This document shows positions 1-64,000 of a stretch of DNA of 64,000 nt, piece after piece. The translations under genes and the position numbers were made by a program. This DNA is from Rothia aeria (lineage in GTDB: Bacteria > Actinomycetota > Actinomycetes > Actinomycetales > Micrococcaceae): the NCBI GenBank assembly GCA_002355935.1, contig AP017895.1, positions 1,736,001 through 1,800,000 on the forward strand, written 5' to 3'. Under the pieces are notes generated by a model. The model was given only the letters and a program-made list of their open reading frames with translations. It did not search any database and was not told the DNA's origin. The number at the start of each line of letters is the position of its first letter. The stretch's first letter is position 1.

Positions 1-128
1 ACATCACCCTCGGCGTGCCATTCAGGATCCTGCGGCACGTTTTTCATGTCGGCAAACCAGCTGAAACGGTGTTCCAAGGCTTGCCAGTTAGGAAGTTTGC
101 CGGGTGGATAATGGGGAAATGTCCACAT
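1..128 (-). CDS. N-terminal fragment of an HD-domain phosphohydrolase-like protein (neisserial segment)
   Basis: The ATG lies at position 128 and the gene runs off the left window edge after 42 codons. The visible start reads MWTFPHYPPGKLPNW and ends with the block VPQDPEWHAEGDV. From memory, this block opens HD-domain proteins encoded beside bacterial RNA ligases and polynucleotide kinases; the HD residues themselves lie beyond the edge. It is the third gene of a minus-strand set after the RNA ligase and the repeat protein. A DNA uptake sequence stands between it and the repeat protein. The family call is inferred from a short fragment and from context. Confidence 0.5.
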   Translation of the reverse strand, partial: MWTFPHYPPGKLPNWQALEHRFSWFADMKNVPQDPEWHAEGD

Positions 129-162
129 GGTGGTCTTTCTTGTTATTGGATGACTTGACTTC

Positions 163-174
163 AGGTCGTCTGAA
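163..174 (+). repeat. Neisserial DNA uptake sequence, AGGTCGTCTGAA dialect
   Basis: AGGTCGTCTGAA is a known variant of the 12-base Neisseriaceae DNA uptake sequence (core GCCGTCTGAA). It sits between the repeat-protein gene and the HD-domain gene. Such words are dense in Neisseria genomes and are not expected in an actinobacterium. Confidence 0.8.
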
Positions 175-207
175 AACAATGCTTGGGCAATGATGTCTGG
201 TATCAAA

Positions 208-1299
208 TTACTCAAATACGAACTGTTCGAAATCTGGATACATGCAAACTGTGATTTGTTCACGACCATGTTTTTGCGCAAGTGCTTGCATTTCCTTTTG
301 TATGGCTGCTTTTTCATGACCGATACCCAAATTTTCGATGTGCTGGTTTTCGATAATCGGGATATAGATATCCAAATTCGGCTGCGTAGCATTTTGCACA
401 GCAAACTCTCGAATAGAGTGGCTGTACGCTACTTCGCTAAAATCAGTTAGGTTTTTACACGAAGCAATCTTCACTCTGCGTAAATGTTTTAAGCCAGCCA
501 CTTTGGGAAAACGGGTAATGCCGTTAAGGGTTTCCACGAACAAAAACTGTAACCCCTGCATCTGGGATACAAAGTCCAAGTTTTCCAGTTTGGGTAGCCT
601 CCACAATTGTAGATATTTCAATTTGAGCAGTTGCGCGGCAGCATCTATGTTTTCAAAGCTACATAGTTGCAGAGTGAGAAATTGGAGATTTTTCAACCCG
701 TTTATGAAGTCAATGTGCTGTGGCTTGGAAATGCTGCGTAGCGTAAGTTTTTCCAGCGCGCTCAGGCTAGAAACAGCTTTGTCTAGATTTTTTTCCAAGT
801 TGAGTAGTGAAAGCGTTTCCAAATGCTGAAAGCTGGTTAAAACGCTTAAATCTGATTTGGCGGATTTTGTTTTGGAACACAAATACAGTTCTTGCAGTTT
901 TGGATTCACGCCGTTTAGGAAATTCAGGTTGCCGAAGCCGTTGTCGGCACTCAGTACCAAACTTTTCAGGCTTTGAAATTCTGCCAGTTTTTCCAAATTG
1001 CGGATGATGCTGTTGTTACCGCCGACTTCAATTGAAAGGTTTTCTAAGTCAGTAAAACTGGCAATCCAATCTACATCGAAATTTGAATACGCATAAAAGC
1101 GTAGATGGATGGACGGATGGTGTTGTAGCACTTCTTCCCATAGAACAGGGAAAATCGTCTGTAAATTTGCACCTTCGCTAAATTGAATACGATCCAGTTC
1201 ATGGACTTTGTTTTTGTACTGGTGCAAATCTTGGAGAAATTCGGCAAAGTTGCTGTTGATTTCCCAAAACTTCGGGAGACCATAGATATATCCGCCCAT
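208..1299 (-). CDS. Leucine-rich-repeat-like protein of a neisserial RNA-repair style operon
   Basis: 363 residues. The ATG at 1299 is preceded by a good ribosome site (AAGGAAAGC). From about residue 75 to 320 the protein is built of units of about 22 residues with periodic leucines, such as LENLSIEVGG, LKSLVLSAD, LQELYLCSK, LETLSLLNLE and LEKLTLRSI. This is the pattern of a leucine-rich-repeat solenoid. There is no signal peptide or membrane segment, so it is probably cytoplasmic and binds a partner. It sits between an RNA ligase and an HD-domain protein on the same strand, which suggests a role in the same RNA-repair unit. The low GC and phenylalanine/asparagine-rich coding differ from the actinobacterial genes after 2.5 kb. 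The exact role is unknown. Confidence 0.7.
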   Translation of the reverse strand: MGGYIYGLPKFWEINSNFAEFLQDLHQYKNKVHELDRIQFSEGANLQTIFPVLWEEVLQHHPSIHLRFYAYSNFDVDWIASFTDLENLSIEVGGNNSIIRNLEKLAEFQSLKSLVLSADNGFGNLNFLNGVNPKLQELYLCSKTKSAKSDLSVLTSFQHLETLSLLNLEKNLDKAVSSLSALEKLTLRSISKPQHIDFINGLKNLQFLTLQLCSFENIDAAAQLLKLKYLQLWRLPKLENLDFVSQMQGLQFLFVETLNGITRFPKVAGLKHLRRVKIASCKNLTDFSEVAYSHSIREFAVQNATQPNLDIYIPIIENQHIENLGIGHEKAAIQKEMQALAQKHGREQITVCMYPDFEQFVFE

Positions 1300-1358
1300 G
1301 CTTTCCTTTCTTTTATTTAAGTTATCGAATTATAATATTTTTCATTTAAATACGGGTT

Positions 1359-2165
1359 TCAGGCCGTCTGAAACTGCCAGCTTTGCCAATGGTATTTATC
1401 ATAATCGATAAGGCGGGCGGGCTTCCAAGTTTTTGTCCAATGCACATCGGTTTTAACGTGTTTGGCGCGAACAAGTTTAAAGAGGTTGTCAAACTCGTTG
1501 GACTGTACGGGCAGGTTACCGTTGTTAGTGGCAAAATCAGCGGCATTGCGGATGACGAAGCCTTCACTGCATGCTTCGCCTGTTTTCGGGTCGTAGCCGC
1601 CGAGTTTGCCTGCGGTTTGCACGCTGTCTGTCCATGTTGCACCTAAATTGGCGAGCAGCCATTGCTCCAAAGCGATGTCTTCGTCGGTGTATTTTTGGGT
1701 GAAGTCGGCAAGCGGATGCACGATGGGAAGTTCGGGAACTGTGGGGAAATCGAACAGCTGGGCATAGAATTTAACTTCTTCCCACGACAGCCAATGTCCG
1801 CCGCGGCGGACGGCAAACAGGTAAAAATAGCTTTCCAACTGCGAATAGGCGATGGAGTGGATGCCGTACATGTTTTCGCCGAAAAGTTCGAGGTCACCCA
1901 AGTCGTCTTTGATGTGCTGCCAGCGTTGCAGCAGCGGTTTGTCCCACGGATGTTGGGTAGGGGCGGCATGGCTGCGGGCATAGAGACCGTGGGCGGCGAA
2001 GCAGTTGTTTTGCCCGTCCAGCTTTTCGGTCAATACCAATTGCTGCAGAGTAGCGAAATGCGCGAGGTAGCCGCGAGGCATAAAGCGGTCGTCTGAAGTT
2101 GTGCCCAAGCTGATGGGTGCGTGCAGGCTGCGGGCGTATTTTTGTGGTTCGGTATTCGCTATCAT
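1359..2165 (-). CDS. RNA ligase family protein (nucleotidyltransferase fold)
   Basis: 268 residues, with ATG at 2165 behind AAGGAC. The nucleotidyltransferase motifs appear in order. Motif I is TEKLDGQNN near residue 48, where the lysine would form the AMP adduct. A motif III-like ELFGENMYGIHSIAY lies near residue 93, motif IV EGFVIR near 206, and motif V-like FKLVRAKHVK near 229. This is the catalytic core of ATP-dependent RNA ligases that seal broken RNA. There is no clear extra C-terminal domain. Neighbours are the repeat protein and an HD-domain protein, an arrangement known for RNA-repair clusters. A DNA uptake word overlaps the stop codon and another lies inside the gene. Confidence 0.8.
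   Translation of the reverse strand: MIANTEPQKYARSLHAPISLGTTSDDRFMPRGYLAHFATLQQLVLTEKLDGQNNCFAAHGLYARSHAAPTQHPWDKPLLQRWQHIKDDLGDLELFGENMYGIHSIAYSQLESYFYLFAVRRGGHWLSWEEVKFYAQLFDFPTVPELPIVHPLADFTQKYTDEDIALEQWLLANLGATWTDSVQTAGKLGGYDPKTGEACSEGFVIRNAADFATNNGNLPVQSNEFDNLFKLVRAKHVKTDVHWTKTWKPARLIDYDKYHWQSWQFQTA
1361..1372 (+). repeat. Neisserial DNA uptake sequence, AGGCCGTCTGAA dialect
   Basis: AGGCCGTCTGAA overlaps the end of the RNA ligase gene (the stop TGA occupies 1359-1361). It is an exact AG-type uptake word. Its mix with the AGGTCGTCTGAA variant points to a commensal Neisseria rather than N. meningitidis or N. gonorrhoeae. The species remark is an inference. Confidence 0.85.
2087..2097 (+). 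repeat. Neisserial DNA uptake sequence inside the RNA ligase gene
   Basis: GGTCGTCTGAA matches the uptake core except at one outer base. It lies within the RNA ligase frame, where the reverse strand codes for S-D-D. Three such words in about 2 kb is neisserial density. Confidence 0.7.
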
Positions 2166-2227
2166 GATTTGTCCTTGAAATTTATTTTTAAGTTTTCGGA
2201 TGGTTTCTGCGGCTGATTATATTTTTT

Positions 2228-2400
2228 CTACTGTATCGCTTTGTTTAGACGCCAAAAGTTGATCAACCTAAAGCCGACGATGGTTTCGTAGTTTTCCGAA
2301 TCGGGAAACTCTTCGATGTCCAGCGCGCGTTACGTCGGCGAGCGGTGTGGCACCGTCCACCAGCTACGTATCTTCGGTATGGCACCTTCTTCGAGAAAAA
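2228..2400 (-). pseudogene. Decayed C-terminal remnant of a CorC/HlyC-type CBS transporter protein
   Basis: The reverse strand contains LVDGATPLADVTR in one frame, then ALDIEEFPDSENYETIVGF in the next, ending at a TAG at 2228-2230. This is the typical C-terminal CorC_HlyC domain of haemolysin-like magnesium/cobalt efflux proteins. An in-frame TAG precedes LVDGATP, and two bases are missing between the blocks. No N-terminal part is present. It lies upstream of the RNA ligase and should be neisserial too. The homology stops near 2400, close to the join with actinobacterial DNA. Confidence 0.65.
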
Positions 2401-2471
2401 CTCATATATGTATGAAATATTTCTATAACTTTTAGAGTAAAGTAAATGGCAGCTAGAATGAAGCTTAGTGA
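2401..2471. other. AT-rich joint between neisserial and actinobacterial DNA
   Basis: These 71 bases separate the CorC remnant from the stop codon of priA. They are AT-rich, hold no gene or hairpin that I can see, and cannot be assigned to either side. The change of organism must fall here or very close by. In related actinobacteria I would expect methionyl-tRNA formyltransferase after priA, and it is absent. Confidence 0.6.
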
Positions 2472-4861
2472 TTAGACAACATCCAAACCATCACAACGAA
2501 CCTGAACCGCCCCGACACGCTTGAGCGCCGAGAGCGCTGCACGCACGGAGCGCAGTTCATGGGTAACCTGCGGCGCCTGCGCATAGGTGAAGAAGAGAAT
2601 AGCGCGCCAGTCCCCGGGTACCGCATCCTCGGCCCCTGACGGTGAAGGCTCAGATATATCGCCCTCTCCCCCGCCCTCGACGCCGGCAGGCGCGGAATGC
2701 TGGTGCGCGAAGAAATCTTCATCCAGCGGCACAGGCCCGGTCACGCGTACACCCTCCGGCAGGTTCAGCTCCGTCAGGAACGCCTGCACATCATTCTCAG
2801 CACCCGTAATAGCAGCCGTGCGTACAGCCGGGGGCAGCCCAATCTGTGACCGCTCATCCAGCTCAAACCGGGCGAACCCGGCAGGGTCCCACCGCACCAG
2901 CGCCTGCTCCACTGGTGAGGGTGACGCCGTTGTCACCACGACCCCGCCCTGCGCCGCAGAACGCACCAGCGCCGCCGCATTAAACCATCGCCGCAACGCG
3001 GCCTCTGGGGCGCGCAAAGAATCAAAACGCAGCATCGCATCCGCATCCAGCAGCAGCGCCGCAGCATAGCCGCCCTCGGCAACCGGCTCAGCCCCGGGGG
3101 TGGCCACCACTAGCGCAGGCTCAGCCCCCACAGAGGCACGCACATGATCCCCCGCCGAAGAAACCACCGGAACGTTCGGGAACGCCCGCCCCAGCTCCTC
3201 CGCTGTGCGCAGCGCACCCACAGCACCAGAACGCCACCGTTCACAACCGCACTCCGTGCACCGCCACTGCTGCGCCAGATGCCCGCACCAGGCGCACCCC
3301 GGCACCGCCGAACCATGCGAAAGCGCCAGCGGGCCACGGCACACCGTGCACCTGGCAGGCATACGGCACCGTTGGCACGAAAACGACGGCACATACCCGG
3401 CGCGTGCAACCTGCACCAGCACCGGGCCACGCTGCAAAGCCTTACGAGCCTCAATAAACGCCAACTGCGGAATACGCGCCACCGCCGCCAACGGGTCACG
3501 GGCCAACTGGTACTCATCCCCCGTTGAATGTACCCGCGGCGAAAACTCACGCACCACCTGCCGCGGCGCCACCAAGTGAGACGCCCAGCGGGTACGCACC
3601 AGCCGCGCCGCCTCACTACTGACGGCATATCCCGCGAACAGGGCCGCTGCCCCCGCTGCTTGCGCCCGCAGCAACAGTACATCACGCGCATGGCAGTACG
3701 GGGCGCGGCGCTCCACCAGCGAGAAATCCCCATCATCCCAGCACACCACCAGCCCCAGGTGAGCCACCGGCGCATACGCAGCCGCGCGTGTACCAATCAC
3801 AATAGGAACCAGCCCCAGCCGTGCCTTCACATAGGCGTGATACCTGCTGTGCGGCCCCTCCCCAGAGCTCAACCGTGCAAACAAACCCGTCGGGGCGCGT
3901 TCACTCAGCGCCGCCTCAAGACGGTCAAGGCTTTTCTGATCGGGCACCACCGCAATAGCGCCACGGCCACCCGCCGCGCACGCCACCAGTGCAACCGCCA
4001 ACAGATCAGCCCAATCATTCTCAGGATGCGCCGGCAGCACACTCAACACCGCGCGTGCTGGCTCCCCATCCGCCAGATCGGCCATAAACTCCGGGCCGTT
4101 CTCATAGTCGTCAAAAGCCGACGTATCACACAGCCCGGGCGGATCCGCAGTAAACGGGGCGAACCCGCCCAGCAGAAACGCACGCACCGCCTCAACCTGG
4201 GCAGCATCGGCGCTACCCGTCGTCTCGGGTGTGTTGGGCGCTTCTTCAGCACCATCTGCATAATTATTCGTATCCGGGGCGTTCTCCCCGCAGGCTCACC
4301 ATTGCCCAAACCGGCCAGCTCAGAGAACCCCGGCAGGTGCCCCTCATAACGTTTATCCAGTGCGGCAATACGCGGCGCCACCGCCAACCGAAGCACATTC
4401 GCCACCGTTGAAGCGTACCGGTCAGCCAGCGCCTCAGCCAGCTCAAAAACCTCGGGCGCAACCACCGGAACCCGCGAAAGCACCGCTAGTAGGGGCAACA
4501 GGCGCTGCGGATAATCTGTAGATTCGGCACGTTCCGTAATAAAGCCGCTCACCCGCTGCCCATTAAAATGCACGCGCACCCGCGCACCCGGCACCGCATC
4601 CTCACTCATCTTCTCAGGCACCCGGTAATCAAACACCCTATCAAGATGCGGCAACGTACTATCAACCCGCACCCGCGCCACCGGGAACGGCACACCACTA
4701 GCCGCAAGAGCCTCATGAGGGTCCTGCGGCGGCTTGGGGGCAGAAGCGTACAGCGCATCAGCAATGGCAGGAAATCCCTGCAACAGATCAGGCTGCTGCA
4801 GGGATTGCTGCTCACGCGCACCAGAAGTGGCGTTTAACCGCTCGTCAGCGGGGTACGGCAT
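2472..4861 (-). CDS. priA: Primosomal protein N'-like PriA, helicase-dead actinobacterial form, frame broken once
   Basis: Two frames join at a run of four C on the plus strand (4286-4289). One extra base restores a single protein of about 796 residues. The N-terminal half has the PriA 3'BD-like start (VRVDSTLPHLDRVFDYRVP). The helicase region lacks a Walker A motif, and WDDGD stands where a DEAH box belongs, as in other actinobacterial PriA proteins. The zinc module is kept (CQRC, CTVC, CAWC, CTEC). PriA normally reloads the replicative helicase at stalled forks; this form can probably only bind DNA or scaffold. The ATG at 4861 overlaps the metK stop by one base (TAATG), so translation is coupled. 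The frameshift is most likely a sequencing error. Confidence 0.8.
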
Positions 4862-6069
4862 TACGAGGCTGACACCGCCGAACGTAGAGCCTCAACACGG
4901 TCAAGACGCTCCCACGTGAACTCCGGTTCGGTGCGCCCAAAATGGCCGTGCGCGGCGGTCTTCTTATAGATGGGGCGGCGCAGATCAAGGTCATTAATAA
5001 TAGCCAGCGGCCGCAAATCAAAGACCTCACGAATAGCTTTCTCAATCTTCGCCGGATCAACCTTCTCAGTGCCGAACGTCTCAACGTACAGGCCCACCGG
5101 GGATGCCTGGCCAATAGCGTACGCCACCTGAACCTCAGCCCGATCCGCCAGCCCGGCCGCGACCACGTTCTTGGCTACCCAGCGCATGGCGTACGCTGCC
5201 GAGCGGTCCACCTTCGACGGGTCCTTCCCCGAGAAGGCACCGCCGCCGTGCCGCGCCGAACCGCCGTAGGTATCAACAATAATCTTACGGCCGGTCAAGC
5301 CTGCGTCCCCCACGGGGCCGCCCTGCACAAAACGGCCCGCCGGGTTAATAATGAACTTCGTGTTCGAGGTATCAAGTTCCAGCCCAGATAGCACCGGCAC
5401 AATCACCTGGTTCTTCACATCAGCCGCCAAATCGGCAAGATCATAGTCAGCTGTGTGCTGTGTAGAGACCACAATCGTATCCACCGAAACCGGGGTGTTA
5501 TTACCGTCATACCCCAGCGTTACCTGGGTTTTACCGTCGGGTCGAAGATTCACCAGGGTGCCGTTCTTACGCACCTTTGTCAGCTTCTCAGAGAGCCGAT
5601 GCGCCAGCCACACCGGGGCGGGCATGAACACGTTCGTCTCGTTCGATGCATACCCAAACATGATGCCCTGATCCCCCGCGCCCTGCCGGTCATAGTCGTC
5701 AACGGCTACACCGGTACGGGCCTCAAGCGACTCATACACGCCCGCGTTAATATCGGGTGACTGCTCGCCGATCGATACCGAGACACCGCAGAACTCACCA
5801 TCAAAACCACGGGTTGAAGAGTCATAACCAATACCCAAGATTGTTTCACGCACAATCGCTGGAATCTCAACGTAACTAGAAGTGGTTACCTCACCGGCAA
5901 CATGAACCTGACCGGTTGTCACCATTGTTTCAACGGCAACGTTCGCCACCGGGTCCTGGGCAATAATGCCGTCAAGAATAGCATCTGAAATCTGGTCACA
6001 AATCTTATCTGGGTGGCCCTCAGTCACCGACTCACTGGTGAACAGGCGCAAATGGGAATTAGTGCTCAT
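4861..6069 (-). CDS. metK: S-adenosylmethionine synthetase
   Basis: 402 residues from the ATG at 6069 ([10 protein letters not shown]). A GTG 30 bases upstream would add ten residues that do not fit the family. It makes S-adenosylmethionine from methionine and ATP. Signature motifs are present: [13 protein letters not shown] near residue 18, [12 protein letters not shown] near 120 and the glycine-rich loop GGGAFSGKD near 270. The length is typical. It lies between coaBC and priA, as in mycobacteria and corynebacteria, and is coupled to priA by a one-base overlap. Confidence 0.96.
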
Positions 6070-6139
6070 GGTCTTTACTCTACTCTGTTTCTCAGGCACG
6101 AGGAGTGCACGGGGCCGTTATGAAGTCTTGTCACAAATA

Positions 6140-7495
6140 TTACGGACTGTGACGCTCAACCGCGCACAGAAGCTCATAAATATGTTGCAAGGGTGGTGAG
6201 GATATCCCGTGATATTTCCCCCTTAGACCCCGAAAAAACGGGGCTTCATCAGTGAGGGAAGAAATCAGCGTCACAGTGTTCTCATCAGTTCCGAACCCCT
6301 GACTGATACCCACCGTGTTCACCGCCAAAAAATCGCAGCCTTTACGGGTAAGCTTCTCACGCCCCAGCTCAAGCGGGGTTTTATCGGGTGAACCGGTCTC
6401 GGCGGCAAACCCAACAATCAGGCGCGGCCCGCCCCCCAGCTGCTGGCGGCGCTGAACCACCTCACGCAGAATATCAGGGTTACGCACCAGGCGAATTACC
6501 GGGTTATCGTCGGGGTCAGCAGTTTTCTTAATCTTGTACTCGGCGTAATCCGCCGGGCGAAAATCGGCCACCGCCGCGGACATCACCAACGCATCCGCCC
6601 CGGAGATAGACTTCAGCACCGCCCGCTGCAGGTCGGCGGCACTCACCACACGGGTCAGTTCAACACCGTCGGGGGCGGATACCTCAAGGTTCGCACCAAT
6701 CAGGTGCACCGAAGCGCCCATATCGCGGGCAGCCTGTGCCAAGGCTACACCCTGTTTACCGGTTGAACGGTTCCCCAAAAAACGTACCGGATCCAGCGCC
6801 TCCCGGGTGCCCCCGGCGGTAATAACGATGCGTTTACCCGCCAGAATCCCAGGCTCAGGTTCTATGCTTGGCGCAGATAAACTGTCAGAGTCTTCCGTTG
6901 AACCAGCGTGCACCGGGTGCGTTGGCGCGTACCCCGGAGTTTGCGAAGGATGCTCCTTCCCTTTCGGGAACTCTGCAATTACACGCTGTGCCGCCTCAAA
7001 GATATCTTCAGGCTCCGGCAGGCGCCCCACACCAGAATCTGGCCCCGTTAAACGGCCCACGGCAGGCTCAATCAGGTGATACCCGTACCCACGCAGAATA
7101 CGCACATTCTCCCGTGTGGCCGGATGCTCCCACATCTGCGTGTGCATTGCCGGGGCAAGAATCACCGGGGCATGCGTGGTCAGCACCGTAGCAGACAGCA
7201 AATCATCAGCCCGCCCAGAAGCTAACCGCGCCAATAAATCGGCGGTTGCCGGGGCAATAACCACCGCATCCGCAAGCTCGGCCTGGCGCACATGATTCAC
7301 CTGCGGAACCTGCTCAAAGACGCTTGTATGCACAGGGTTGCCGCTGAGAGCCTCAAGGGTTGGTTTACCCACAAACTCAAGGGCGGTATTGGTGGGCATA
7401 GCAATTACTTCGTGCCCGGCTTTACCGAAAAGACGAAGGAGCATCGCCGCCTTATATGCGGCGATGCCCCCTCCAATACCAACGATAATGCGCAT
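6140..7495 (-). CDS. coaBC: Bifunctional phosphopantothenoylcysteine decarboxylase / phosphopantothenate-cysteine ligase
   Basis: 451 residues. The N-terminal CoaC flavoprotein half (about 1-180) starts MRIIVGIGGGIAAYKA and holds the PAMHTQMW block near 142. The C-terminal CoaB half starts near residue 222 with KRIVITAGGTREALDPVRF. A linker of about 40 residues rich in Pro and Ser lies between them. The two halves carry out consecutive steps of coenzyme A synthesis. The block reads PAMH where the textbook motif is PxMN; I recall a histidine there in other actinobacteria, so it is probably lineage-normal. It stands between rpoZ and metK in the conserved order. Confidence 0.93.
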   Translation of the reverse strand: MRIIVGIGGGIAAYKAAMLLRLFGKAGHEVIAMPTNTALEFVGKPTLEALSGNPVHTSVFEQVPQVNHVRQAELADAVVIAPATADLLARLASGRADDLLSATVLTTHAPVILAPAMHTQMWEHPATRENVRILRGYGYHLIEPAVGRLTGPDSGVGRLPEPEDIFEAAQRVIAEFPKGKEHPSQTPGYAPTHPVHAGSTEDSDSLSAPSIEPEPGILAGKRIVITAGGTREALDPVRFLGNRSTGKQGVALAQAARDMGASVHLIGANLEVSAPDGVELTRVVSAADLQRAVLKSISGADALVMSAAVADFRPADYAEYKIKKTADPDDNPVIRLVRNPDILREVVQRRQQLGGGPRLIVGFAAETGSPDKTPLELGREKLTRKGCDFLAVNTVGISQGFGTDENTVTLISSLTDEAPFFRGLRGKYHGISSPPLQHIYELLCAVERHSP

Positions 7496-7512
7496 GGTAT
7501 TAAATAAAATCC

Positions 7513-7971
7513 TTACTCAGCGGAGTCGTCGAGAACAACCTCTTCAATCGCAATGACTTCTTCGGTGCCCGCAGGAATGTACTCTTCCTCAACGGCGGTG
7601 CTCATGAAGTCAGCCTCATCAATACCGAGCATAGCTGCCGAGAAGTCCTCGTGTACCAGCTGGCCGTTCTCATCAAAACGACCGTCGGGGATGTGCTCAG
7701 CAACAATCTGATCGCTCATAATCTCGCGCATGGCAACCGACAGGGCCTTATCATTCGGTTCGGAATCAACCAGCGGGCCAACATGCTCACCGGTGTTCTC
7801 CTGCAGGTTTGCGTAGTATGCATTAATCTGGCGGGCACGGCGGGCACCGAAAATCACCAGGCCGTACTTAGACTCCGCCTTCTCAATCAGTGCATCGGCA
7901 CTGGGGTTCACAATACCCTCAGGCGCGGTGCCATCGACGAAGTTGTAGTCCTCTTTGGTTTCGTTTGCCAC
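7513..7971 (-). CDS. rpoZ: RNA polymerase omega subunit with a long acidic tail
   Basis: The GTG at 7971 (VANETKEDYNF) is chosen because GGAG stands five bases upstream; an ATG further up would add 14 residues with no support. It gives 152 residues. The omega core is clear: EGIVNPSADALIEKAESKYGL, ARRARQINAYYANL and KALSVAMREI. Omega helps assemble RNA polymerase. After the core, about 55 residues continue that are strongly acidic (rich in Glu and Asp, ending VVLDDSAE). Most omega proteins I know are 85-110 residues. Its neighbours gmk and coaBC fit the usual order. Confidence 0.93.
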   Translation of the reverse strand: MANETKEDYNFVDGTAPEGIVNPSADALIEKAESKYGLVIFGARRARQINAYYANLQENTGEHVGPLVDSEPNDKALSVAMREIMSDQIVAEHIPDGRFDENGQLVHEDFSAAMLGIDEADFMSTAVEEEYIPAGTEEVIAIEEVVLDDSAE

Positions 7972-8156
7972 AGAAACTCCAATATATGTTGTGTTCTTCT
8001 TCAGTGCCGACACCCATGTGATGCGGGTTCAGCCAAAACTAAAGAACTATTCTACCCTGTCACAACCCAAAAATCACGTACAGGCTGTACCTGGCACGGT
8101 TAGCTTGAGCACGCCACGGCAGCAGGTACACCCACTCTATCAGGGCAGCAGATGGG

Positions 8157-8726
8157 CTACTGTGCGGGCTCGGCCCCAATGAGCTGGGCAATTTCATGTG
8201 CCGCCCGCTCAACCGTATCGTTTACCACGGTCACATCAAACTCGCTTTCGGCGGCAAGCTCAACTTTTGCGGTCTCAAGACGGCGCTGTTGCTCCTGCTC
8301 TGACTCGGTGCCGCGCCCCGTCAAGCGGGACACCAGCTCCTCCCAGCTTGGTGGCGCTAGGAAAACCAGCTGCGCCTGCGGCATAGATTTACGGATCTGA
8401 CGTGCACCCTGCAGGTCAATCTCAAGAATCACCGGGCGGCCAGCATCCAACGCCTGCTGCACTTTAGTGCGGGGGGTGCCGTATTTATTTTTACCGTGCA
8501 CCACCGCGTACTCCAGCATTTGCCCCTCATCAATCATACGGTCAAACTCATCCATAGAGACGAAGTAGTAGTGCACGCCCTCCTCTTCACCCGGCCGCGG
8601 TTCCCGCGTGGTTGCCGATACAGAGAACCACACCTGCGGGTAGTGTTCACGAATGTACTGGCATACGGTGCCTTTGCCCACAGCGGTGGGTCCGGCCAAG
8701 ACGGTAAGAGTAGGCTTAGCGGTCAT
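8157..8726 (-). CDS. gmk: Guanylate kinase
   Basis: 189 residues. The P-loop GPTAVGKGT is near residue 12. The GMP-binding part [20 protein letters not shown] follows near 38, and the Tyr/Glu residues of [13 protein letters not shown] near 75. It phosphorylates GMP to GDP. The ATG at 8726 overlaps the mihF stop by one base (TAATG), which indicates coupled translation. Gene order mihF-gmk-rpoZ matches other actinobacteria. Confidence 0.95.
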
Positions 8727-9085
8727 TAGTTATCCTTTTTGACCCGTCGAGCGCGGTCAAAGTAGCGTGTGTGACGATTAAAATACTCAACCATTTTACG
8801 CCGCTGGTGCACGCCTAAACCACCTAGGCGGCGTGTTGGTGCAATCTCTAGTTCAGAAATAATCTTTGTAGCCCGCACGGCCCCAATACCGGGTAGCGCA
8901 CGAAGCATCTGCCCCACCGGCATTTTAGCCAGGGCAGGGTCAGTGTCGATCATGTCAAGAACCTGACGTACGGTAAGTTCACGATTAGTAAGTGCTTGCT
9001 TAATTTCTTGACGGTGTGTACGAGCTAAGAGTGCTTTCTCACGCGCGTCTGCGCGCGCCTGCTCGGTTAACGGAGATAGCGGCAC
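8726..9085 (-). CDS. mihF: Actinobacterial integration host factor mIHF
   Basis: A GTG start at 9085 ([14 protein letters not shown]) behind GGGAG gives 119 residues; the frame opens further upstream but without family similarity. It has the long N-terminal helix, then a helix-hairpin-helix-like part ([25 protein letters not shown]) and the end [18 protein letters not shown]. mIHF is a nucleoid protein that binds and bends DNA, and is unrelated in sequence to enteric IHF. It heads the gmk-rpoZ-coaBC-metK-priA run. Confidence 0.93.
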
Positions 9086-9865
9086 GAAGGGCTCCCATCT
9101 GCGGAAGAAGTAATATCTATGCCTATAAGTTAGCACGCCGGAACGACTCATTTTTACCAAAACGTTATTTTAGGGATTACGGTTTATAAAGATTTGGTGT
9201 AGTTTTGGCGGAAATACGCGGAAAAATCGGTGCAGAAAAAATATTTATAAATCTTTGAAATAGTTGGTCACAGAAACTCCACGCCAGAAAAACGGCCTGT
9301 TTGGGCCTTTCGAGTGTGCCATAGTTCACACACTTTAGTAGGTGGAGAGCCTCACACTGCACAACTACTCACTCCATCCACTAATCACACTAACAAACGC
9401 CTGCGAACGCGGGGCAGCGCCACGCCGCACCAGCGACAAGTTTCGGTACCTCAACCTCCACAAAAACCCGACGAGAGTACCGTTCCGCGATGTTCCAAAG
9501 ATTAAAACCCTGGTACGGATAGAACCAATCAAGAAGCTTCAAGTTAACCGCGCGGATAGCGCGAGTATAAATAAAAACATACTGTGGAATCGAAGCTGCC
9601 GAAGGCCGCTTCACGATAGCTTAAAGACTATAAAAGTGGCGGTTTCCACTATCTCTATGCCGGAAGGCTTCATCGATTGAAACTATAGAGAATGTATTAC
9701 TTTTGTTGAATATGCCAAAGGTTCTTATTGTACGGGTGAATAAACAGAGTGAAATATTGAATATTTATGAGGTTTTGAGCTGAGGATTAAGATTGTTTAC
9801 CCATATCAGAGTGTTATAGTTTCTTGAACACTATGTGAATAATTTTTCAAAATAAAAGCGCCCCG
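9086..9865. other. Long AT-richer intergenic stretch between mihF and the pyrF terminator
   Basis: About 780 bases with no gene I can defend. Plus-strand frames at 9342-9680 and 9314-9505 are open but have no ribosome site, no family resemblance and a random look. The region must hold the promoter of the mihF operon on its left side. Short hairpins occur, such as AGTGG/CCACT near 9636-9652. I see no tRNA, riboswitch signature or insertion sequence. A small RNA cannot be excluded. Confidence 0.5.
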
Positions 9866-9912
9866 ATACAGTTGGTGCCCGGTGTTCTAAAACCACCGGG
9901 CACCAACTGTAT
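9866..9912 (-). terminator. Terminator of the pyr operon after pyrF
   Basis: A perfect hairpin with arms of 19 bases at 9866-9884 and 9894-9912 and a nine-base loop. It begins 15 bases after the pyrF stop. On the minus strand a loosely T-rich stretch follows (GCTTTTATT). It closes the pyr operon. Confidence 0.88.
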
Positions 9913-9926
9913 ATGAGGGCAGCTGT

Positions 9927-10778
9927 CTATCCGCGCGCTGCCACAAGATCCGCACGAGCCATTTGCGCTGCCTGTGCCAGATCGGCAACCTGTGGGCCTG
10001 CTGAGAGCACCCCACGGCTGGAATTCACCAATACCTGGGATTCAACACCCGCAAACACCCGGTACAGGTCTTTAGCATTCGCGCCCTGGGCACCGTACCC
10101 CGGCGAAAGAATAGGGCCGTTAAAGGCGCTCAAATCTATCGCCAAATCGTGGAGGGCCTCCCCCACGGTAGCGCCCACCACCAGGCCGCACGAGCCCATA
10201 CGCTCCCATGTCTGCGCGGTATTTTCAGCTGTGGCTGCGGCAATAATCTGCTTCGCTACAGCACCGGTATCTTCCGTCTTACCCACATGCTGCACGCTCT
10301 TACCCTCAGGGTTCGAGGTCAGCGCCAGCACAAAAGTTCCGCGCTGGTTCGCGGCTGCTGCATCCAGTGCGGGGCGAAGCGACTCAAACCCCAAATAAGG
10401 GCTTAAAGTGACCGAATCCGTACCCAACGGTGAGCAGGTGCTAAGCCAGGCATCCGCGTAGGCTTTCATGGTCGAGCCAATATCGCCGCGTTTTGCATCC
10501 GCCACGATCAGAACCCGGTCTTCGGCGGCGCGAGCAAAAAGCTCTTCCAACACAGCCAAGCCCGCAGAGCCGTGACGCTCAAACAAGGCAACCTGGGGTT
10601 TAAGCGCTGCGGCGTAGGGGGCGCATCCCTCATAGACAGCCGTGGTGAAGGTACGCAGAGACTCTGCAGAATCTTCCAAACCCCACGCCTGCAGCAGCTT
10701 CGGGTGCGGGTCAATGCCCACACACAGCGGGCCGCGCTCATCCATCGCAGCGGCAAGACGATCGCCGAATGGGATCAT
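9927..10778 (-). CDS. pyrF: Orotidine 5'-phosphate decarboxylase, mycobacterial-type
   Basis: 283 residues. It turns OMP into UMP, the last step of de novo UMP synthesis. The catalytic block [11 protein letters not shown] is near residue 92. The start [22 protein letters not shown] and the greater length are typical of the type 2 (mycobacterial) form. The ATG overlaps the carB stop by four bases (ATGA). It is the last gene before the operon terminator. Confidence 0.95.
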
Positions 10779-13700
10779 GAGAGCTCCCCCTCACGCACCT
10801 GGTTGTTGTCTTCTTGCTCGCCAGAGCTAGCGGTGTGCAGGTACTCGTTATGTTCCTGCAAGCTAATAATTCCCCAACTGTGCTCACGCAGCGCGGTAAT
10901 GGCCTGAACAGCAGCCGCAAACTCCGAAATCGTGGTCATCATGGGGCATCCTACACTGACCGCTGCGGCACGGATCTCGTAGCCGTCGCTGCGAGCCGCA
11001 CCACCGGCGGGCGTATTCAAAATCAGATCGATTTCACCATTGCGCACCATATCAACAATTGAATGCTGACCGTTTGCCTCCGCAAATTTGGAAGCAACCG
11101 TAGAGTTCACGCCATTGCGGCGAAGCACATCTGCGGTGCCACCGGTCGAGACAATCTCAAAGCCCAGCTGTTCCAGCATCTTGGCGTAAATAATCACATT
11201 GCGCTTATCGTGGTTAGCCACCGACACGAAAACTTTACCCTCGGTCGGCAGCGGCGAACCCGCACCCGCCTGGGCCTTCGCAAAGGCGGTATCGTAATGG
11301 GTATCAAGACCCATAACCTCGCCGGTCGAGCGCATTTCTGGGCTGAGCAGAGAATCAACCACCACACCCTCAGGGGTGCGGAAGCGGCTAAACGGCAGAA
11401 CCGCAGCCTTAACCGCGATCGCGGTGTTCTGCGGCAAAGACGCGCCATCCATGCTATTCGGCAGATGTCCCTCCGCTTTCAGCTCGGCAATGCTCTTCCC
11501 CAAACCGATCATCACGGCCGCCTTCGCCAGCTGCACGCCGGTTGCCTTCGAAACAAACGGAACGGTGCGGGAAGCACGCGGGTTCGCCTCAATCACGAAC
11601 AGATTCTCAGAGACGTAAGCAAACTGAATATTAATCAGGCCCCGCACACCGGTGCCGCGCGCAATAGCCTCAGTTGCTTCCTTAACCTTGGCGATCACAT
11701 CGGGACCCAAGGTAATTGGCGGCAAGGTACAGGAGGAATCGCCGGAGTGAATGCCGGCCTCCTCAATATGCTCCATCACACCGCCCAGGTAGAGCTCGGT
11801 GCCGTCGAAGAGCGCATCCACATCAATCTCGATAGCGTCTTCCAGGAACTTATCAATGAGCGCGGGCTGAGAAGGCGAAACCTCGGTCGCGTTTTCAAGG
11901 TAGCGTGCAAGGTTCGCTTCATCATAGACGATCTCCATGCCGCGCCCGCCCAGCACATAGGAGGGACGAACCAGCACCGGGTAGCCAATCTCGTCGGCAA
12001 CACGTTTGGCGCCCTCGAAGGTGTATGCGGTACCGTTCTTTGGCGAAATCAGGCCGCCTTCCTCCAGCACGCGCGCGAACTCACCGCGGTCCTCAGCCAG
12101 GTCAATAGCCTCGGGAGTAGTACCCAAAATCGGGACCCCGGCATCTTTGAGGGCCTTCGCAAGCTTCAGCGGGGTCTGGCCACCCAGCTGCACAAAAACA
12201 CCCAACAAACCGCCCGTGCGGCGCTCTGATTCAACAATTTCGAGCACATCCTCCAACGTCAGCGGCTCAAAATACAGGCGAGTCGAAACATCGTAGTCAG
12301 TCGAAACGGTCTCCGGGTTACAGTTCACCATCACCGTCTCGTACCCCAGCGAACGCAGCACCAGTGAAGCGTGCACGCAGGAATAATCGAACTCAATACC
12401 CTGGCCGATACGGTTCGGCCCCGACCCCAGAATCATAATAGAGGGGGTCTCGTGGTCTGCGACCTCATCCTCAGCATCATAGCTGGAATAATGGTACGGG
12501 GTAAATGCCTCAAACTCGGCGGCACAAGTATCAACGGTTTTGAACACAGGACGAATACCCAAAGCGTGGCGCACACCGCGCACAACATCCTCAGAAGAAC
12601 CAATGATCTCCGCAATCTGAGCATCAGAGAAGCCGTGGCGCTTTGCCAACTGCAAGATTTCAGGGTCAAGGTGGTCACGATGCTCGCGCACCAACTGAGC
12701 CACCTCATTCAGCAGAACCAGCTGATCCAAGAACCACGGGTCAATCTTCGTTGCCTCAAACAGCTGCTCAACCGTGGCACCGGCCAAAAGCGCCTGCTGC
12801 ACCTGGTAGATGCGCTCGGTGGTGGGTACCTTAGTCTTCTCGATCAGCTCGGCAAGCTCCTCTTCGGTCCTCTCCACCGCAGTGAACGAGAAAGAAGACC
12901 CCTTCTGCTCCAGCGAGCGCATGGCCTTCTGAAGTGCTTCGGTGAAGTTACGGCCCAGCGCCATTGCCTCACCCACAGATTTCATGGTGGTGGTGAGGGT
13001 TGGATCAGCGGCGGGGAACTTCTCGAACGCGAAACGCGGCACCTTAACGACCACATAGTCGAGGGTCGGCTCGAAAGATGCAGGCGTCTTCTGGGTAATG
13101 TCGTTCGGAATCTCATCCAGGGTGTAGCCCAGCGAGAGTTTAGTTGCGATCTTAGCGATCGGGAACCCGGTTGCTTTGGAAGCAAGCGCTGAGGAGCGTG
13201 AAACACGTGGGTTCATTTCGATCACGATAATGCGCCCGGTCTTGGGGTCTACGGCGAACTGGATATTGCAGCCGCCGGTATCAACCCCGACTTCGCGGAT
13301 CACGTTAATGGCGATGTCACGCAGTTTCTGGTATTCGCGGTCGGTGAGGGTGAGGGCGGGTGCTACGGTGATGGAGTCGCCGGTGTGCACGCCGACCGGG
13401 TCGAAGTTTTCGATGGAACACACGACCACGACGTTGTCATTCTTGTCGCGCATCATTTCGAGTTCGTATTCTTTCCACCCGAGAATGGATTCTTCGAGCA
13501 GCACCTCGGAGGTGGGTGAATACTGGATGCCCGCGCCAGCGATGCGGTGCAGGTCTTCTTCGTTGTAGGCCATGCCGGAGCCGAGCCCGCCCATGGTGAA
13601 GGAGGGGCGCACAACCATGGGGTAGCCCAGCTCTTGAGCTGCTTCTAGCGCTTCTTCCATGGAGTGCACAATAATGGAGCGGGCCGATTCGCCGCCTGCG

Positions 13701-14113
13701 CGTTCAACGACGCCTTTGAACGCTTCGCGGTCTTCGCCAAGGTTAATGGCGGCAATATTAGCGCCAATAAGTTCTACCCCGTATTTTTTGAGGATGCCCC
13801 GCTCATCCAGGGAGATGGCCGCGTTGAGTGCGGTCTGTCCGCCCAGGGTGGGCAGGATCGCGTCGGGGCGTTCTTTATCGATAATTTTTTCGATGACCTC
13901 GGGGGTGATCGGCTCGATGTAGGTGGCGTCGGCGAACTCGGGGTCGGTCATGATGGTGGCGGGGTTGGAGTTCACGAGGATGACGCGCACCCCTTCTTCC
14001 TGGAGCACCCGCAGAGCTTGGGTGCCGGAGTAGTCGAACTCTGCCGCCTGGCCGATGACGATCGGGCCGGAGCCGATGACGAGAACGCTGTTAAGGTCGG
14101 TACGACGTGGCAT
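10775..14113 (-). CDS. carB: Carbamoyl-phosphate synthase large subunit
   Basis: 1112 residues, full length. Two homologous ATP-grasp halves are visible ([22 protein letters not shown] near 10, and [19 protein letters not shown] near 570), followed by a C-terminal MGS-like allosteric domain ([13 protein letters not shown]). It makes carbamoyl phosphate from bicarbonate, ATP and the ammonia delivered by CarA. It starts directly after the carA stop. Codon choice changes inside the gene near 13.2 kb: the 5' part prefers GAA, AAA, CTC and ATC, the 3' part GAG, AAG, CTG and GTG. That may mark past recombination. Confidence 0.97.
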
Positions 14114-15307
14114 TTAGGCTTCCTTTGCGGTCTGGTGTTCGGTGGCGGTCATGAGCTCAATGAAGCGGTCAAAAAGGTAGGCGGCATCGTGCGGGCCTGC
14201 CGCCGCTTCCGGGTGGTATTGGACGGAGAACGCGGGGATGTCGAGGCAGCGGATGCCTTCTACTACGTTGTCGTTGAGGCCAACATGGGATACTTCTACG
14301 CGCCCAAATTCTTCAACGGGGGCTTGGACTGGCCCGTCAAGGGGCGCATCGACGGCGAACCCGTGGTTTTGGGCGGTGATTTCAACTTTCCCGGTGGTTT
14401 TGTCCATGACGGGCTGGTTAATGCCGCGGTGCCCGAAGGGCAGCTTGTAGGTGCCGAACCCGAGGGCGCGTCCCAGAAGCTGGTTGCCGAAGCAGATGCC
14501 AAAGAACGGGGTGCCTTTACGCAGAACCTCCCTGAGCAGTTCTACTTGTTCGTCGGCGGTTGCGGGGTCGCCGGGGCCGTTGGAGAAAAACACACCTTGG
14601 GGGTTGTGGGCGTAAATGTCGTTCAGGGTGGCGTTGGCAGGCAGCACGTGCACACGCACACCGCGTTCTGCGAAACGCTGGGGTGTCATGGCTTTAATGC
14701 CTAAGTCGAGGGCGACAATTGAGGCGATGGGCGGTGCGAACCATCCGTGCTCGTGCGGTTCGATTGTGTAGGCTTTGTCGATGGTGACCGAATCGGCTAG
14801 TTTACGGCCAGCCATGGGTTCGGATGCGCGTACTTCGCTGAGGAGTTCTTCGTCGGGTCGGTTGGCTTGGCGTCCTGAGAAGACTCCGGCGCGCATTGAC
14901 CCGTGTGAGCGGAGGCGGCGGGTGAGGGCGCGGGTGTCGATCCCCTGAATGCCAACGATACCCTGTTCGATGAGTTCTTCTTCGAGGGTGCGTTCGGAGC
15001 GCCAGTTGGAGGCGACACGTGCGGCGTCGCGCACCACGTACCCGGCGACCCAGATTTTGCGGGATTCGGCGTCGGTGGTGTTCACTCCGGTGTTGCCGAT
15101 GTGCGGGGCGGTTTGTGCCACGATTTGGCCTGCGTAGGAGGGGTCGGTGAGGGTTTCTTGGTAGCCGGTCATGCCGGTGGAGAATACTGCCTCGCCGAGA
15201 GATGCGCCGGTTGCCCCGTACCCGTACCCTCGGTAGATGGTGCCGTCTTCCAGGACGAGCAGGGCGCGGTCTGTGCGTAACGCGCCGGAGCGTGTCGATA
15301 CTGTCAT
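14114..15307 (-). CDS. carA: Carbamoyl-phosphate synthase small subunit (glutamine amidotransferase)
   Basis: 397 residues. The N-terminal CarA domain starts [20 protein letters not shown]. The class I amidotransferase triad is present: Cys in [17 protein letters not shown] near residue 276, and His and Glu in [13 protein letters not shown] near 360. It releases ammonia from glutamine for CarB. carA and carB abut without a gap. Codon use is strongly C-ending with GAA and AAA, unlike the 3' part of carB. Confidence 0.97.
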
Positions 15308-15417
15308 GCTCTTCTTCCTCTTATTCTCGTGGACTCCCCCGCTGGTTCTGCACTGGCGCCACAGGGGAATATTTATTCTTTTGATTGTATATGCGTGTGG
15401 TGGGTGAACGCGGGCCC

Positions 15418-15963
15418 TTACGAAACACTATCCTTAGCGGCTGACCAGCCCGCCAACGTATCAACGGCTTCCGGGGCGATCCCACGCAGCCGTGCAAGCG
15501 CCTCTGCCTTCTGGCTGGCGTAGCGGGTGCGGAACCCGGTTTGCACGCGGTGCCCATCAAGCGTCCACCCAATCAGCAGCAGCCCGTCACGCTCAACCAC
15601 TTTGCCCGCAATACCCTGGCCTGTAGTAATCACCGCAAGTTTCTTCGCGGGAATCCACAGGTCTTTAGCACCATTGCGGGTGAAAATAATGCCGTCCGAG
15701 TAGATCAGGAGCGTGGATTTTGTTTTGAACCCCAGCTGGTCGAACCCCACACGGTTCAGTGCGTCACCGAACATCGTAGTGCTCACATACTCCCCCTCGA
15801 ACGCCGCATCGGCTTCAAGCCCGTCGTAGCGTTCGGGGACGTCTTTGAGCGAACCGAACATTGTGGACTGCCGCTTGAGCCGGGATTTCCAGCCGCGCCA
15901 AATACCGAAGAAGCACAGCGCCACCACGGCAACGCAGATGAGGGTGGGAATGAGTTTTTCCAC
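15418..15963 (-). CDS. Membrane-anchored protein of the pyr operon (unknown function)
   Basis: The GTG at 15963 ([22 protein letters not shown]) sits behind an AGAAAGAAG stretch and starts directly with a membrane helix at about residues 4-22; the upstream extension is unlikely. It gives 181 residues. After the helix come basic residues (RGWKSRLKR), then a soluble beta-rich domain of about 120 residues that could be PH-like. Its place between pyrC and carA matches a membrane protein at the same spot in mycobacteria (Rv1382). The single helix with a basic flank predicts a cytoplasmic domain. Function unknown. Confidence 0.8.
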
Positions 15964-16027
15964 GGTTCTTCTTTCTTCTCGGTGTACTGTGGTGGTTTTG
16001 CCCCGAATATAGTGCGAACGTTCAAAC

Positions 16028-17329
16028 CTACCGGCGCGGGCTTGCAAGCTCGCCGTTCAAAACGGTCGGATGCCCCGCATAGAAGGTTGCGCGCACGGCA
16101 CCGGGAACCTCCATCCCGCGATACGGGTTGTTCTTGCCCTTCGTAGCCTGCTCCTCAGGCTTAATCACACGGGTAGCCTTCGGATCAACCAACACGATAT
16201 TTGCTGGTTCACCTTCGGCAAGCGGACGGCCCTGCTCAGCATCCAGGCTGCCAATTTTCGCCGGAGTTTCGCTCATAATCCGTGCCACATCGGCCCAGGT
16301 AATATGCCCCGGCTCCACAAGGGTCATCTGAATAATCGAGAGAGCCTGCTCAAGACCGGTCATACCATTTGCAGCACACGCCCACTCGCATTCTTTGCTT
16401 TCTGCCGGATGCGGTGCGTGGTCGGTACCAATAACATCAATAATGCCGTCGGCAACAGCCTGACGCAGCGCAAGCACATCCTCTTCGGTGCGTAACGGCG
16501 GGTTCACCTTAAAAATCGGATCGTAGGTGCGCGCCTTTTCATCGGTCAGAATCAGGTGGTGCGGGGTAACCTCGGCGGTCACCTGCACGCCGCGAGACTT
16601 AGCCCAGCGCACAACCTCGACCGAGCCTTTAGTCGAGAGGTGGCAAATATGCAGACGCGAGTTCAAATGCTCAGCCAGCAGAACATCGCGGGCGATAATA
16701 GCTTCTTCCGCCACAGCGGGCCAGCCGGTAAGCCCCAGATCGGCGGAAACCTTGCCCTCGTTCATCTGAGCGCCCTCAGTGAGGCGGGGCTCCTGCGCGT
16801 GCTGGGCGATCACACCGTCAAAAGTCTTTACATATTCAAGGGCGCGGCGCATAATCGCCGGATCGTAAACGCACATGCCGTCATCCGAGAACACACGAAC
16901 CTTCGCCTCAGAGGTCGCCATAGAACCAATGTCTGAGAGGAATTCACCTTTCAGCCCAACGGTCACCGAGCCGATAGGCTGCACACGGCACCAACCGGAC
17001 TCTTTACCCAGCCGGTCAACCTGCTCAACTACGGCTGCGGTATCTGCAACGGGAAGCGAGTTCGCCATCGCAAAAACAGCCGTGTAGCCGCCTAAAGCCG
17101 CCGCGCGAGTACCGGTCTCAACGGTTTCAGAAGCCTCATATCCGGGCTGGCGCAGGTGAGTATGAATATCGACCAGACCCGGAAGTGCAATCTGACCGGA
17201 GGCATCAACGACCTGGGCGTCTGCGGTCTCTAAATCCTGGCCGATACGTGCAATTTTGCCGTCCTCAATCAGGATATCGGCAACGCGCTCACCCAGTAGG
17301 GAGGCGCCTTTAATAAGGTACGTGCTCAT
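16028..17329 (-). CDS. pyrC: Dihydroorotase
   Basis: 433 residues. The metal-binding motif DIHTHLRQPG begins at residue 54. A second metal site lies in VIGTDHAPHP near 305. It closes carbamoyl aspartate to dihydroorotate, the third step of UMP synthesis. This is the longer class I type usual in Gram-positive bacteria. It follows pyrB by 24 bases. Confidence 0.96.
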   Translation of the reverse strand: MSTYLIKGASLLGERVADILIEDGKIARIGQDLETADAQVVDASGQIALPGLVDIHTHLRQPGYEASETVETGTRAAALGGYTAVFAMANSLPVADTAAVVEQVDRLGKESGWCRVQPIGSVTVGLKGEFLSDIGSMATSEAKVRVFSDDGMCVYDPAIMRRALEYVKTFDGVIAQHAQEPRLTEGAQMNEGKVSADLGLTGWPAVAEEAIIARDVLLAEHLNSRLHICHLSTKGSVEVVRWAKSRGVQVTAEVTPHHLILTDEKARTYDPIFKVNPPLRTEEDVLALRQAVADGIIDVIGTDHAPHPAESKECEWACAANGMTGLEQALSIIQMTLVEPGHITWADVARIMSETPAKIGSLDAEQGRPLAEGEPANIVLVDPKATRVIKPEEQATKGKNNPYRGMEVPGAVRATFYAGHPTVLNGELASPRR

Positions 17330-17353
17330 GTATATTCCTTCTTTCGGATAGCG

Positions 17354-18355
17354 TTAGGATTCGTCGCCGGAGTATAATTTCTCGCTTGACCCGTCGGTCA
17401 AGAGCAGGTACAGCACCGCCATGCGAACCGCCACGCCGTTACTGACCTGGCGCAGCACCCAAGCGTTCTGAGAATCAGCGGCTTCGGCACACAGCTCCAG
17501 CCCGCGGTTCATGGGGCCGGGATGCAGAATTGCGACTTCCTGAGGCTGCGCCAGCAGATTCTCGAAACGTTCTTTGGTGAGTCCCCACAGGGCGGTATAT
17601 TCCTCTGCTGAGGGAAAATAGGCGGCGTTCATACGCTCTTTTTGAATGCGCAGCATCATCACCGCGTCAGGTTTTGTGGCGATTGCGTCATCGAAATCGT
17701 GGAAAACCTCAAGTCCCCAATCCTGCTTCCACCGCTCGGTATGCACCGGCAGCAGCGTGGGTGGAGCCACAAAAGCGACATCGGCCCCCAGGTTTTTCAG
17801 CAGCCACAGATTCGACCGCGCCACCCGAGAGTGCAGAATATCCCCCACAATCAGCACGCGCATACCGCTTAAATCGGTTCCTCGCGGCGAGTCCAGACCA
17901 TCACGCTGGGCCTTGAACTGGCGCAGCGAAACCGCATCCAAAAGAGCCTGCGTTGGATGCGCATGCGTACCGTCCCCCGCGTTCAGCACGGGAATATCGG
18001 TCCACCCGGCCTCGGCAAGACGCTGCGGAGCACCCGAGGCTGAATGACGAATCACGAAGGCATCCGCACTAATCGCTTTGAGAGTCTGAGCAGTGTCTTT
18101 GAGAGATTCTCCTTTAGAAACCGATGAACCACGCGCCGCAAAATTGGTAATATCGGCGCCCAGACGTTTCTCGGCGGATTCAAAGGACAGCCTGGTACGT
18201 GTTGAATCTTCAAAGAAAAGATTGACTACAGTCTTACCGGCGAGCACATTGAGCTTCCGGTTTTCTGCCTTAACCTGTGCCATATAGTCAGCAACATCGA
18301 GAATTTCGATGGCCTGAGTTCGTGTGAGATCGCGGGTGTCAAGCAGATGTTTCAT
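17354..18355 (-). CDS. pyrB: Aspartate carbamoyltransferase catalytic chain
   Basis: 333 residues. The carbamoyl-phosphate motif [13 protein letters not shown] begins near residue 49 and the HPTQALLD block is near 132. It condenses carbamoyl phosphate with aspartate. No regulatory chain gene (pyrI) is present, as is normal when PyrR controls the operon. The ATG overlaps the pyrR stop by four bases. Confidence 0.96.
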
Positions 18356-18966
18356 GAAAGCTGTCCTTCCAGCTGAATAATATCAACGCGGTCTGTGGCG
18401 TGATCCGTTTCTTCAAGCACCACGCGAACCTTCTCAGCGGCACTGGTTGGAAGGTTCTTCCCCACGTGGTCGGCGCGAATTGGGAGTTGCCGGTGCCCGC
18501 GATCCACCAACACGGCAAGACGCACCAGGGCCGGACGCCCGTATTCGTTAAGAGCATCCAAAGCGGCTCGGACGGTGCGACCAGAGTACAGAACATCATC
18601 AACAAGAACCACATGTTTGCCGTCGAGACCACCCGCCGGGATCAGGGACTCCCCCGCGCTGCGGTTTTCGTATTCCTCATCGGTGAGGTCATCACGGTAC
18701 GGGGTAATATCAAGGGCGCCCAAGCCATCTTCGAGATCAAAATTTGAGTCATTGGCCTGGATGCGCTGCGCCAGGCGCCGTGCCAAGGGGTAGCCGCGAG
18801 AGCGAATACCTATAAGCACCAGGTGATCGGTGCCTTTATTGGACTCAAGAATTTCAAAAGCAATACGTGTCAGAGCGCGACGGATCTCATCGTCGTTAAG
18901 GATAGTACGCCCAACATTGGACGTATTATGCGCGCTACTGCCAGCGGGTACACCTGTCCCGTTCAT
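18352..18966 (-). CDS. pyrR: PyrR regulator / uracil phosphoribosyltransferase
   Basis: 204 residues. The PRPP motif [18 protein letters not shown] is near residue 116. PyrR binds UMP or UTP and pyr mRNA, and lowers expression of the operon when pyrimidines are plentiful. The ATG at 18966 has AAGGAG six bases upstream, and this ribosome site is part of a hairpin carrying the PyrR recognition word. It is the first gene of the operon. Confidence 0.95.
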
Positions 18967-18978
18967 AGCCGACTCCTT

Positions 18979-19000
18979 CCCCGCCTCACGGGACGGATTT
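18979..19000 (-). promoter_or_regulatory. PyrR-binding RNA element overlapping the pyrR ribosome site region
   Basis: On the minus strand the leader reads GTCCCGTGAGGC (18983-18994) followed by GGGGAAGGAG and then the pyrR start. The known PyrR-binding loop of Bacillus pyr mRNA carries GUCCnGnGAGGC, and mycobacterial pyr leaders carry a similar word. CCCG and CGGG flank the loop. With the ribosome site next to the element and no terminator hairpin in the leader, translational repression is the likely mode, as reported for Mycobacterium. An extended -10-like TAGGCT lies roughly 30 bases upstream; that promoter call is weak. Confidence 0.75.
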
Positions 19001-19153
19001 AAAGGTTTCTTGCCTCAGTACAGCCTACCACACTCCCACCGCCCGATTAGGTTCTTCTGCCGGGCGCACCGCAGCTAACCAATACCGGCTCTGCATAGAC
19101 AACCTCAGGGTATTTAGTAAGCTGTAAATGCATTCCTTGACGAAAGGCGCCCC

Positions 19154-19999
19154 GTGGATAGTCTCCTAGAACCGCTGTTTGCTGCCATCTTTAAAGCTCT
19201 CGCGGTGGTGGCACGCATGATTATCAGCGTGATCCTTGAAGTATTCGTCGAATTCCTTCTAGAGCTTCTTATTAAGGCACCCATTAGATGGGTAGCCAGC
19301 CGCTTCCACAAACGACGTAACCGGCGCAGAACCCGCGCTCTCACCGCACTGTACACCCCCTCCGCGACGGAAAGCATTCAACAAACAATTACCAAAGTGC
19401 AGCGTGACTCATACCTCTCGGTACTAGCGGCAATCCTGCTGGGCGTCCTCACCATCCTGTGCATCCTACTGTGGATCGCATCAGATTACACGATTTTCCT
19501 CATGGTTTTCTGGGGCGTCCTGGTGCTGCTAACGGCGTGGGCCATCTGGTACTACCGCCGGTCCTACGTGAGCTTTGAGCTGTATGAATTTACCTATTCC
19601 GAGCTTGGTGACGGCATAAAAACCACCCTCTACGCAGCAATAGACTCATACGTTTTCACCTACGACGGTTTTGCGAGCACCCTAAAAATTACCACCATTA
19701 ATGATGAAACATTCTGCCTCAATCCCGCGGTACAAGACTGCCGGTATCTGTGCTCCATGCTGGCGGTGCGCGTCCAGACCGGTCGCTGGGTGAACCCCAC
19801 CGCAGAACGTGACGCAGCAACGGTGCTGCACATGATGCGGTCCAATGACTGGCTAGAATTCATGCTCCGGGTGGAACAGGCGAAAAACCTGGCACGCACC
19901 AACCTGGAGGTCATGCACCGCACCCAGAACATGAGCCGTGAAGAAGCAGCTGCCGAAGCTGAAACAGCAAAGGCGACCCTTGGGTTCACGGGTAAATAA
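19154..19999 (+). CDS. Membrane protein of unknown function
   Basis: 281 residues on the plus strand, within a long minus-strand region. The first 40 residues are hydrophobic (FAAIFKALAVVARMIISVILEVFVEF), followed by a very basic stretch (RFHKRRNRRRTR near 50). Two membrane helices follow at about 90-110 and 114-134. The remaining 145 residues are soluble. I do not recognise a family. It is inserted between nusB and pyrR, which are adjacent in many actinobacteria, and ends at a strong two-way terminator. Confidence 0.8.
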   Translation: MDSLLEPLFAAIFKALAVVARMIISVILEVFVEFLLELLIKAPIRWVASRFHKRRNRRRTRALTALYTPSATESIQQTITKVQRDSYLSVLAAILLGVLTILCILLWIASDYTIFLMVFWGVLVLLTAWAIWYYRRSYVSFELYEFTYSELGDGIKTTLYAAIDSYVFTYDGFASTLKITTINDETFCLNPAVQDCRYLCSMLAVRVQTGRWVNPTAERDAATVLHMMRSNDWLEFMLRVEQAKNLARTNLEVMHRTQNMSREEAAAEAETAKATLGFTGK

Positions 20000-20000
20000 A

Positions 20001-20049
20001 TGAGGTTCTGATGGCTGAAAACTTAGAGTTTTCAGCCATCAGAACCTCA
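20001..20049. terminator. Two-way terminator between the membrane protein gene and nusB
   Basis: A perfect inverted repeat with 22-base arms at 20001-20022 and 20028-20049 and a five-base loop (TTAGA). It starts right after the plus-strand stop and ends 12 bases before the nusB stop, so it serves both converging units. The A-rich and T-rich inner arms support the call. Confidence 0.93.
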
Positions 20050-20061
20050 GCGAGTCAAGAG

Positions 20062-20472
20062 TTACGCCAGTAAGGTTGGTTTGACCCTGCGCAGCTTATC
20101 AAGCAGGCCGTTCACAAACTTCGGCGAATCATTTGTTGAGAGCACACGCGCCAAACCGGTTGCCTCAGAAATAGCCACCGCATCGGGAATATCATCATTA
20201 AACAGCAGCTCCCAGGCGCCAATCAGAAGCACCACCCGGTCAGTTGCGGGCATACGCTCCAGCGACCAGTCCCGAGCATACGTGTTCAGATACTCGTTCA
20301 GCTCTTCACGCCTATCACGCACCCCTCGCACAATCTGCTCAGAGTACGACGAAATCTGCGCTGCGGTGTGCAGGCGGCGGCGTTGCAGAACCTCCACCGG
20401 GTCCTCCCCACGCTGATCCGCCTCAAACAGAGATTCGACGGCGCGCAGCCGGGCTTTCGTACGGGAATTCAT
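20062..20472 (-). CDS. nusB: Transcription antitermination factor NusB
   Basis: 136 residues, all helical in appearance. It starts with the family-typical SRTKARLRAVESLFEADQRG and ends near ISEATGLARVLSTNDSPKFVNGLLDKL. NusB pairs with NusE (S10) at boxA of rRNA operons to prevent early termination. Its ATG overlaps the efp stop by one base. It is the last gene of the aro-efp-nusB unit. Confidence 0.95.
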   Translation of the reverse strand: MNSRTKARLRAVESLFEADQRGEDPVEVLQRRRLHTAAQISSYSEQIVRGVRDRREELNEYLNTYARDWSLERMPATDRVVLLIGAWELLFNDDIPDAVAISEATGLARVLSTNDSPKFVNGLLDKLRRVKPTLLA

Positions 20473-21035
20473 TAGTCGTTCACGCGGCCAAGATAGTCGC
20501 CGGTGCGTGTATCAACCTTGATCTTGGTGCCGGTCTCAAGGAACAGAGGAACCTGGATTTCGTAGCCGGTTTCAACCGTGGCAGGCTTCGTGCCACCGGT
20601 GGAACGGTCACCCTGCAAACCCGGCTCCGTGTAGGTAATCTCAAGCACCACCGAAGCGGGAAGCTCAATGTACAGCGGGTTTCCCTCGTTCATGGCGATA
20701 GTAGCGGTCTGGGACTCCAACATGTAGTTCGCGGCATCCCCCACCACTGTGGCGGGCACATTAATCTGGTCGTACGTCTTCATGTCCATGAACACATAGT
20801 CCTCACCATCCTGGTACAGGTACTGGTAGTCGGAACGGTCCACGGTAGCGGTCTCAATCTTAGCGCCAGCGTTAAAGGTGCGGTCAACGACCTTGCCGGA
20901 GGTAATATTACGGAGCTTAGTGCGAACGAACGCACCGCCCTTACCGGGCTTCACATGCTGGAACTCAACAACGGACCACAGGTTACCGTCGATCTTTAGG
21001 ACTGCGCCGTTCTTAATGTCAGTGGTAGTAGCCAA
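20472..21035 (-). CDS. efp: Translation elongation factor P
   Basis: A TTG start at 21035 gives [19 protein letters not shown], the canonical EF-P opening, with GGAG eight bases upstream; the frame extends further but the extension is not EF-P-like. It gives 187 residues, the family length. The loop lysine lies in PGKGGAFVR near residue 32. EF-P relieves ribosomes stalled at proline runs. It follows aroB and precedes nusB, the usual order. Confidence 0.95.
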
Positions 21036-21151
21036 AAGGGGCTCTCCTTCATGTCGTCGACACCCACACGGGAGTTCCCGCCCGGGCGCTAAATTATCAA
21101 TGAGCAAAATATACCGCCATCCAGTCTACACCAGATATGCCCACTGCGGCG

Positions 21152-22279
21152 TTATTCGGCGATCTCCTGGTACGTCATGTACAGAATCGACTCGTCAGGA
21201 ACCTCATACACTCGCGGCCTTGCCAGTCCCTCCAACACAATAAACCGCAGGATCGCCCCACGCGACTTCTTATCACGCCGCATCGTATCCAACAGATCCT
21301 TCCACCGGTCCCCACGGTACGAAACCGGCAAATCCAGTGACGTGAGAATACTGCGGGTACGGTCCACGAGGGCCTCATCCGCGTACCCGGCCGCAAGCGA
21401 CAGCTCCGCCGCGAATACCATACCCACCGCAACCGCTGCGCCGTGACGCCACTGGTACCGTTCTGCATGCTCAACCGCGTGTCCCAGCGTATGCCCATAG
21501 TTGAGTATTTCTCGCCGACCAGATTCACGTAGATCCTCAGAAACAACCTCGGCTTTCACCCGGATTGCGCGCTCTATCAGTTCCCGCACTACCGCAGACT
21601 GTGAATCACGGATCTTCTCAGGGTTACCCTCAATAATGTCGAGAATCTGCGGGTCAGCGATAAAACCGCATTTCACCACCTCAGCCATGCCTGTGAGCAG
21701 CTCATGCTCAGGTAGGGTCCGTAACGTCCCAATCTCACACAGCACAGCGGCCGGCGGCCAAAAAGCGCCCACCAGGTTCTTACCTTCGGCAGTATTAATG
21801 CCTGTTTTCCCGCCCACGGCCGCATCCACCATACCCAGCAGCGTGGTCGGAATATGAATCACCCGCACACCCCGCAGCCAGGTTGCCGCCACGAACCCGG
21901 CAACATCGGTAATAGCCCCGCCGCCCACCGAAATAATCGCATCGGTACGCGTAAAATCGTTCTGCCCTAAAACTTGCCAGCAGAATGCCGCCACCTGGTG
22001 GTGTTTTGCCTCCTCCGCATCCGGAATTTCGGCGCTAAACGACTGGTACCCGACCTTCCGCAGATCCTCCATCACAAGCTCCCCGGTGGAACGCAGCGCC
22101 CGGGGATGAATCACCAGGATTTTCTTCGCCTGATTTCCCAGAATCTCCGGGATTTTGCTCAGCAGATTGTGCCCCACCAGCACGTCATAGTTCTCGCGGG
22201 GTGCGTTGCCGGTCACCGAAATGTAGGTGATATCTTGCCCACCTGAAGCTCCGAAAGCAGCAGTGTTAGCCTCGGTCAT
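21152..22279 (-). CDS. aroB: 3-dehydroquinate synthase
   Basis: 375 residues from the ATG at 22279 (MTEANTAAFG); an upstream GTG/ATG extension overlaps aroK and is not needed. It has the NAD-binding block DAIISVGGGAITDVAGFVAATWLRG (given here only as the family hallmark GGGAITD near 105) and the metal-site residues of YGHTLGHAVEHAE near 255. It converts DAHP to dehydroquinate, the second shikimate step. It overlaps the repaired end of aroK by 14 bases. Confidence 0.95.
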   Translation of the reverse strand: MTEANTAAFGASGGQDITYISVTGNAPRENYDVLVGHNLLSKIPEILGNQAKKILVIHPRALRSTGELVMEDLRKVGYQSFSAEIPDAEEAKHHQVAAFCWQVLGQNDFTRTDAIISVGGGAITDVAGFVAATWLRGVRVIHIPTTLLGMVDAAVGGKTGINTAEGKNLVGAFWPPAAVLCEIGTLRTLPEHELLTGMAEVVKCGFIADPQILDIIEGNPEKIRDSQSAVVRELIERAIRVKAEVVSEDLRESGRREILNYGHTLGHAVEHAERYQWRHGAAVAVGMVFAAELSLAAGYADEALVDRTRSILTSLDLPVSYRGDRWKDLLDTMRRDKKSRGAILRFIVLEGLARPRVYEVPDESILYMTYQEIAE

Positions 22280-22857
22280 GTTTAAGGTTTTCCTTTCGAG
22301 ATGCAAGAACAAAACTCTGGATTTCTGCCGCCATCACCCCAATAGGCCGAGCGCCGCGCGCATCAAGCGTGTACGTCGCCAACGACTCATAGCGTTCCCG
22401 GCGGTGCTCAAAAATCTCACTCCACCGCTGCACGGGTTAGGCTGCAGCAGCGGGCGGGTTTTGAACCGGTAATGCGCGGCTCAACGGTTGGGGCGTCCAC
22501 CAGAATATATACCACGTTTTGCCCGCGCAGCAGCTGCGCCACGGCGTCGGTCATGGGTGCCCCGCCGCCTAAAGAAAATACGGTATTACGGTATGCCGGG
22601 GAGGTGAGAACCTCCTCAATAACCTTCACCTCTAGCTCCCGAAAATGTGCCTCACCGAAAATCTCGAAAATCTCGGAGACCTCCCCGTAACGCTCCACAA
22701 TCAGCTGGTCGGCATCTAAAAATTCGTATCCGTAAAACCGCGCCAGGTGCGTGCCAATATAGGTTTTCCCGGCAGCCATAGGTCCAATAAGCACAATTGG
22801 CCTGGTCATTTCAGCGAAACTTTCCTGCATTTCGCGCACCTGCTGAGGGTGGATCAT
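22266..22857 (-). CDS. aroK: Shikimate kinase, two single-base breaks in the assembly
   Basis: The P-loop GPMAAGKTYIG and the SLGGGAPM block are intact. The frame is then lost at a T4 run (22459-22462) and again near 22433. Adding one base at each restores a 197-residue protein ending EIQSFVLASRKENLKHDRG. It phosphorylates shikimate. The ATG at 22857 overlaps the stop of the upstream disordered ORF (ATGA). A start at MTRPIV (22809) is also possible and closer to usual family length. Both breaks look like sequencing errors, because an aroK knockout between aroC and aroB would be costly. Confidence 0.8.
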
Positions 22858-23361
22858 CCCGTCAGCATCTTTGTGCTCCACACCGGGGTTTTGTGCGCTT
22901 GTTCCTCGGAAAGAGCCGGTTGTGCGCTGTTCACGGCTGGTTCCGGTTTCTGCCGAGAAGCCGCAGCGACACGCGCCGCAATAGCCGCGAACGAAGGAGC
23001 GGTCTTGGGTGTCTGCGCAACAGTGGGGGTGTCTTAGCGGATGCCGCCCCAGTTTCCTGGGCGGGAGCGTTCTCAGCTGAGGTTTTTTCCTCACCGCCAG
23101 CGGGTGAAGAGTCTGCCGGGTTCTCTGCGGCCTGAGAGAAGCCACGGTTTAGCCAGGAACCCGGCCGGGGCACTGCGGATGGGGCTTCTTCCTGCACCTG
23201 CTGAACCTGGTGGTGCGGCTCAGGAGGCTGCGGCTGCTTCTGTGTTGCCGCTGCAATACGCGCTAACGGGCTGGAAGGAATAACCCGCGCCGTGGCAGAA
23301 GATGCGGCAGAGCCCCCGCGAAGCCACTCTTCGCGGGGGTGTTCTGCTCGCGCTCAGACAC
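22854..23361 (-). CDS. Low-complexity Ala/Pro-rich protein between aroC and aroK
   Basis: A GTG at 23361, two bases after the aroC stop, opens VSEREQNTPAKSGF. The frame is broken at C5 (23313-23317) and G5 (23025-23029). One extra base at each gives 169 residues ending at a TGA that overlaps the aroK start. The protein is rich in Ala, Pro, Gln, Glu and Ser and is predicted disordered. Two related segments appear: SPLARIAAATQKQ and SFAAIAARVAAASRQK. I know no family. Coupling on both sides and the restored length divisible by three support a real gene. It could also be an N-terminal extension of AroK if the stop were another error. Confidence 0.55.
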
Positions 23362-23363
23362 GG

Positions 23364-24581
23364 CTATGCGTCCCATCCGGCCACATTAGACTCCCACGCC
23401 AATGACTCGGGAATGGCAGCCAAATAAGCGTCCATATTGCGGCGGGTTTCGCCCATGGAATCGCCGCCGAACTTCTCAAGTGCCGCCTGCGCCAGCACAA
23501 GCGCAACCATTGCCTCAGCAACCACCCCCGCAGCGGGCACGGCACATACATCTGAACGCTGATGGTGCGCTGTCGCAGGCTCGCCTGTGGAGGTGTCGAT
23601 GGTCTTGAGGGCCTTCGGTACGGTTGCGATCGGTTTCATGGCCGCACGAACCCGCAGCAGATCGCCAATGCTCATACCGCCCTCAATGCCGCCTGCCCGG
23701 TTCGTATCCCGCTTCACCCCGTGCTCCCCCACCGAGATCTCATCGTGGGCAGCAGTACCGGGGCGGTCGGCGGTTGCAAAACCATCGCCCACCTCAACAC
23801 CTTTAATCGCCTGAATACCCATGAGGGCAGCAGCAAGACGCGCATCCAAACGACGATCCCAGTGCACATACGACCCTAACCCGGGAGGCATACCGTACGC
23901 GAGTACCTCAACCACACCGCCGAGAGTCTCACCATCCTTATGCGCCTCATCAACACGCGCCACCATGGCCTGCGATGTTGCGGCGTCAAAACAACGAAGC
24001 GGGTCAGCATCAAGGCTCTGCACATTGTTTGGGGTGGGAACAGGCGCCCCGTCGGGGGCGTGCACGCCGCCAACAGCGACAGTATGCGAGACCAGCTCAA
24101 CCCCCAACGCTTTAAGCACCTGCGCCGCAACAACCCCCAACGCCACGCGGGCTGCGGTCTCCCGTGCTGAGGCGCGCTCAAGCACCGGGCGGGCCTCAGC
24201 AAAGTTGTATTTCTGCATGCCCGTAAAATCTGCGTGCCCAGGGCGGGGGCGGGTGAGCGCTGCGTTACGTGCCCGCCCCTCGATGAGGGCCGGATCCACC
24301 GGGTCTGAGCTCATCACATCAACCCACTTAGGCCACTCGGTGTTGGCGATTTCGAGGGCGATCGGGCCGCCCTGCGTCACCCCGTGGCGCACCCCACCGA
24401 GGATACGCACCTTATCTTCCTCAAATTTCATGCGGGCACCACGCCCGTAACCAAGGCGACGGCGAGCTAACGCGTCACGCACCATCTCGCTCGTCAGTTC
24501 AACACCGGCAGGAACGCCCTCAATAATGCCGACGAGCGCCTCACCATGAGATTCTCCGGCGGTGAGCCAGCGCAGAGCCAT
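23364..24581 (-). CDS. aroC: Chorismate synthase
   Basis: 405 residues. The signature [14 protein letters not shown] begins at residue 9; [14 protein letters not shown] near 115 and [14 protein letters not shown] near 133 are typical. It makes chorismate from EPSP using reduced flavin. It starts 90 bases after aroE and is followed at once by the low-complexity ORF and aroK. Confidence 0.96.
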
Positions 24582-24671
24582 AAGGTTTACCTCTTTTCAA
24601 TCACCCGCACCGGTGTGTTGAGGTGCGCGGCATAACTATTAGTGCTTTAAGTGTATAAAGTCGAACGGGTA

Positions 24672-25598
24672 TTAGACGAATGTCTGCGGCAGATGTTCAC
24701 GCGGGGCAAGCCCCACGGCGGCGCACATGGCGTTCAGCATCCCAAGTTTCTCCGTATCGTTTGGGGTGCGCCGCGTGAAAATAAGAACCTGCTCCACAGC
24801 CTGGTAGAGAAGCATCTCCAAACCGGAAACCACCGTACCACCGCGTTTTTCCCACTCGCTGGCAAGCAGTGAAGGCCACGGGTCGTAGGCAACATCAAGC
24901 AGGAGGGAACCCGCAGTAAGCTCTCCCATATCCTGCGCCCACGCATCTGCCGCGTGTGCGGGTAAAGTCGAGATGACGGGGTTATAAGCCGATGCTGCAG
25001 CCGGGAACTGCGCCAAAGGCTGAGGGGCCACCTGAACCCCCAAGCGGTCGGCCACCGTGTGCACATCGGCGAGTTTATGCAAAGAACGCGCATACAGATC
25101 CACACCACCGTACCCCAGCCGGTGCAGGGCTGTCAGCGCCGAAATGGCCGTCGCTCCCCCACCCACAACCGCGGGCCGCTCACGTTGTGGAGCGGGGTCA
25201 AGCCCAGCCTGAAGCAGAGCGTTCACAATACCAGCCACGTCAGTGTTATGCCCAATAACTTTCAACCCGTTGACGTACACCGTATTCACCGCCCCGGTGA
25301 TACGCGCCAACTCCGTCAGCTCGTCACAGTACTCAATCACGGCAGTTTTGAGCGGCATTGTCACCGACAACCCAGCAATGTAAGGAGCCTCGGGCGTGCC
25401 AGCGGGGTGATTGACCTCAGTAAAAATCCCGGGAAGATCCTCACGGACGGTGTCCCGGCGCTGATATTCAAGGTCATCATCGCCCACATAGCGGTAAGCC
25501 GCACGGTGCAGGGCGGGTGAGAGAGAATGCCCAATAGGGTGCCCCAACACGTAGGCTCGACGCGCGTAAGGGGCTTCCCGGTACGGTTCTTGTTTCAC
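24672..25598 (-). CDS. aroE: Shikimate dehydrogenase
   Basis: 308 residues. The substrate block YVLGHPIGHSLSPALHRAAY begins near residue 15, with SVTMPLKTAVI (Lys of the active site) near 82. The nucleotide-binding VVGGGATAISALTAL is near 145. It reduces dehydroshikimate with NADPH. It opens the aroE-aroC-orf-aroK-aroB-efp-nusB run; the mltG terminator lies just upstream. Confidence 0.93.
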   Translation of the reverse strand: MKQEPYREAPYARRAYVLGHPIGHSLSPALHRAAYRYVGDDDLEYQRRDTVREDLPGIFTEVNHPAGTPEAPYIAGLSVTMPLKTAVIEYCDELTELARITGAVNTVYVNGLKVIGHNTDVAGIVNALLQAGLDPAPQRERPAVVGGGATAISALTALHRLGYGGVDLYARSLHKLADVHTVADRLGVQVAPQPLAQFPAAASAYNPVISTLPAHAADAWAQDMGELTAGSLLLDVAYDPWPSLLASEWEKRGGTVVSGLEMLLYQAVEQVLIFTRRTPNDTEKLGMLNAMCAAVGLAPREHLPQTFV

Positions 25599-25723
25599 GT
25601 AAACTGCGCCTCTCCACGTTCTCCCGCCTGAACACCCCTGATCTGCGCGGGGTGCACCTCCATTTTAGTGGAAGATAAGCCCGTTTCTATAGCTGGGACA
25701 CAACAACCACAGGGCAGCAAAAA

Positions 25724-25761
25724 GCGGGTGCCGCCTCCACCACAGTGGAAACAGCACCCGC
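25724..25761 (-). terminator. Rho-independent terminator after mltG
   Basis: Arms GCGGGTGC (25724-25731) and GCACCCGC (25754-25761), with an inner TCCAC/GTGGA pairing and loop CACA. On the minus strand TTTTT follows directly. It separates alaS-ruvX-mltG from the aro unit. Confidence 0.9.
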
Positions 25762-25790
25762 CGCAGGCCCAAACGCGAGGCCTTCAGAAC

Positions 25791-27011
25791 CTAGCTACAG
25801 CGGCCCTTATGGTTCGAGCACCACTGGTTGTACTCTTCAACGTACCGCTGGTGTTCCTCATAGGTCTTCGAGTACTTCGTCTCACCCGAGTCAAGGTCCA
25901 CCGTCACCCAGTAGTAGTACGGGTTCTTCTCGGGGCTTGCGGTTGCCCGAATAGACGCCAAAGTCGGCGAATCAATCGGGCCGGCAGGAAGACCCTGATG
26001 CGCGTACGTGTTGTACTTATTGCCCTTATCGGCCTTCTGCTCCTCCGTCAGGTGGTATGAGCGGATACCCAGCCCGTAGGTGACCGTCGCATCCGACTGG
26101 ATCAGCCCGCTCGTCTCCCCATCCGTGTGGCTCAGACGGTTCTCGATAATACCAGCAACCGCGTTGTAGTCCTTCGGCTGAGCCTCCAGCTCCACAATGG
26201 AAGCCTTCGTCAGAACCTCAAAGGCACGCTTATCGGTGGTGACACCCACAGACTTCAAGTCTTCCTTAGTCTTATCGACCATGGCCTGAATCATCTTCTT
26301 AGTGTCCGTTCCCTTCGGGAAACGGTACTCACCCGGGTGCAGCCAGCCTTCAATCGAGGGGAAATTACTGGGCACGCCGTACTGCTCGTAGTTCTTAACA
26401 GCTTCTTCAAGCTCACTACGATTCAGCTCACCCTGCTTAGCAATAATGTCCAGGGTCTCCCCCACACGCTTACCCTGCGGCACAGCAAAGTAGATAACAT
26501 TGCTGGTGGCGCCAATCAGCGTGGACACAACAGCCGAACTGCTCATCTCTTTCTGCAGGTCGTACCGGCCCGGCACCAGGAACTTACCCTTGCTTTCAGA
26601 CTGGTACACTTCCACAAACTTATCAGCGTCAGCAATAATGCCCTGCTGCTGAAGAGACTCGGCAATCTGCTGCGGGGTTTCGCCCTGTTCAATAACGAAC
26701 GTGACAGCGGTGCCGTTTCCGTCACCGGCGAAGTCACGTTTTTTAAACGGATCCAAACGGGCGATAAGCAGCGACGACAGAACAATTACCGTCACCAAGA
26801 AAATGATCGTTGCGACCCCCATGATGGCGGTGCGGCGGCGCTTACGAGCCTTCAGCTCCTCAACGCTCACCACTTCCTGCTCCAAGGTGATGCCCCGAAT
26901 ACCGGCGCGTGCCTCCTCGTAGCTTGGGGACAGCAGATCTCTTAAGCCCGTTTTGCGGGGCTGTTTATTCTTAGGTGTGCGGTTTACCCGCTTTTTCGAA
27001 TCTTCGGTCAC
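25791..27011 (-). CDS. mltG: Endolytic murein transglycosylase MltG
   Basis: The GTG at 27011 (VTEDSKKRVNRT) overlaps the ruvX stop (GTGA) and has GGAG eight bases upstream. It gives 406 residues. There is a basic cytoplasmic tail of about 60 residues, one membrane helix at 61-84, then a LysM-like part (FVIEQGETPQQIAESLQQQG) and the YceG catalytic domain. The catalytic glutamate lies in ASIVELEAQ. It cuts nascent glycan strands at the outer membrane face. The order alaS-ruvX-mltG-aroE is widely conserved in actinobacteria. Confidence 0.94.
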   Translation of the reverse strand: MTEDSKKRVNRTPKNKQPRKTGLRDLLSPSYEEARAGIRGITLEQEVVSVEELKARKRRRTAIMGVATIIFLVTVIVLSSLLIARLDPFKKRDFAGDGNGTAVTFVIEQGETPQQIAESLQQQGIIADADKFVEVYQSESKGKFLVPGRYDLQKEMSSSAVVSTLIGATSNVIYFAVPQGKRVGETLDIIAKQGELNRSELEEAVKNYEQYGVPSNFPSIEGWLHPGEYRFPKGTDTKKMIQAMVDKTKEDLKSVGVTTDKRAFEVLTKASIVELEAQPKDYNAVAGIIENRLSHTDGETSGLIQSDATVTYGLGIRSYHLTEEQKADKGNKYNTYAHQGLPAGPIDSPTLASIRATASPEKNPYYYWVTVDLDSGETKYSKTYEEHQRYVEEYNQWCSNHKGRCS

Positions 27012-27568
27012 TGAAGGGTCTCCGTTTCGTTGACGGGCTTGCCGTCTAAGGGGCATTCCTCAGAGTGGGCTTCTTCGTAGGCTGGACTGCTCAGTTTATA
27101 CCCGGCTATAGCATACCCTGACTTCAGAGTGTCTAAGCAATACTGCAAAATGTTAACCGCAGCAGCCTGATCCACTATAGCCTTGAAATCACGGGACGAA
27201 ACGCCTGCCTCATGCAACGAGCGCTGCGCGCTCACCGTGGTTAGCCTCTCATCAACCAGCCATATATGTATATGCTCCCTGCCCTCTGCATCAAGTTCAG
27301 ACCGCAAATTTTCTGCATATTCTTTCGCCATAACAGTTGATGCGGACTCGCCACCGCGCATGGTTTTGGGCAGTCCAACAAAAATCTCAACTACATCATT
27401 AACCTCCGCGAGTTTACGCAATACGCGACGATCAGAATTCTTTTTATGATCTCGGCGGAGCGTCTTGAGCGGGGTGGCAAGAATACCATCCGGGTCGCTC
27501 AGGGCGGTGCCGACACGGGCATTGCCCACATCGACACCCATCCGCACTCCTGGCTGAAAACCGCTCAT
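27008..27568 (-). CDS. ruvX: RuvX/YqgF Holliday junction resolvase-like nuclease
   Basis: 186 residues. The RNase H-like fold is seen in GVDVGNARVGTALSDPDG near residue 11, VEIFVGLPKTMRGG near 60 and LVDERLTTVSAQR near 103. The family is linked to 16S pre-rRNA trimming and to Holliday junction cleavage. It follows alaS by six bases and overlaps mltG. Confidence 0.92.
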   Translation of the reverse strand: MSGFQPGVRMGVDVGNARVGTALSDPDGILATPLKTLRRDHKKNSDRRVLRKLAEVNDVVEIFVGLPKTMRGGESASTVMAKEYAENLRSELDAEGREHIHIWLVDERLTTVSAQRSLHEAGVSSRDFKAIVDQAAAVNILQYCLDTLKSGYAIAGYKLSSPAYEEAHSEECPLDGKPVNETETLQ

Positions 27569-27574
27569 CTGAAT

Positions 27575-30256
27575 CTATGCCTGCGCAATCGTGGTGCGGA
27601 TCGTGTCCAACGCCTCGTTTACCTTCGTAGCATCCTGACCACCGCCCTGGGCAATATCGTCTTTACCGCCGCCGCCGCCGCCAAGAACACCGGCAGCAAC
27701 ACGCACCAGCGCACCAGCTTTCACCCCGGCCTCACGGGCACCCTCATTGGTGGCAACAATAACTACCGGGCGGTTATTCGCAACACCGGTCACCGCAACC
27801 ACGGCGGGCTCAGAACCGAAGCGGGAACGCAGATCCAGCGCCAGTGAACGCACCCCGTTAGCATCCAGCTCCCCGGCGTGATGCGCAAGCACACGCACCT
27901 GACCGATAGTCTGAGCGGTCTCAATAAGCTTCGCAGCCTCAGCCTGAAGCTTTTCGCGCCGCAGCTTCTCAAGCTCCTTTTCGGCGGACTTCAGCTTGGT
28001 GAGGGTCTGATTAATTTTTTCGGGCAGCTCAGCGGAGGACTGCACCTTAAGCAGGCTGGTCAGCTGGTTCACGAGGGTGCGTTCAGCAGCCAAATGGTTA
28101 AAGGAGTCCAATCCGACAAGCGCCTCAACACGACGGTTCCCCGAACCGACGGACTGCTCGGTGAGCAGGGACAGCGAACCAACCTCTGCGGAAGAGCCCA
28201 CATGGGTGCCGCCGCAGAGCTCGCGGGAGAACTCGCCGCCGATCTCGACCACACGCACAGTATCGCCGTATTTTTCGCCGAAGAGGCTCATCGCCCCCAT
28301 AGCCTTGGCCTCAGCCAGAGGCATTTCACGGGTGATCACCTCAAAGTTATCGCGGATCGCACGGTTCGATACTTCCTCAACCTCACGCTTGGCGGATTCG
28401 CTCAGCCCCTCACCCCAGGCGAAGTCAAAACGCAGGTAGCCTTCCTTATTGAACGACCCACGCTGGGTGGCTTCTTTACCCAGCACCTGGTGCAGTGCGG
28501 CGTGAATAATGTGGGTACCGGAGTGTGCTTTCTCGCCGTCCTTACGGCGCTGCACATCCACCTGAGCCACCACCGGGACACCGGGGTGGGCCTCACCCTC
28601 ACGAATTACCGCCCGGTGCACGCTCAGACCCTTCACCGGCTGCTGCACGTCCTGAACATCAATGACGAAACCGTCACCGGTAATGGTGCCGGTGTCGGCA
28701 GCCTGCCCGCCGGCTTCAGCATAGAACGGGGTCTCGTCAAGAACAACCTCAACTTTATCCCCGGCCTTGGCTACGGGCACGGAAACGCCGTCCACCAGGA
28801 TTGCGCGCAGCTGCGTCTCGGTGCGCAGCTCAGTGTAACCAGTGAAGATGGAGCCGCGCTCATCCAGCAGCCTGCGCAGTTCAGACAGGTCAGCGAATGC
28901 GCCTTTCTTGGCCTTAGCGTCGGCCTGGGCGCGCTCCCGCTGCTGGGTCATGAGCTCACGGAACGCCTTCTCGTCCACCTTCACCCCGGCCTCAGCAGCC
29001 ATTTCAAGGGTGAGGTCGATGGGGAAGCCGTAGGTGTCGTGGAGCGTGAACGCCTCAGCCCCGGAGACGGAGTTAGAGCCGTTCTTCTTGGCGCTGGCCA
29101 CTGCTTCTTCCAGCCGCTCAGTCCCTGTTTCGATGGTGTGCAGGAACGCTTTCTCTTCGGCGTAGGCAATGCGTGAAATACGCTCAAAATCGTCTGCGAC
29201 GTACGGGAATGCACCGGCCATTGCATCGCGGGAGGCAGGGAACAGAACCGGCAGGCACGGTTCAGATACACCCAGTAGGCGCATCGCACGGATTGCACGG
29301 CGCATGAGCCGACGCAGAATATAGCCGCGTCCTTCGTTTGAAGGGGTCACCCCGTCAGCGATGAGCATGAGTGAAGAGCGGATATGGTCAGCGACCACAC
29401 GCATCCGCACATCGTCAACATACCCTTCATCCTGGGGGGATTCAGACCCATGATATTTTTTACCGGATAGTTTCGATGCCGCATCAAGTACCGGGCGTAC
29501 CTGGTCGGTCTCATAGAAGTTCTCGACCCCCTGCAGCAGCATCGCAAGACGCTCAACGCCCAGGCCGGTATCAATATTTTTCTGAGGGAGTTCACCCAGG
29601 ATCTCGAAGTCGTCCTTGCCGGTGCCTTCGCCACGCTGGTACTGCATGAACACCAGGTTCCAGATCTCAATGTAGCGGTCGTCGTCAACAGCCGGGCCGC
29701 CTTCCTTACCGTAGGCCGGGCCGCGGTCATAGAAAATCTCGGAGTCCGGACCCGCTGGCCCGGGCTGGCCGGTTGACCAGTAGTTCTCTTTCATCCCCAT
29801 GCGTTGGATACGCTCTTCGGGGAAGCCAACGATCTTGGTCCACACGTCAAACGCCTGATCGTCGCCTTCGTAAATGGTCACCCACAGCCGCTCAGGGTCT
29901 AGGCCGTAGCCGCCTTCGTCCTGGCTGGTGGTGAGTAGTTCATAGGCGAACGGTATTGCCTGCTCTTTGAAGTAGTCGCCGAATGAGAAGTTTCCGGCCA
30001 TCTGGAAGAATGTGCCGTGTCGGGCGGTTTTGCCTACCTCATCAATATCAAGGGTTCGGATGCACTTCTGGACGCTGGTTGCGCGGCTAAACGGCGGTGT
30101 TTCACGTCCCAAAAAATACGGGATAAACGGAACCATGCCCGCAATTGTGAACATAGCGCCGGGTTCATTTGAGATAAGCGATGTTGAGGGGACCACGGTG
30201 TGCCCGCGTTTAGCAAAAAAATCAACCCAGCGCTTTGAAATTTCCTGTGAGAGCAT
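27575..30256 (-). CDS. alaS: Alanyl-tRNA synthetase
   Basis: 893 residues, full length. Class II motifs are in the N-terminal part. The editing site HSGTHIIHAAL is near 590 and the metal-binding CGGTHVGSS near 695. The C-terminal C-Ala domain ends with a glycine run (VLGGGGGGKDD) typical of the family. The ATG has AGAGGAAAAA upstream. A TTGTATACAA palindrome about 40 bases upstream may be part of its promoter. It starts the alaS-ruvX-mltG unit. Confidence 0.97.
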   Translation of the reverse strand: MLSQEISKRWVDFFAKRGHTVVPSTSLISNEPGAMFTIAGMVPFIPYFLGRETPPFSRATSVQKCIRTLDIDEVGKTARHGTFFQMAGNFSFGDYFKEQAIPFAYELLTTSQDEGGYGLDPERLWVTIYEGDDQAFDVWTKIVGFPEERIQRMGMKENYWSTGQPGPAGPDSEIFYDRGPAYGKEGGPAVDDDRYIEIWNLVFMQYQRGEGTGKDDFEILGELPQKNIDTGLGVERLAMLLQGVENFYETDQVRPVLDAASKLSGKKYHGSESPQDEGYVDDVRMRVVADHIRSSLMLIADGVTPSNEGRGYILRRLMRRAIRAMRLLGVSEPCLPVLFPASRDAMAGAFPYVADDFERISRIAYAEEKAFLHTIETGTERLEEAVASAKKNGSNSVSGAEAFTLHDTYGFPIDLTLEMAAEAGVKVDEKAFRELMTQQRERAQADAKAKKGAFADLSELRRLLDERGSIFTGYTELRTETQLRAILVDGVSVPVAKAGDKVEVVLDETPFYAEAGGQAADTGTITGDGFVIDVQDVQQPVKGLSVHRAVIREGEAHPGVPVVAQVDVQRRKDGEKAHSGTHIIHAALHQVLGKEATQRGSFNKEGYLRFDFAWGEGLSESAKREVEEVSNRAIRDNFEVITREMPLAEAKAMGAMSLFGEKYGDTVRVVEIGGEFSRELCGGTHVGSSAEVGSLSLLTEQSVGSGNRRVEALVGLDSFNHLAAERTLVNQLTSLLKVQSSAELPEKINQTLTKLKSAEKELEKLRREKLQAEAAKLIETAQTIGQVRVLAHHAGELDANGVRSLALDLRSRFGSEPAVVAVTGVANNRPVVIVATNEGAREAGVKAGALVRVAAGVLGGGGGGKDDIAQGGGQDATKVNEALDTIRTTIAQA

Positions 30257-30359
30257 TTTTTCCTCTGAAGTGAATACGTGTGTTTAGTAGGTCTTGTATA
30301 CAATAAATCTTTGGTTAGCGCGTTAACTACATCATACGACATGAAATAGTATTACGCTT

Positions 30360-30839
30360 TTAGTTGAAGAAATCTTCACCAAGTTCCCGGTCACGGCGCA
30401 GGCGAGCTTGACGCGCTTCCTCAAGGTGGGCTATTTCGCTTTCAACCTCAATGAGCTCACGCTCGGCAACGGCTCGACGCAGCTCGGACGCCTCATTCGG
30501 GCTCATATCCCGGTCCCACAGATCGAGAGAGCCGGGGCGTGCGTCCTGTTTTTGCCGCTCAACTTTGGCGTGCAGTTCGGCTTCTTTCTCCTGCATGCCT
30601 TGGCGTACCCGTGCGGCGAACTCAACCGCCCGCAGGGCGTAAGGCTGCAGCGGCTTACCCAGGGATGAATCAAAAAACTTTCCCATCTGAGACTCCGGGT
30701 TTAACTCCAGCGCACCGGACTGGTATTTAATGAGGGAGGCGCTGGACGGGTTTGCTTTGACGTAGGCGGCACGCCTGGAGGCGAGGTAGCCGACAGCTGC
30801 GCCGGCACCTAGAAGTAGAGCTGAGCGTAAAATACCCAC
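30360..30839 (-). CDS. Short membrane-anchored coiled-coil protein
   Basis: 159 residues. An N-terminal helix (about 3-20, LRSALLLGAGAAVGYLASRRA) anchors it. The C-terminal half is charged and helical (ELRRAVAERELIEVESEIAHLEEARQA), consistent with a coiled coil. Small proteins of this kind between the DUF948 gene and alaS are common in actinobacteria. Function unknown. The ATG overlaps the DUF948 stop by one base. Confidence 0.8.
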   Translation of the reverse strand: MGILRSALLLGAGAAVGYLASRRAAYVKANPSSASLIKYQSGALELNPESQMGKFFDSSLGKPLQPYALRAVEFAARVRQGMQEKEAELHAKVERQKQDARPGSLDLWDRDMSPNEASELRRAVAERELIEVESEIAHLEEARQARLRRDRELGEDFFN

Positions 30840-31246
30840 TAGTTTTCACCACCCTGTTGAGGTTTCTCGGGGCCGGGGGTTTTCGGGTTCTGGGCGTTGG
30901 TTGAGCCGCCGCGGAATGCTTGACGCACACCGTACGAGAACGAGGCAACTTTAATGAGCGGCTGACCCACAGTTGAGGTCACCAGAGAAGACAGCGCCGA
31001 AACGTTCGCTGAAGCGTCTGAAACGTTTGAGGTGATGTCGTCCATCTTTTCCAGCTGCTCGTTGGTGCTTACCACCGTTTTGGTGACTTCTTCAATGAGC
31101 GGATTGGTGCTCTGGTTGAGGGAGCGGATGGTAACAATGAGCTCATCGAAAACCTTGGTGAGACGAAGAATTGGTACGGCTAACAGGGCCACCAGGATTG
31201 CGAAAACCCCTGCGGCGATGAGACCCGCGATGTCTCCACCGGTCAT
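30839..31246 (-). CDS. DUF948 family membrane protein
   Basis: 135 residues. The N-terminal membrane helix is at about 5-27 (IAGLIAAGVFAILVALLAVPIL). Helical DUF948-type repeats follow (VFDELIVTIRSLNQSTNPLIEEV), with a short Pro/Gly-rich tail. It is coupled to the next gene. The family is widespread in Gram-positive bacteria without a firm role. Confidence 0.85.
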   Translation of the reverse strand: MTGGDIAGLIAAGVFAILVALLAVPILRLTKVFDELIVTIRSLNQSTNPLIEEVTKTVVSTNEQLEKMDDITSNVSDASANVSALSSLVTSTVGQPLIKVASFSYGVRQAFRGGSTNAQNPKTPGPEKPQQGGEN

Positions 31247-31492
31247 AGATACCTCGTTTCTTCTTGGTTGGGTGCTCCCTTAGCGGTCAAGGCGGCCGCA
31301 GGTGCGCGGTAAAGGAACCGAACGTGCGGCCACTTCCCTATTCTAAATGAAATTAGGCGCCTCGTCCGCCTGCGCCCTGTGCACATGTAGATTTTTCGGG
31401 CTGCCCAAGGCGGCCTTAACGCGCTCTATCTGGATCGATACCTATAAGTCGCGCCCTAAAATTTATTGCCCGGTTCGCTTAAAACGGGACGA

Positions 31493-31521
31493 CCCGCCCG
31501 TGGTATAAACCACGGCGCGGG
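31493..31521 (-). terminator. Terminator after rpsD
   Basis: Arms CCCGCCCGTGG (31493-31503) and CCACGGCGCGGG (31510-31521) pair with one bulged base around the loop TATAAA. It lies 24 bases beyond the rpsD stop. A short T-rich patch (GTTTTAAGC) follows on the minus strand. The rest of the roughly 300 bases between rpsD and the DUF948 gene holds no gene I can see. Confidence 0.8.
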
Positions 31522-31544
31522 CCGACTCTCGAAAAATATCGAGA

Positions 31545-32177
31545 TTATGCCAGGCGTGAGTAGTACTCAACGACCAGCTGCTCGTCGCAGACCACGGGAA
31601 TCTCCTCGCGCTTGGGGGCGCGTTCAAGCTTCGCGTGCAGCTTCTCAATTTCGACGTTCAAGTATGCCGGAACCTCGGGCAGAACAGCCTGGTTCTCGCC
31701 CGCAGCAGCCACCTGGAAGGGGGTGGTCTTCTCGGACTTCGGGTGAACGTGGATCAGCTGGCCGGGCTTAACGCGGAACGACGGGCGGTCCACGCGAACA
31801 CCATCAACCATAATGTGGCGGTGTACAACCATCTGGCGAGCCTGCGCAATGGTGCGAGCAAAGCCCGAACGCAGAACCAGGGCATCAAGACGGGTTTCGA
31901 GGTGCTCAACCAGGTTCTTACCGGTCTGACCCTCAACACGCTTTGCCTCAAGGTATGCGCGGCGCATCTGTGCCTCGCGGATGTTGTACTGAGCGCGCAG
32001 ACGCTGCTTTTCCTTCAGCTGGGTTGCGTAGTTGGAGTCAGCCTTCTTGCGGGCGCGGCCGTGCTGACCGGGGCCGTAAGGACGGCGCTCAAGGTACTTT
32101 TCTGCCTTCGGGGTCAGTGCGATGCCCAAAGCACGGGACTGACGCACGGTACGGCGGGTGCGGTTGTGTTTAGCCAC
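31545..32177 (-). CDS. rpsD: 30S ribosomal protein S4
   Basis: 210 residues. It starts AKHNRTRRTVRQSRALG and carries the S4 RNA-binding motif LDALVLRSGFARTIAQARQMVVHRHIMVDG at about 95-125 (hallmark RLDALVLRSGFA). The cysteine zinc knuckle of some S4 proteins is absent, so this is the zinc-free form. It is a single-gene unit away from the alpha operon, as in several actinobacteria. The promoter should lie in 32178-32436, where I see no other gene. Confidence 0.96.
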   Translation of the reverse strand: MAKHNRTRRTVRQSRALGIALTPKAEKYLERRPYGPGQHGRARKKADSNYATQLKEKQRLRAQYNIREAQMRRAYLEAKRVEGQTGKNLVEHLETRLDALVLRSGFARTIAQARQMVVHRHIMVDGVRVDRPSFRVKPGQLIHVHPKSEKTTPFQVAAAGENQAVLPEVPAYLNVEIEKLHAKLERAPKREEIPVVCDEQLVVEYYSRLA

Positions 32178-32436
32178 AATCTACCTTTCATAGTGCGGGG
32201 CGCAACTGTTTTACGAGCTGGCCCCTTTGATCGTTTGGTTCTGGCCTCCTCGGTTTACCCGCACCAGGTGGTGGGGCGGAGAGCTCGGGGCAGAGTACCC
32301 CGGTGCTACATTTCTGGCGCACGCCTGCACCTGATATAGCTGCAGGTGGATGCGGTCACAGAAATTGCCAGACCCATCAAGTGTACCGGTATTACCATGT
32401 TTAATCTAGCGTGCGGTTCCGGCTCAACAGCAAAAG

Positions 32437-33086
32437 CTACACCGTAAATGTGTACCTGTTTAATGCGGCGGCCGTACCTGGGCTCGGGTGAAGAAGTTCA
32501 GCTGTTACCTCTTCTGGGGTTAGCGAGGCAGAACCATCATCCTGACCAGTATCGAACACGAATAGTGCTATTTCTTCTAAGGGAACGCTGAACATCTCTA
32601 TAACGGTCGGCAAGCTGCGGAAAACCCCAACCATATTATCTGTCACATCCACATGGAGTATCTTGTGGGCGAGTAGCTCCTGATCGACCATCTCACCCCA
32701 GACAGTCCACCCGTCGGGGCCGTGGGGTGAAGTAACGAGTACGGGGTAAAAACATGAGTGTGCGGGCCAAAAACCACCTTTAATGTGGATACCTGACCGG
32801 TGGCCGTATACCTTAGAGGGCTGCTAGTAATATGCCACCCCACATATTCCTGGTGCAGAAGATCCACGGTCGCCTCATATGTTCCGTCGCTTACCGTTAT
32901 GAGAAGTCCAGCTGCCGGGTGTATCTCTGGTTCGCCCCTAAAGTAGAGTGCTGGCCGGTGGGCCAGACAGTAGGCTCTCCGCCCAGCATAAGTATTTTGA
33001 TATTCATCCCATATGCTGGCCCCATTAGAGTCGTTAATGAGCTCGTAGGCGGTAACAGGGGTAGCGGCAGCGACAGTTTCATGCAT
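32437..33086 (-). CDS. Uncharacterised protein, frame broken once
   Basis: The frame starting at 33086 (MHETVAAATPVTAYEL) continues, after one added base at the G4 run 32743-32746, into the frame that ends at 32437. This gives 216 residues. The sequence is mixed alpha/beta, with no membrane helix and no motif I know. It lies on the same strand just after rarA and before rpsD. The start near rarA suggests cotranscription. The break looks like a sequencing error. Confidence 0.6.
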
Positions 33087-33102
33087 TTATTATAGGCGTA
33101 TC

Positions 33103-34557
33103 TTATGCGCCTGCACCGTTTGCCCGGTCAAGGATTTCACGGATACGTTCACGCCGTTCAGTCAGAGTTCGCTCAAACCCGTGCGGTGTGGGCTCATAGT
33201 AGACCTTGCCCCGCAAAGTATCCGGCATATACTGCTGAGCCGCCACATGCCCCGGCTCATCGTGCGCATAAATATATCCGTCACCGTGTCCCAAGTCGGC
33301 TGCGGCCGCATAGTGGGCGTCCCTCAGATGAACCGGAACCTGCCCCGAAAGCCCGGCGCGCACATCCGCTATTGCCTTATTAATAGCCACATATGCCGCA
33401 TTCGATTTGGGCGCTAAAGCACAGTAGATCACCGCCTGCGACAGAATAATGCGCGCCTCTGGCATACCAACCAGCGCCACCGACTGGGCAGCGGCGGTCG
33501 CCACTTGAAGCGCCTGCGGATCGGCAAGACCAATATCTTCACTCGCCGCAATCATAATGCGCCGCGCCACAAAGCGCGGGTCTTCGCCGCCTTCGAGCAT
33601 GCGCGCCAGGTAGTGGACGGCGGCATCAGCATCGGAACCGCGTATAGATTTAATGAAGGCGCTAATCACGTCGTAGTGCTGATCGCCGTCTTTATCGTAG
33701 CGAACGGCAGCACGATCAACGGCTTCCTGGGCATGTGCCAGAGTGATGCGTACAGGCTTGCTGGGGGTGGTCTCTCCCCCAGGATCTGTGTTCTCGTCCG
33801 GGGATTCGGCCTGCTCATTCTCGCTGAAGGCTATGGCGGCTGCGGCCTCTAAAGATGTTAGCGAGCGGCGCGCATCGCCACCGGATACTGCGGCAAGGTG
33901 GGCACGGGCATCTTCATCAATTACTGCGGCACCGTTGAACCCGCGGGGGTCTTCGAGCGCTCGGTTAATTAAAGACTCAATGTCGGCTGGCTCCAAAGAA
34001 TGCACTCGAAGCAAAAGCGAACGTGACAGAAGAGGCGAAATCACGCTGAACGAGGGGTTTTCCGTCGTCGCCGCCACAAGAATAACCCAGCGGTTTTCAA
34101 CCCCAGGCAGCAGCGCATCTTGCTGGGCCTTCGTAAACCGGTGGATCTCGTCAAGGAAAAGCACTGTTGTGGTGCCGTACATGTCACGGTCTAAAAGGGC
34201 TTGGTCCATAACAGCGCGAACGTCTTTAACTCCGGCGGTAATAGCGGAAAGTTCGACGAATTTACGCCCCGGTGCGCGTGCGATGACATGCGCCAGTGTG
34301 GTTTTTCCGGTGCCGGGAGGGCCGTACAGAATAACGGATGCGGGCCCGGCTGGCCCGGCATGATCTGCTCCGGCGAGTACCCGCAGAGGCGACCCAGGGT
34401 TCAGCAGATGCGCCTGCCCGAGCACCTCATCCACGTTCTGCGGACGCATCCGCACCGCCAGTGGGGCACTAGAGCGCGCGCTGGCGGGGGTGGGTGCTAT
34501 AAACTTGACGCGGTCCTCGTCATCGGGAAGGCCAAGGTCAAAAAGCGAATCTGCCAT
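33103..34557 (-). CDS. rarA: Replication-associated recombination protein RarA/MgsA (AAA ATPase)
   Basis: 484 residues. Walker A GPPGTGKTT is near residue 83, Walker [11 protein letters not shown] near 137, and a sensor 1 region AATTENPSF near 165. The C-terminal half has the RarA oligomerisation part (GSDADAAVHYLARMLEGGEDPRF). It acts at stalled replication forks with SSB. A gap of 58 bases separates it from the toxin gene upstream. Confidence 0.94.
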   Translation of the reverse strand: MADSLFDLGLPDDEDRVKFIAPTPASARSSAPLAVRMRPQNVDEVLGQAHLLNPGSPLRVLAGADHAGPAGPASVILYGPPGTGKTTLAHVIARAPGRKFVELSAITAGVKDVRAVMDQALLDRDMYGTTTVLFLDEIHRFTKAQQDALLPGVENRWVILVAATTENPSFSVISPLLSRSLLLRVHSLEPADIESLINRALEDPRGFNGAAVIDEDARAHLAAVSGGDARRSLTSLEAAAAIAFSENEQAESPDENTDPGGETTPSKPVRITLAHAQEAVDRAAVRYDKDGDQHYDVISAFIKSIRGSDADAAVHYLARMLEGGEDPRFVARRIMIAASEDIGLADPQALQVATAAAQSVALVGMPEARIILSQAVIYCALAPKSNAAYVAINKAIADVRAGLSGQVPVHLRDAHYAAAADLGHGDGYIYAHDEPGHVAAQQYMPDTLRGKVYYEPTPHGFERTLTERRERIREILDRANGAGA

Positions 34558-34615
34558 GCTTCAACTCTACCGGTTATCCGATGTGCCTGCCTCAGCACCA
34601 AAGTTTGCCCCATTT

Positions 34616-34891
34616 CTATGAATAAATAGAAGACCTGTGCCCCACATCTGTAAGTACAATCACCAACTGATTTCGTTCAAAGTACATCATCAACCGATAA
34701 TCCCCTACCCGACGTCGCCAGTACCCGGCGAGAGGTCCGGAAAGGGCTTTGCATGCCCTCCATGGTTCCTCCATTGTTCGTAATTGGTTAATATCTTTAC
34801 GAATACGGCGAAGAACTTGTGGGTCTAGTTTTTTCATCGTCTTCGCGGCAGTAGGTAGAACTTGTACGTCCCAGTTCTGATTAGTCGTCAA
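34616..34891 (-). CDS. RelE/ParE-family toxin
   Basis: 91 residues, basic. The RelE fold shows in WDVQVLPTAAKTMKKLD, then KALSGPLAGYWRRRVGDYRLMMYF with the family arginines, and ends IVLTDVGHRSSIY. RelE-like toxins cut mRNA in the ribosomal A site. The start overlaps the antitoxin stop by 11 bases, which is typical of a pair translated together. Confidence 0.9.
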   Translation of the reverse strand: MTTNQNWDVQVLPTAAKTMKKLDPQVLRRIRKDINQLRTMEEPWRACKALSGPLAGYWRRRVGDYRLMMYFERNQLVIVLTDVGHRSSIYS

Positions 34892-35132
34892 GTAGATGCC
34901 CCATTAGATCGTCAAACGGTATGGCCGCTACCTTGCCCGCGCGGTAATCTTCGACCTCTTGTTTCATCAGGTATATGTGCTCGTACTCTGCAATTTTTTC
35001 TTCCATCGCAAGCCGCATGTAGTACGAAGCTGGACGATCAGTATGGCGCGCCAACGCCTCATAACGTTCTTTGAGCTCGGGGCTGAGTCGCATTACTGCT
35101 GTTTTTGTTTTAGATTGTATCTGTGTAGACAT
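34881..35132 (-). CDS. RelB-like ribbon-helix-helix antitoxin
   Basis: 83 residues from the ATG at 35132 (MSTQIQSKTKTAVMRLSPELKERYEAL); an ATG nine bases upstream would add three residues. The N-terminal ribbon-helix-helix (TAVMRLSPELKERYEALARHTDRPASYYMRLAM) should bind DNA; the hallmark is TAVMRLSPEL near 14. The acidic C-terminal half should wrap the toxin. There is no ribosome site at either start, so the mRNA may be leaderless or the gene may rely on the preceding dtd. Confidence 0.88.
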   Translation of the reverse strand: MSTQIQSKTKTAVMRLSPELKERYEALARHTDRPASYYMRLAMEEKIAEYEHIYLMKQEVEDYRAGKVAAIPFDDLMGHLLDD

Positions 35133-35150
35133 GTAATACATTGTATTACA
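35132..35150. promoter_or_regulatory. Palindromic operator of the toxin-antitoxin pair
   Basis: TGTAATACA and TGTATTACA form perfect nine-base arms around one central T. The palindrome lies exactly over the antitoxin start codons, with TTGACA a few bases further upstream. Ribbon-helix-helix antitoxins repress their own operon by binding such sites, so this is the probable autoregulatory operator. Confidence 0.75.
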
Positions 35151-35164
35151 TTATGTCAAGTATC

Positions 35165-35599
35165 TTAGAGGGTTTCGCTATCGAGAATGAGGGTTACTGG
35201 TCCGTCATTAACGAGTTCAACCTGCATATCGGCGCCGAAAATTCCCGTCTCAACACGCAGCCCGGTATTACGGAGCTTCTGAACAAAAGCCTCAAAAAGC
35301 GGCTCGCTGACAGCGCCCGGAGCCGCTTTCGACCACGACGGGCGCCTGCCTTTTTTCGCATCTCCGTAGAGCGTGAACTGACTAACGGCAAGAATGGGCG
35401 CATCGACCTCAAGTGCGGATTTTTCACCCTCAAAAAGGCGCAGGTTAGCGGTCTTATCCGCCATTTTAGCCAGCTGGGTCTCGCCGTCCTCATGGGTAAT
35501 ACCGACGAGTGCAAGATACCCGGTTTCTTCAATCGCCCCAACGATCTTATTCTCTACACGCACGGATGCGCGGCTTACACGCTGCAAAATAACTCGCAT
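35165..35599 (-). CDS. dtd: D-aminoacyl-tRNA deacylase
   Basis: 144 residues. It has the family motif SQFTLYGD near residue 73 and the cis-proline motif region [11 protein letters not shown] at the end. It removes D-amino acids wrongly loaded on tRNA. The length is typical. It sits upstream of the toxin-antitoxin pair and after the kinase-like gene on the same strand. Confidence 0.95.
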
Positions 35600-35632
35600 G
35601 GGTTGCTCTGCCTTTCGGTATTTCTAAAATAT

Positions 35633-36160
35633 TCAGATATTTCCGCGAAGCTGTACCGCTTGCAGAAATTTCTCTGCTTCGCGGGGTGTCCGGAATTCGA
35701 TATATCGTTTGTCAGGATGTTTCCTGCGTGCTTCGGCCATCAGAGGCTCATATTTAGGGTAGCTGCTCCAGGTGTAGCGAATCATATTTTCGGGATCAGT
35801 AAAAACGCTCCACAGGGGCGGCTCAGTATTTCCGGCCCAAAGTTCTTCACGAGTCACTGCTCGGTGCAGGGTTCTTCGAATAACCCGCTGCTCAACAAAC
35901 CATCTCGGATAATGCAGGTAAATGACGGTATCAGCACGTTCTAGAAGACGCTCACGTACCTGAGAGTACTGCCATTCTGTAATCCACGAATCCTGCGCCG
36001 CGAGTTCATCCACATCTGCTTCAAAACTGGGGCGGGGCGTCCAGTTCGCACCCCAGTACAAAGAATCCATTTCGGTATGCGGTATGCCTAAAATCGCGCC
36101 GAGTCTTTGGGCAAATGTAGTTTTACCGCTGCCGCTTGTGCCAGCGATGAGGATGCGCAT
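35633..36160 (-). CDS. P-loop kinase-like protein (topology modulation/FlaR type)
   Basis: The ATG at 36160 opens MRILIAGTSGSGKTTFAQRLG, and the P-loop right at the start supports this choice over a much longer open frame. It gives 175 residues. SLYWGANWTPRP near 36 and VIYLHYPRWFVEQRVIRRTLHR near 79 are typical of small adenylate-kinase-like proteins often named DNA topology modulation protein. The substrate is unknown. It lies alone between aspS and dtd. Confidence 0.8.
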   Translation of the reverse strand: MRILIAGTSGSGKTTFAQRLGAILGIPHTEMDSLYWGANWTPRPSFEADVDELAAQDSWITEWQYSQVRERLLERADTVIYLHYPRWFVEQRVIRRTLHRAVTREELWAGNTEPPLWSVFTDPENMIRYTWSSYPKYEPLMAEARRKHPDKRYIEFRTPREAEKFLQAVQLRGNI

Positions 36161-36233
36161 AGCTCCTGCCTTTCGTGCGGGGACTTTTCCCAGAATAACT
36201 AACCCATACACGAATACGCACCGAAACGACGAA

Positions 36234-36273
36234 AGCGGGCTGCGCATACACCCGTGTGTAGCTGCAGCCCGCT
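36234..36273 (-). terminator. Terminator after aspS
   Basis: Arms AGCGGGCTGC (36234-36243) and GCAGCCCGCT (36264-36273), with an inner TACAC/GTGTA stem. It starts 40 bases beyond the aspS stop on the minus strand. The T-run is weak (CGTCGTTTCGG). Confidence 0.8.
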
Positions 36274-36312
36274 CTCCCTCAGCGCTCACGCGCGGGGATT
36301 TTCAGACAAGAA

Positions 36313-38090
36313 TTACTTCTCGTCTTCGTCCTTCTTCTTCGGCTTGAAATCAACGCCTGCTTCCTTACGCTGCTGCGGCGTGATCGGCGCGGGTGCGGCA
36401 GTCAGCGGGTCATAGCCGTTACCGGTCTTCGGGAAGGCAATAACCTCGCGAATCGAATCAACCCCCGCAAGAAGCGAGATAATGCGATCCCATCCAAATG
36501 CGATACCGCCCATCGGAGGTGCGCCGTACTTGAAGGCGTCCAGCAAGAAGCCGAACTTCTCCTGTGCTTCTTCCTCACCAATTCCCATGACCGCAAAAAC
36601 ACGTTCCTGCACGTCACGGCGGTGGATACGGATAGAACCGCCACCGATCTCGTTACCATTGCAGACAATATCGTAGGCGTATGCCAGCGCCGAACCTGGA
36701 TCCTTGTCAAAGGTATCCAAGAACTCGGGTTTTGGCGCCGTGAAGGCGTGGTGCACGGCAGTCCATGCGGAGTGCCCCAGCGCGACATCTCCTGACTCGG
36801 TGGCCTCTGCGGCAGACTCGAAAAGAGGCGCATCTACTACCCACAGGAACGACCACTCGCCGTCCTTAATAAGACCGGTACGGTGGCCGATCTCAACACG
36901 GGCAGCGCCCAGCAGAGCACGCGCCTGCTTAGCTTCACCGGCGGCGAAGAAGATGCAGTCCCCGGGTTGGCCCCGGTTGCTGCGGCAAGACCCGCGCGTT
37001 CTTCATCGGTGATGTTCTTCGCAACAGGGCCGGTCAGTTCGCCGTCTTCCTGCACGAGGACATAGGCCAGGCCCTTCGCACCACGCTGCTTTGCCCATTC
37101 CTGCCATGCATCCAGGGTGCGGCGCGGCTGAGAAGCACCACCGGGCATCACCACGGCACCCACGTAGGGAGCCTTAAACACACGGAACGTGGTGTTGGCA
37201 AAGTAATCGGTAAGTTCGGTCAGCTCAAGACCAAAACGCAGATCTGGCTTGTCGGTACCGTATTTCTCCATCGCTTCGGCATAGGTCATACGGCGAATAG
37301 GACGGGGAACCTGCACATCAATCAGGTTCCAGACGGCCTCAATAATGCGTTCGCCCAGGTCAATAATGTCGTCTTGGTCTACGAAGGATGCCTCAATATC
37401 GAGCTGAGTGAACTCAGGCTGACGGTCCGCACGGAAGTCCTCATCGCGGTAGCATCGAGCAATCTGGTAGTACTTCTCAATGCCGCCCACCTGCAGGAGC
37501 TGTTTAAACAGCTGAGGTGACTGCGGCAACGCATACCAAGAACCAGGTGCCAAACGCGCAGGAACCAGGAAGTCACGGGCACCTTCGGGTGTCGAACGGG
37601 TAAGAGTGGGGGTTTCAACCTCAAGGTAGCCGTCATCAGCAAGCAGGTTGCGTGCCGCGCGGTTAGCATCAGAACGCAGGCGCATGATGCGAGCAGGTTC
37701 GGGGCGGCGAAGATCGAGATAACGGTAACGCAGACGCGCCTCTTCACCAACCTCAACATGCTCGTCAATCTGGAATGGAAGCGGTGCCGCAGTATTGAGA
37801 ACCTCAACCGCAGAAACTTCAACCTCAATTTCGCCGGTTGCAAGATTCGGGTTTTCATTTCCCTCGGGGCGCTTGGTCACCTGACCGGTTACACGCAGAA
37901 CGTACTCATTACGCAGGTGCTCAAAATCATCTTCGTTATGGAACACGCACTGGGTAACGCCCGCGCGATCACGCAAATCGACGAAAGCCACGCCGCCGTG
38001 GTCACGACGACGAGCTACCCAGCCGGTGAGGGTTACGGTTTCTCCGATGTTGGCGGCGGTGAGCTCGCCATTGGTATGGGTGCGAAGCAC
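36313..38090 (-). CDS. aspS: Aspartyl-tRNA synthetase, frame broken once
   Basis: The N-terminal OB-fold ([19 protein letters not shown]) and the class II core ([18 protein letters not shown] near 215) are in one frame. The C-terminal part, including the motif 3 region [14 protein letters not shown], is in another. Adding one base at the C4 run 36960-36963 joins them to 592 residues, the bacterial-type length. It charges tRNA-Asp, and tRNA-Asn too if non-discriminating, which the sequence alone does not decide. The break is almost surely a sequencing error in an essential gene. hisS lies upstream. Confidence 0.9.
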
Positions 38091-38232
38091 TGCATTCCTT
38101 TCATTGCAGGCACCTCACGACTATAGACAGTAGCCGGGTGCATGCGCTTGATTTTTAAGATACGCACACTGCGTGCGCATTGTCCCATTGTAATGCCGCC
38201 ACGCACTATAGTGTGGCGACATCCGCAATATT

Positions 38233-39600
38233 TTATGAGCCGATGCTCTCGGCAGGCACTACACGCACGTTCAGGTCTTCTCCTGGCGGCATCCAGCTCG
38301 CGGGGTCCGCAGCAACTTGTTCCCCCGAACGGATATCCTTCACCTCGTGCGCCAGTTCGCCGTTATCCCCCGTCGAAATAAACCATACGAAGGGAATACC
38401 GCGTTTTTCAGCGTATTTGATCTGCTTACCAAATTTGGCTGCGTTCGCCGAAACTTCACAGGCGATACCGCGCGCCCGAAGCGCATCGGCAACATCGTTA
38501 GCGGCAGACCAGCCTTCTTCATTAGTGAGGGCGATAAACACCGCTGAGGGAACCTTACGGGTAGCCTGCGCAAACCCCTGTGAGAGGATGCGTGCCACCA
38601 GACGGGTCACCCCAATCGAGAGCCCAACTCCGGGATAGGTTTTCTTCCCGTTCGAGGCTAGTGACTCGTACCGACCGCCCGAGCAAATCGACCCCAACGA
38701 TTCATGCCCCACGAGCACAGTCTCGTAGACAGTACCGGTGTAATAATCCAGCCCGCGCGCAATAGAGAGATCGGCGAGAACTTTTCCGGGGGCGCGGCGG
38801 GCAGCCTCATCAATAACTTCGGCAAGCTCGGCAACACCCTGATCAAGAAGCTCATGCTCAGCCTCGTAGCGTTCAGCGAGTTCACGGACCTGGGCCACAA
38901 AAGATGAATCCTCGGTACGAATCTGAGCAAGCTCTAGGGCTGCCTGAGCCTGCTCTTCAGAGGCACCAGCTTCACGCTGAAGTTCCTGCGCCACCGCATC
39001 CGCGCCAATTTTTTCAAGTTTGTCAATGGAACGCAGCACCGCGGCTGTATCGGTGAGCCCCAGCCCAAGATAAAAACCCTCCGCAAGTTTGCGGTTATTC
39101 ACCCGAAGTTTGAAATCTGGAATAGGGAGTTTTGAGAGCGCATCCACAACAACGAGGGCGAGGGTCACGTCATAACGGAAAGGCAGTTCGCCATCACCCA
39201 CAACATCAATATCAGCCTGGGTAAACTCGCGTGCACGCCCCTCCTGCGGGCGTTCGCCGCGCCACACTTTCTGAATCTGGTAGCGAGAGAACGGGAAATT
39301 CAGGTACCCGGCGTTCTCAACCACGTATCGCGCGAAAGGCACGGTCAAATCGAAGTGCAGCGCAAGCTTTTCTTTAGCTTTGGTGCCGTTATCATCCTGC
39401 AGGCGAGAGATCGCGTACACTTCCTTATCGATCTCGCCCTTGCGAAGAAGCTGCTCAATAGTCTCAACCGAGCGGGTCTCAATTGAGGAAAAACCATGAA
39501 GCTCGAAGGTCGTACGCAGAGTATCAAGAACGTGGTTCTCAACAAGTCGTTCAGCCGGTAAATACTCCGGAAAACCAGACAGCGATGCCTTGCGAGCCAT
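38233..39600 (-). CDS. hisS: Histidyl-tRNA synthetase
   Basis: 455 residues from the ATG at 39600 (MARKASLSGFPEYLP), behind AAGGAG; the longer frame has no support. Motif 2-like QKVWRGERPQEGRAREFTQADID is near 110 (core WRGERPQEGR), and the histidine-specific SIARGLDYYTGTVYE near 275. The C-terminal anticodon domain is present. It charges tRNA-His. It precedes aspS, as often in Gram-positive bacteria. Confidence 0.95.
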   Translation of the reverse strand: MARKASLSGFPEYLPAERLVENHVLDTLRTTFELHGFSSIETRSVETIEQLLRKGEIDKEVYAISRLQDDNGTKAKEKLALHFDLTVPFARYVVENAGYLNFPFSRYQIQKVWRGERPQEGRAREFTQADIDVVGDGELPFRYDVTLALVVVDALSKLPIPDFKLRVNNRKLAEGFYLGLGLTDTAAVLRSIDKLEKIGADAVAQELQREAGASEEQAQAALELAQIRTEDSSFVAQVRELAERYEAEHELLDQGVAELAEVIDEAARRAPGKVLADLSIARGLDYYTGTVYETVLVGHESLGSICSGGRYESLASNGKKTYPGVGLSIGVTRLVARILSQGFAQATRKVPSAVFIALTNEEGWSAANDVADALRARGIACEVSANAAKFGKQIKYAEKRGIPFVWFISTGDNGELAHEVKDIRSGEQVAADPASWMPPGEDLNVRVVPAESIGS

Positions 39601-39962
39601 AGTGTTTCTTCTCCTTGAGGTTGCAATAATCGGTTGTGCTATATGAGCAAAGTGTTTGCGGGGCACAATCTTCTTAATAGTAACAAGGATGCGCTCCTAG
39701 CGAACCCGACGCCGCCTTCTGCAGACCTGAACCACCAGCTCGCCACGTGTGCTTCGCGGCGTCGCGCATCTCACCCTGTGACCCGCGTCCGGGTTGGCGT
39801 GTAACGGTGTGTTTAAACACCCGGCACCCGTTATGCTGTATAGATGCGCGCGCATCCTGATGACACGGTGCGCACCCTCAAAGCCGCCCCGTACGCGCGC
39901 ACCATGAACCTCGGCGTAGCACCCTAACACGGTACGACGCCCCTAGTGAAAGAGTTATAGCG
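39601..39962. promoter_or_regulatory. Divergent intergenic region between hisS and the DUF349 gene
   Basis: 362 bases without a gene, between diverging starts, so it should hold two promoters. A perfect 12-base palindrome GTGTTTAAACAC lies at 39809-39820. A -10-like TATGCT/TATAGAT cluster follows at about 39832-39846 on the plus strand and could serve the DUF349 gene. I see no T-box features for hisS. Confidence 0.45.
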
Positions 39963-41234
39963 GTGACCATTAAATCCGACGACATTGCTGTGAACCTCGA
40001 AAAGGCCCGCAAGTTTGGGCGCGTCTCTGAAGACGGCCACGTATTCGTCATTGTTGAAGGCGAAGAGTACGCGGTAGGCCAGCTGCCTGACGCCTCAGAA
40101 GAGGAGGCGCTAGCCTACTTTGCCCGCAAGTTCGAGAACGTTGAGGCGCAGGTGACCCTGCTGGAGTCTCGCATCGAAAACAACGCTCCCGCCGCCGATG
40201 TTCAGAAGGGTATCGAATCAATCGGTGCGCAGATTGCCGAGCGGAACATGGTGGGCGACTACGCCGGTATGCAGCAGCGGCTAACAGCCCTGACCGAACG
40301 CATCGGTGAGCTGGCTGAGCAGCAGAAGCAGAACCGTGCCGCCAACCGTGAACGCGCCTTGGCAGCCCGTGAAGAGATCGTGGCTGAAGCCGAGTCGATT
40401 GTGGAGCAGGATCCCGAGAAGATTCACTGGAAGAACTCGCACGCGCGCATGAACGAACTGTTTGATGCGTGGAAGCAGGCCCAGCGGGAAATCCACCTGC
40501 CCAAGTCGGTGGAGGACGAGCTGTGGAAGCGTTTCCGTACCGCCCGCACCACCTTCGACCGTAACCGCCGCGCGCACTTCTCCCAGCTGGATGAGCGCAA
40601 CGCCCGCATTAAGCGCGCCAAGGAAGAGCTGATTTCCCGTGCGGAAGAGCTCTCAAGCTCCACCAACTGGTCTGATACCTCCCGCGCCTACGGCGATCTT
40701 ATGCGCGAGTGGAAGAAAGTTCCGCGCGGCTCCCGCCGGGAGGACGATAAACTGTGGGCCCGTTTCCGTGCTGCACAGGATGTCTTCTTTGATGCCCGTA
40801 ACGCTGCCGAAGCTGAGCAGGATGCGGCCTATGCCGACAACCTGAAGGTGAAAGAAGCGCTACTGGTTGAAGCCCGCGGGCTTCTTCCGGTAACCGATAT
40901 TGCCGCCGCTAAAGCCGCGTTCGATAAGATCCTTGACCGCTGGGATGCAGCAGGCCGCGTGCCGCGTGCCGATATGCGCCGCATCGACTCTGAGCTGCGT
41001 AAAATCCAGGACGAGATTCACGGCGCCGAGGCTGCGAAGTGGAAGAAGAACGACCCCGCGAAAACCGCACGGGCAAACTCGCTGCTTGCGCAGATTCAGG
41101 ATTCCCTCACCAAGCTGGAAACCGAGCTGGCTCAGGCCCAGGCATCGGGTGATGAGAAAAAGATCGCTAAGGCGCAGGAGGCACTGGATGCCCGCCGCGC
41201 CTGGGCAGCCACCCTGGAAGGGTTTGAAGGCTAA
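39963..41234 (+). CDS. DUF349 repeat protein
   Basis: 423 residues on the plus strand, with a GTG start. It is highly charged and helical, with several DUF349-like units (ELWKRFRTARTTFDRNRRAHF near 180, KLWARFRAAQDVFFDARNA near 265, DRWDAAGRVPRADMRRIDS near 325). It has no membrane segment. The family is common in actinobacteria next to hisS and rel, and its role is not settled. It ends at a two-way terminator shared with rel. Confidence 0.88.
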   Translation: MTIKSDDIAVNLEKARKFGRVSEDGHVFVIVEGEEYAVGQLPDASEEEALAYFARKFENVEAQVTLLESRIENNAPAADVQKGIESIGAQIAERNMVGDYAGMQQRLTALTERIGELAEQQKQNRAANRERALAAREEIVAEAESIVEQDPEKIHWKNSHARMNELFDAWKQAQREIHLPKSVEDELWKRFRTARTTFDRNRRAHFSQLDERNARIKRAKEELISRAEELSSSTNWSDTSRAYGDLMREWKKVPRGSRREDDKLWARFRAAQDVFFDARNAAEAEQDAAYADNLKVKEALLVEARGLLPVTDIAAAKAAFDKILDRWDAAGRVPRADMRRIDSELRKIQDEIHGAEAAKWKKNDPAKTARANSLLAQIQDSLTKLETELAQAQASGDEKKIAKAQEALDARRAWAATLEGFEG

Positions 41235-41256
41235 CGCCTAAGAGCGCCAACCGTAT

Positions 41257-41301
41257 CGGGGCGGCTCACCACACTACCGCAAGAGTGTGTGAGCCGCCCC
41301 G
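41257..41301. terminator. Two-way terminator between the DUF349 gene and rel
   Basis: A hairpin of 18 base pairs with one bulged C. The left arm is 41257-41275, the right arm 41284-41301, and the loop ACCGCAAG. It lies between converging genes. Confidence 0.92.
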
Positions 41302-41324
41302 TTCGTGTATAAAAAGGCACCCTC

Positions 41325-43814
41325 TTATGCGTGCGCCGGCTTAGAGCCCGTCAGACGGTACGCCTTATACACGCCGTCAACGTTCAGTACTACGTTCACC
41401 ACATGCTCCAGCATGTACCTGTCCCCCAGTTCAACCGTGAACCTGTCCACCGCTATGTGGTCTTCGGACGTATGCACGCGCGCATCCACAATACTCACAC
41501 CCGAATCTGAGATCGCACGGATGAGGTCATTGAGCAGGCCCTTACGGTCAAGTCCCTCCACCTGAATCTGCACCCGGTAGGTGCTGCTGGGGGTGGGTGC
41601 CCACTGAACCTCCGTTAAACGCGGCTGCTGCTCCTCATCCAGGTTCAGTATATTCGGGCAGTCACGCCGGTGCACCGAAATACCGTTGAGCCGGGTGACC
41701 ATGCCAATAATGTCGTCGGGCGGGACCGGGCTACAGCAGCGGGCGATCTTCGTGAGCACACCCTCAGCCCCCGGCACCAGCACACCGTTGTCGCTCACCG
41801 CGCTGCGGGTCTGCTTCAGCAGGGTTTCGTCAAAGTCGCTCACCTCAACAGTCGGCTCGTCCTGCTGCTCCCCGTTATACAGGTCAATGAGGGTGTCAAT
41901 AACCTGCTTTGTGGTCAGCTCGTTCTCGCCAATAGCCCGGTACATGGTTGCCACATCGTTCTTATGCAGAGTTTGCGCCACCTGGGTCATCAGCTCAGGG
42001 CTCATCATCTTCTGCAGCGGCAGCTCATTATTGCGCATGCTCTTCGTAAGCGCCTCACGCCCACGGTCCAGCGCCTCAAGGCGACGTTCTTTCGCAAAGT
42101 GCTGGCGGATCTTTGTGCGGGCCCGTGAGGAACGCACGAACTTCAGCCAGTCTTCGCTGGGTCCTGCCTCCTCATCCTTCGTGGTCATAATTTCCACGGT
42201 CACCCCGGTTGGCAGCATCGTGTGAAGCGGTACCAGACGGCCGTTTACTTTCGCCCCGACGGTTCGGTCCCCCACCTCAGAGTGAATAGCGTACGCGAAA
42301 TCAACCGGGGTTGAGCCGGAGGGAAGCGCAATAGCCTCACCGTTGGGTGTGAGCACCACAATCTCGTCGGTGTCCAGGGTGTCAGCGAGAGATTCGTAGA
42401 ACTTATCGGACTCGGGGTTAGAGTTAGAAATTTCGGCGATAGCCTGCAAAATACCGACGTTCATTGCTGCGGTCTGGGTGCCGGGTTCGTGCTTGGCGTT
42501 GCTCACCTGCTCACCGCGTGAAGCCGCCTTATACCGCCAGTGCGCAGCCACCCCGTATTCGGCTTCTTCATGCATCTTATAGGTGCGGATCTGCACCTCT
42601 AACGGCAGGTTCCCCGGCCCGTACACCGTTAAATGCAGCGACTGGTAGTTATTGTTTTTTGGGTTTTTAATATAGTCCTTAAACCGGCCTGTCATTGACG
42701 GCCATAGCGAGAGGATATGCCCCAGCACCGTGTAGCATTCGCTCTCCTCTTCCACCATAATGCGCACCGCAAGAATGTCATTAATCTCGTCAAAACTACG
42801 GCCCTTTGTTTTCATCTTCTGATGAATCGAGTAGTAGTGTTTAGGCCGGCCAGTCACCATGGCTTCAAGACCCATCTGGGTTAGCCGCTCGGAGATTTTA
42901 GCGCGGGCGTCCTCCAGAAACGCCTCAAGTTTTGGGGTGCGCTCCCCCACCATGCGCACCATCTCAGCGTAAATATCGGGGCTCATCGCCGCAAATGACA
43001 GGTCTTCAAGCTCCCATTTAATCGTGTTCAAACCCAGTCGGTGTGCTAAGGGGGCATAGATTTTTAGTGTCTCTTCGGCTTTACGGGCCGCCGAGGCCGC
43101 CGCCACAAAACGCCAAGTGCGTGCATTGTGCAGACGGTCCGCAAGTTTAATGAGGAGCACACGAATATCTTTACTCATCGACAGCACCAGTTTACGGATG
43201 GTCTCAATGGAGGCACGCTCACCGTAGGTCATCCTGTCGAGCTTAGTCACCCCATCCACCAGGTAGGCGACTTCCTCCCCAAATTCTGCGGTGAGCTCTT
43301 CCATCGTGTAGTCGGTGTCTTCTACCGTGTCATGAAGCAGCCCGGCCGCCAGCACGGGGCCGGTGGCGCCCATCTCCGCGAGGATCGCGGTCACGGCAAC
43401 CGGGTGAGTAATGTACGGGTCGCCACTTTTACGTTTCTGCCCGCGGTGGTGCCTATTGGCCACCTCAAAGGCACGTTGAAGAACCTGAATGTCCTCCTCA
43501 GGATGGTATTTGCGCAGGGCCCGCACCACCGGGGCGATCATTGGCGAGAAATGTGTCTGTGATGTACCAGGGTCAAGATTTTTAGCGATGCGCCTGCCGA
43601 AAACCAGCCGGTTAGGCACACGCCCGGATGCGGTCATAACGCGGTGCGAACCGCGCACCGGTTTCTTTTTCGGCGCGGTTTGAGGAACCACGCTACTGTC
43701 TTCGGGGTATTGTGGGATTCTACGACCATTTTTACCTTTTCCCTCCTGCGAGTTTTCTGGCCTGGTAGCGGTGGGGTGCTTCGTCGGCCCCTTACGCGAC
43801 GCCTTGTTGTGCAT
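41325..43814 (-). CDS. rel: Bifunctional (p)ppGpp synthetase/hydrolase Rel
   Basis: 829 residues from the ATG at 43814 (MHNKASRKGP). A basic, low-complexity N-terminus of about 80 residues precedes the enzyme. The HD hydrolase part has HRGQKRKSGDPYITHP and LLHDTVEDTDYT (about 125-170). The synthetase part has GRPKHYYSIHQKMKTKGRSFDE near 320 (core KHYYSIHQKM). TGS (TPNGEAIALPSGSTPVDFAYA) and C-terminal ACT (VEGLDRKGLLNDLIRAIS) domains follow. It makes and destroys the stringent-response alarmone. It is a single unit between secF and the DUF349 gene. Confidence 0.96.
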   Translation of the reverse strand: MHNKASRKGPTKHPTATRPENSQEGKGKNGRRIPQYPEDSSVVPQTAPKKKPVRGSHRVMTASGRVPNRLVFGRRIAKNLDPGTSQTHFSPMIAPVVRALRKYHPEEDIQVLQRAFEVANRHHRGQKRKSGDPYITHPVAVTAILAEMGATGPVLAAGLLHDTVEDTDYTMEELTAEFGEEVAYLVDGVTKLDRMTYGERASIETIRKLVLSMSKDIRVLLIKLADRLHNARTWRFVAAASAARKAEETLKIYAPLAHRLGLNTIKWELEDLSFAAMSPDIYAEMVRMVGERTPKLEAFLEDARAKISERLTQMGLEAMVTGRPKHYYSIHQKMKTKGRSFDEINDILAVRIMVEEESECYTVLGHILSLWPSMTGRFKDYIKNPKNNNYQSLHLTVYGPGNLPLEVQIRTYKMHEEAEYGVAAHWRYKAASRGEQVSNAKHEPGTQTAAMNVGILQAIAEISNSNPESDKFYESLADTLDTDEIVVLTPNGEAIALPSGSTPVDFAYAIHSEVGDRTVGAKVNGRLVPLHTMLPTGVTVEIMTTKDEEAGPSEDWLKFVRSSRARTKIRQHFAKERRLEALDRGREALTKSMRNNELPLQKMMSPELMTQVAQTLHKNDVATMYRAIGENELTTKQVIDTLIDLYNGEQQDEPTVEVSDFDETLLKQTRSAVSDNGVLVPGAEGVLTKIARCCSPVPPDDIIGMVTRLNGISVHRRDCPNILNLDEEQQPRLTEVQWAPTPSSTYRVQIQVEGLDRKGLLNDLIRAISDSGVSIVDARVHTSEDHIAVDRFTVELGDRYMLEHVVNVVLNVDGVYKAYRLTGSKPAHA

Positions 43815-43970
43815 GGCGGCGCGCATCCACACGAGAAAACCCGTTGTGTGTTTGTTATGCTACCCAACCTTGACGATACGTCGCAAACTGTGCCCGGTTA
43901 TATGGTGCGCGCCCGCACGCTTTTTGGCCTCTCAGCAGCTGGGCAACCCTGGTGCACTAAAGGGCACGCA

Positions 43971-44006
43971 TAAGGGGCTAGCATCTTGGATGATGCTAGC
44001 CCCTTA
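43971..44006 (-). terminator. Terminator after secF
   Basis: A perfect 15-base inverted repeat, arms 43971-43985 and 43992-44006, loop TTGGAT. It starts 22 bases after the secF stop. The T-tail on the minus strand is short. Confidence 0.85.
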
Positions 44007-44028
44007 CCTTCAAGACCGGTGAGTGAAA

Positions 44029-45120
44029 CTAATCGAAATTCACGACATTCACTTCAATCTTCGGCTTTGAACGTTTCACGGGTTTCTGCTGTGACTCGTT
44101 GTCGGAGTCGGTCTCTTCTTCCCCGCCGTGGGCGCGGAAGTACTCCACCTTCTGCCGCTGCCCAACAATCTTTTTCTCGCCCAGCCGCAGCATACCGTAC
44201 AGCGGTGCCGAGACGAACAGAGTGCCGAACATGCCCACCAGAATACCTACAAAGAGCGAGAGGGAAAGATCCTGCAGAGTGCCCGCACCAAGCATAAACG
44301 CACCAATGAACAGGATGGACCCAACGGGGAGCACACCCACGATCGCGGTGTTAATGGAACGCACCAGGGTCTGGTTAACCGCTAGGTTCGTTTCCTCCGC
44401 GAAGGTCGCATCCTTACGGTCCATAATGTCCTCGGTGTTCTCACGGATCTTATCGAAAACCACAACGGAGTCGTACAGCGAGTAGCTCAGGATCGTTAGG
44501 AAACCAATAATCGCGCTCGGGGTGATTTCGAAGCCCAACGCCGCGTAAATACCCACGGTGACCACCACGGTAAAGAACAAGCCCGCAATGGAGGCGACAG
44601 ACATCTTCCAGGTGCGGAAGTAGAACGCCATACCAATCAGCGCGAAAATCACGAACGCCACCAGACCCCACAGCGCCTGCCGGGTCACATCAGCACCCCA
44701 GGTGGGACCCACATAGGATGAGGTCACGTCGTTTTCGCTGACGCCGTACGCATCCTGCAGGGCTTTCTTCACTTTGAGGGTCTCTTCGTCACTGAGTTTA
44801 CTCATCTGCGCCCGAACAGTGCCGGGGGCAATATGGGTAACATGCACGTCGGAGGCGTCCGGGACGTTCTCCTTGACGATTTTCTCCCCGGTGGAGGATT
44901 CCGTATGAGAAGCCTTCGACACCACAAATTCCGAACCGCCACGGAAATCGATACCCAGGTTGAACCCGTTACCGACCAACGGAAGGATCACTGAGACCGC
45001 CATGAGCGCGGCGGCTATCATCAGCCACAGTTTACGTTTGCCAATGAACGGGTAGGAGCGTTTGCCCGAGTGCAGGTCATTACCGAACCGCGCGAAGACG
45101 TTAGGCTTTACCTCGGTCAT
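44029..45120 (-). CDS. secF: Protein translocase subunit SecF
   Basis: 363 residues. A first membrane helix near 30-50 is followed by GIDFRGGSEFVV (the SecF family mark near 75). Five more helices lie between about 155 and 315. A charged C-terminal tail ends the protein. With SecD it uses the proton gradient to complete Sec export. It follows secD by two bases. Confidence 0.95.
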   Translation of the reverse strand: MTEVKPNVFARFGNDLHSGKRSYPFIGKRKLWLMIAAALMAVSVILPLVGNGFNLGIDFRGGSEFVVSKASHTESSTGEKIVKENVPDASDVHVTHIAPGTVRAQMSKLSDEETLKVKKALQDAYGVSENDVTSSYVGPTWGADVTRQALWGLVAFVIFALIGMAFYFRTWKMSVASIAGLFFTVVVTVGIYAALGFEITPSAIIGFLTILSYSLYDSVVVFDKIRENTEDIMDRKDATFAEETNLAVNQTLVRSINTAIVGVLPVGSILFIGAFMLGAGTLQDLSLSLFVGILVGMFGTLFVSAPLYGMLRLGEKKIVGQRQKVEYFRAHGGEEETDSDNESQQKPVKRSKPKIEVNVVNFD

Positions 45121-45122
45121 GG

Positions 45123-46817
45123 TTACGCCTCCTTCTTTTCTTCAGGGGTGCCCGTCACGTCTTTATCCTCGGCGGCACGGGCGGCACGTCGGCGCTCTGC
45201 GATACTCACATAGTCTTCATCCGGTTTGCGGAAACGACCGGCGCCACGGTACAGCGGGGTTGCGCCCAGCGACTCGGGCGAGAGGCCCGAATGACGGTAC
45301 CCCTTACCGAAGTAGCGGGTATTCGCCAGCAGGGTCAGGGTGGGGTGAGTGAACAGGTACACAACGATCAGGTCGGCGATAGCAGTCAAGCCCAGGGTAA
45401 AGGCGAAGCCCTTCACAGAACCCACCGACACCACGTACAGCACCACTGCTGCCAGCAGGTTCACAGCCTTCGAAGCGAGGATGGTGCGGGAGGCCCGCTT
45501 CCAGCCGTGGTTCACAGCGGAAGGGATGGTGCGTCCGGCGCGTATCTCATCACGAATACGTTCGAAGTACACAATGAACGAGTCGGCCGTGGCACCAATA
45601 GCAACAATTAGGCCCGCAACACCTGCCAGAGAGAGGCGGTAGTTCAACGCCCAGCCCAGAAGCACAATCGCCTCGTACGAGATAATACCCGCCACGATCA
45701 GCGATGCCATGGTCACAAACCCGAGCAGGCGGTACTGGAACAGCGAATAAATGAACACCAGCAGCAAGCCGATGAGACCGGTCAGCAGGCCCACCTTCAA
45801 CTGCTCAGAGCCGAGGGTTGCCGAGATCTGCTGCTCAGATTGGATGCTGAAACTAATCGGCAGTGCACCGTATTTGAGCTGGTCGGCCAGGGCTTTGGCC
45901 TGGTCCTCAGTGAAGTTACCGGTGATCTGTGACTTACCGTCTGAAATAACAGCTTGGGACGTTGGGGAGGACAGCACCTTACCGTCAAGCATAATAGCGA
46001 ACCGGCTGCGCGGGTCGGCGGGGTTCTGCCCACGGATCGAGTTCAGGCGGGAGGTCACATCTTTGAAAGTGGTAACCCCCTGGTCTTTAAACTCAATGTT
46101 CACGCCCCAGCGGCCGGTGGTCACGCCCTGGCCGCTGCTTTCTTGGGAGTGCGAGGCTGTTGCAATATCGTTACCGCTGAGCTCAACACGACCCAGGATG
46201 TACTTTTCGGTACCGTCGGTGGAGCAGGCCACAATCGGTTTTCCGGGATCCTGGTTTTCAGCATCCTCATTATGCCCGGCGGTGCAGTCTTTCGCCTCGT
46301 ATTCTTTCTGCAACTCGGCGGTAATCCAGTTCTTATCCGAGTTGTCTTTAGGTTCCGCGTCCGGTTTGGGGAGCTTATCGTCCGGGGTGCGGCTCTCTTG
46401 CGGGGTTGCCGCGCCTGAACCCGAGGCCAGCACAGGGCGGAACGACATATTCGCAGAAGCCTGAATGAGCGCACGGGTTTCGGCGCTAATAGTGCCCGGA
46501 ACGGAAACCACCACGTTATTGCCCGAACCGAAGGAGGTGGTAACCTCCGCCTCGGAGACGCCCGCGCCATCGACGCGCTGACGGATAATTTCAACTGCCT
46601 GGTTTAGCTGTTCTTGGCTGACAGATTCATTCTGCGACCCGTTAACTTTGGGTGAGAGAATCATCTGCGTGCCGCCCGAGAGGTCAAGCGCAAGTTTCGG
46701 GCCCCACGACCCGCCCGCGTGGGTGGTGCCGAAAATACCCGCGGCCATCACAATCATGAGCAAAACCATTGAGACGAGGGCGCCTCGTGCAGCTGTAAGC
46801 GGGGAACGCTTAGCCAT
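45123..46817 (-). CDS. secD: Protein translocase subunit SecD
   Basis: 564 residues. The N-terminal helix and LALDLSGGTQMILSP near 40 are typical of SecD. A large extracytoplasmic domain carries a Ser/Pro/Glu-rich insert at about 130-200 and ends near 355. Six-helix RND-like part follows (LLTGLIGLLLVFIYSLFQYR, FIVYFERIRDEIRAG). It forms the SecDF complex with YajC. The order is yajC-secD-secF. Confidence 0.95.
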   Translation of the reverse strand: MAKRSPLTAARGALVSMVLLMIVMAAGIFGTTHAGGSWGPKLALDLSGGTQMILSPKVNGSQNESVSQEQLNQAVEIIRQRVDGAGVSEAEVTTSFGSGNNVVVSVPGTISAETRALIQASANMSFRPVLASGSGAATPQESRTPDDKLPKPDAEPKDNSDKNWITAELQKEYEAKDCTAGHNEDAENQDPGKPIVACSTDGTEKYILGRVELSGNDIATASHSQESSGQGVTTGRWGVNIEFKDQGVTTFKDVTSRLNSIRGQNPADPRSRFAIMLDGKVLSSPTSQAVISDGKSQITGNFTEDQAKALADQLKYGALPISFSIQSEQQISATLGSEQLKVGLLTGLIGLLLVFIYSLFQYRLLGFVTMASLIVAGIISYEAIVLLGWALNYRLSLAGVAGLIVAIGATADSFIVYFERIRDEIRAGRTIPSAVNHGWKRASRTILASKAVNLLAAVVLYVVSVGSVKGFAFTLGLTAIADLIVVYLFTHPTLTLLANTRYFGKGYRHSGLSPESLGATPLYRGAGRFRKPDEDYVSIAERRRAARAAEDKDVTGTPEEKKEA

Positions 46818-46856
46818 GTATGCCCCTTACTAGATTTTTATCTTCTCAATCAGCAA

Positions 46857-46884
46857 GAATAGCACCCGTTCTAGGGTGCTATTC
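46857..46884 (-). terminator. Hairpin between yajC and secD
   Basis: Perfect 11-base arms GAATAGCACCC (46857-46867) and GGGTGCTATTC (46874-46884) with loop GTTCTA. There is no T-run on the minus strand, so it may be an intercistronic stabiliser or a partial attenuator rather than a full terminator. Confidence 0.6.
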
Positions 46885-46900
46885 CCGATTATTGTCTTTA

Positions 46901-47280
46901 TTAATTGAGGTCGTAGCCCTTGGCAGGCTTCTCGGGTGACTCGTCTTCCGCCGTGTCTTTGCCCTCGGTGCTTTCCACGACTTCTTCCTTAGCCTCCACC
47001 GGTTCTTCTTCCGCAACATCCACCACGGTGGCAACAGCGTCCAGGCTAATGGTGATGATCGTTCCCTCGGCGATCTCCACAAGTGCTTTACGGTTTTCAT
47101 GGTCGGTTGAGACGATGGTGCCGTACAGCCCGGCACGGGTCATAATTTCATCACCGGCACGCAGGTTTTCCTGCATAGTCTGGGTGGCTTGCATCTGTGC
47201 TTTCTGCCGTTTAGTGCCGCTGTAAATGCTCCAGATCATGAAGAGCACAAAACGGCGAGAAGTATCATCGTAATATCCAT
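46901..47280 (-). CDS. yajC: Preprotein translocase subunit YajC, frame broken once
   Basis: The ATG at 47280 opens MDITMILLAVL, then the frame is lost at A4 (47249-47252). One added base joins it to LFMIWSIYSGTKRQKAQMQ, giving 126 residues. A single N-terminal membrane helix, then the YajC core (LRAGDEIMTRAGLYGTIVSTD) and an acidic Glu-rich tail. It is the small partner of SecDF. Confidence 0.88.
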
Positions 47281-47512
47281 GGTGTCCTCTCTGTAGGGAC
47301 GTGTCCCCGGCGTCGCCCTACCCGGGGTGTATAGGATGGTGACGCGCCTGTGTTCATAGTTTCTCTACTGTACCCATCCTACGCGAGAGCACAGTCTTTC
47401 CCTATCGGTTATGCGCTCAGCCGCAGTTTTTCTTGAGAAACTACCCTGCCACGGTGATGTTTTCCCCACTGAAAACAGCATGACCGTTCCGTGCTAGGGG
47501 GATATTTCGATG

Positions 47513-48577
47513 CTACAGGTTAATATCGGGGGCTTCTAGCCCCAGGTGCTCCCACGCGGCAGGCAGCGCCACACGCCCGCGAGGGGTGCGGCCGATCAGC
47601 CCTTCACGCACCAGGTAGGGTTCGGCTACTGTCTCCACGGTCTCGGTTTCTTCACCAACGGCGATAGCCAGGGTGGATAGCCCCACCGGTCCCCACCGAA
47701 CTTGTGGATGAGCGATTCAAGAACGGCGCGGTCCAGGCGGTCCAGCCCGCGCTCATCCACTTCATACATGTCAAGGGCGGTTGCCGCATTGTGGGCGTTA
47801 ATATTGGGTACATCATTCACAAGGGCCCAGTCGCGTACACGGCGGAGCAGCCGGTTAGCGATACGCGGTGTGCCGCGTGAACGGCCCGCGATCTCTGCGA
47901 ACCCCTCACTGGTGATACTCATATCCATCAGACCGGCACTGCGGCGTAGCACCAGCTCAAGCTCCGGCACGGAGTAGAACTCCAGATGCCCGGTGAACCC
48001 AAAACGGTCACGCAGCGGCCCGGGGAGCAGCCCGGCACGGGTTGTGGCACCCACCAGGGTAAACTGCGGTAGTTCAAGGGGGATGGAGGTGGCTCCCGCT
48101 CCCTTACCAACCACAATATCCACGCGAAAATCTTCCATCGCCATGTACAGCATTTCTTCGGCGGGGCGGCTCATGCGGTGTATTTCATCCAGGAAAAGCA
48201 CCTCGCCGGGGTTAGCGACGAGAGGATGGCCGCTAAATCGCCGGAGTGCTGAATAGCTGGGCCGGAGGTGATGCGCAAAGGGGCATCCATCTCAGCGGCA
48301 ATAATCATGGCGAGCGTGGTTTTGCCAAGCCCGGGAGGGCCGGAAAGAAGCACATGATCAGCGCTGCGGCCCCGCATTTTCGAGGCTTCCAGCACTAGGG
48401 AAAGCTGCTGCCGCACCCTTTTTGCCCCACGAAGTCACCAAGCGATTTGGGGCGCAGGGCCGCCTCAATCATTTTTTCTTCGGGTTCTTCTTCCATGGCA
48501 ACTAGCCGCTGCTGCCCGGGCACCTGACCGGGTGCGTAACCGCCCGACGGCGTAGGCTCATAGGGGTTATCTGTCAC
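47513..48577 (-). CDS. ruvB: Holliday junction helicase motor RuvB, frame broken three times
   Basis: Four pieces join after one added base at each of T5 (48419-48423), G4 (48208-48211) and C4 (47691-47694). The result is 355 residues, the family length, ending EAPDINL. Walker [13 protein letters not shown] and Walker B (repaired) [12 protein letters not shown] are present. The winged-helix end reads [22 protein letters not shown] (core GRTPRGR). RuvB drives branch migration with RuvA. Three errors in one 1 kb gene make a technical cause very likely. Confidence 0.88.
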
Positions 48578-48704
48578 GTGTTCTTATCCTCTGTAGATGC
48601 TGTAGCTCTCGTGCCTGAGCGTGCTGCGGCGGCTCTATCCGATACTACCGTACGCACCACCGGGTGCGGTGTGCTCCCCGTGGTAGGGTGTGTTCCGCCG
48701 TGCG

Positions 48705-49327
48705 TTAGCGCCGCCCAACAGTATTTTGTGCTCCTAAGGAGGCAAGCACCCCGCGAAGTGCCGCGCCTACCGCCTCATTCTCGGCGCCCGGGTTGTGGGT
48801 CACGTAGGCGTCAATCGCGGCATTAGCGTCTTTTTCAGTCCAGCCCAGGGAGGTGAGGGCATCAAGGACCTGCGGTTTCCATGCCAGCCCGCCCTGGGGG
48901 CGGCTGCTTCTTCTCCCTGGCTTTCGCTAAGAATTAGTTTGCCCGCCAGCTCAAGCACAATACGCCGCGCACCCTTGGGGCCAATACCGGGAACCTTGGT
49001 GAATGCTTTATCATCCCCTGTGGCCACGGCGCGCTCCACCTCGCTGGCGGTGTGCACGCTCAGCACAGCCAATGCAATACGCGGGCCAATTCCCGAGACG
49101 GAGAGCATCATATCGAACACTTCACGTTCGGCGGGTTCAGCGAAACCGTAGAGCGTCATAGATTCTTCGCGCACAATCATGCTGGTGAGCACCGTGGCGG
49201 TCTCCCCCAGGTGCAGGCCAGCGAGCGTACGGGCGGTGGCGTGCACAAGCATCCCAAACCCGTTGACGTCGAGGATGACGTTGTCGAGACCTACATGGCT
49301 TACTCTGCCGGTGAGTGACGCAATCAT
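48705..49327 (-). CDS. ruvA: Holliday junction binding protein RuvA, frame broken once
   Basis: The N-terminal OB-fold (MIASLTGRVSHVGLDNVIL) and the helix-hairpin-helix part (MLSVSGIGPRIALAVLS, VPGIGPKGARRIVLELAGKL) are intact. One added base at G5 (48896-48900) restores the C-terminal domain III (DALTSLGWTEKDANAAIDAY) and gives 207 residues. It binds four-way junctions and recruits RuvB. The order is ruvC-ruvA-ruvB. Confidence 0.9.
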
Positions 49328-49509
49328 AGTTTCCTCTCATAGGGCGCACTAGGTACCGTTGCTGTGAGCAGGGCGCGCACCTCCAGTATATTAGAATATA
49401 TCTTCTGAAATCAACCACATGACGGCCCGCCCGCGAAAAATACTTGAGAATAACAGGAAAATCGCGCACGCTATATTCGAAAATAGTATCGAAAAATGTG
49501 TTGGGTCGC

Positions 49510-50165
49510 CTACCTGCGGGCCTTCGCCTCCGCCTCTTTCCACGCCCGCTGCGCAGGAGTGAGCGCCGCACCCCGGGCAGCCTGCACAGGCCGGGACCCC
49601 TGGTGAGTCTGGGTGTGCGCCGCCATATTAATACCCGAACCGATGCCGCCGCCGCGCCACCCGTGACAGATGGCAATAGCGAGCGCATCGGCAGCATCCG
49701 CCGGTTTCGGCATTTTTTCAAGGCCTAGGATGCGGGTTACCATCCGCCCCACGGAGCCTTTATCGGCCCGCCCGGAGCCGGTGACCGCCGCCTTTACCTC
49801 GGAGGGGGTGTGAAAATGCACGGGCACCCCAAGCATTGCGGCCGCAGAAATCACCGCCCCGGAGGCGTGCGCGGTACCGATCACAGTATTGACCTGTTCT
49901 TGGGCGAAGATTCGCTCAATAGCGAGCGCATCTGGCTTATACACTTTAATCCACTGTTGGGTGGCGTTGAATATGCGCAAAATACGCTGATCCAGCGCCT
50001 CAGCCGCCTGGGTTCCGGCGATACCGACGTTCACGAAGTAGGCTTTGCGGTCGGCGGTCATATCGAGCATGGAGATGCCGCAGCGGGTCAGGCCCGGGTC
50101 GATACCCATAATGCGTGTGGCACCGGGTACGCGCGGCTCGGGGCAAGCGGGTGGTTTTCGCTCAT
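49510..50165 (-). CDS. ruvC: Holliday junction resolvase RuvC, frame broken once near the start
   Basis: The ATG at 50165 (MSENHPLAP) has AAGGAG eight bases upstream. One added base at G4 (50140-50143) brings it into frame with IMGIDPGLTRCGISMLD, giving 218 residues. The catalytic acids are visible in GIDPGLTR, AIERIFAQEQ and DAADALAIAICH. The C-terminal extension of about 35 residues is basic. It nicks Holliday junctions. Confidence 0.88.
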
Positions 50166-50283
50166 CCGGTTTCTCCTTATGCTGTCGTTGGCTGTCCCCT
50201 CCGGGGTGCGCCCAGATAGAGTACGGTGCCCGGCTCACGGCCCGCGTGTGCGGGGTGTGTCCGGGCACTCGTGCGTTTTGTGC

Positions 50284-51041
50284 TTATTCGGCTTCTAGCT
50301 GGGCGATAACCTCTGCGGAAACGTTTGCGTTGGAGTAGACGTTCTGGACGTCGTCGAGTTCTTCGACCGCATCCGCGAGTTTGAGGAACTTTTTGGCGCC
50401 GTCAAGGTCGAGGTCTACCTGCATGGTGGGGCGGAATACGGGGTCGTCGTTGTTGTACTCCAGTTCCGCTTCATCCAGTGCTTTGCGGATTTCGGGCAGG
50501 TCGGTTGCGGCGGATACGACGGTGAACACGTCGCCTTCGTCCAGTACTTCTTCGGCGCCTGCATCAAGCACGGCCATGAGCACGTCGTCTTCGGTGAGCC
50601 CGTCGGTTTTTGCTACTTCGGCCACGCCTTTACGCTCGAAGAGGAACGCCACGGAGCCCTGGTCTGCCATGGTGCCGCCGTTGCGGGTCACGGCCAGGCG
50701 CACGTCTGATGCGGCACGGTTGCGGTTATCGGTCAGGCACTCGATGTACAGTGCGGTGCCTTGCGGGCCGCGTGCCTCGTACATGATTTCGGTGTAGTCG
50801 ATGGTTTCGCCGGTCAGCCCAGCACCGCGTTTAATGGCGCGGTCAATATTGTCGTTGGGCACCGAGTTCTTTTTGCTTTCGACACGGCAAGATCGAGTGC
50901 GGGGTTGCCTGCAATGTCTGCCCCGCCCATGCGGGCGGCTACTTCGATTGCCTTAATGAATTTGGCGAATGCCTTCGCGCGCTTGGCGTCAATCGCGGCT
51001 TTCTTGTGTTTGGTGGTGGCCCATTTGGAGTGACCCGACAT
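50284..51041 (-). CDS. yebC: YebC/PmpR-family regulator (TACO1-like), frame broken once
   Basis: The ATG at 51041 ([21 protein letters not shown]), behind GGGAG, is the canonical start. The frame changes at T5 (50870-50874) and continues as [16 protein letters not shown]. Repaired length is 252 residues. The family acts in transcription control and, by recent work, in helping ribosomes through proline runs. It heads the ruvCAB run, as usual. Confidence 0.92.
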
Positions 51042-51139
51042 TCGTTTCTCCCTTACGTTAATGTTCTGTGCGGGCGCACGTGGGTGGCCGCGCGTCAATA
51101 CTTTTCAACTATACCGGCTGATGTGCGCTGGCAGTAGTT

Positions 51140-51903
51140 TTAGCGGGGGCGTTTCATCGCTGATGCGCGTGCCTTGTTCACGAGTGTGTCGTCGATTGTG
51201 GCGGGGGTGAATTCGCCGTATTTACGTTTGGCGGCCTGCTCGATCAGGTAGTCAGAGATTTTGGGGTTTTGGGCAGTAGTGAGCCGTGCAGGTAGGTGCC
51301 GATCACGTTGTGCACGCGCGCGCCCTCATGGGTTTCTGCTTTGTTGTTCCCTTCGCCTTTGGTGACGGTGGCAGCGAGCGGGGTGCACCCGGAGCCCAGG
51401 TAGGTGAGCCCGGAGTGGTTCTCAAACCCGATGATGGTTCCGAAGTCTTTGGACTCTTCAACAATGTTGCCGATCAGTCGTTCGTCGCCGCCTACAGTGT
51501 GGGCGTCGAAGATCCCGATGCCTTTGAGCACTTCCCCTTCGCGGGTGCGGAATTCTTTGCCGAACAGCTGGTATAGGCCGCAGATGACGAGCATGGGGGT
51601 GCCGTCTTCGGCGAGCTGTTTCAAGTGTTCGGAGTTGGCGTGCAGGTCCTCTTGGATGACGGTCTGCCCGGAGTCCTGGCCGCCGCCGCCAATAATAATA
51701 TCGACGTCTTGGGGGAATTCGTCGCCGGGGTTGTAGTCGATAATGTCGACGTCGAACCCGTGGGCGTGGGCGCGGCGTGCGAGTGAGAGCGTGTTGCCCC
51801 AGTCGCCGTAAATGTTCATGTCTTTGGGGTACAGCTGCAGGATACGCAGAGTTTTGCCGTTGTTCGGCCCGGCGGCGGGGGTTCCGGCGATGGTGTGGGT
51901 CAT
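51140..51903 (-). CDS. gatD: Lipid II isoglutaminyl synthase, glutaminase subunit GatD; frame broken once
   Basis: The class I amidotransferase-like domain has its nucleophile Cys in MLVICGLYQLFG (Cys108) and the His in GTYLHG near 205. One added base at T4 (51267-51270) restores the end NPKISDYLIEQAAKRKYG and gives 254 residues. GatD supplies ammonia to MurT for amidation of D-Glu in lipid II. It starts three bases after murT. Confidence 0.92.
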
Positions 51904-51906
51904 GGC

Positions 51907-53184
51907 TTAGGAAACCCTTTCGACGTTGGTGATTTTTCCGAGTTCTTCGCGCAGGGCGAGCATTGAGGTGTAGGTGCAGAAGATACGCATGGGCGCCTGC
52001 CCACTGTTGGCGATGAACGAACGGAGGGCGTCGTCTAGGTCTTCTTGCACGTCTTCTACGGGTACGCCGTCGTGTTCTAGGCGCAGCGCCATATCCCAGG
52101 CGCGCACTCCGGAGACCATTTTCACGCCGGTGGCGGCTAGGTCGTGGAAGTCTACGTCCCACAGCCAGGAGACGTCACGCCCGTCGGCGTACTGGTCGTT
52201 AATGGTGATCATGGTGGCGTAGTCGTGGGAGTTTGCGCTGGCCAGTGAGAGGCGGAACCCGCTGGGGTTTTTCACCAGCAGCAGCTGCAGCGGACGCCCG
52301 TTCACGTTGAGGGTTTCGCCGCGGCCGAATGCGGGGGTGATTTTTGCCAGCTCGTTCACGAGGGCGTCTTGGTTGAGTTTTTCGCCCATGACGGCGCGGG
52401 TGAGGGCCATTGCGGCGGCGGCGTTGAAAATGTTGTAGATGCCGTAGAGGTTAATCTGCCCTGTGATGCTTTGGCCCGCCAGGTTGAAGGTTGCGCTGCT
52501 GCCGGAGAAGGCGGTGAGGGTCACGTCTGAGTCGGGCAGGTCGGCGGAGCGTGCGCCCACACCGCTGCGCAGCTCGTCGTCTGAGGGGAAGTATGAGCGC
52601 AGCTCGTCGTTCAGACCGAAGTAGCTGATGTTCGTGCCAGGCTGCACGGCTTGAGCGAGGGAACGGATGCGCGGGTCTTCGCGGTTGAGCACCACGGTTT
52701 TAGTGGTTGCGGCGGCTACGGTGGAGAGCATCCTGCGGGTGGTGTCGATTTCGCCGAAGCGGTCAAGCTGATCGCGCAGCACGTTCAGCAGCAGCGCATA
52801 GTCGGGTTTGACGGCTTTGACGAAGTGCACGGCGTGCGCCTCGTCTAGTTCGAGTACGGCGATGTCTGCATCGAGTTTTCCGGTGAGGCTCATTGCGCCC
52901 AGGAGGGCCGCCGCCACGCCGCGCACGAAGTTGGAGCCGGTGCGGTTGGTGAAGACTTTAAGCCCCTGCGATTCGAGCAGCTGCACCGTCATTTTGGTGG
53001 TGGTGGTTTTGCCGTTGGTGCCTGAGACAACGACCACGCCGTAGGGCAGTTTGGCGAGTTCTTCGGCCACGAATTCGGGGTGCAGTTTTTCCATGACGAG
53101 GCCGGGGAATGCGGAACCGCCGCCGCGCAGTTTACTTGCGTAGCGTACGCCCTGGCCGAGCAAACGAATGAGGGGTTTTGACAT
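51907..53184 (-). CDS. murT: Lipid II isoglutaminyl synthase, Mur-ligase-like subunit MurT
   Basis: 425 residues from the ATG at 53184 (MSKPLIRLLGQG); the longer frame has no support. The Mur ligase P-loop VVSGTNGKTTTTKM is near 58. The central domain and the C-terminal DUF1727 region (WLWDVDFHDL) follow. The Cys4 zinc ribbon known in staphylococcal and pneumococcal MurT is absent: only one Cys is seen, near the end. It activates the D-Glu carboxylate with ATP. It is coupled to gatD. Confidence 0.92.
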   Translation of the reverse strand: MSKPLIRLLGQGVRYASKLRGGGSAFPGLVMEKLHPEFVAEELAKLPYGVVVVSGTNGKTTTTKMTVQLLESQGLKVFTNRTGSNFVRGVAAALLGAMSLTGKLDADIAVLELDEAHAVHFVKAVKPDYALLLNVLRDQLDRFGEIDTTRRMLSTVAAATTKTVVLNREDPRIRSLAQAVQPGTNISYFGLNDELRSYFPSDDELRSGVGARSADLPDSDVTLTAFSGSSATFNLAGQSITGQINLYGIYNIFNAAAAMALTRAVMGEKLNQDALVNELAKITPAFGRGETLNVNGRPLQLLLVKNPSGFRLSLASANSHDYATMITINDQYADGRDVSWLWDVDFHDLAATGVKMVSGVRAWDMALRLEHDGVPVEDVQEDLDDALRSFIANSGQAPMRIFCTYTSMLALREELGKITNVERVS

Positions 53185-53350
53185 GCACACTATTTTATAC
53201 CCTCCCGCACTGTGTAATTGCACGGTATGGCGTTGCTTACTTTGCGGGTGTTGGCGGCGGCCTTTTATGTGTTGTGCCATGCACACAACGGCGCGTGCCG
53301 CTATTTCCCGGTGCGTTTTCGCGGGAGCAGTAATAATTTTCTGGGTGATT

Positions 53351-54394
53351 TCAGAAGAGAGCCGTTTGAATATTTACGGTGCTTATGTCGTGGTTCACGG
53401 TGAAGGCTAGGTTGTCGATTTCGGCCGTGTTTACCAGCAGGGCGGCGGCCGGATCGCCGGTGTGGGCGGTCATGAATTTCCCGGCCGCACCGGTGCAGTA
53501 AAACCCTGCGGCGCCTGTGGAAAGTACGCTGGGGAACTGCCCGAGCGGTTCGGGGCTGCCAGCTCGCAGGGCCGCGTAGGGGCGGGCCATGGCAGGTGAG
53601 GGCTCCCACGGCTCATGCAGCGGGGTAAGAGGGACGCGCAGCTGCGCGTGGGTGAGCGCCTCCCGGGCAGTTTTCAAGGTTTCTTGGTGGACGCTGCGTA
53701 TTGTGCTGTTTGGCAGCGGGTTAAGCCAGGCACGGTATTTGCTGGGTGTCTGTTTCACCTGCGGCACCCCGCCGATGCGGGTAACAGCGTCTTCGGCTTC
53801 ACGCACGCTCAGCCCGTCAGGTGCTTGGGCTATGTAGGTTGCGACAGCGGGCGCCTGCTCGTCGAGGCGGCGCGGGGTTGAGGCTTGGGAACTGGTGCCT
53901 ACTTTGCTGGTCCCGTCGGGGAATGTGGCAATGTAGAGCCGGTGCGGTGTCGCCGCGTAGGCTCGCATCCCCGGGGTTAATGTGCCGGGGTGCAGGTGCG
54001 CGGCGTGAAGGGCCGTGAACTCGTCGCGGGCGGCGCATCGTTCGCATTGTTTACCGCCGCGGATGCGTGCTCCTTCTGGGCAAGGCACCCGGCGGGGCGC
54101 ACCCGTGTTTGGGGTGTTCGTGTTCTCGCCGGATGGCCCGCTCGCAAAGTACCCGGCGCAGTAGCGCAAGTGTTCACCAGCGGTATCAGCCAGTAGCCGC
54201 AGCCCAAGAAAAGCGCCGGGGGTAAGCGGTATGCGGATGCGCTCACCGCTGGGGTGCTGCTCCCCCGCCGCCGCGGTGAGGGGTTCCGTTTCAAGAACGG
54301 GCTGGCGCTCAACCCACCGCAGCTCACGCCAGATGAGCGCCCGGTCGCCGCCGCCGGGCGGGGCCGCACTATCGAGCAGGTTCAGGGGCGTCAT
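53351..54394 (-). CDS. DUF2797 family protein
   Basis: 347 residues from the ATG at 54394 (MTPLNLLDS) with GGGAGG just upstream. A cysteine cluster C-x-E-G... then CERC lies near 120, followed by a GIY-YIG-like part (HRLYIATFPDGTSKVGTSSQ near 165). The family is widespread in actinobacteria and its role is unknown; a nucleic-acid function is plausible from the fold. An upstream ATG at 54439 is followed by a run of eight G and would give a longer, less likely start. Confidence 0.8.
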   Translation of the reverse strand: MTPLNLLDSAAPPGGGDRALIWRELRWVERQPVLETEPLTAAAGEQHPSGERIRIPLTPGAFLGLRLLADTAGEHLRYCAGYFASGPSGENTNTPNTGAPRRVPCPEGARIRGGKQCERCAARDEFTALHAAHLHPGTLTPGMRAYAATPHRLYIATFPDGTSKVGTSSQASTPRRLDEQAPAVATYIAQAPDGLSVREAEDAVTRIGGVPQVKQTPSKYRAWLNPLPNSTIRSVHQETLKTAREALTHAQLRVPLTPLHEPWEPSPAMARPYAALRAGSPEPLGQFPSVLSTGAAGFYCTGAAGKFMTAHTGDPAAALLVNTAEIDNLAFTVNHDISTVNIQTALF

Positions 54395-54454
54395 CCTCCC
54401 AGCATACCTATTCCCACCAGGTTCTAATACCCCCCCCATGAGCCGGGTGCGCGG

Positions 54455-55276
54455 CTACTTCAGCCACTTGGAGCGGAGCGAGTCTACCTTCTTTACTTTC
54501 CACCCCTGGTCTTCCACGTACACGAGGGTCATATTGAAGTCCTCTTGAATACCCCACGAGTAGTACCGGTTATCGGCTTGGCCGCTATCTTTGTTGTACC
54601 AGGTGTAGGTGTTGCGTTTGTGCCGTACCGCAATGGTGACTTCTTTTTATCGTCGCTCCATTTTTCTGAATCGGCCACACGTTTCATGGTGTATTTATAT
54701 TCACCAACCCAGTACCCTGCTTCGCGCAGCTCATTATCGTTTTTGCTCTGACCGTCGGGGTTTTGTCGGTACGTTCGTCTTTTCACTGGATTTATCGTAC
54801 TGATAGTCGGGGGCGTACACGTTTTTGGTGTAGTTCTCAATTTCCGTATTAGTGTACGCAGTGTACCGGTAGGTTTCGCCCATGTATTTAATGAGTGCGT
54901 CTACCCCGTCAAGCTCACGGGATTTTACGGTGTCTGAAAGCACCGGCGCACCCATATTGTAGACGGGGTGCTTATCGGTGGGCGGTATGAATTTACCGGC
55001 GTAGTAGTTATCAAGCTCCGTGCTGCTCAGCGGGGCGGGTGAACCATCAGGCAGCGTGGGTGCGGGGCGTTCTTTGGTGAGCGGCACACTGGATTTGGCT
55101 GATGCGCTCGCTGAGGGGGTGTGTGATGCGGAGGTGCTGATCGTACCTGATGCGTCGGTTTCTTCGTCGACGTATTCGGCGCATCCGGCGGTTGCAAGCA
55201 GGCAGGCTACGATCGTGAAACTGGTGATTGTTCGGGTAATTTGGGGTCGTTTACCTGTGGGGATGCGGGGGCTCAT
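54455..55276 (-). CDS. Lipoprotein of unknown function, frame disturbed twice
   Basis: It starts MSPRIPTGKRPQITR, with a hydrophobic stretch and a lipobox ending TAGC (Cys32), then a Ser/Thr-rich linker. The frame shifts at 54757-54760 (one base too many or two too few) and at T5 54644-54648 (one missing). Joined, it gives 273 residues ending DSLRSKWLK. The C-terminal half resembles a domain measuring about 150 residues with many Tyr and Trp (GYWVGEYKYTMKRV). It should be anchored to the outer face of the membrane. I do not recognise a family. Confidence 0.7.
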
Positions 55277-55681
55277 CGGCGGCTTTCGTGGTTGGTTTGC
55301 GGTCAGCTGGGTGGGAAGGTCCGGAAGGAACCTTGGGGGCGGCGGTACGGGTGGTTTCGCCGTTATATATCATGCCATACTTTACGGTTCAAAAATAATC
55401 TGACACCGTGGTTTTAGCATGATGCGTTTCACTCGTGGCTGCGGGCACTTTCTGCCCGTGAAAAATAATGCTCAGGGGTGGGTATTTAGGCTGGGGTGCG
55501 GCAGATTTTGGGCGCTAGCAGCCTTTTTCTGTGTCTGGTTTTTTGCGGGGTTTTAAACAGCACAGTTTACCCTTCTGTAGAGGTTCAACTTACCGATTTA
55601 TTGTACGCCTGCTTTTCTGTCTTAACAAGGAAACGCGGGGGTTGAATTACCCACAGTCTTCCTTATTCTGTGCCTGCACAA
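55277..55681. other. Gene-free stretch between the HIT gene and the lipoprotein gene
   Basis: About 400 bases. It should contain the lipoprotein promoter. A plus-strand frame at 55531-55764 looks random. I see no RNA gene or strong hairpin here. Confidence 0.5.
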
Positions 55682-56247
55682 TTACTGGGTTTGAGCGAAC
55701 CCGTCGGCGATTATCTGGCGCATGTCGTCAAGGGTGCGAGACATGGTTTTTGTGTGCGCAATGATGGGCAGAAAATTGGTGTCGCCGCTCCAGCGGGGCA
55801 GAATATGCTGGTGCAGGTGGTCGGCTATGCCCGCTCCCCCGACTTTGCCCTGATTCATACCAATGTTGAACCCGTCGTTATGGGATACTTTGCGCAGAAC
55901 CCGCATGGTGCGCTGAGTCAGGTGCGCCATTTCGAGGGTTTCTTCTTCGGTTGCCTGGTCGTACAGCGGAATGTGGCGGTACGGGCAGATGAGCAGGTGC
56001 CCCGGATTATAGGGGTACAGGTTGAGCAGAGCGAAGGTGTGCTCCCCACGGTATACAATGAGCGATTCCTCATCACTGCGTGAGGGCGCGGTGCAGAAGG
56101 GGCAGGTTTTTCGGTGTGGTCCTGCTGCCCGCCACTCACGTAGGCGGTACGGTGCGGTGTCCAGAGCCGCTGGAACGCATCGGGCACGCCGGGCAACTCG
56201 AAGTCATCGGCGGTGTTCGTGGTGTGGGCATTCTGGTTCTCGCTCAT
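55682..56247 (-). CDS. HIT-domain nucleotide hydrolase/phosphorylase, frame broken once
   Basis: The ATG at 56247 (MSENQNAHTT) leads to the break at T5 (56107-56111). One added base gives CPFC and the rest of the HIT domain, 188 residues. The catalytic histidine triad is in HLHQHILPRW near 150, and LLNLYPYNPGHLLICPYRH near 88 is typical of AP4A phosphorylase-like HIT proteins. In related genomes this gene follows thrS directly; here about 5 kb lies between them. Confidence 0.88.
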
Positions 56248-56402
56248 GTCTCTATTAAACCGCACGGCGCACCTGTGGGGGCGCTATCGCCCGGTGTCTG
56301 TAGAATAACTGGTGTTCCCGCAGGCGGCCCCATAACCCGGCAGGGCACTAGAGCGCACTGTCCAGCCTACGATTCTCCCCAGCCGTCGCATAGGTGCGGG
56401 GT

Positions 56403-57424
56403 TTAAGAATCACGCCGCAGGCGCACCGCGATTTTCTGGCGGATCACGGTGAGCGTCTGTTTGGTCTCTTCGATGAGTTCCATGGGCTGTTCAGGCTCAT
56501 GGGTGTCGTCCTCTGCGGTATCGGGGGCACCCCGCCGGGAGGCAAGAAATTCCTGGGTGAGTTCTTCGGGCGGGCGGTGTACCGTACCGTCTCCCATACG
56601 GATGGCGAGCATCGCCTTCAGCTCGGCGATTTCGGCGTGAAGTGCCTCAATATCGGCTTTCGTTGCGGCGTGGTCTTCTTCGGTGACTCCGCTAATTTTT
56701 TCGATCACCCAGGTGGCTAGCGCACCGGTGATCACACCGAACAGGCCGACCCCGTAAATCATAACGACCACGGCAATAACCCTGCCGGAGACGGTCACCG
56801 GGTACACATCGCCGTAGCCCACAGTCGCCAGTGTTGCGAGAGTCCACCAGTACGCCGTCCAAATGTCTTTAATGAGGGCACCGGGGGCGTCTTGCTCAAT
56901 GGAGAAGACGGCCAGGGCCGCCATAATCACAAAGATCAGCGTGTACCCGAAAAGTTTAACGGCCAGTTCTGAGAGCAGTTTGTACTGGCGGTTGGCGGTC
57001 ATGTGGAGCATCGCCAAGAAACTCACAATACGCCAGGCTGGCAGAAGCACAATAGCAAGGTTCATCAGGTTGTGCGTGAGGAAGTAGATGCGCCGGGGCG
57101 CCAGGTAGAGCCGCACACAATAATCAACCGCGAAAAGCGCCCACAGTATCATTTGAAGAATATTGAGAACACCATCAATCGGCGTGCTAATGCGTGTGCT
57201 CACAATGGGCGCGGCGTAGGCGATAAGGTACAGGAGCGAGGCAATAAAAAGCGGTTTATCGGTGCTGCGCTCCCATTCGGTGAGCCCTTCTTCGCCGCGG
57301 GTAATCTTAGGCCGGCGGGCCTGTTCCGGTTCGGAAAACCGAGTTGAAGAGGGCCTAAGGAAGTGTTTTCAGGCTCGGGTGCGGTACCGGTGTGTGGTGT
57401 TTCTGCGCCGTTTGCCTCTGCCAT
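56403..57424 (-). CDS. Voltage-gated potassium-channel-like protein, frame broken once
   Basis: The ATG at 57424 (MAEANGAETPHTG) joins the main frame after one added base at A4 (57335-57338), giving 340 residues. Several membrane helices lie at about 85-245. The selectivity filter TVGYGD is preceded by the pore helix WTAYWWTLATL. The C-terminal 90 residues are soluble and charged (EEDHAATKADIEALHAEIAELKAML, coiled coil). It should be a six-helix K+ channel of the inner membrane. Confidence 0.88.
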
Positions 57425-57646
57425 GCTGCCCAGTCCTTACACGTTCTTCGTTGAAGCAGGTCTGCTGTGAACCGCAGGTTCGTGCGTGAACCTTCTGTAG
57501 CCATCATATCGGTTTTTCCACACGTATCTGCGGATGCTGCAGAACTAGCGTGAGGGCACCTGCCGTTCGGTAGCTTTGGTTTGTTTCGGGTGTTTGGCCC
57601 AGACCAATACGTTATAGAGAATAGCCGCATCTGAGAGACTAGAATC

Positions 57647-58132
57647 ATGAGTTCTTCAATCTCTCAGGCAGTCCGTGAGCTTGCCGAACCAAAGCTGGCG
57701 GAGTTCACGGCGAAGCTGATTCCTACGGTTGATCCTGCGCGGATTTTGGGTGTACGCATGCCCGCGCTGCGCAAGCTCGCTAAGAAGCTGCTGCGTGAAC
57801 ATCCGCCGGAAGTCACGGAGTTTAAGGCGGCGGTTCCGCATGATTTTCAGGAAGAAGATCTGCTGCATGTGCTGCTTCTGAATGAGGAACGTGACTTTGC
57901 CACCTGGCATGCGGAAATTACTAATTTCTTGCCATATATGACGAACTGGACTCTTACGGATGCCGTCTCCCCAGCCTGTGTGAAGGGCCGCAATGCAGCC
58001 AACCTGCCGCAGCTGGAGCGGGCCTGCCTCGACTGGATGGTTGATGATCGTGTGTATGTGCAACGTCTAGGCGTGGTGGTGCTCATGTCATTGTTGGGCA
58101 CCGAGTATTTCTCACCGGAGCATCTGCGTAAG
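57647..58132 (+). pseudogene. N-terminal part of an AlkD-like DNA alkylation repair protein, fused in frame to dld
   Basis: About 161 residues (MSSSISQAVRELAEPKLAEF to EYFSPEHLRK). The DNA alkylation repair HEAT-like family shows in ILGVRMPALRKLAKKL near 33 and WTLTDAVSPACVKG near 101. Such proteins are normally about 220-240 residues. Here the reading frame passes without a stop into the C-terminal half of a D-lactate dehydrogenase. The last third of the alkD gene is missing. Confidence 0.75.
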
Positions 58133-59240
58133 GAGTACGAGTACAACGGCATCGACACCTGCGCCGTGGACGGCATGTGCCAGACCCGCTGCCCCGTGAA
58201 CATTAACACTGGTGACCTGATTCGCCGCCTGCGTTCTGAGAACCAGGACAAGCTGGCTGCTACCGGCTGGAAGGTTGCCGCGCAGCAGTGGGGCGTCATG
58301 GATAAGGTCGCCGGCAAGGCCCTGACCGTGGCTCAGAAGCTGCCGTTCCCCGTGGTGCACGGCACCACCAACATTGCCCGCAAGGTCATGGGCGACGACA
58401 CGGTCCCCTCCTACAAGAAGGGCCTGCCGGTCGGTGGCCTGGCACGTAAGCCGCACAAGGACGCAACCGCTGAGATTGTGTTCTTCCCCGCCTGCGTGAA
58501 CTCCATGTTCGGCGGCGTGGACGGCGACGGCAAGCATGACCCGGTACGCACCCCAGGCGTTCATCCGCCTGTGTGAGCGTGCGGGCGTGAAGTACCGCAT
58601 CCCGGACAATATTGGTGAGATGTGCTGCTCCACCCCGTGGAAGTCGAAGGGCTTCACCGACGGCTACTCGATCATGAGCGACCGTGTGCTGAAGTCCCTG
58701 TGGGAGGCTACTGACGGTGGCCGCCTGCCGGTCGTGTGCGACGCTTCGTCCTGCACTGAGGGTCTTAATGTGATGCGTGAGAAGGTTATTAAGGCGCTTG
58801 AGCACAAGATTGTGAACGGCCTGAAGCCGGGCGAGCCGGACTTCTCGCGTCTGCGCATGTACGACGCGGTGCAGTTCGCCGCCGACAACATGCTGGACAA
58901 GCTGACCGTGTCTGCTCCCCTGCCGTCGATTGCACTGCACCCGACCTGCTCCATGACTCACCTGGGTACTCAGCCTGCGTTTGAGAAGATTGCGAACGCG
59001 ATGAGTGCCGACGTGTACGTACCGAAGCACTGGGGTTGCTGTGGTTACGCGGGTGACCGCGGTATGCTGCACCCGGAGCTGACGGCGAGCGCTACGGAGG
59101 CGGAGGCTGCGGAGCTGAGCGAGCAGAAGCAGTTCGCCGCATACATTTCGGCGAACCGCACCTGTGAGCAGGGCATGACGGAGGCGACCGGCCACACCTA
59201 CCAGAACGTGCTGCAGCTACTGGAACGCACCACCCGCTAA
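58133..59240 (+). pseudogene. dld: C-terminal half of an FAD-linked D-lactate dehydrogenase (Fe-S and CCG domains)
   Basis: It begins YEYNGIDTCAVDGMCQ with the Fe-S cysteines (C-x5-C-x3-CP), and continues through CCG-type blocks FFPACVNSMFGG, GEMCCSTPW, HPTCSMTH and HWGCCGYAGDRG. It ends QLLERTTR. The N-terminal FAD-binding half, some 500 residues, is missing. A further frame change lies at C4 (58551-58554), one base too many or two too few. Codon use is very biased (CTG, AAG, GAG), unlike the alkD part, so the two parts come from different genes. The full enzyme oxidises D-lactate to pyruvate at the membrane. Confidence 0.8.
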
Positions 59241-59271
59241 AGGGCTGAGCGCATAGCAACGGTATAAAGAA

Positions 59272-59312
59272 GGGACCCGGCGGGCTATCTGATGGATAGA
59301 CCGCCGGGTCCC
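59272..59312 (+). terminator. Terminator after the dld remnant
   Basis: Arms GGGACCCGGCGG (59272-59283) and CCGCCGGGTCCC (59301-59312), with an inner CTATC/GATAG stem and loop TGATG. It lies 32 bases after the dld stop. Being GC-rich, it belongs to the host backbone and marks the left edge of the AT-rich island. Confidence 0.9.
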
Positions 59313-59362
59313 TGAGTGTATGGCTATAGCAAGAATATATTTAGAAATTAGGATATATATTA

Positions 59363-61442
59363 TTACAGTAATGAATATATAAATTCTGCATCACCATCAT
59401 CTATTATTTTCACGCCACCATCTAGCATTGTTTTATAAAATTTATTAACTTCAGACAAATTTGATAAATTCCTAAATGTAAAATGTTTCCCTAAATCTAC
59501 TGTAACACCATCAATCACCACATTCTTAATGGATTTTTCAAAATAGAGATACGCGCTCCCCTTGCAGGCCTGACCTTGATTATTTCCAGCATGATACATG
59601 AAATATAAATAATACCTATACATCCATAGCTGATCCGAAAACTCGTAACCACAATCACATGGCTTCCTATACCAAGGATCTGGATTTGTGTCCAATTCTT
59701 CCTTTTTTGAACATACAGGATAGTGCGCATCCCACAATGCCCTAGCCATCACCTCCGCAATCCCATCATAATTTCTATTCTTTCGGTAGTAAATAATAGT
59801 GGCAAGAATCATATTAATATCATCTATTCGTGACTGAATCACGGAATGACAGATATCATTTACTGAATTCAAATCCATCTTCTTATCATAATTAAATATA
59901 ATTATCATAAGAAGATAGGAATATATTTCCTGATTTGATCCGGAATCAATATATTCCTCAATCTTACCCTTCAAAGTATCCTTAATTCGATTAAAATATA
60001 TCTCGGCCGCCTTTTCAACTTTATTTAATATTAAGTCCCTACCCTGGGCATCTTTTCCGAAAACTAGCTCACGCACAAGAATCTGAGAAAAATCAATAAT
60101 TTTTTGCGTTATGGTTGAGTCCATAAAGGATAAATCTAATATCCTTTCAAATAGACTCATACCCGTCAGATGGTGAGGTTCAAAAAATATATCAATCAAG
60201 CACTCCCTATAATCATCTCCAAGAGCTTTAATTATAGGCTGCGGATGATACGATTTGCCTATCTGAAGAGGTCTTATGGAATTTGCAAGAACTGCGGGTA
60301 TACATTTTAGGCTACCCCTATTTCCTCGTTCTTCTTCCGATACACAATAATCAATAAACTGTGAAATCTTATCCTTAACCCTCCTTTTCCCAAGATATTT
60401 TATATTATTGTCTGCTTTTTTGGCATTTCAGGAAGAGTATCAAAAAAGGCAAATATAGCATCTTTATTTTTATTCCCCTCAAATGGGAAGGATTCAATCT
60501 TTGTTTTCGAATCATTCAAGGACAGAGAATACTCTCTAATTTTCTCATTAAGAGACTTTTTGAAGTCTATTAGCTCCATGTCGGTATTAAAAGCAAAGAC
60601 TATATCGTCAACAAATCGCGAAAATGAATACCCCTTGTTTATATTAAGCAGTATTTCATCAAACTTACACATATATACTTCAGCTATAATTCTTGTAATT
60701 AGGTTACCCGTCGGCAATCCATGAGTTTCTCCACTTTGCGAGTTTTGGATTAATCTATCCAGTGATTTTCCAAATGTATAGTCTTTCCAATTCCTTACAC
60801 CAATATTTCGCTTTGCATTATCTTTCCCATCCAACATCCACTCAATACTATGAGTATAGATAGAATGATAAAAATTTTGAACATCCGTTATATATCTTTT
60901 ATTCTTCCCAAACAGAAGAGTGCTTCTTAAATCCTGTGTGATAGCAAATTTAAACACTTCACTGCCAAAAAACTTTGACATCGAATTTTTATTCTGCAGG
61001 AATATATTTGAAATCACCTCCTTTTCCTGTTCTATATAATACGCAAGGTTACCATATGAAAAAAGGTTAATAAGTTTATATTCACGCCGCGTGTGTAGAT
61101 TCTTCGGAATAGTGAAAGATGTCGGAGTTGTCCATTCTTTCCGAATCCTCGCCTTTCCGAATTCTTGAGAAAAATAAAAATGTTTCCATCTATCTCCATC
61201 GTTGAGCCAATTATAAAATTCAGATAGATTAAATATTCCTTCATAGAACTGATCATTACTTATATACTGTTCTTCTTTATACGCACCAGATCTATTAATA
61301 AACTTATTTGCCAACGAGTCAAAATATCCATATTTAATTAAGCTTTCAGCACTCAATATTTTCGAATAGTATCTTTCTAATTCTTTACAGTATACTTCCG
61401 GAAAATAGATGCCACTGACTGTGGCCTATTACATGAACTCAT
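59363..61442 (-). CDS. Reverse transcriptase of the DRT/UG/Abi type with long C-terminal extension (putative antiphage), frame broken twice
   Basis: The ATG at 61442 has AGGAGG seven bases upstream. One added base at A4 (61402-61405) and at T6 (60416-60421) joins three frames to 693 residues. Reverse-transcriptase motifs follow in order: YITDVQNFYHSIYTHSIEW near 190 (first catalytic Asp), GETHGLPTGNLITRIIAE near 240, SRFVDDIVFAFN near 277 (FVDD at the YxDD site) and SLNDSKTKIESFPF near 311. The last ~350 residues are helical with no domain I can name. They hold RALWDAH (R-x5-H, possibly HEPN-like) and CDCG. No maturase domain is present, so it is not a group II intron protein. The low GC, about 30 percent by eye, points to transfer. 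Confidence 0.82.
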
Positions 61443-61468
61443 TAAAATCCTCCTAGGTAAAAACGATA

Positions 61469-61497
61469 ATTATAAATATCATCATGATATTTATAAT
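61469..61497. promoter_or_regulatory. Palindrome in the reverse-transcriptase leader
   Basis: Perfect 13-base arms ATTATAAATATCA (61469-61481) and TGATATTTATAAT (61485-61497) with loop TCA, 27 bases upstream of the start codon. It could be an operator, the promoter region, or the end hairpin of a small RNA. The rest of 61443-61723 holds no protein gene; GC rises towards thrS. Confidence 0.55.
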
Positions 61498-61723
61498 GTT
61501 TTAGACTCCCTTATCCGAATCGTACAATTACCGGCACCTCCGAATGGCAACGAACGTAAGTACCATCATTCACACTAGCACGAAGACACCCGCCCGGACT
61601 AGGAAAAACTCCACCACAACACAACTTTCTGTACCCAACCACGCTCCCCCACCCGCGCCTCCGCAGCTTGTTGCCGCGAAGGGGTGGTTTCTATATATAT
61701 GAGTTAGACCAGCAAGCCTAGTA

Positions 61724-63760
61724 TTACTCAGCAGCTTCGGTGCTGGGCTTGGGGTCTTCATTTACCCTGTTCCGAATGTGGTCGACAATGCGTGCCACCG
61801 CCTCGTCAACGGGTACGCCGTTTTCTTGCTTGTTGCCGCGGAAGCGGAATGAGACTGCGCCAGCCTCCGCATCCTCGCCGCCAGCAATCAGAATGAACGG
61901 CACTTTCTCGGTAGATGCGGTACGAATCTTCTTCGTAAAACGATCCGAACCGTAATCGACCTCAACGCGCACACCGTGCGCACGCAGCTTATCCGCAATC
62001 TCGGTCATGTAGTCGTTGAAAGCCTCCGCCACAGGCACACAAATCACCTGCACCGGTGAGAGCCACGCCGGGAACGCGCCCGCATAGTGCTCAGTCAGCA
62101 CACCCAGGAAGCGCTCAATCGAACCGAACTTAGCCGAGTGAATCATCACCGGCTCCTGAATCGAACCGTCCGCAGCCTGGTACTCCAAACCAAAGCGGCT
62201 GGGCTGGTTGAAGTCATACTGCACGGTAGACATCTGCCAGGTGCGGCCAATCGCGTCCTTCGCCTGCACCGAAATCTTCGGGCCATAGAACGCGGCCCCA
62301 CCCGGGTCAGGCACCAGCTCAAGGCCGGTCTCCTTCGCCACCTGCTCCAGCACGGCGGTAGCCTGCTCCCACTGCTCATCGGTGCCGATAAACTTATCCT
62401 TCTTATCGCCCTCAGTGTCGCGGGTCGAAAGCTCCAGGTAGAAGTCAGTCATGCCGAAATCTTCCAGCAGGCTCAGCATGAAATTCAGCAGGTGCCGCAC
62501 CTCATCGGGTGCCTGCTCCTTCGTCACATACGAGTGCGAATCGTCCTGCGTAATCATGCGCACGCGGGTTAAGCCCTGCAGCACGCCCGATTTCTCGTCA
62601 CGGTACACGGTGCCGAACTCGAAGAAACGCAGCGGCAGCTCACGGTACGAACGCCCACGCGAACGGTAAATCTCGTTATGCATGGGGCAGTTCATGGCCT
62701 TCAAACGGTAGTTGCCGTTATCGAGCTCCATCGCAGGGAACATGCCGTCCGCGTAGTACGGCAGGTGCCCGGACGTGTAGAACAGGTCTTCCTTCGAGAT
62801 GTGCGGGGTGCTCACGTACTGGAAACCCTCAGCAATATGGCGGGCGCGCACATAATCTTCCATCTCGCGCTTAATCACGCCGCCCTTGGGGTGAATCACC
62901 GGCAGGCCGGGGCCAATATTCTTCGGGAACGAGAACAGGTCAAGCTCCTTGCCCAGGCGGCGGTGGTCGCGGCGCTCAGCCTCAGCAATACGGTGCTTAT
63001 ACTCCACCAGCTCGTCCTTCGTGGGCCAGGCGGTACCGTAAATACGCTGAAGCATGGGGTTCTTCTCAGAACCGCGCCAATACGCGCCACCGGCACGCAT
63101 GAGCGCATAGCCATTAGCAATCAGTTTAGTATTCGGCAGGTGCGGGCCGCGGCACAGGTCATTCCACAGTACCTCACCGGTTTTCGGGTGCACATTGTCG
63201 TAAATCGTGATCTCGCCCGCACCAACCTCAACCGAGGCGCCCTCGGCGGCATCCGCGCCCGAGCCGGGGCCTTGGCTGAGCGAAAGCAACTCGAGCTTAT
63301 ACGGCTCGTTCTTCATCTCTTCAACCGCTTCATCATGGGTCACCACGCGGCGGCGGAACAGCTGCCCCGACTTGACGATCTTAATCATCGACTTCTCGAT
63401 CTTCTTCAGATCCTCAGGGGTGAAGGGCTCAGCCACATCAAAATCAAAATAGAAGCCATCCGTAATATAGGGGCCAATGCCCAGCTTCGCGTCCTTGCGG
63501 TACTCCTGCACCGCCTGCGCCATCACGTGCGCCGCAGAATGGCGCAGCACATTCAAGCCATCCGGTTCGTCAATGAAAACGGGCTCAACGGTATCGCCCT
63601 CAGAGAGCTTGTGTGAAAGGTCAACCAGCGTGCCATTCACGCGGGCAACCACAATCTTCGCGTTATCCGCAAAGAGTTCAGCGGCGGTGGCGGCAGTAAC
63701 CTCGCGCTCCTCACCGGATACGCTGATCATGATGGGTGCTGACAGTTCAGCGGCAGACAT
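61724..63760 (-). CDS. thrS: Threonyl-tRNA synthetase
   Basis: 678 residues, full length. The N-terminal TGS domain (about 1-70) and the editing domain ([16 protein letters not shown] near 78) lead to the class II core. The zinc Cys lies in [18 protein letters not shown] near 345 (core NCPMH), and [14 protein letters not shown] is near 390. It charges tRNA-Thr and clears Ser-tRNA-Thr. In related genomes the HIT gene follows; here the RT island, dld/alkD and the channel gene stand between. Confidence 0.97.
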
Positions 63761-64000
63761 GTGTCTCCTTTAGGTTAGGCACGGGGCCTACTCCCCCAGC
63801 GTACGGGGCCAGGGTAGGCGCAGCCGCGCGGACTAATCCGCACTGTACAGGTGCACGGACATCACCATTCTACGGCGTTCACAGCAGATTTTCAGGTAGC
63901 GGTACGGTGAGCGTGTCTCAGCAGCCCCGCCATCTCACTAGTTAAGCATGTGTTCCGGGGCATAAGCCTAGCCAAAGCTAAGCAGACATAACGTGTGCAA
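63761..64000. other. Upstream region of thrS at the window edge
   Basis: 240 bases without a gene. It should hold the thrS promoter. I looked for T-box leader features and saw none that I would defend. Confidence 0.4.

Follow-up and report, generated by a model that had tools for sequence, protein, structure and literature searches.

The closest described relative of the gene reported here is AbiK of the Lactococcus lactis plasmid pSRQ800, represented by PDB entries 7r06, 7r07 and 7z0z. AbiK is a stand-alone gene whose product combines a reverse transcriptase (RT) core with a helical domain and carries a priming tyrosine and an xVDD motif, and the Rothia aeria gene is alike in its domains and motifs and apparently also in standing alone. 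PMC9508834 describes DNA as growing from Tyr44, and the substitutions Y44F and D247N as abolishing AbiK activity. Homologues are also carried by the staphylococcal plasmids SAP108A and pST75; their RT cores are 42.0 and 40.7% identical to that of the R. aeria gene.

The window analysed here, a 64,000-nt stretch of the R. aeria genome, holds an AT-rich island in which abiK spans 59363–61442 on the minus strand. GC content is 31–37% in the island, compared with 54–65% alongside and 56.4% over the whole window, and values below 45% GC occur in 13 of 253 one-kb steps across the window, nine in the island and four at the window start. Positions 1–1750 form a second low-GC stretch (41–44%), which carries a minus-strand ORF of 363 aa. 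The ATG-to-stop span of abiK is about 692 codons, and an AGGAGG ribosome-binding site (61449–61454, minus strand) precedes the ATG at 61442. This agrees with the sequence-only reading of this DNA, which had described an AT-rich island at these coordinates with one gene of 693 residues after repair, behind its own ribosome site; the RT motifs it quoted, FVDD included, are likewise present. Just upstream of the ribosome site lies an AT-rich perfect palindrome with 14-nt arms and a 1-nt centre (61469–61497), a possible operator.

Next to the island, thrS (61724–63760, minus strand) is intact. At the distal edge lies a terminator-like stem (59271–59313), which gave a sub-threshold Rfam hit to mir-55 (E = 0.015); a similar stem precedes dld in the five other oral-clade genomes that were aligned by eye. 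Convergent with the island, at 57647–59240, the 5′ part of alkD continues into the 3′ remnant, itself in two frames, of a gene that we take to be dld. This junction is similarly disturbed in the sister genome G005, and in other oral Rothia dld is a long ORF. Of the two housekeeping neighbours named earlier, thrS stands as described, whereas dld is present only as a 3′ remnant fused to alkD. No other genes were seen among the ORFs of the island and no tRNA was found in the window, while promoter-like sites (13 versus 10.5 expected by chance) were uninformative.

By sequence, the gene belongs to the AbiK family. Its RT half matches the PADLOC AbiK profile at 378.2 bits (E = 2.5e-113, profile positions 13–298 of 546) and its C-terminal half at 120.6 bits (E = 2.7e-35, positions 344–545 of 546). 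The next family for the RT half is DRT6 (171.8 bits), followed by UG30 (160 bits) and the best DRT4 model (146 bits), RTs of the UG/Abi lineage whose cores can be aligned with that of the window; the C-terminal half matches only the two AbiK models in PADLOC at E up to 1. What had been taken for a large unknown C-terminal region is the AbiK helical domain. Whole-genome scoring with AbiK gave E values of 5.1e-117 for the RT half and 4.4e-49 for the C-terminal half, and AbiK 7r06 is the best PDB sequence match for both (1.5e-63 and 8.9e-8, respectively). A fold predicted for the RT core from 12 aligned sequences, at moderate confidence (mean pLDDT 67.5), returned AbiK chains as all five of its best PDB hits (E = 2.2e-22 to 3.1e-21). 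A tree of 28 RTs puts the window RT in a six-member clade (support 100/99) that includes pSRQ800 AbiK and the two staphylococcal plasmid AbiKs, although the tree contained no retron or group II rows and is therefore no test of a retroelement origin. Two loci were left out of this tree, L066 (the same record as L003) and L091 (the same region as L080). The tree check proposed at the outset thus placed the RT among AbiKs, and the earlier assignment to an RT of Abi/UG type, apparently a stand-alone one, is upheld. RVT_1 is the sole Pfam domain found in the gene, consistent with the earlier observation that it encodes no maturase or integrase.

The residues on which AbiK depends are retained. A tyrosine (61264–61266, minus strand) aligns with the priming Tyr44 of Lactococcus AbiK and is present in all six aligned AbiK-group proteins, that of the window included. 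The alignment also shows the motif A aspartate (DVQNFY; DVQNFYHSIYTHS, 60883–60885, minus strand) and the catalytic FVDD motif (60604–60615, minus strand), which is YVDD in L. lactis AbiK, to be conserved in the window. Over 580 aligned positions the window protein is 36.0% identical to pSRQ800 AbiK, from which it also differs in being chromosomal rather than plasmid-borne, in its broken frame in the assembly and in a Cys-rich insert of the form C-x17-C-x-C-G in the helical domain (59648–59713, minus strand). The insert, which at a guess might bind metal, is absent from the L. lactis AbiK, from the two plasmid-borne staphylococcal AbiKs and from a further Rothia AbiK (genome G026). What is new concerns the host, the site and an odd sister protein in R. 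mucilaginosa, and not the mechanism; the family is already known.

In the deposited sequence abiK is not intact and is split across three frames, all on the minus strand. A leader frame of 21 codons runs from the ATG at 61442 to a stop (61377–61442) and is a candidate for the RT N-terminus. The RT core (fingers and palm) occupies an open frame at 60400–61425, listed as a 318-aa ORF (60400–61356) from a TTG, and the helical domain one at 59363–60427, listed as a 278-aa ORF (59363–60199), also from a TTG; PADLOC and PDB 7r06 identify both, and the fold search the former. The first frame change lies in a 46-nt frame overlap (61425–61380) with no run longer than four T or three A, the second in a 25-nt overlap that holds a run of six A (60416–60421, minus strand; A_AAA_AAG in the upstream frame). 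A homopolymer origin had been claimed for both breaks: it fits the second, given the six-A run, and is weak for the first, where there is no long run. Seven of the 36 homopolymer runs of at least six in the window fall in the island.

These breaks are, in our view, likely to be assembly errors, with the gene intact in the living strain. Intact Rothia homologues exist (G026 and G012), and the assembly of R. aeria JCM 11412 is based on PacBio alone (PacBio RS II, HGAP), which we counted toward assembly error. Relative to the sister genome G005, whose ThrRS is 99% identical to that of the window, the window splits 4 of the 28 sister ORFs that could be aligned (ORFs of at least 200 aa, 80% identity, 70% coverage), including aspS (36325–38090), ruvB (47516–48428) and yebC (50287–51053). 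In the reverse comparison, 2 of 26 window ORFs are split in G005, one of them the out-of-frame tail of the same aspS and the other a 229-aa ORF that lacks an NCBIfam match at 1e-20; this ORF is split whichever way the comparison is run and was excluded from the window errors. The aspS gene is single copy, since matches of 98 and 96% come from its two pieces alone and the other hits in the genome, at 32–39%, are taken to be other class II synthetases. Cells need AspRS to live, so some frame breaks in an assembly with a broken sole aspS must be false, and the same most likely applies to the two in abiK. That the breaks are sequencing slips had been assumed without proof in the sequence-only reading; the broken aspS now lends that assumption support.

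A recently decayed pseudogene, with both breaks real and no full-length protein, is an unlikely alternative to assembly error. The frames of abiK stay open and AbiK-like until the breaks, and the window also has breaks in the single-copy aspS, in ruvB and in yebC. Single-base gaps are also more numerous in the window than in G005 (17 versus 9, of which 8 versus 2 in runs of at least three; 16,380 aligned nt in blocks longer than 400 nt at 85% identity), and completeness is 95.86 although the genome is closed, compared with 99–100 in 30 of 34 relatives. Decay is favoured by the adjoining alkD–dld remnant, whose disturbance in G005 too indicates that decay does occur nearby, by the first break with its lack of a long homopolymer, and by the plain fact that both breaks stand in the deposited sequence. 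Two breaks within 2.1 kb are denser than in the rest of the window.

Programmed −1 frameshifting, at least at A_AAA_AAG and in control of a toxic enzyme, is highly improbable. The second break does coincide with this heptamer, of the dnaX type, in the correct phase, but no stable structure lies downstream (z = 0.51; 139 of 200 shuffles fold as well or better) and no Shine–Dalgarno-like stimulator was seen upstream by eye. The genes of G026 and G012 are intact single frames, and their aligned residues at this place are not encoded by such a heptamer; full-length protein would also require another shift, at a site that has none. With structure, conservation and a second slip heptamer all missing, frameshifting finds no support. 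For an associated ncRNA, Rfam gave, besides the mir-55 hit, one to RT-17, an RNA family known from the vicinity of RT genes; this hit, likewise sub-threshold, lies over the A-run region (60408–60493, minus strand; 21.2 of 40.4 bits), an overlap taken as chance given its E value of 0.83. A mobile retroelement RT, of a group II intron or retron, is barely credible and was rejected on profile scores: an RT domain within an AT-rich island would suit it, but retron and group II RT profiles reach only 39 and 38 bits, far under their cut-offs of 235 and 300, against 378 for AbiK, no maturase or endonuclease domain is present, and Rfam over 58900–62000 has no match at gathering score, with two hits below.

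The R. aeria abiK is thus very probably a single-gene abortive-infection system, gained horizontally and residing in a slot 3′ of thrS for exchangeable, mostly defence genes. By homology, its product would be an RT-like polymerase that forms oligomers, attaches the first nucleotide to one of its tyrosines and then makes untemplated single-stranded DNA. After phage infection, this DNA synthesis would stop phage spread, by an intervening step that PMC9508834 leaves open even for the founding AbiK. The gene would have been acquired horizontally and placed in the exchangeable thrS slot. The suggestion of a candidate phage-defence gene was right in kind, in that the protein is probably antiphage judging from its sequence, and needs correction in that it belongs to a named family.

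AbiK is rare among relatives of R. aeria. At E ≤ 1e-40 it occurs in 3 of 395 Micrococcaceae genomes, all three Rothia; in a sample of 396 Actinomycetota, the genome of the window is the only one with a match. At E ≤ 0.001 the profile matches 4 of 35 Rothia genomes and 1 of 14 control genomes (Methanosarcina acetivorans), with no control matching at 1e-40. The fourth Rothia match, in G017 (L004), is a DRT3 pair, with Drt3b (5.8e-121) beside Drt3a (1.1e-55); this pair lies on contig C5 and the thrS of the same genome on C1. The earlier statement that Rothia-like bacteria have no described DRT system is contradicted by AbiK in 3 and Drt3a with Drt3b in 1 of the 35 Rothia genomes. The part of PMC4244168 available does not name AbiK in Actinobacteria, and, among the matches listed, the papers on AbiK together with Rothia are, by title, oral-microbiome, clinical and microbiota studies, in which ‘abik’ is taken to be something other than the gene.

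Among plasmids, 206 of 72,556 records match, 92 from Enterococcus and 69 from Staphylococcus, and in 68 of the 206 the match extends over 80% or more of the query. The best-ranked are staphylococcal; among the matches listed, those from Enterococcus cover 41% of the query and most of those from Staphylococcus cover all of it. Phage records yielded 8 matches in 50,697, none across more than 80% of the query, and viral contigs none with the window core as query; with alignment A1 as query, they yielded five distant RTs. The tree places the G026 AbiK with those of Bacillota (97/93, starred) and the window AbiK with the R. mucilaginosa protein (93/89, not starred). These separate placements point to two entries of AbiK into Rothia as the simplest reading, ahead of transfer the other way. 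The rarity of AbiK among Actinomycetota, set beside the plasmid matches, suggests that the window abiK was itself gained horizontally.

The R. mucilaginosa protein (strain 141_RMUC, genome G012, L003/L066) is an intact 867-aa ORF that matches the AbiK profile at 9.1e-109. It resembles the window AbiK in its thrS site and its sister position in the tree, is 37.3% identical to it over 662 positions, and shares the Cys-rich insert, here C-x18-C-x-C-G. It differs in its catalytic motifs: the motif A aspartate is glutamate, FVDD is DFDS and LPTGN is IPWGS, while the priming tyrosine is kept. RVT_1 is recovered by Pfam only at E = 0.0056, and about 147 residues, an N-terminal extension that the window protein lacks, precede the start of the AbiK profile. 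From its sequence, this protein, seen in one genome, has likely lost activity; the loss is not certain, as an acid is kept at motif A together with the first aspartate of motif C. An AlphaFold model (mean pLDDT 50.1, with the extension poorly modelled) was set aside.

Each of the three AbiK genes of Rothia directly follows thrS, at a distance of 150–280 nt from its end. Comparing thrS neighbourhoods across Rothia, as proposed in the sequence-only reading, revealed a cargo hotspot rich in defence genes. The first kb behind thrS is AT-richer than thrS by at least 0.10, a threshold picked after an initial look at the flanks, in 19 of 28 assessable Rothia genomes; these are 32 of the 33 genomes with thrS (G010 being omitted for its contig ends) less four with under 1.1 kb of flank. 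By the same measure, the listed Rothia loci give 19 of 26 behind thrS, compared with 0 of 29 behind alaS, 0 of 28 behind hisS and 0 of 29 behind aroC, and upstream of the four genes no flank is AT-rich among 30, 29, 30 and 30 assessable loci. In the genus of G042, another of the Micrococcaceae, a gene with a HIT-type motif is the direct neighbour of thrS in 30 of 30 listed loci, with no AT-rich flanks. These counts by locus use the 30 loci listed per gene, of 33, 35, 34, 35 and 60 matching genomes. In Rothia, the distance from thrS to the HIT motif ranges between 197 nt and over 11 kb, and in 5 of 27 flanks the motif is not reached; set against the adjacency in the other genus, this indicates that an old thrS–HIT junction has been split in Rothia. 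Several of the nine genomes without an AT-rich flank have ordinary-GC genes in between (for example G009, G024, G025 and G008, with the HIT motif 4–7 kb behind thrS), so not all of the splitting is due to AT-rich cargo.

The cargo of the slot differs between genomes. In 12 of the 19 AT-rich slots a PADLOC family matches at E ≤ 1e-8. AbiK occupies three (G000, G012 and G026), Gabija GajA with GajB two (G013, 7e-173 and 1.3e-157; G021, 4e-218 and 5.5e-155) and Septu PtuA with PtuB two more (G006 and G028). Single slots hold a GmrSD-type gene (G014; HEC-06, 1.4e-73, with Pfam GmrSD_N and GmrSD_C), AbiU (G002, 9.6e-35, Pfam AIPR) and a type II methyltransferase (G034, 3.6e-68). AAA ATPases with AriA or NsnB matches are found in G016 (3.9e-28) and, more weakly, in G015 (5.6e-12), a broad family and hence a weaker sign of defence. 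In G005, a GHKL-like protein with DUF4325 matches DrmA weakly (2.6e-7). In the remaining six of the 19 filled slots, PADLOC matched nothing within the limits applied, which were 1, 1e-5, 1e-20, 1e-8 and 1e-3 for the main protein or pair per slot, small ORFs aside (for G001 and G004, none at 1e-8). They comprise a 781-aa protein with a weak CHAT match (G017, L054:8681–11026), a 584-aa protein with a weak pentapeptide repeat (G027, L040:8669–10423) and a single family of 332–413 aa, membrane-bound as judged by eye, in four species (G001, G004, G007 and G020; L048, L053, L060 and L062). Members of this family, candidate new defence genes, are 45% (G001), 29% (G007) and 56% (G020) identical to that of G004. 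One site with differing defence cargo, and control flanks at zero, is the pattern of a defence hotspot.

In G012 (L042), a direct repeat of the thrS end, 131 nt long and located 3414–3544 nt behind thrS, forms the boundary of the AbiK-like cargo. It comprises 52 nt of coding sequence and 78 nt beyond it (the terminator) and is 89% identical; this looks like the insertion of a unit that brought its own thrS end. G014 has a 23-nt repeat of the thrS end, and none was found in the other 17 of the 19 filled genomes at E = 0.01. The window island has no integrase among its ORFs, and the longest repeat flanking it is 10 nt, with shuffles reaching 12. In the other slots, cargo may have been replaced by homologous recombination in the flanks. 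A search of the literature on Rothia antiphage defence, hotspots and thrS islands, a weak one in which subscription papers are thinly covered, did not find this hotspot, nor was it among the 8 of 19 matches listed on defence hotspots in Actinobacteria. In the available text of PMC13347742, one paper on Rothia and DefenseFinder, the tool was used for restriction-modification.

More tentatively, and with appreciable doubt about the whole, the thrS junction could be a Rothia-specific, integrase-free defence slot that AbiK entered at least twice. The R. mucilaginosa AbiK, having kept the tyrosine and fold, given up the standard carboxylates and gained an N-terminal extension, would then defend or regulate without normal DNA synthesis, and the unassigned cargo, above all the membrane family of G001, G004, G007 and G020, would represent new defence systems.

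For Rothia, the thrS slot offers a short and cheap place in which to search for new defence genes, and pseudogene calls made from this assembly are unsafe, given that it breaks reading frames. The described AbiKs that we found in the literature come from Lactococcus; the actinobacterial branch with the Cys-rich insert, together with the sister whose catalytic motifs are altered, provides natural variants, which bear on how DNA synthesis by AbiK stops phage.
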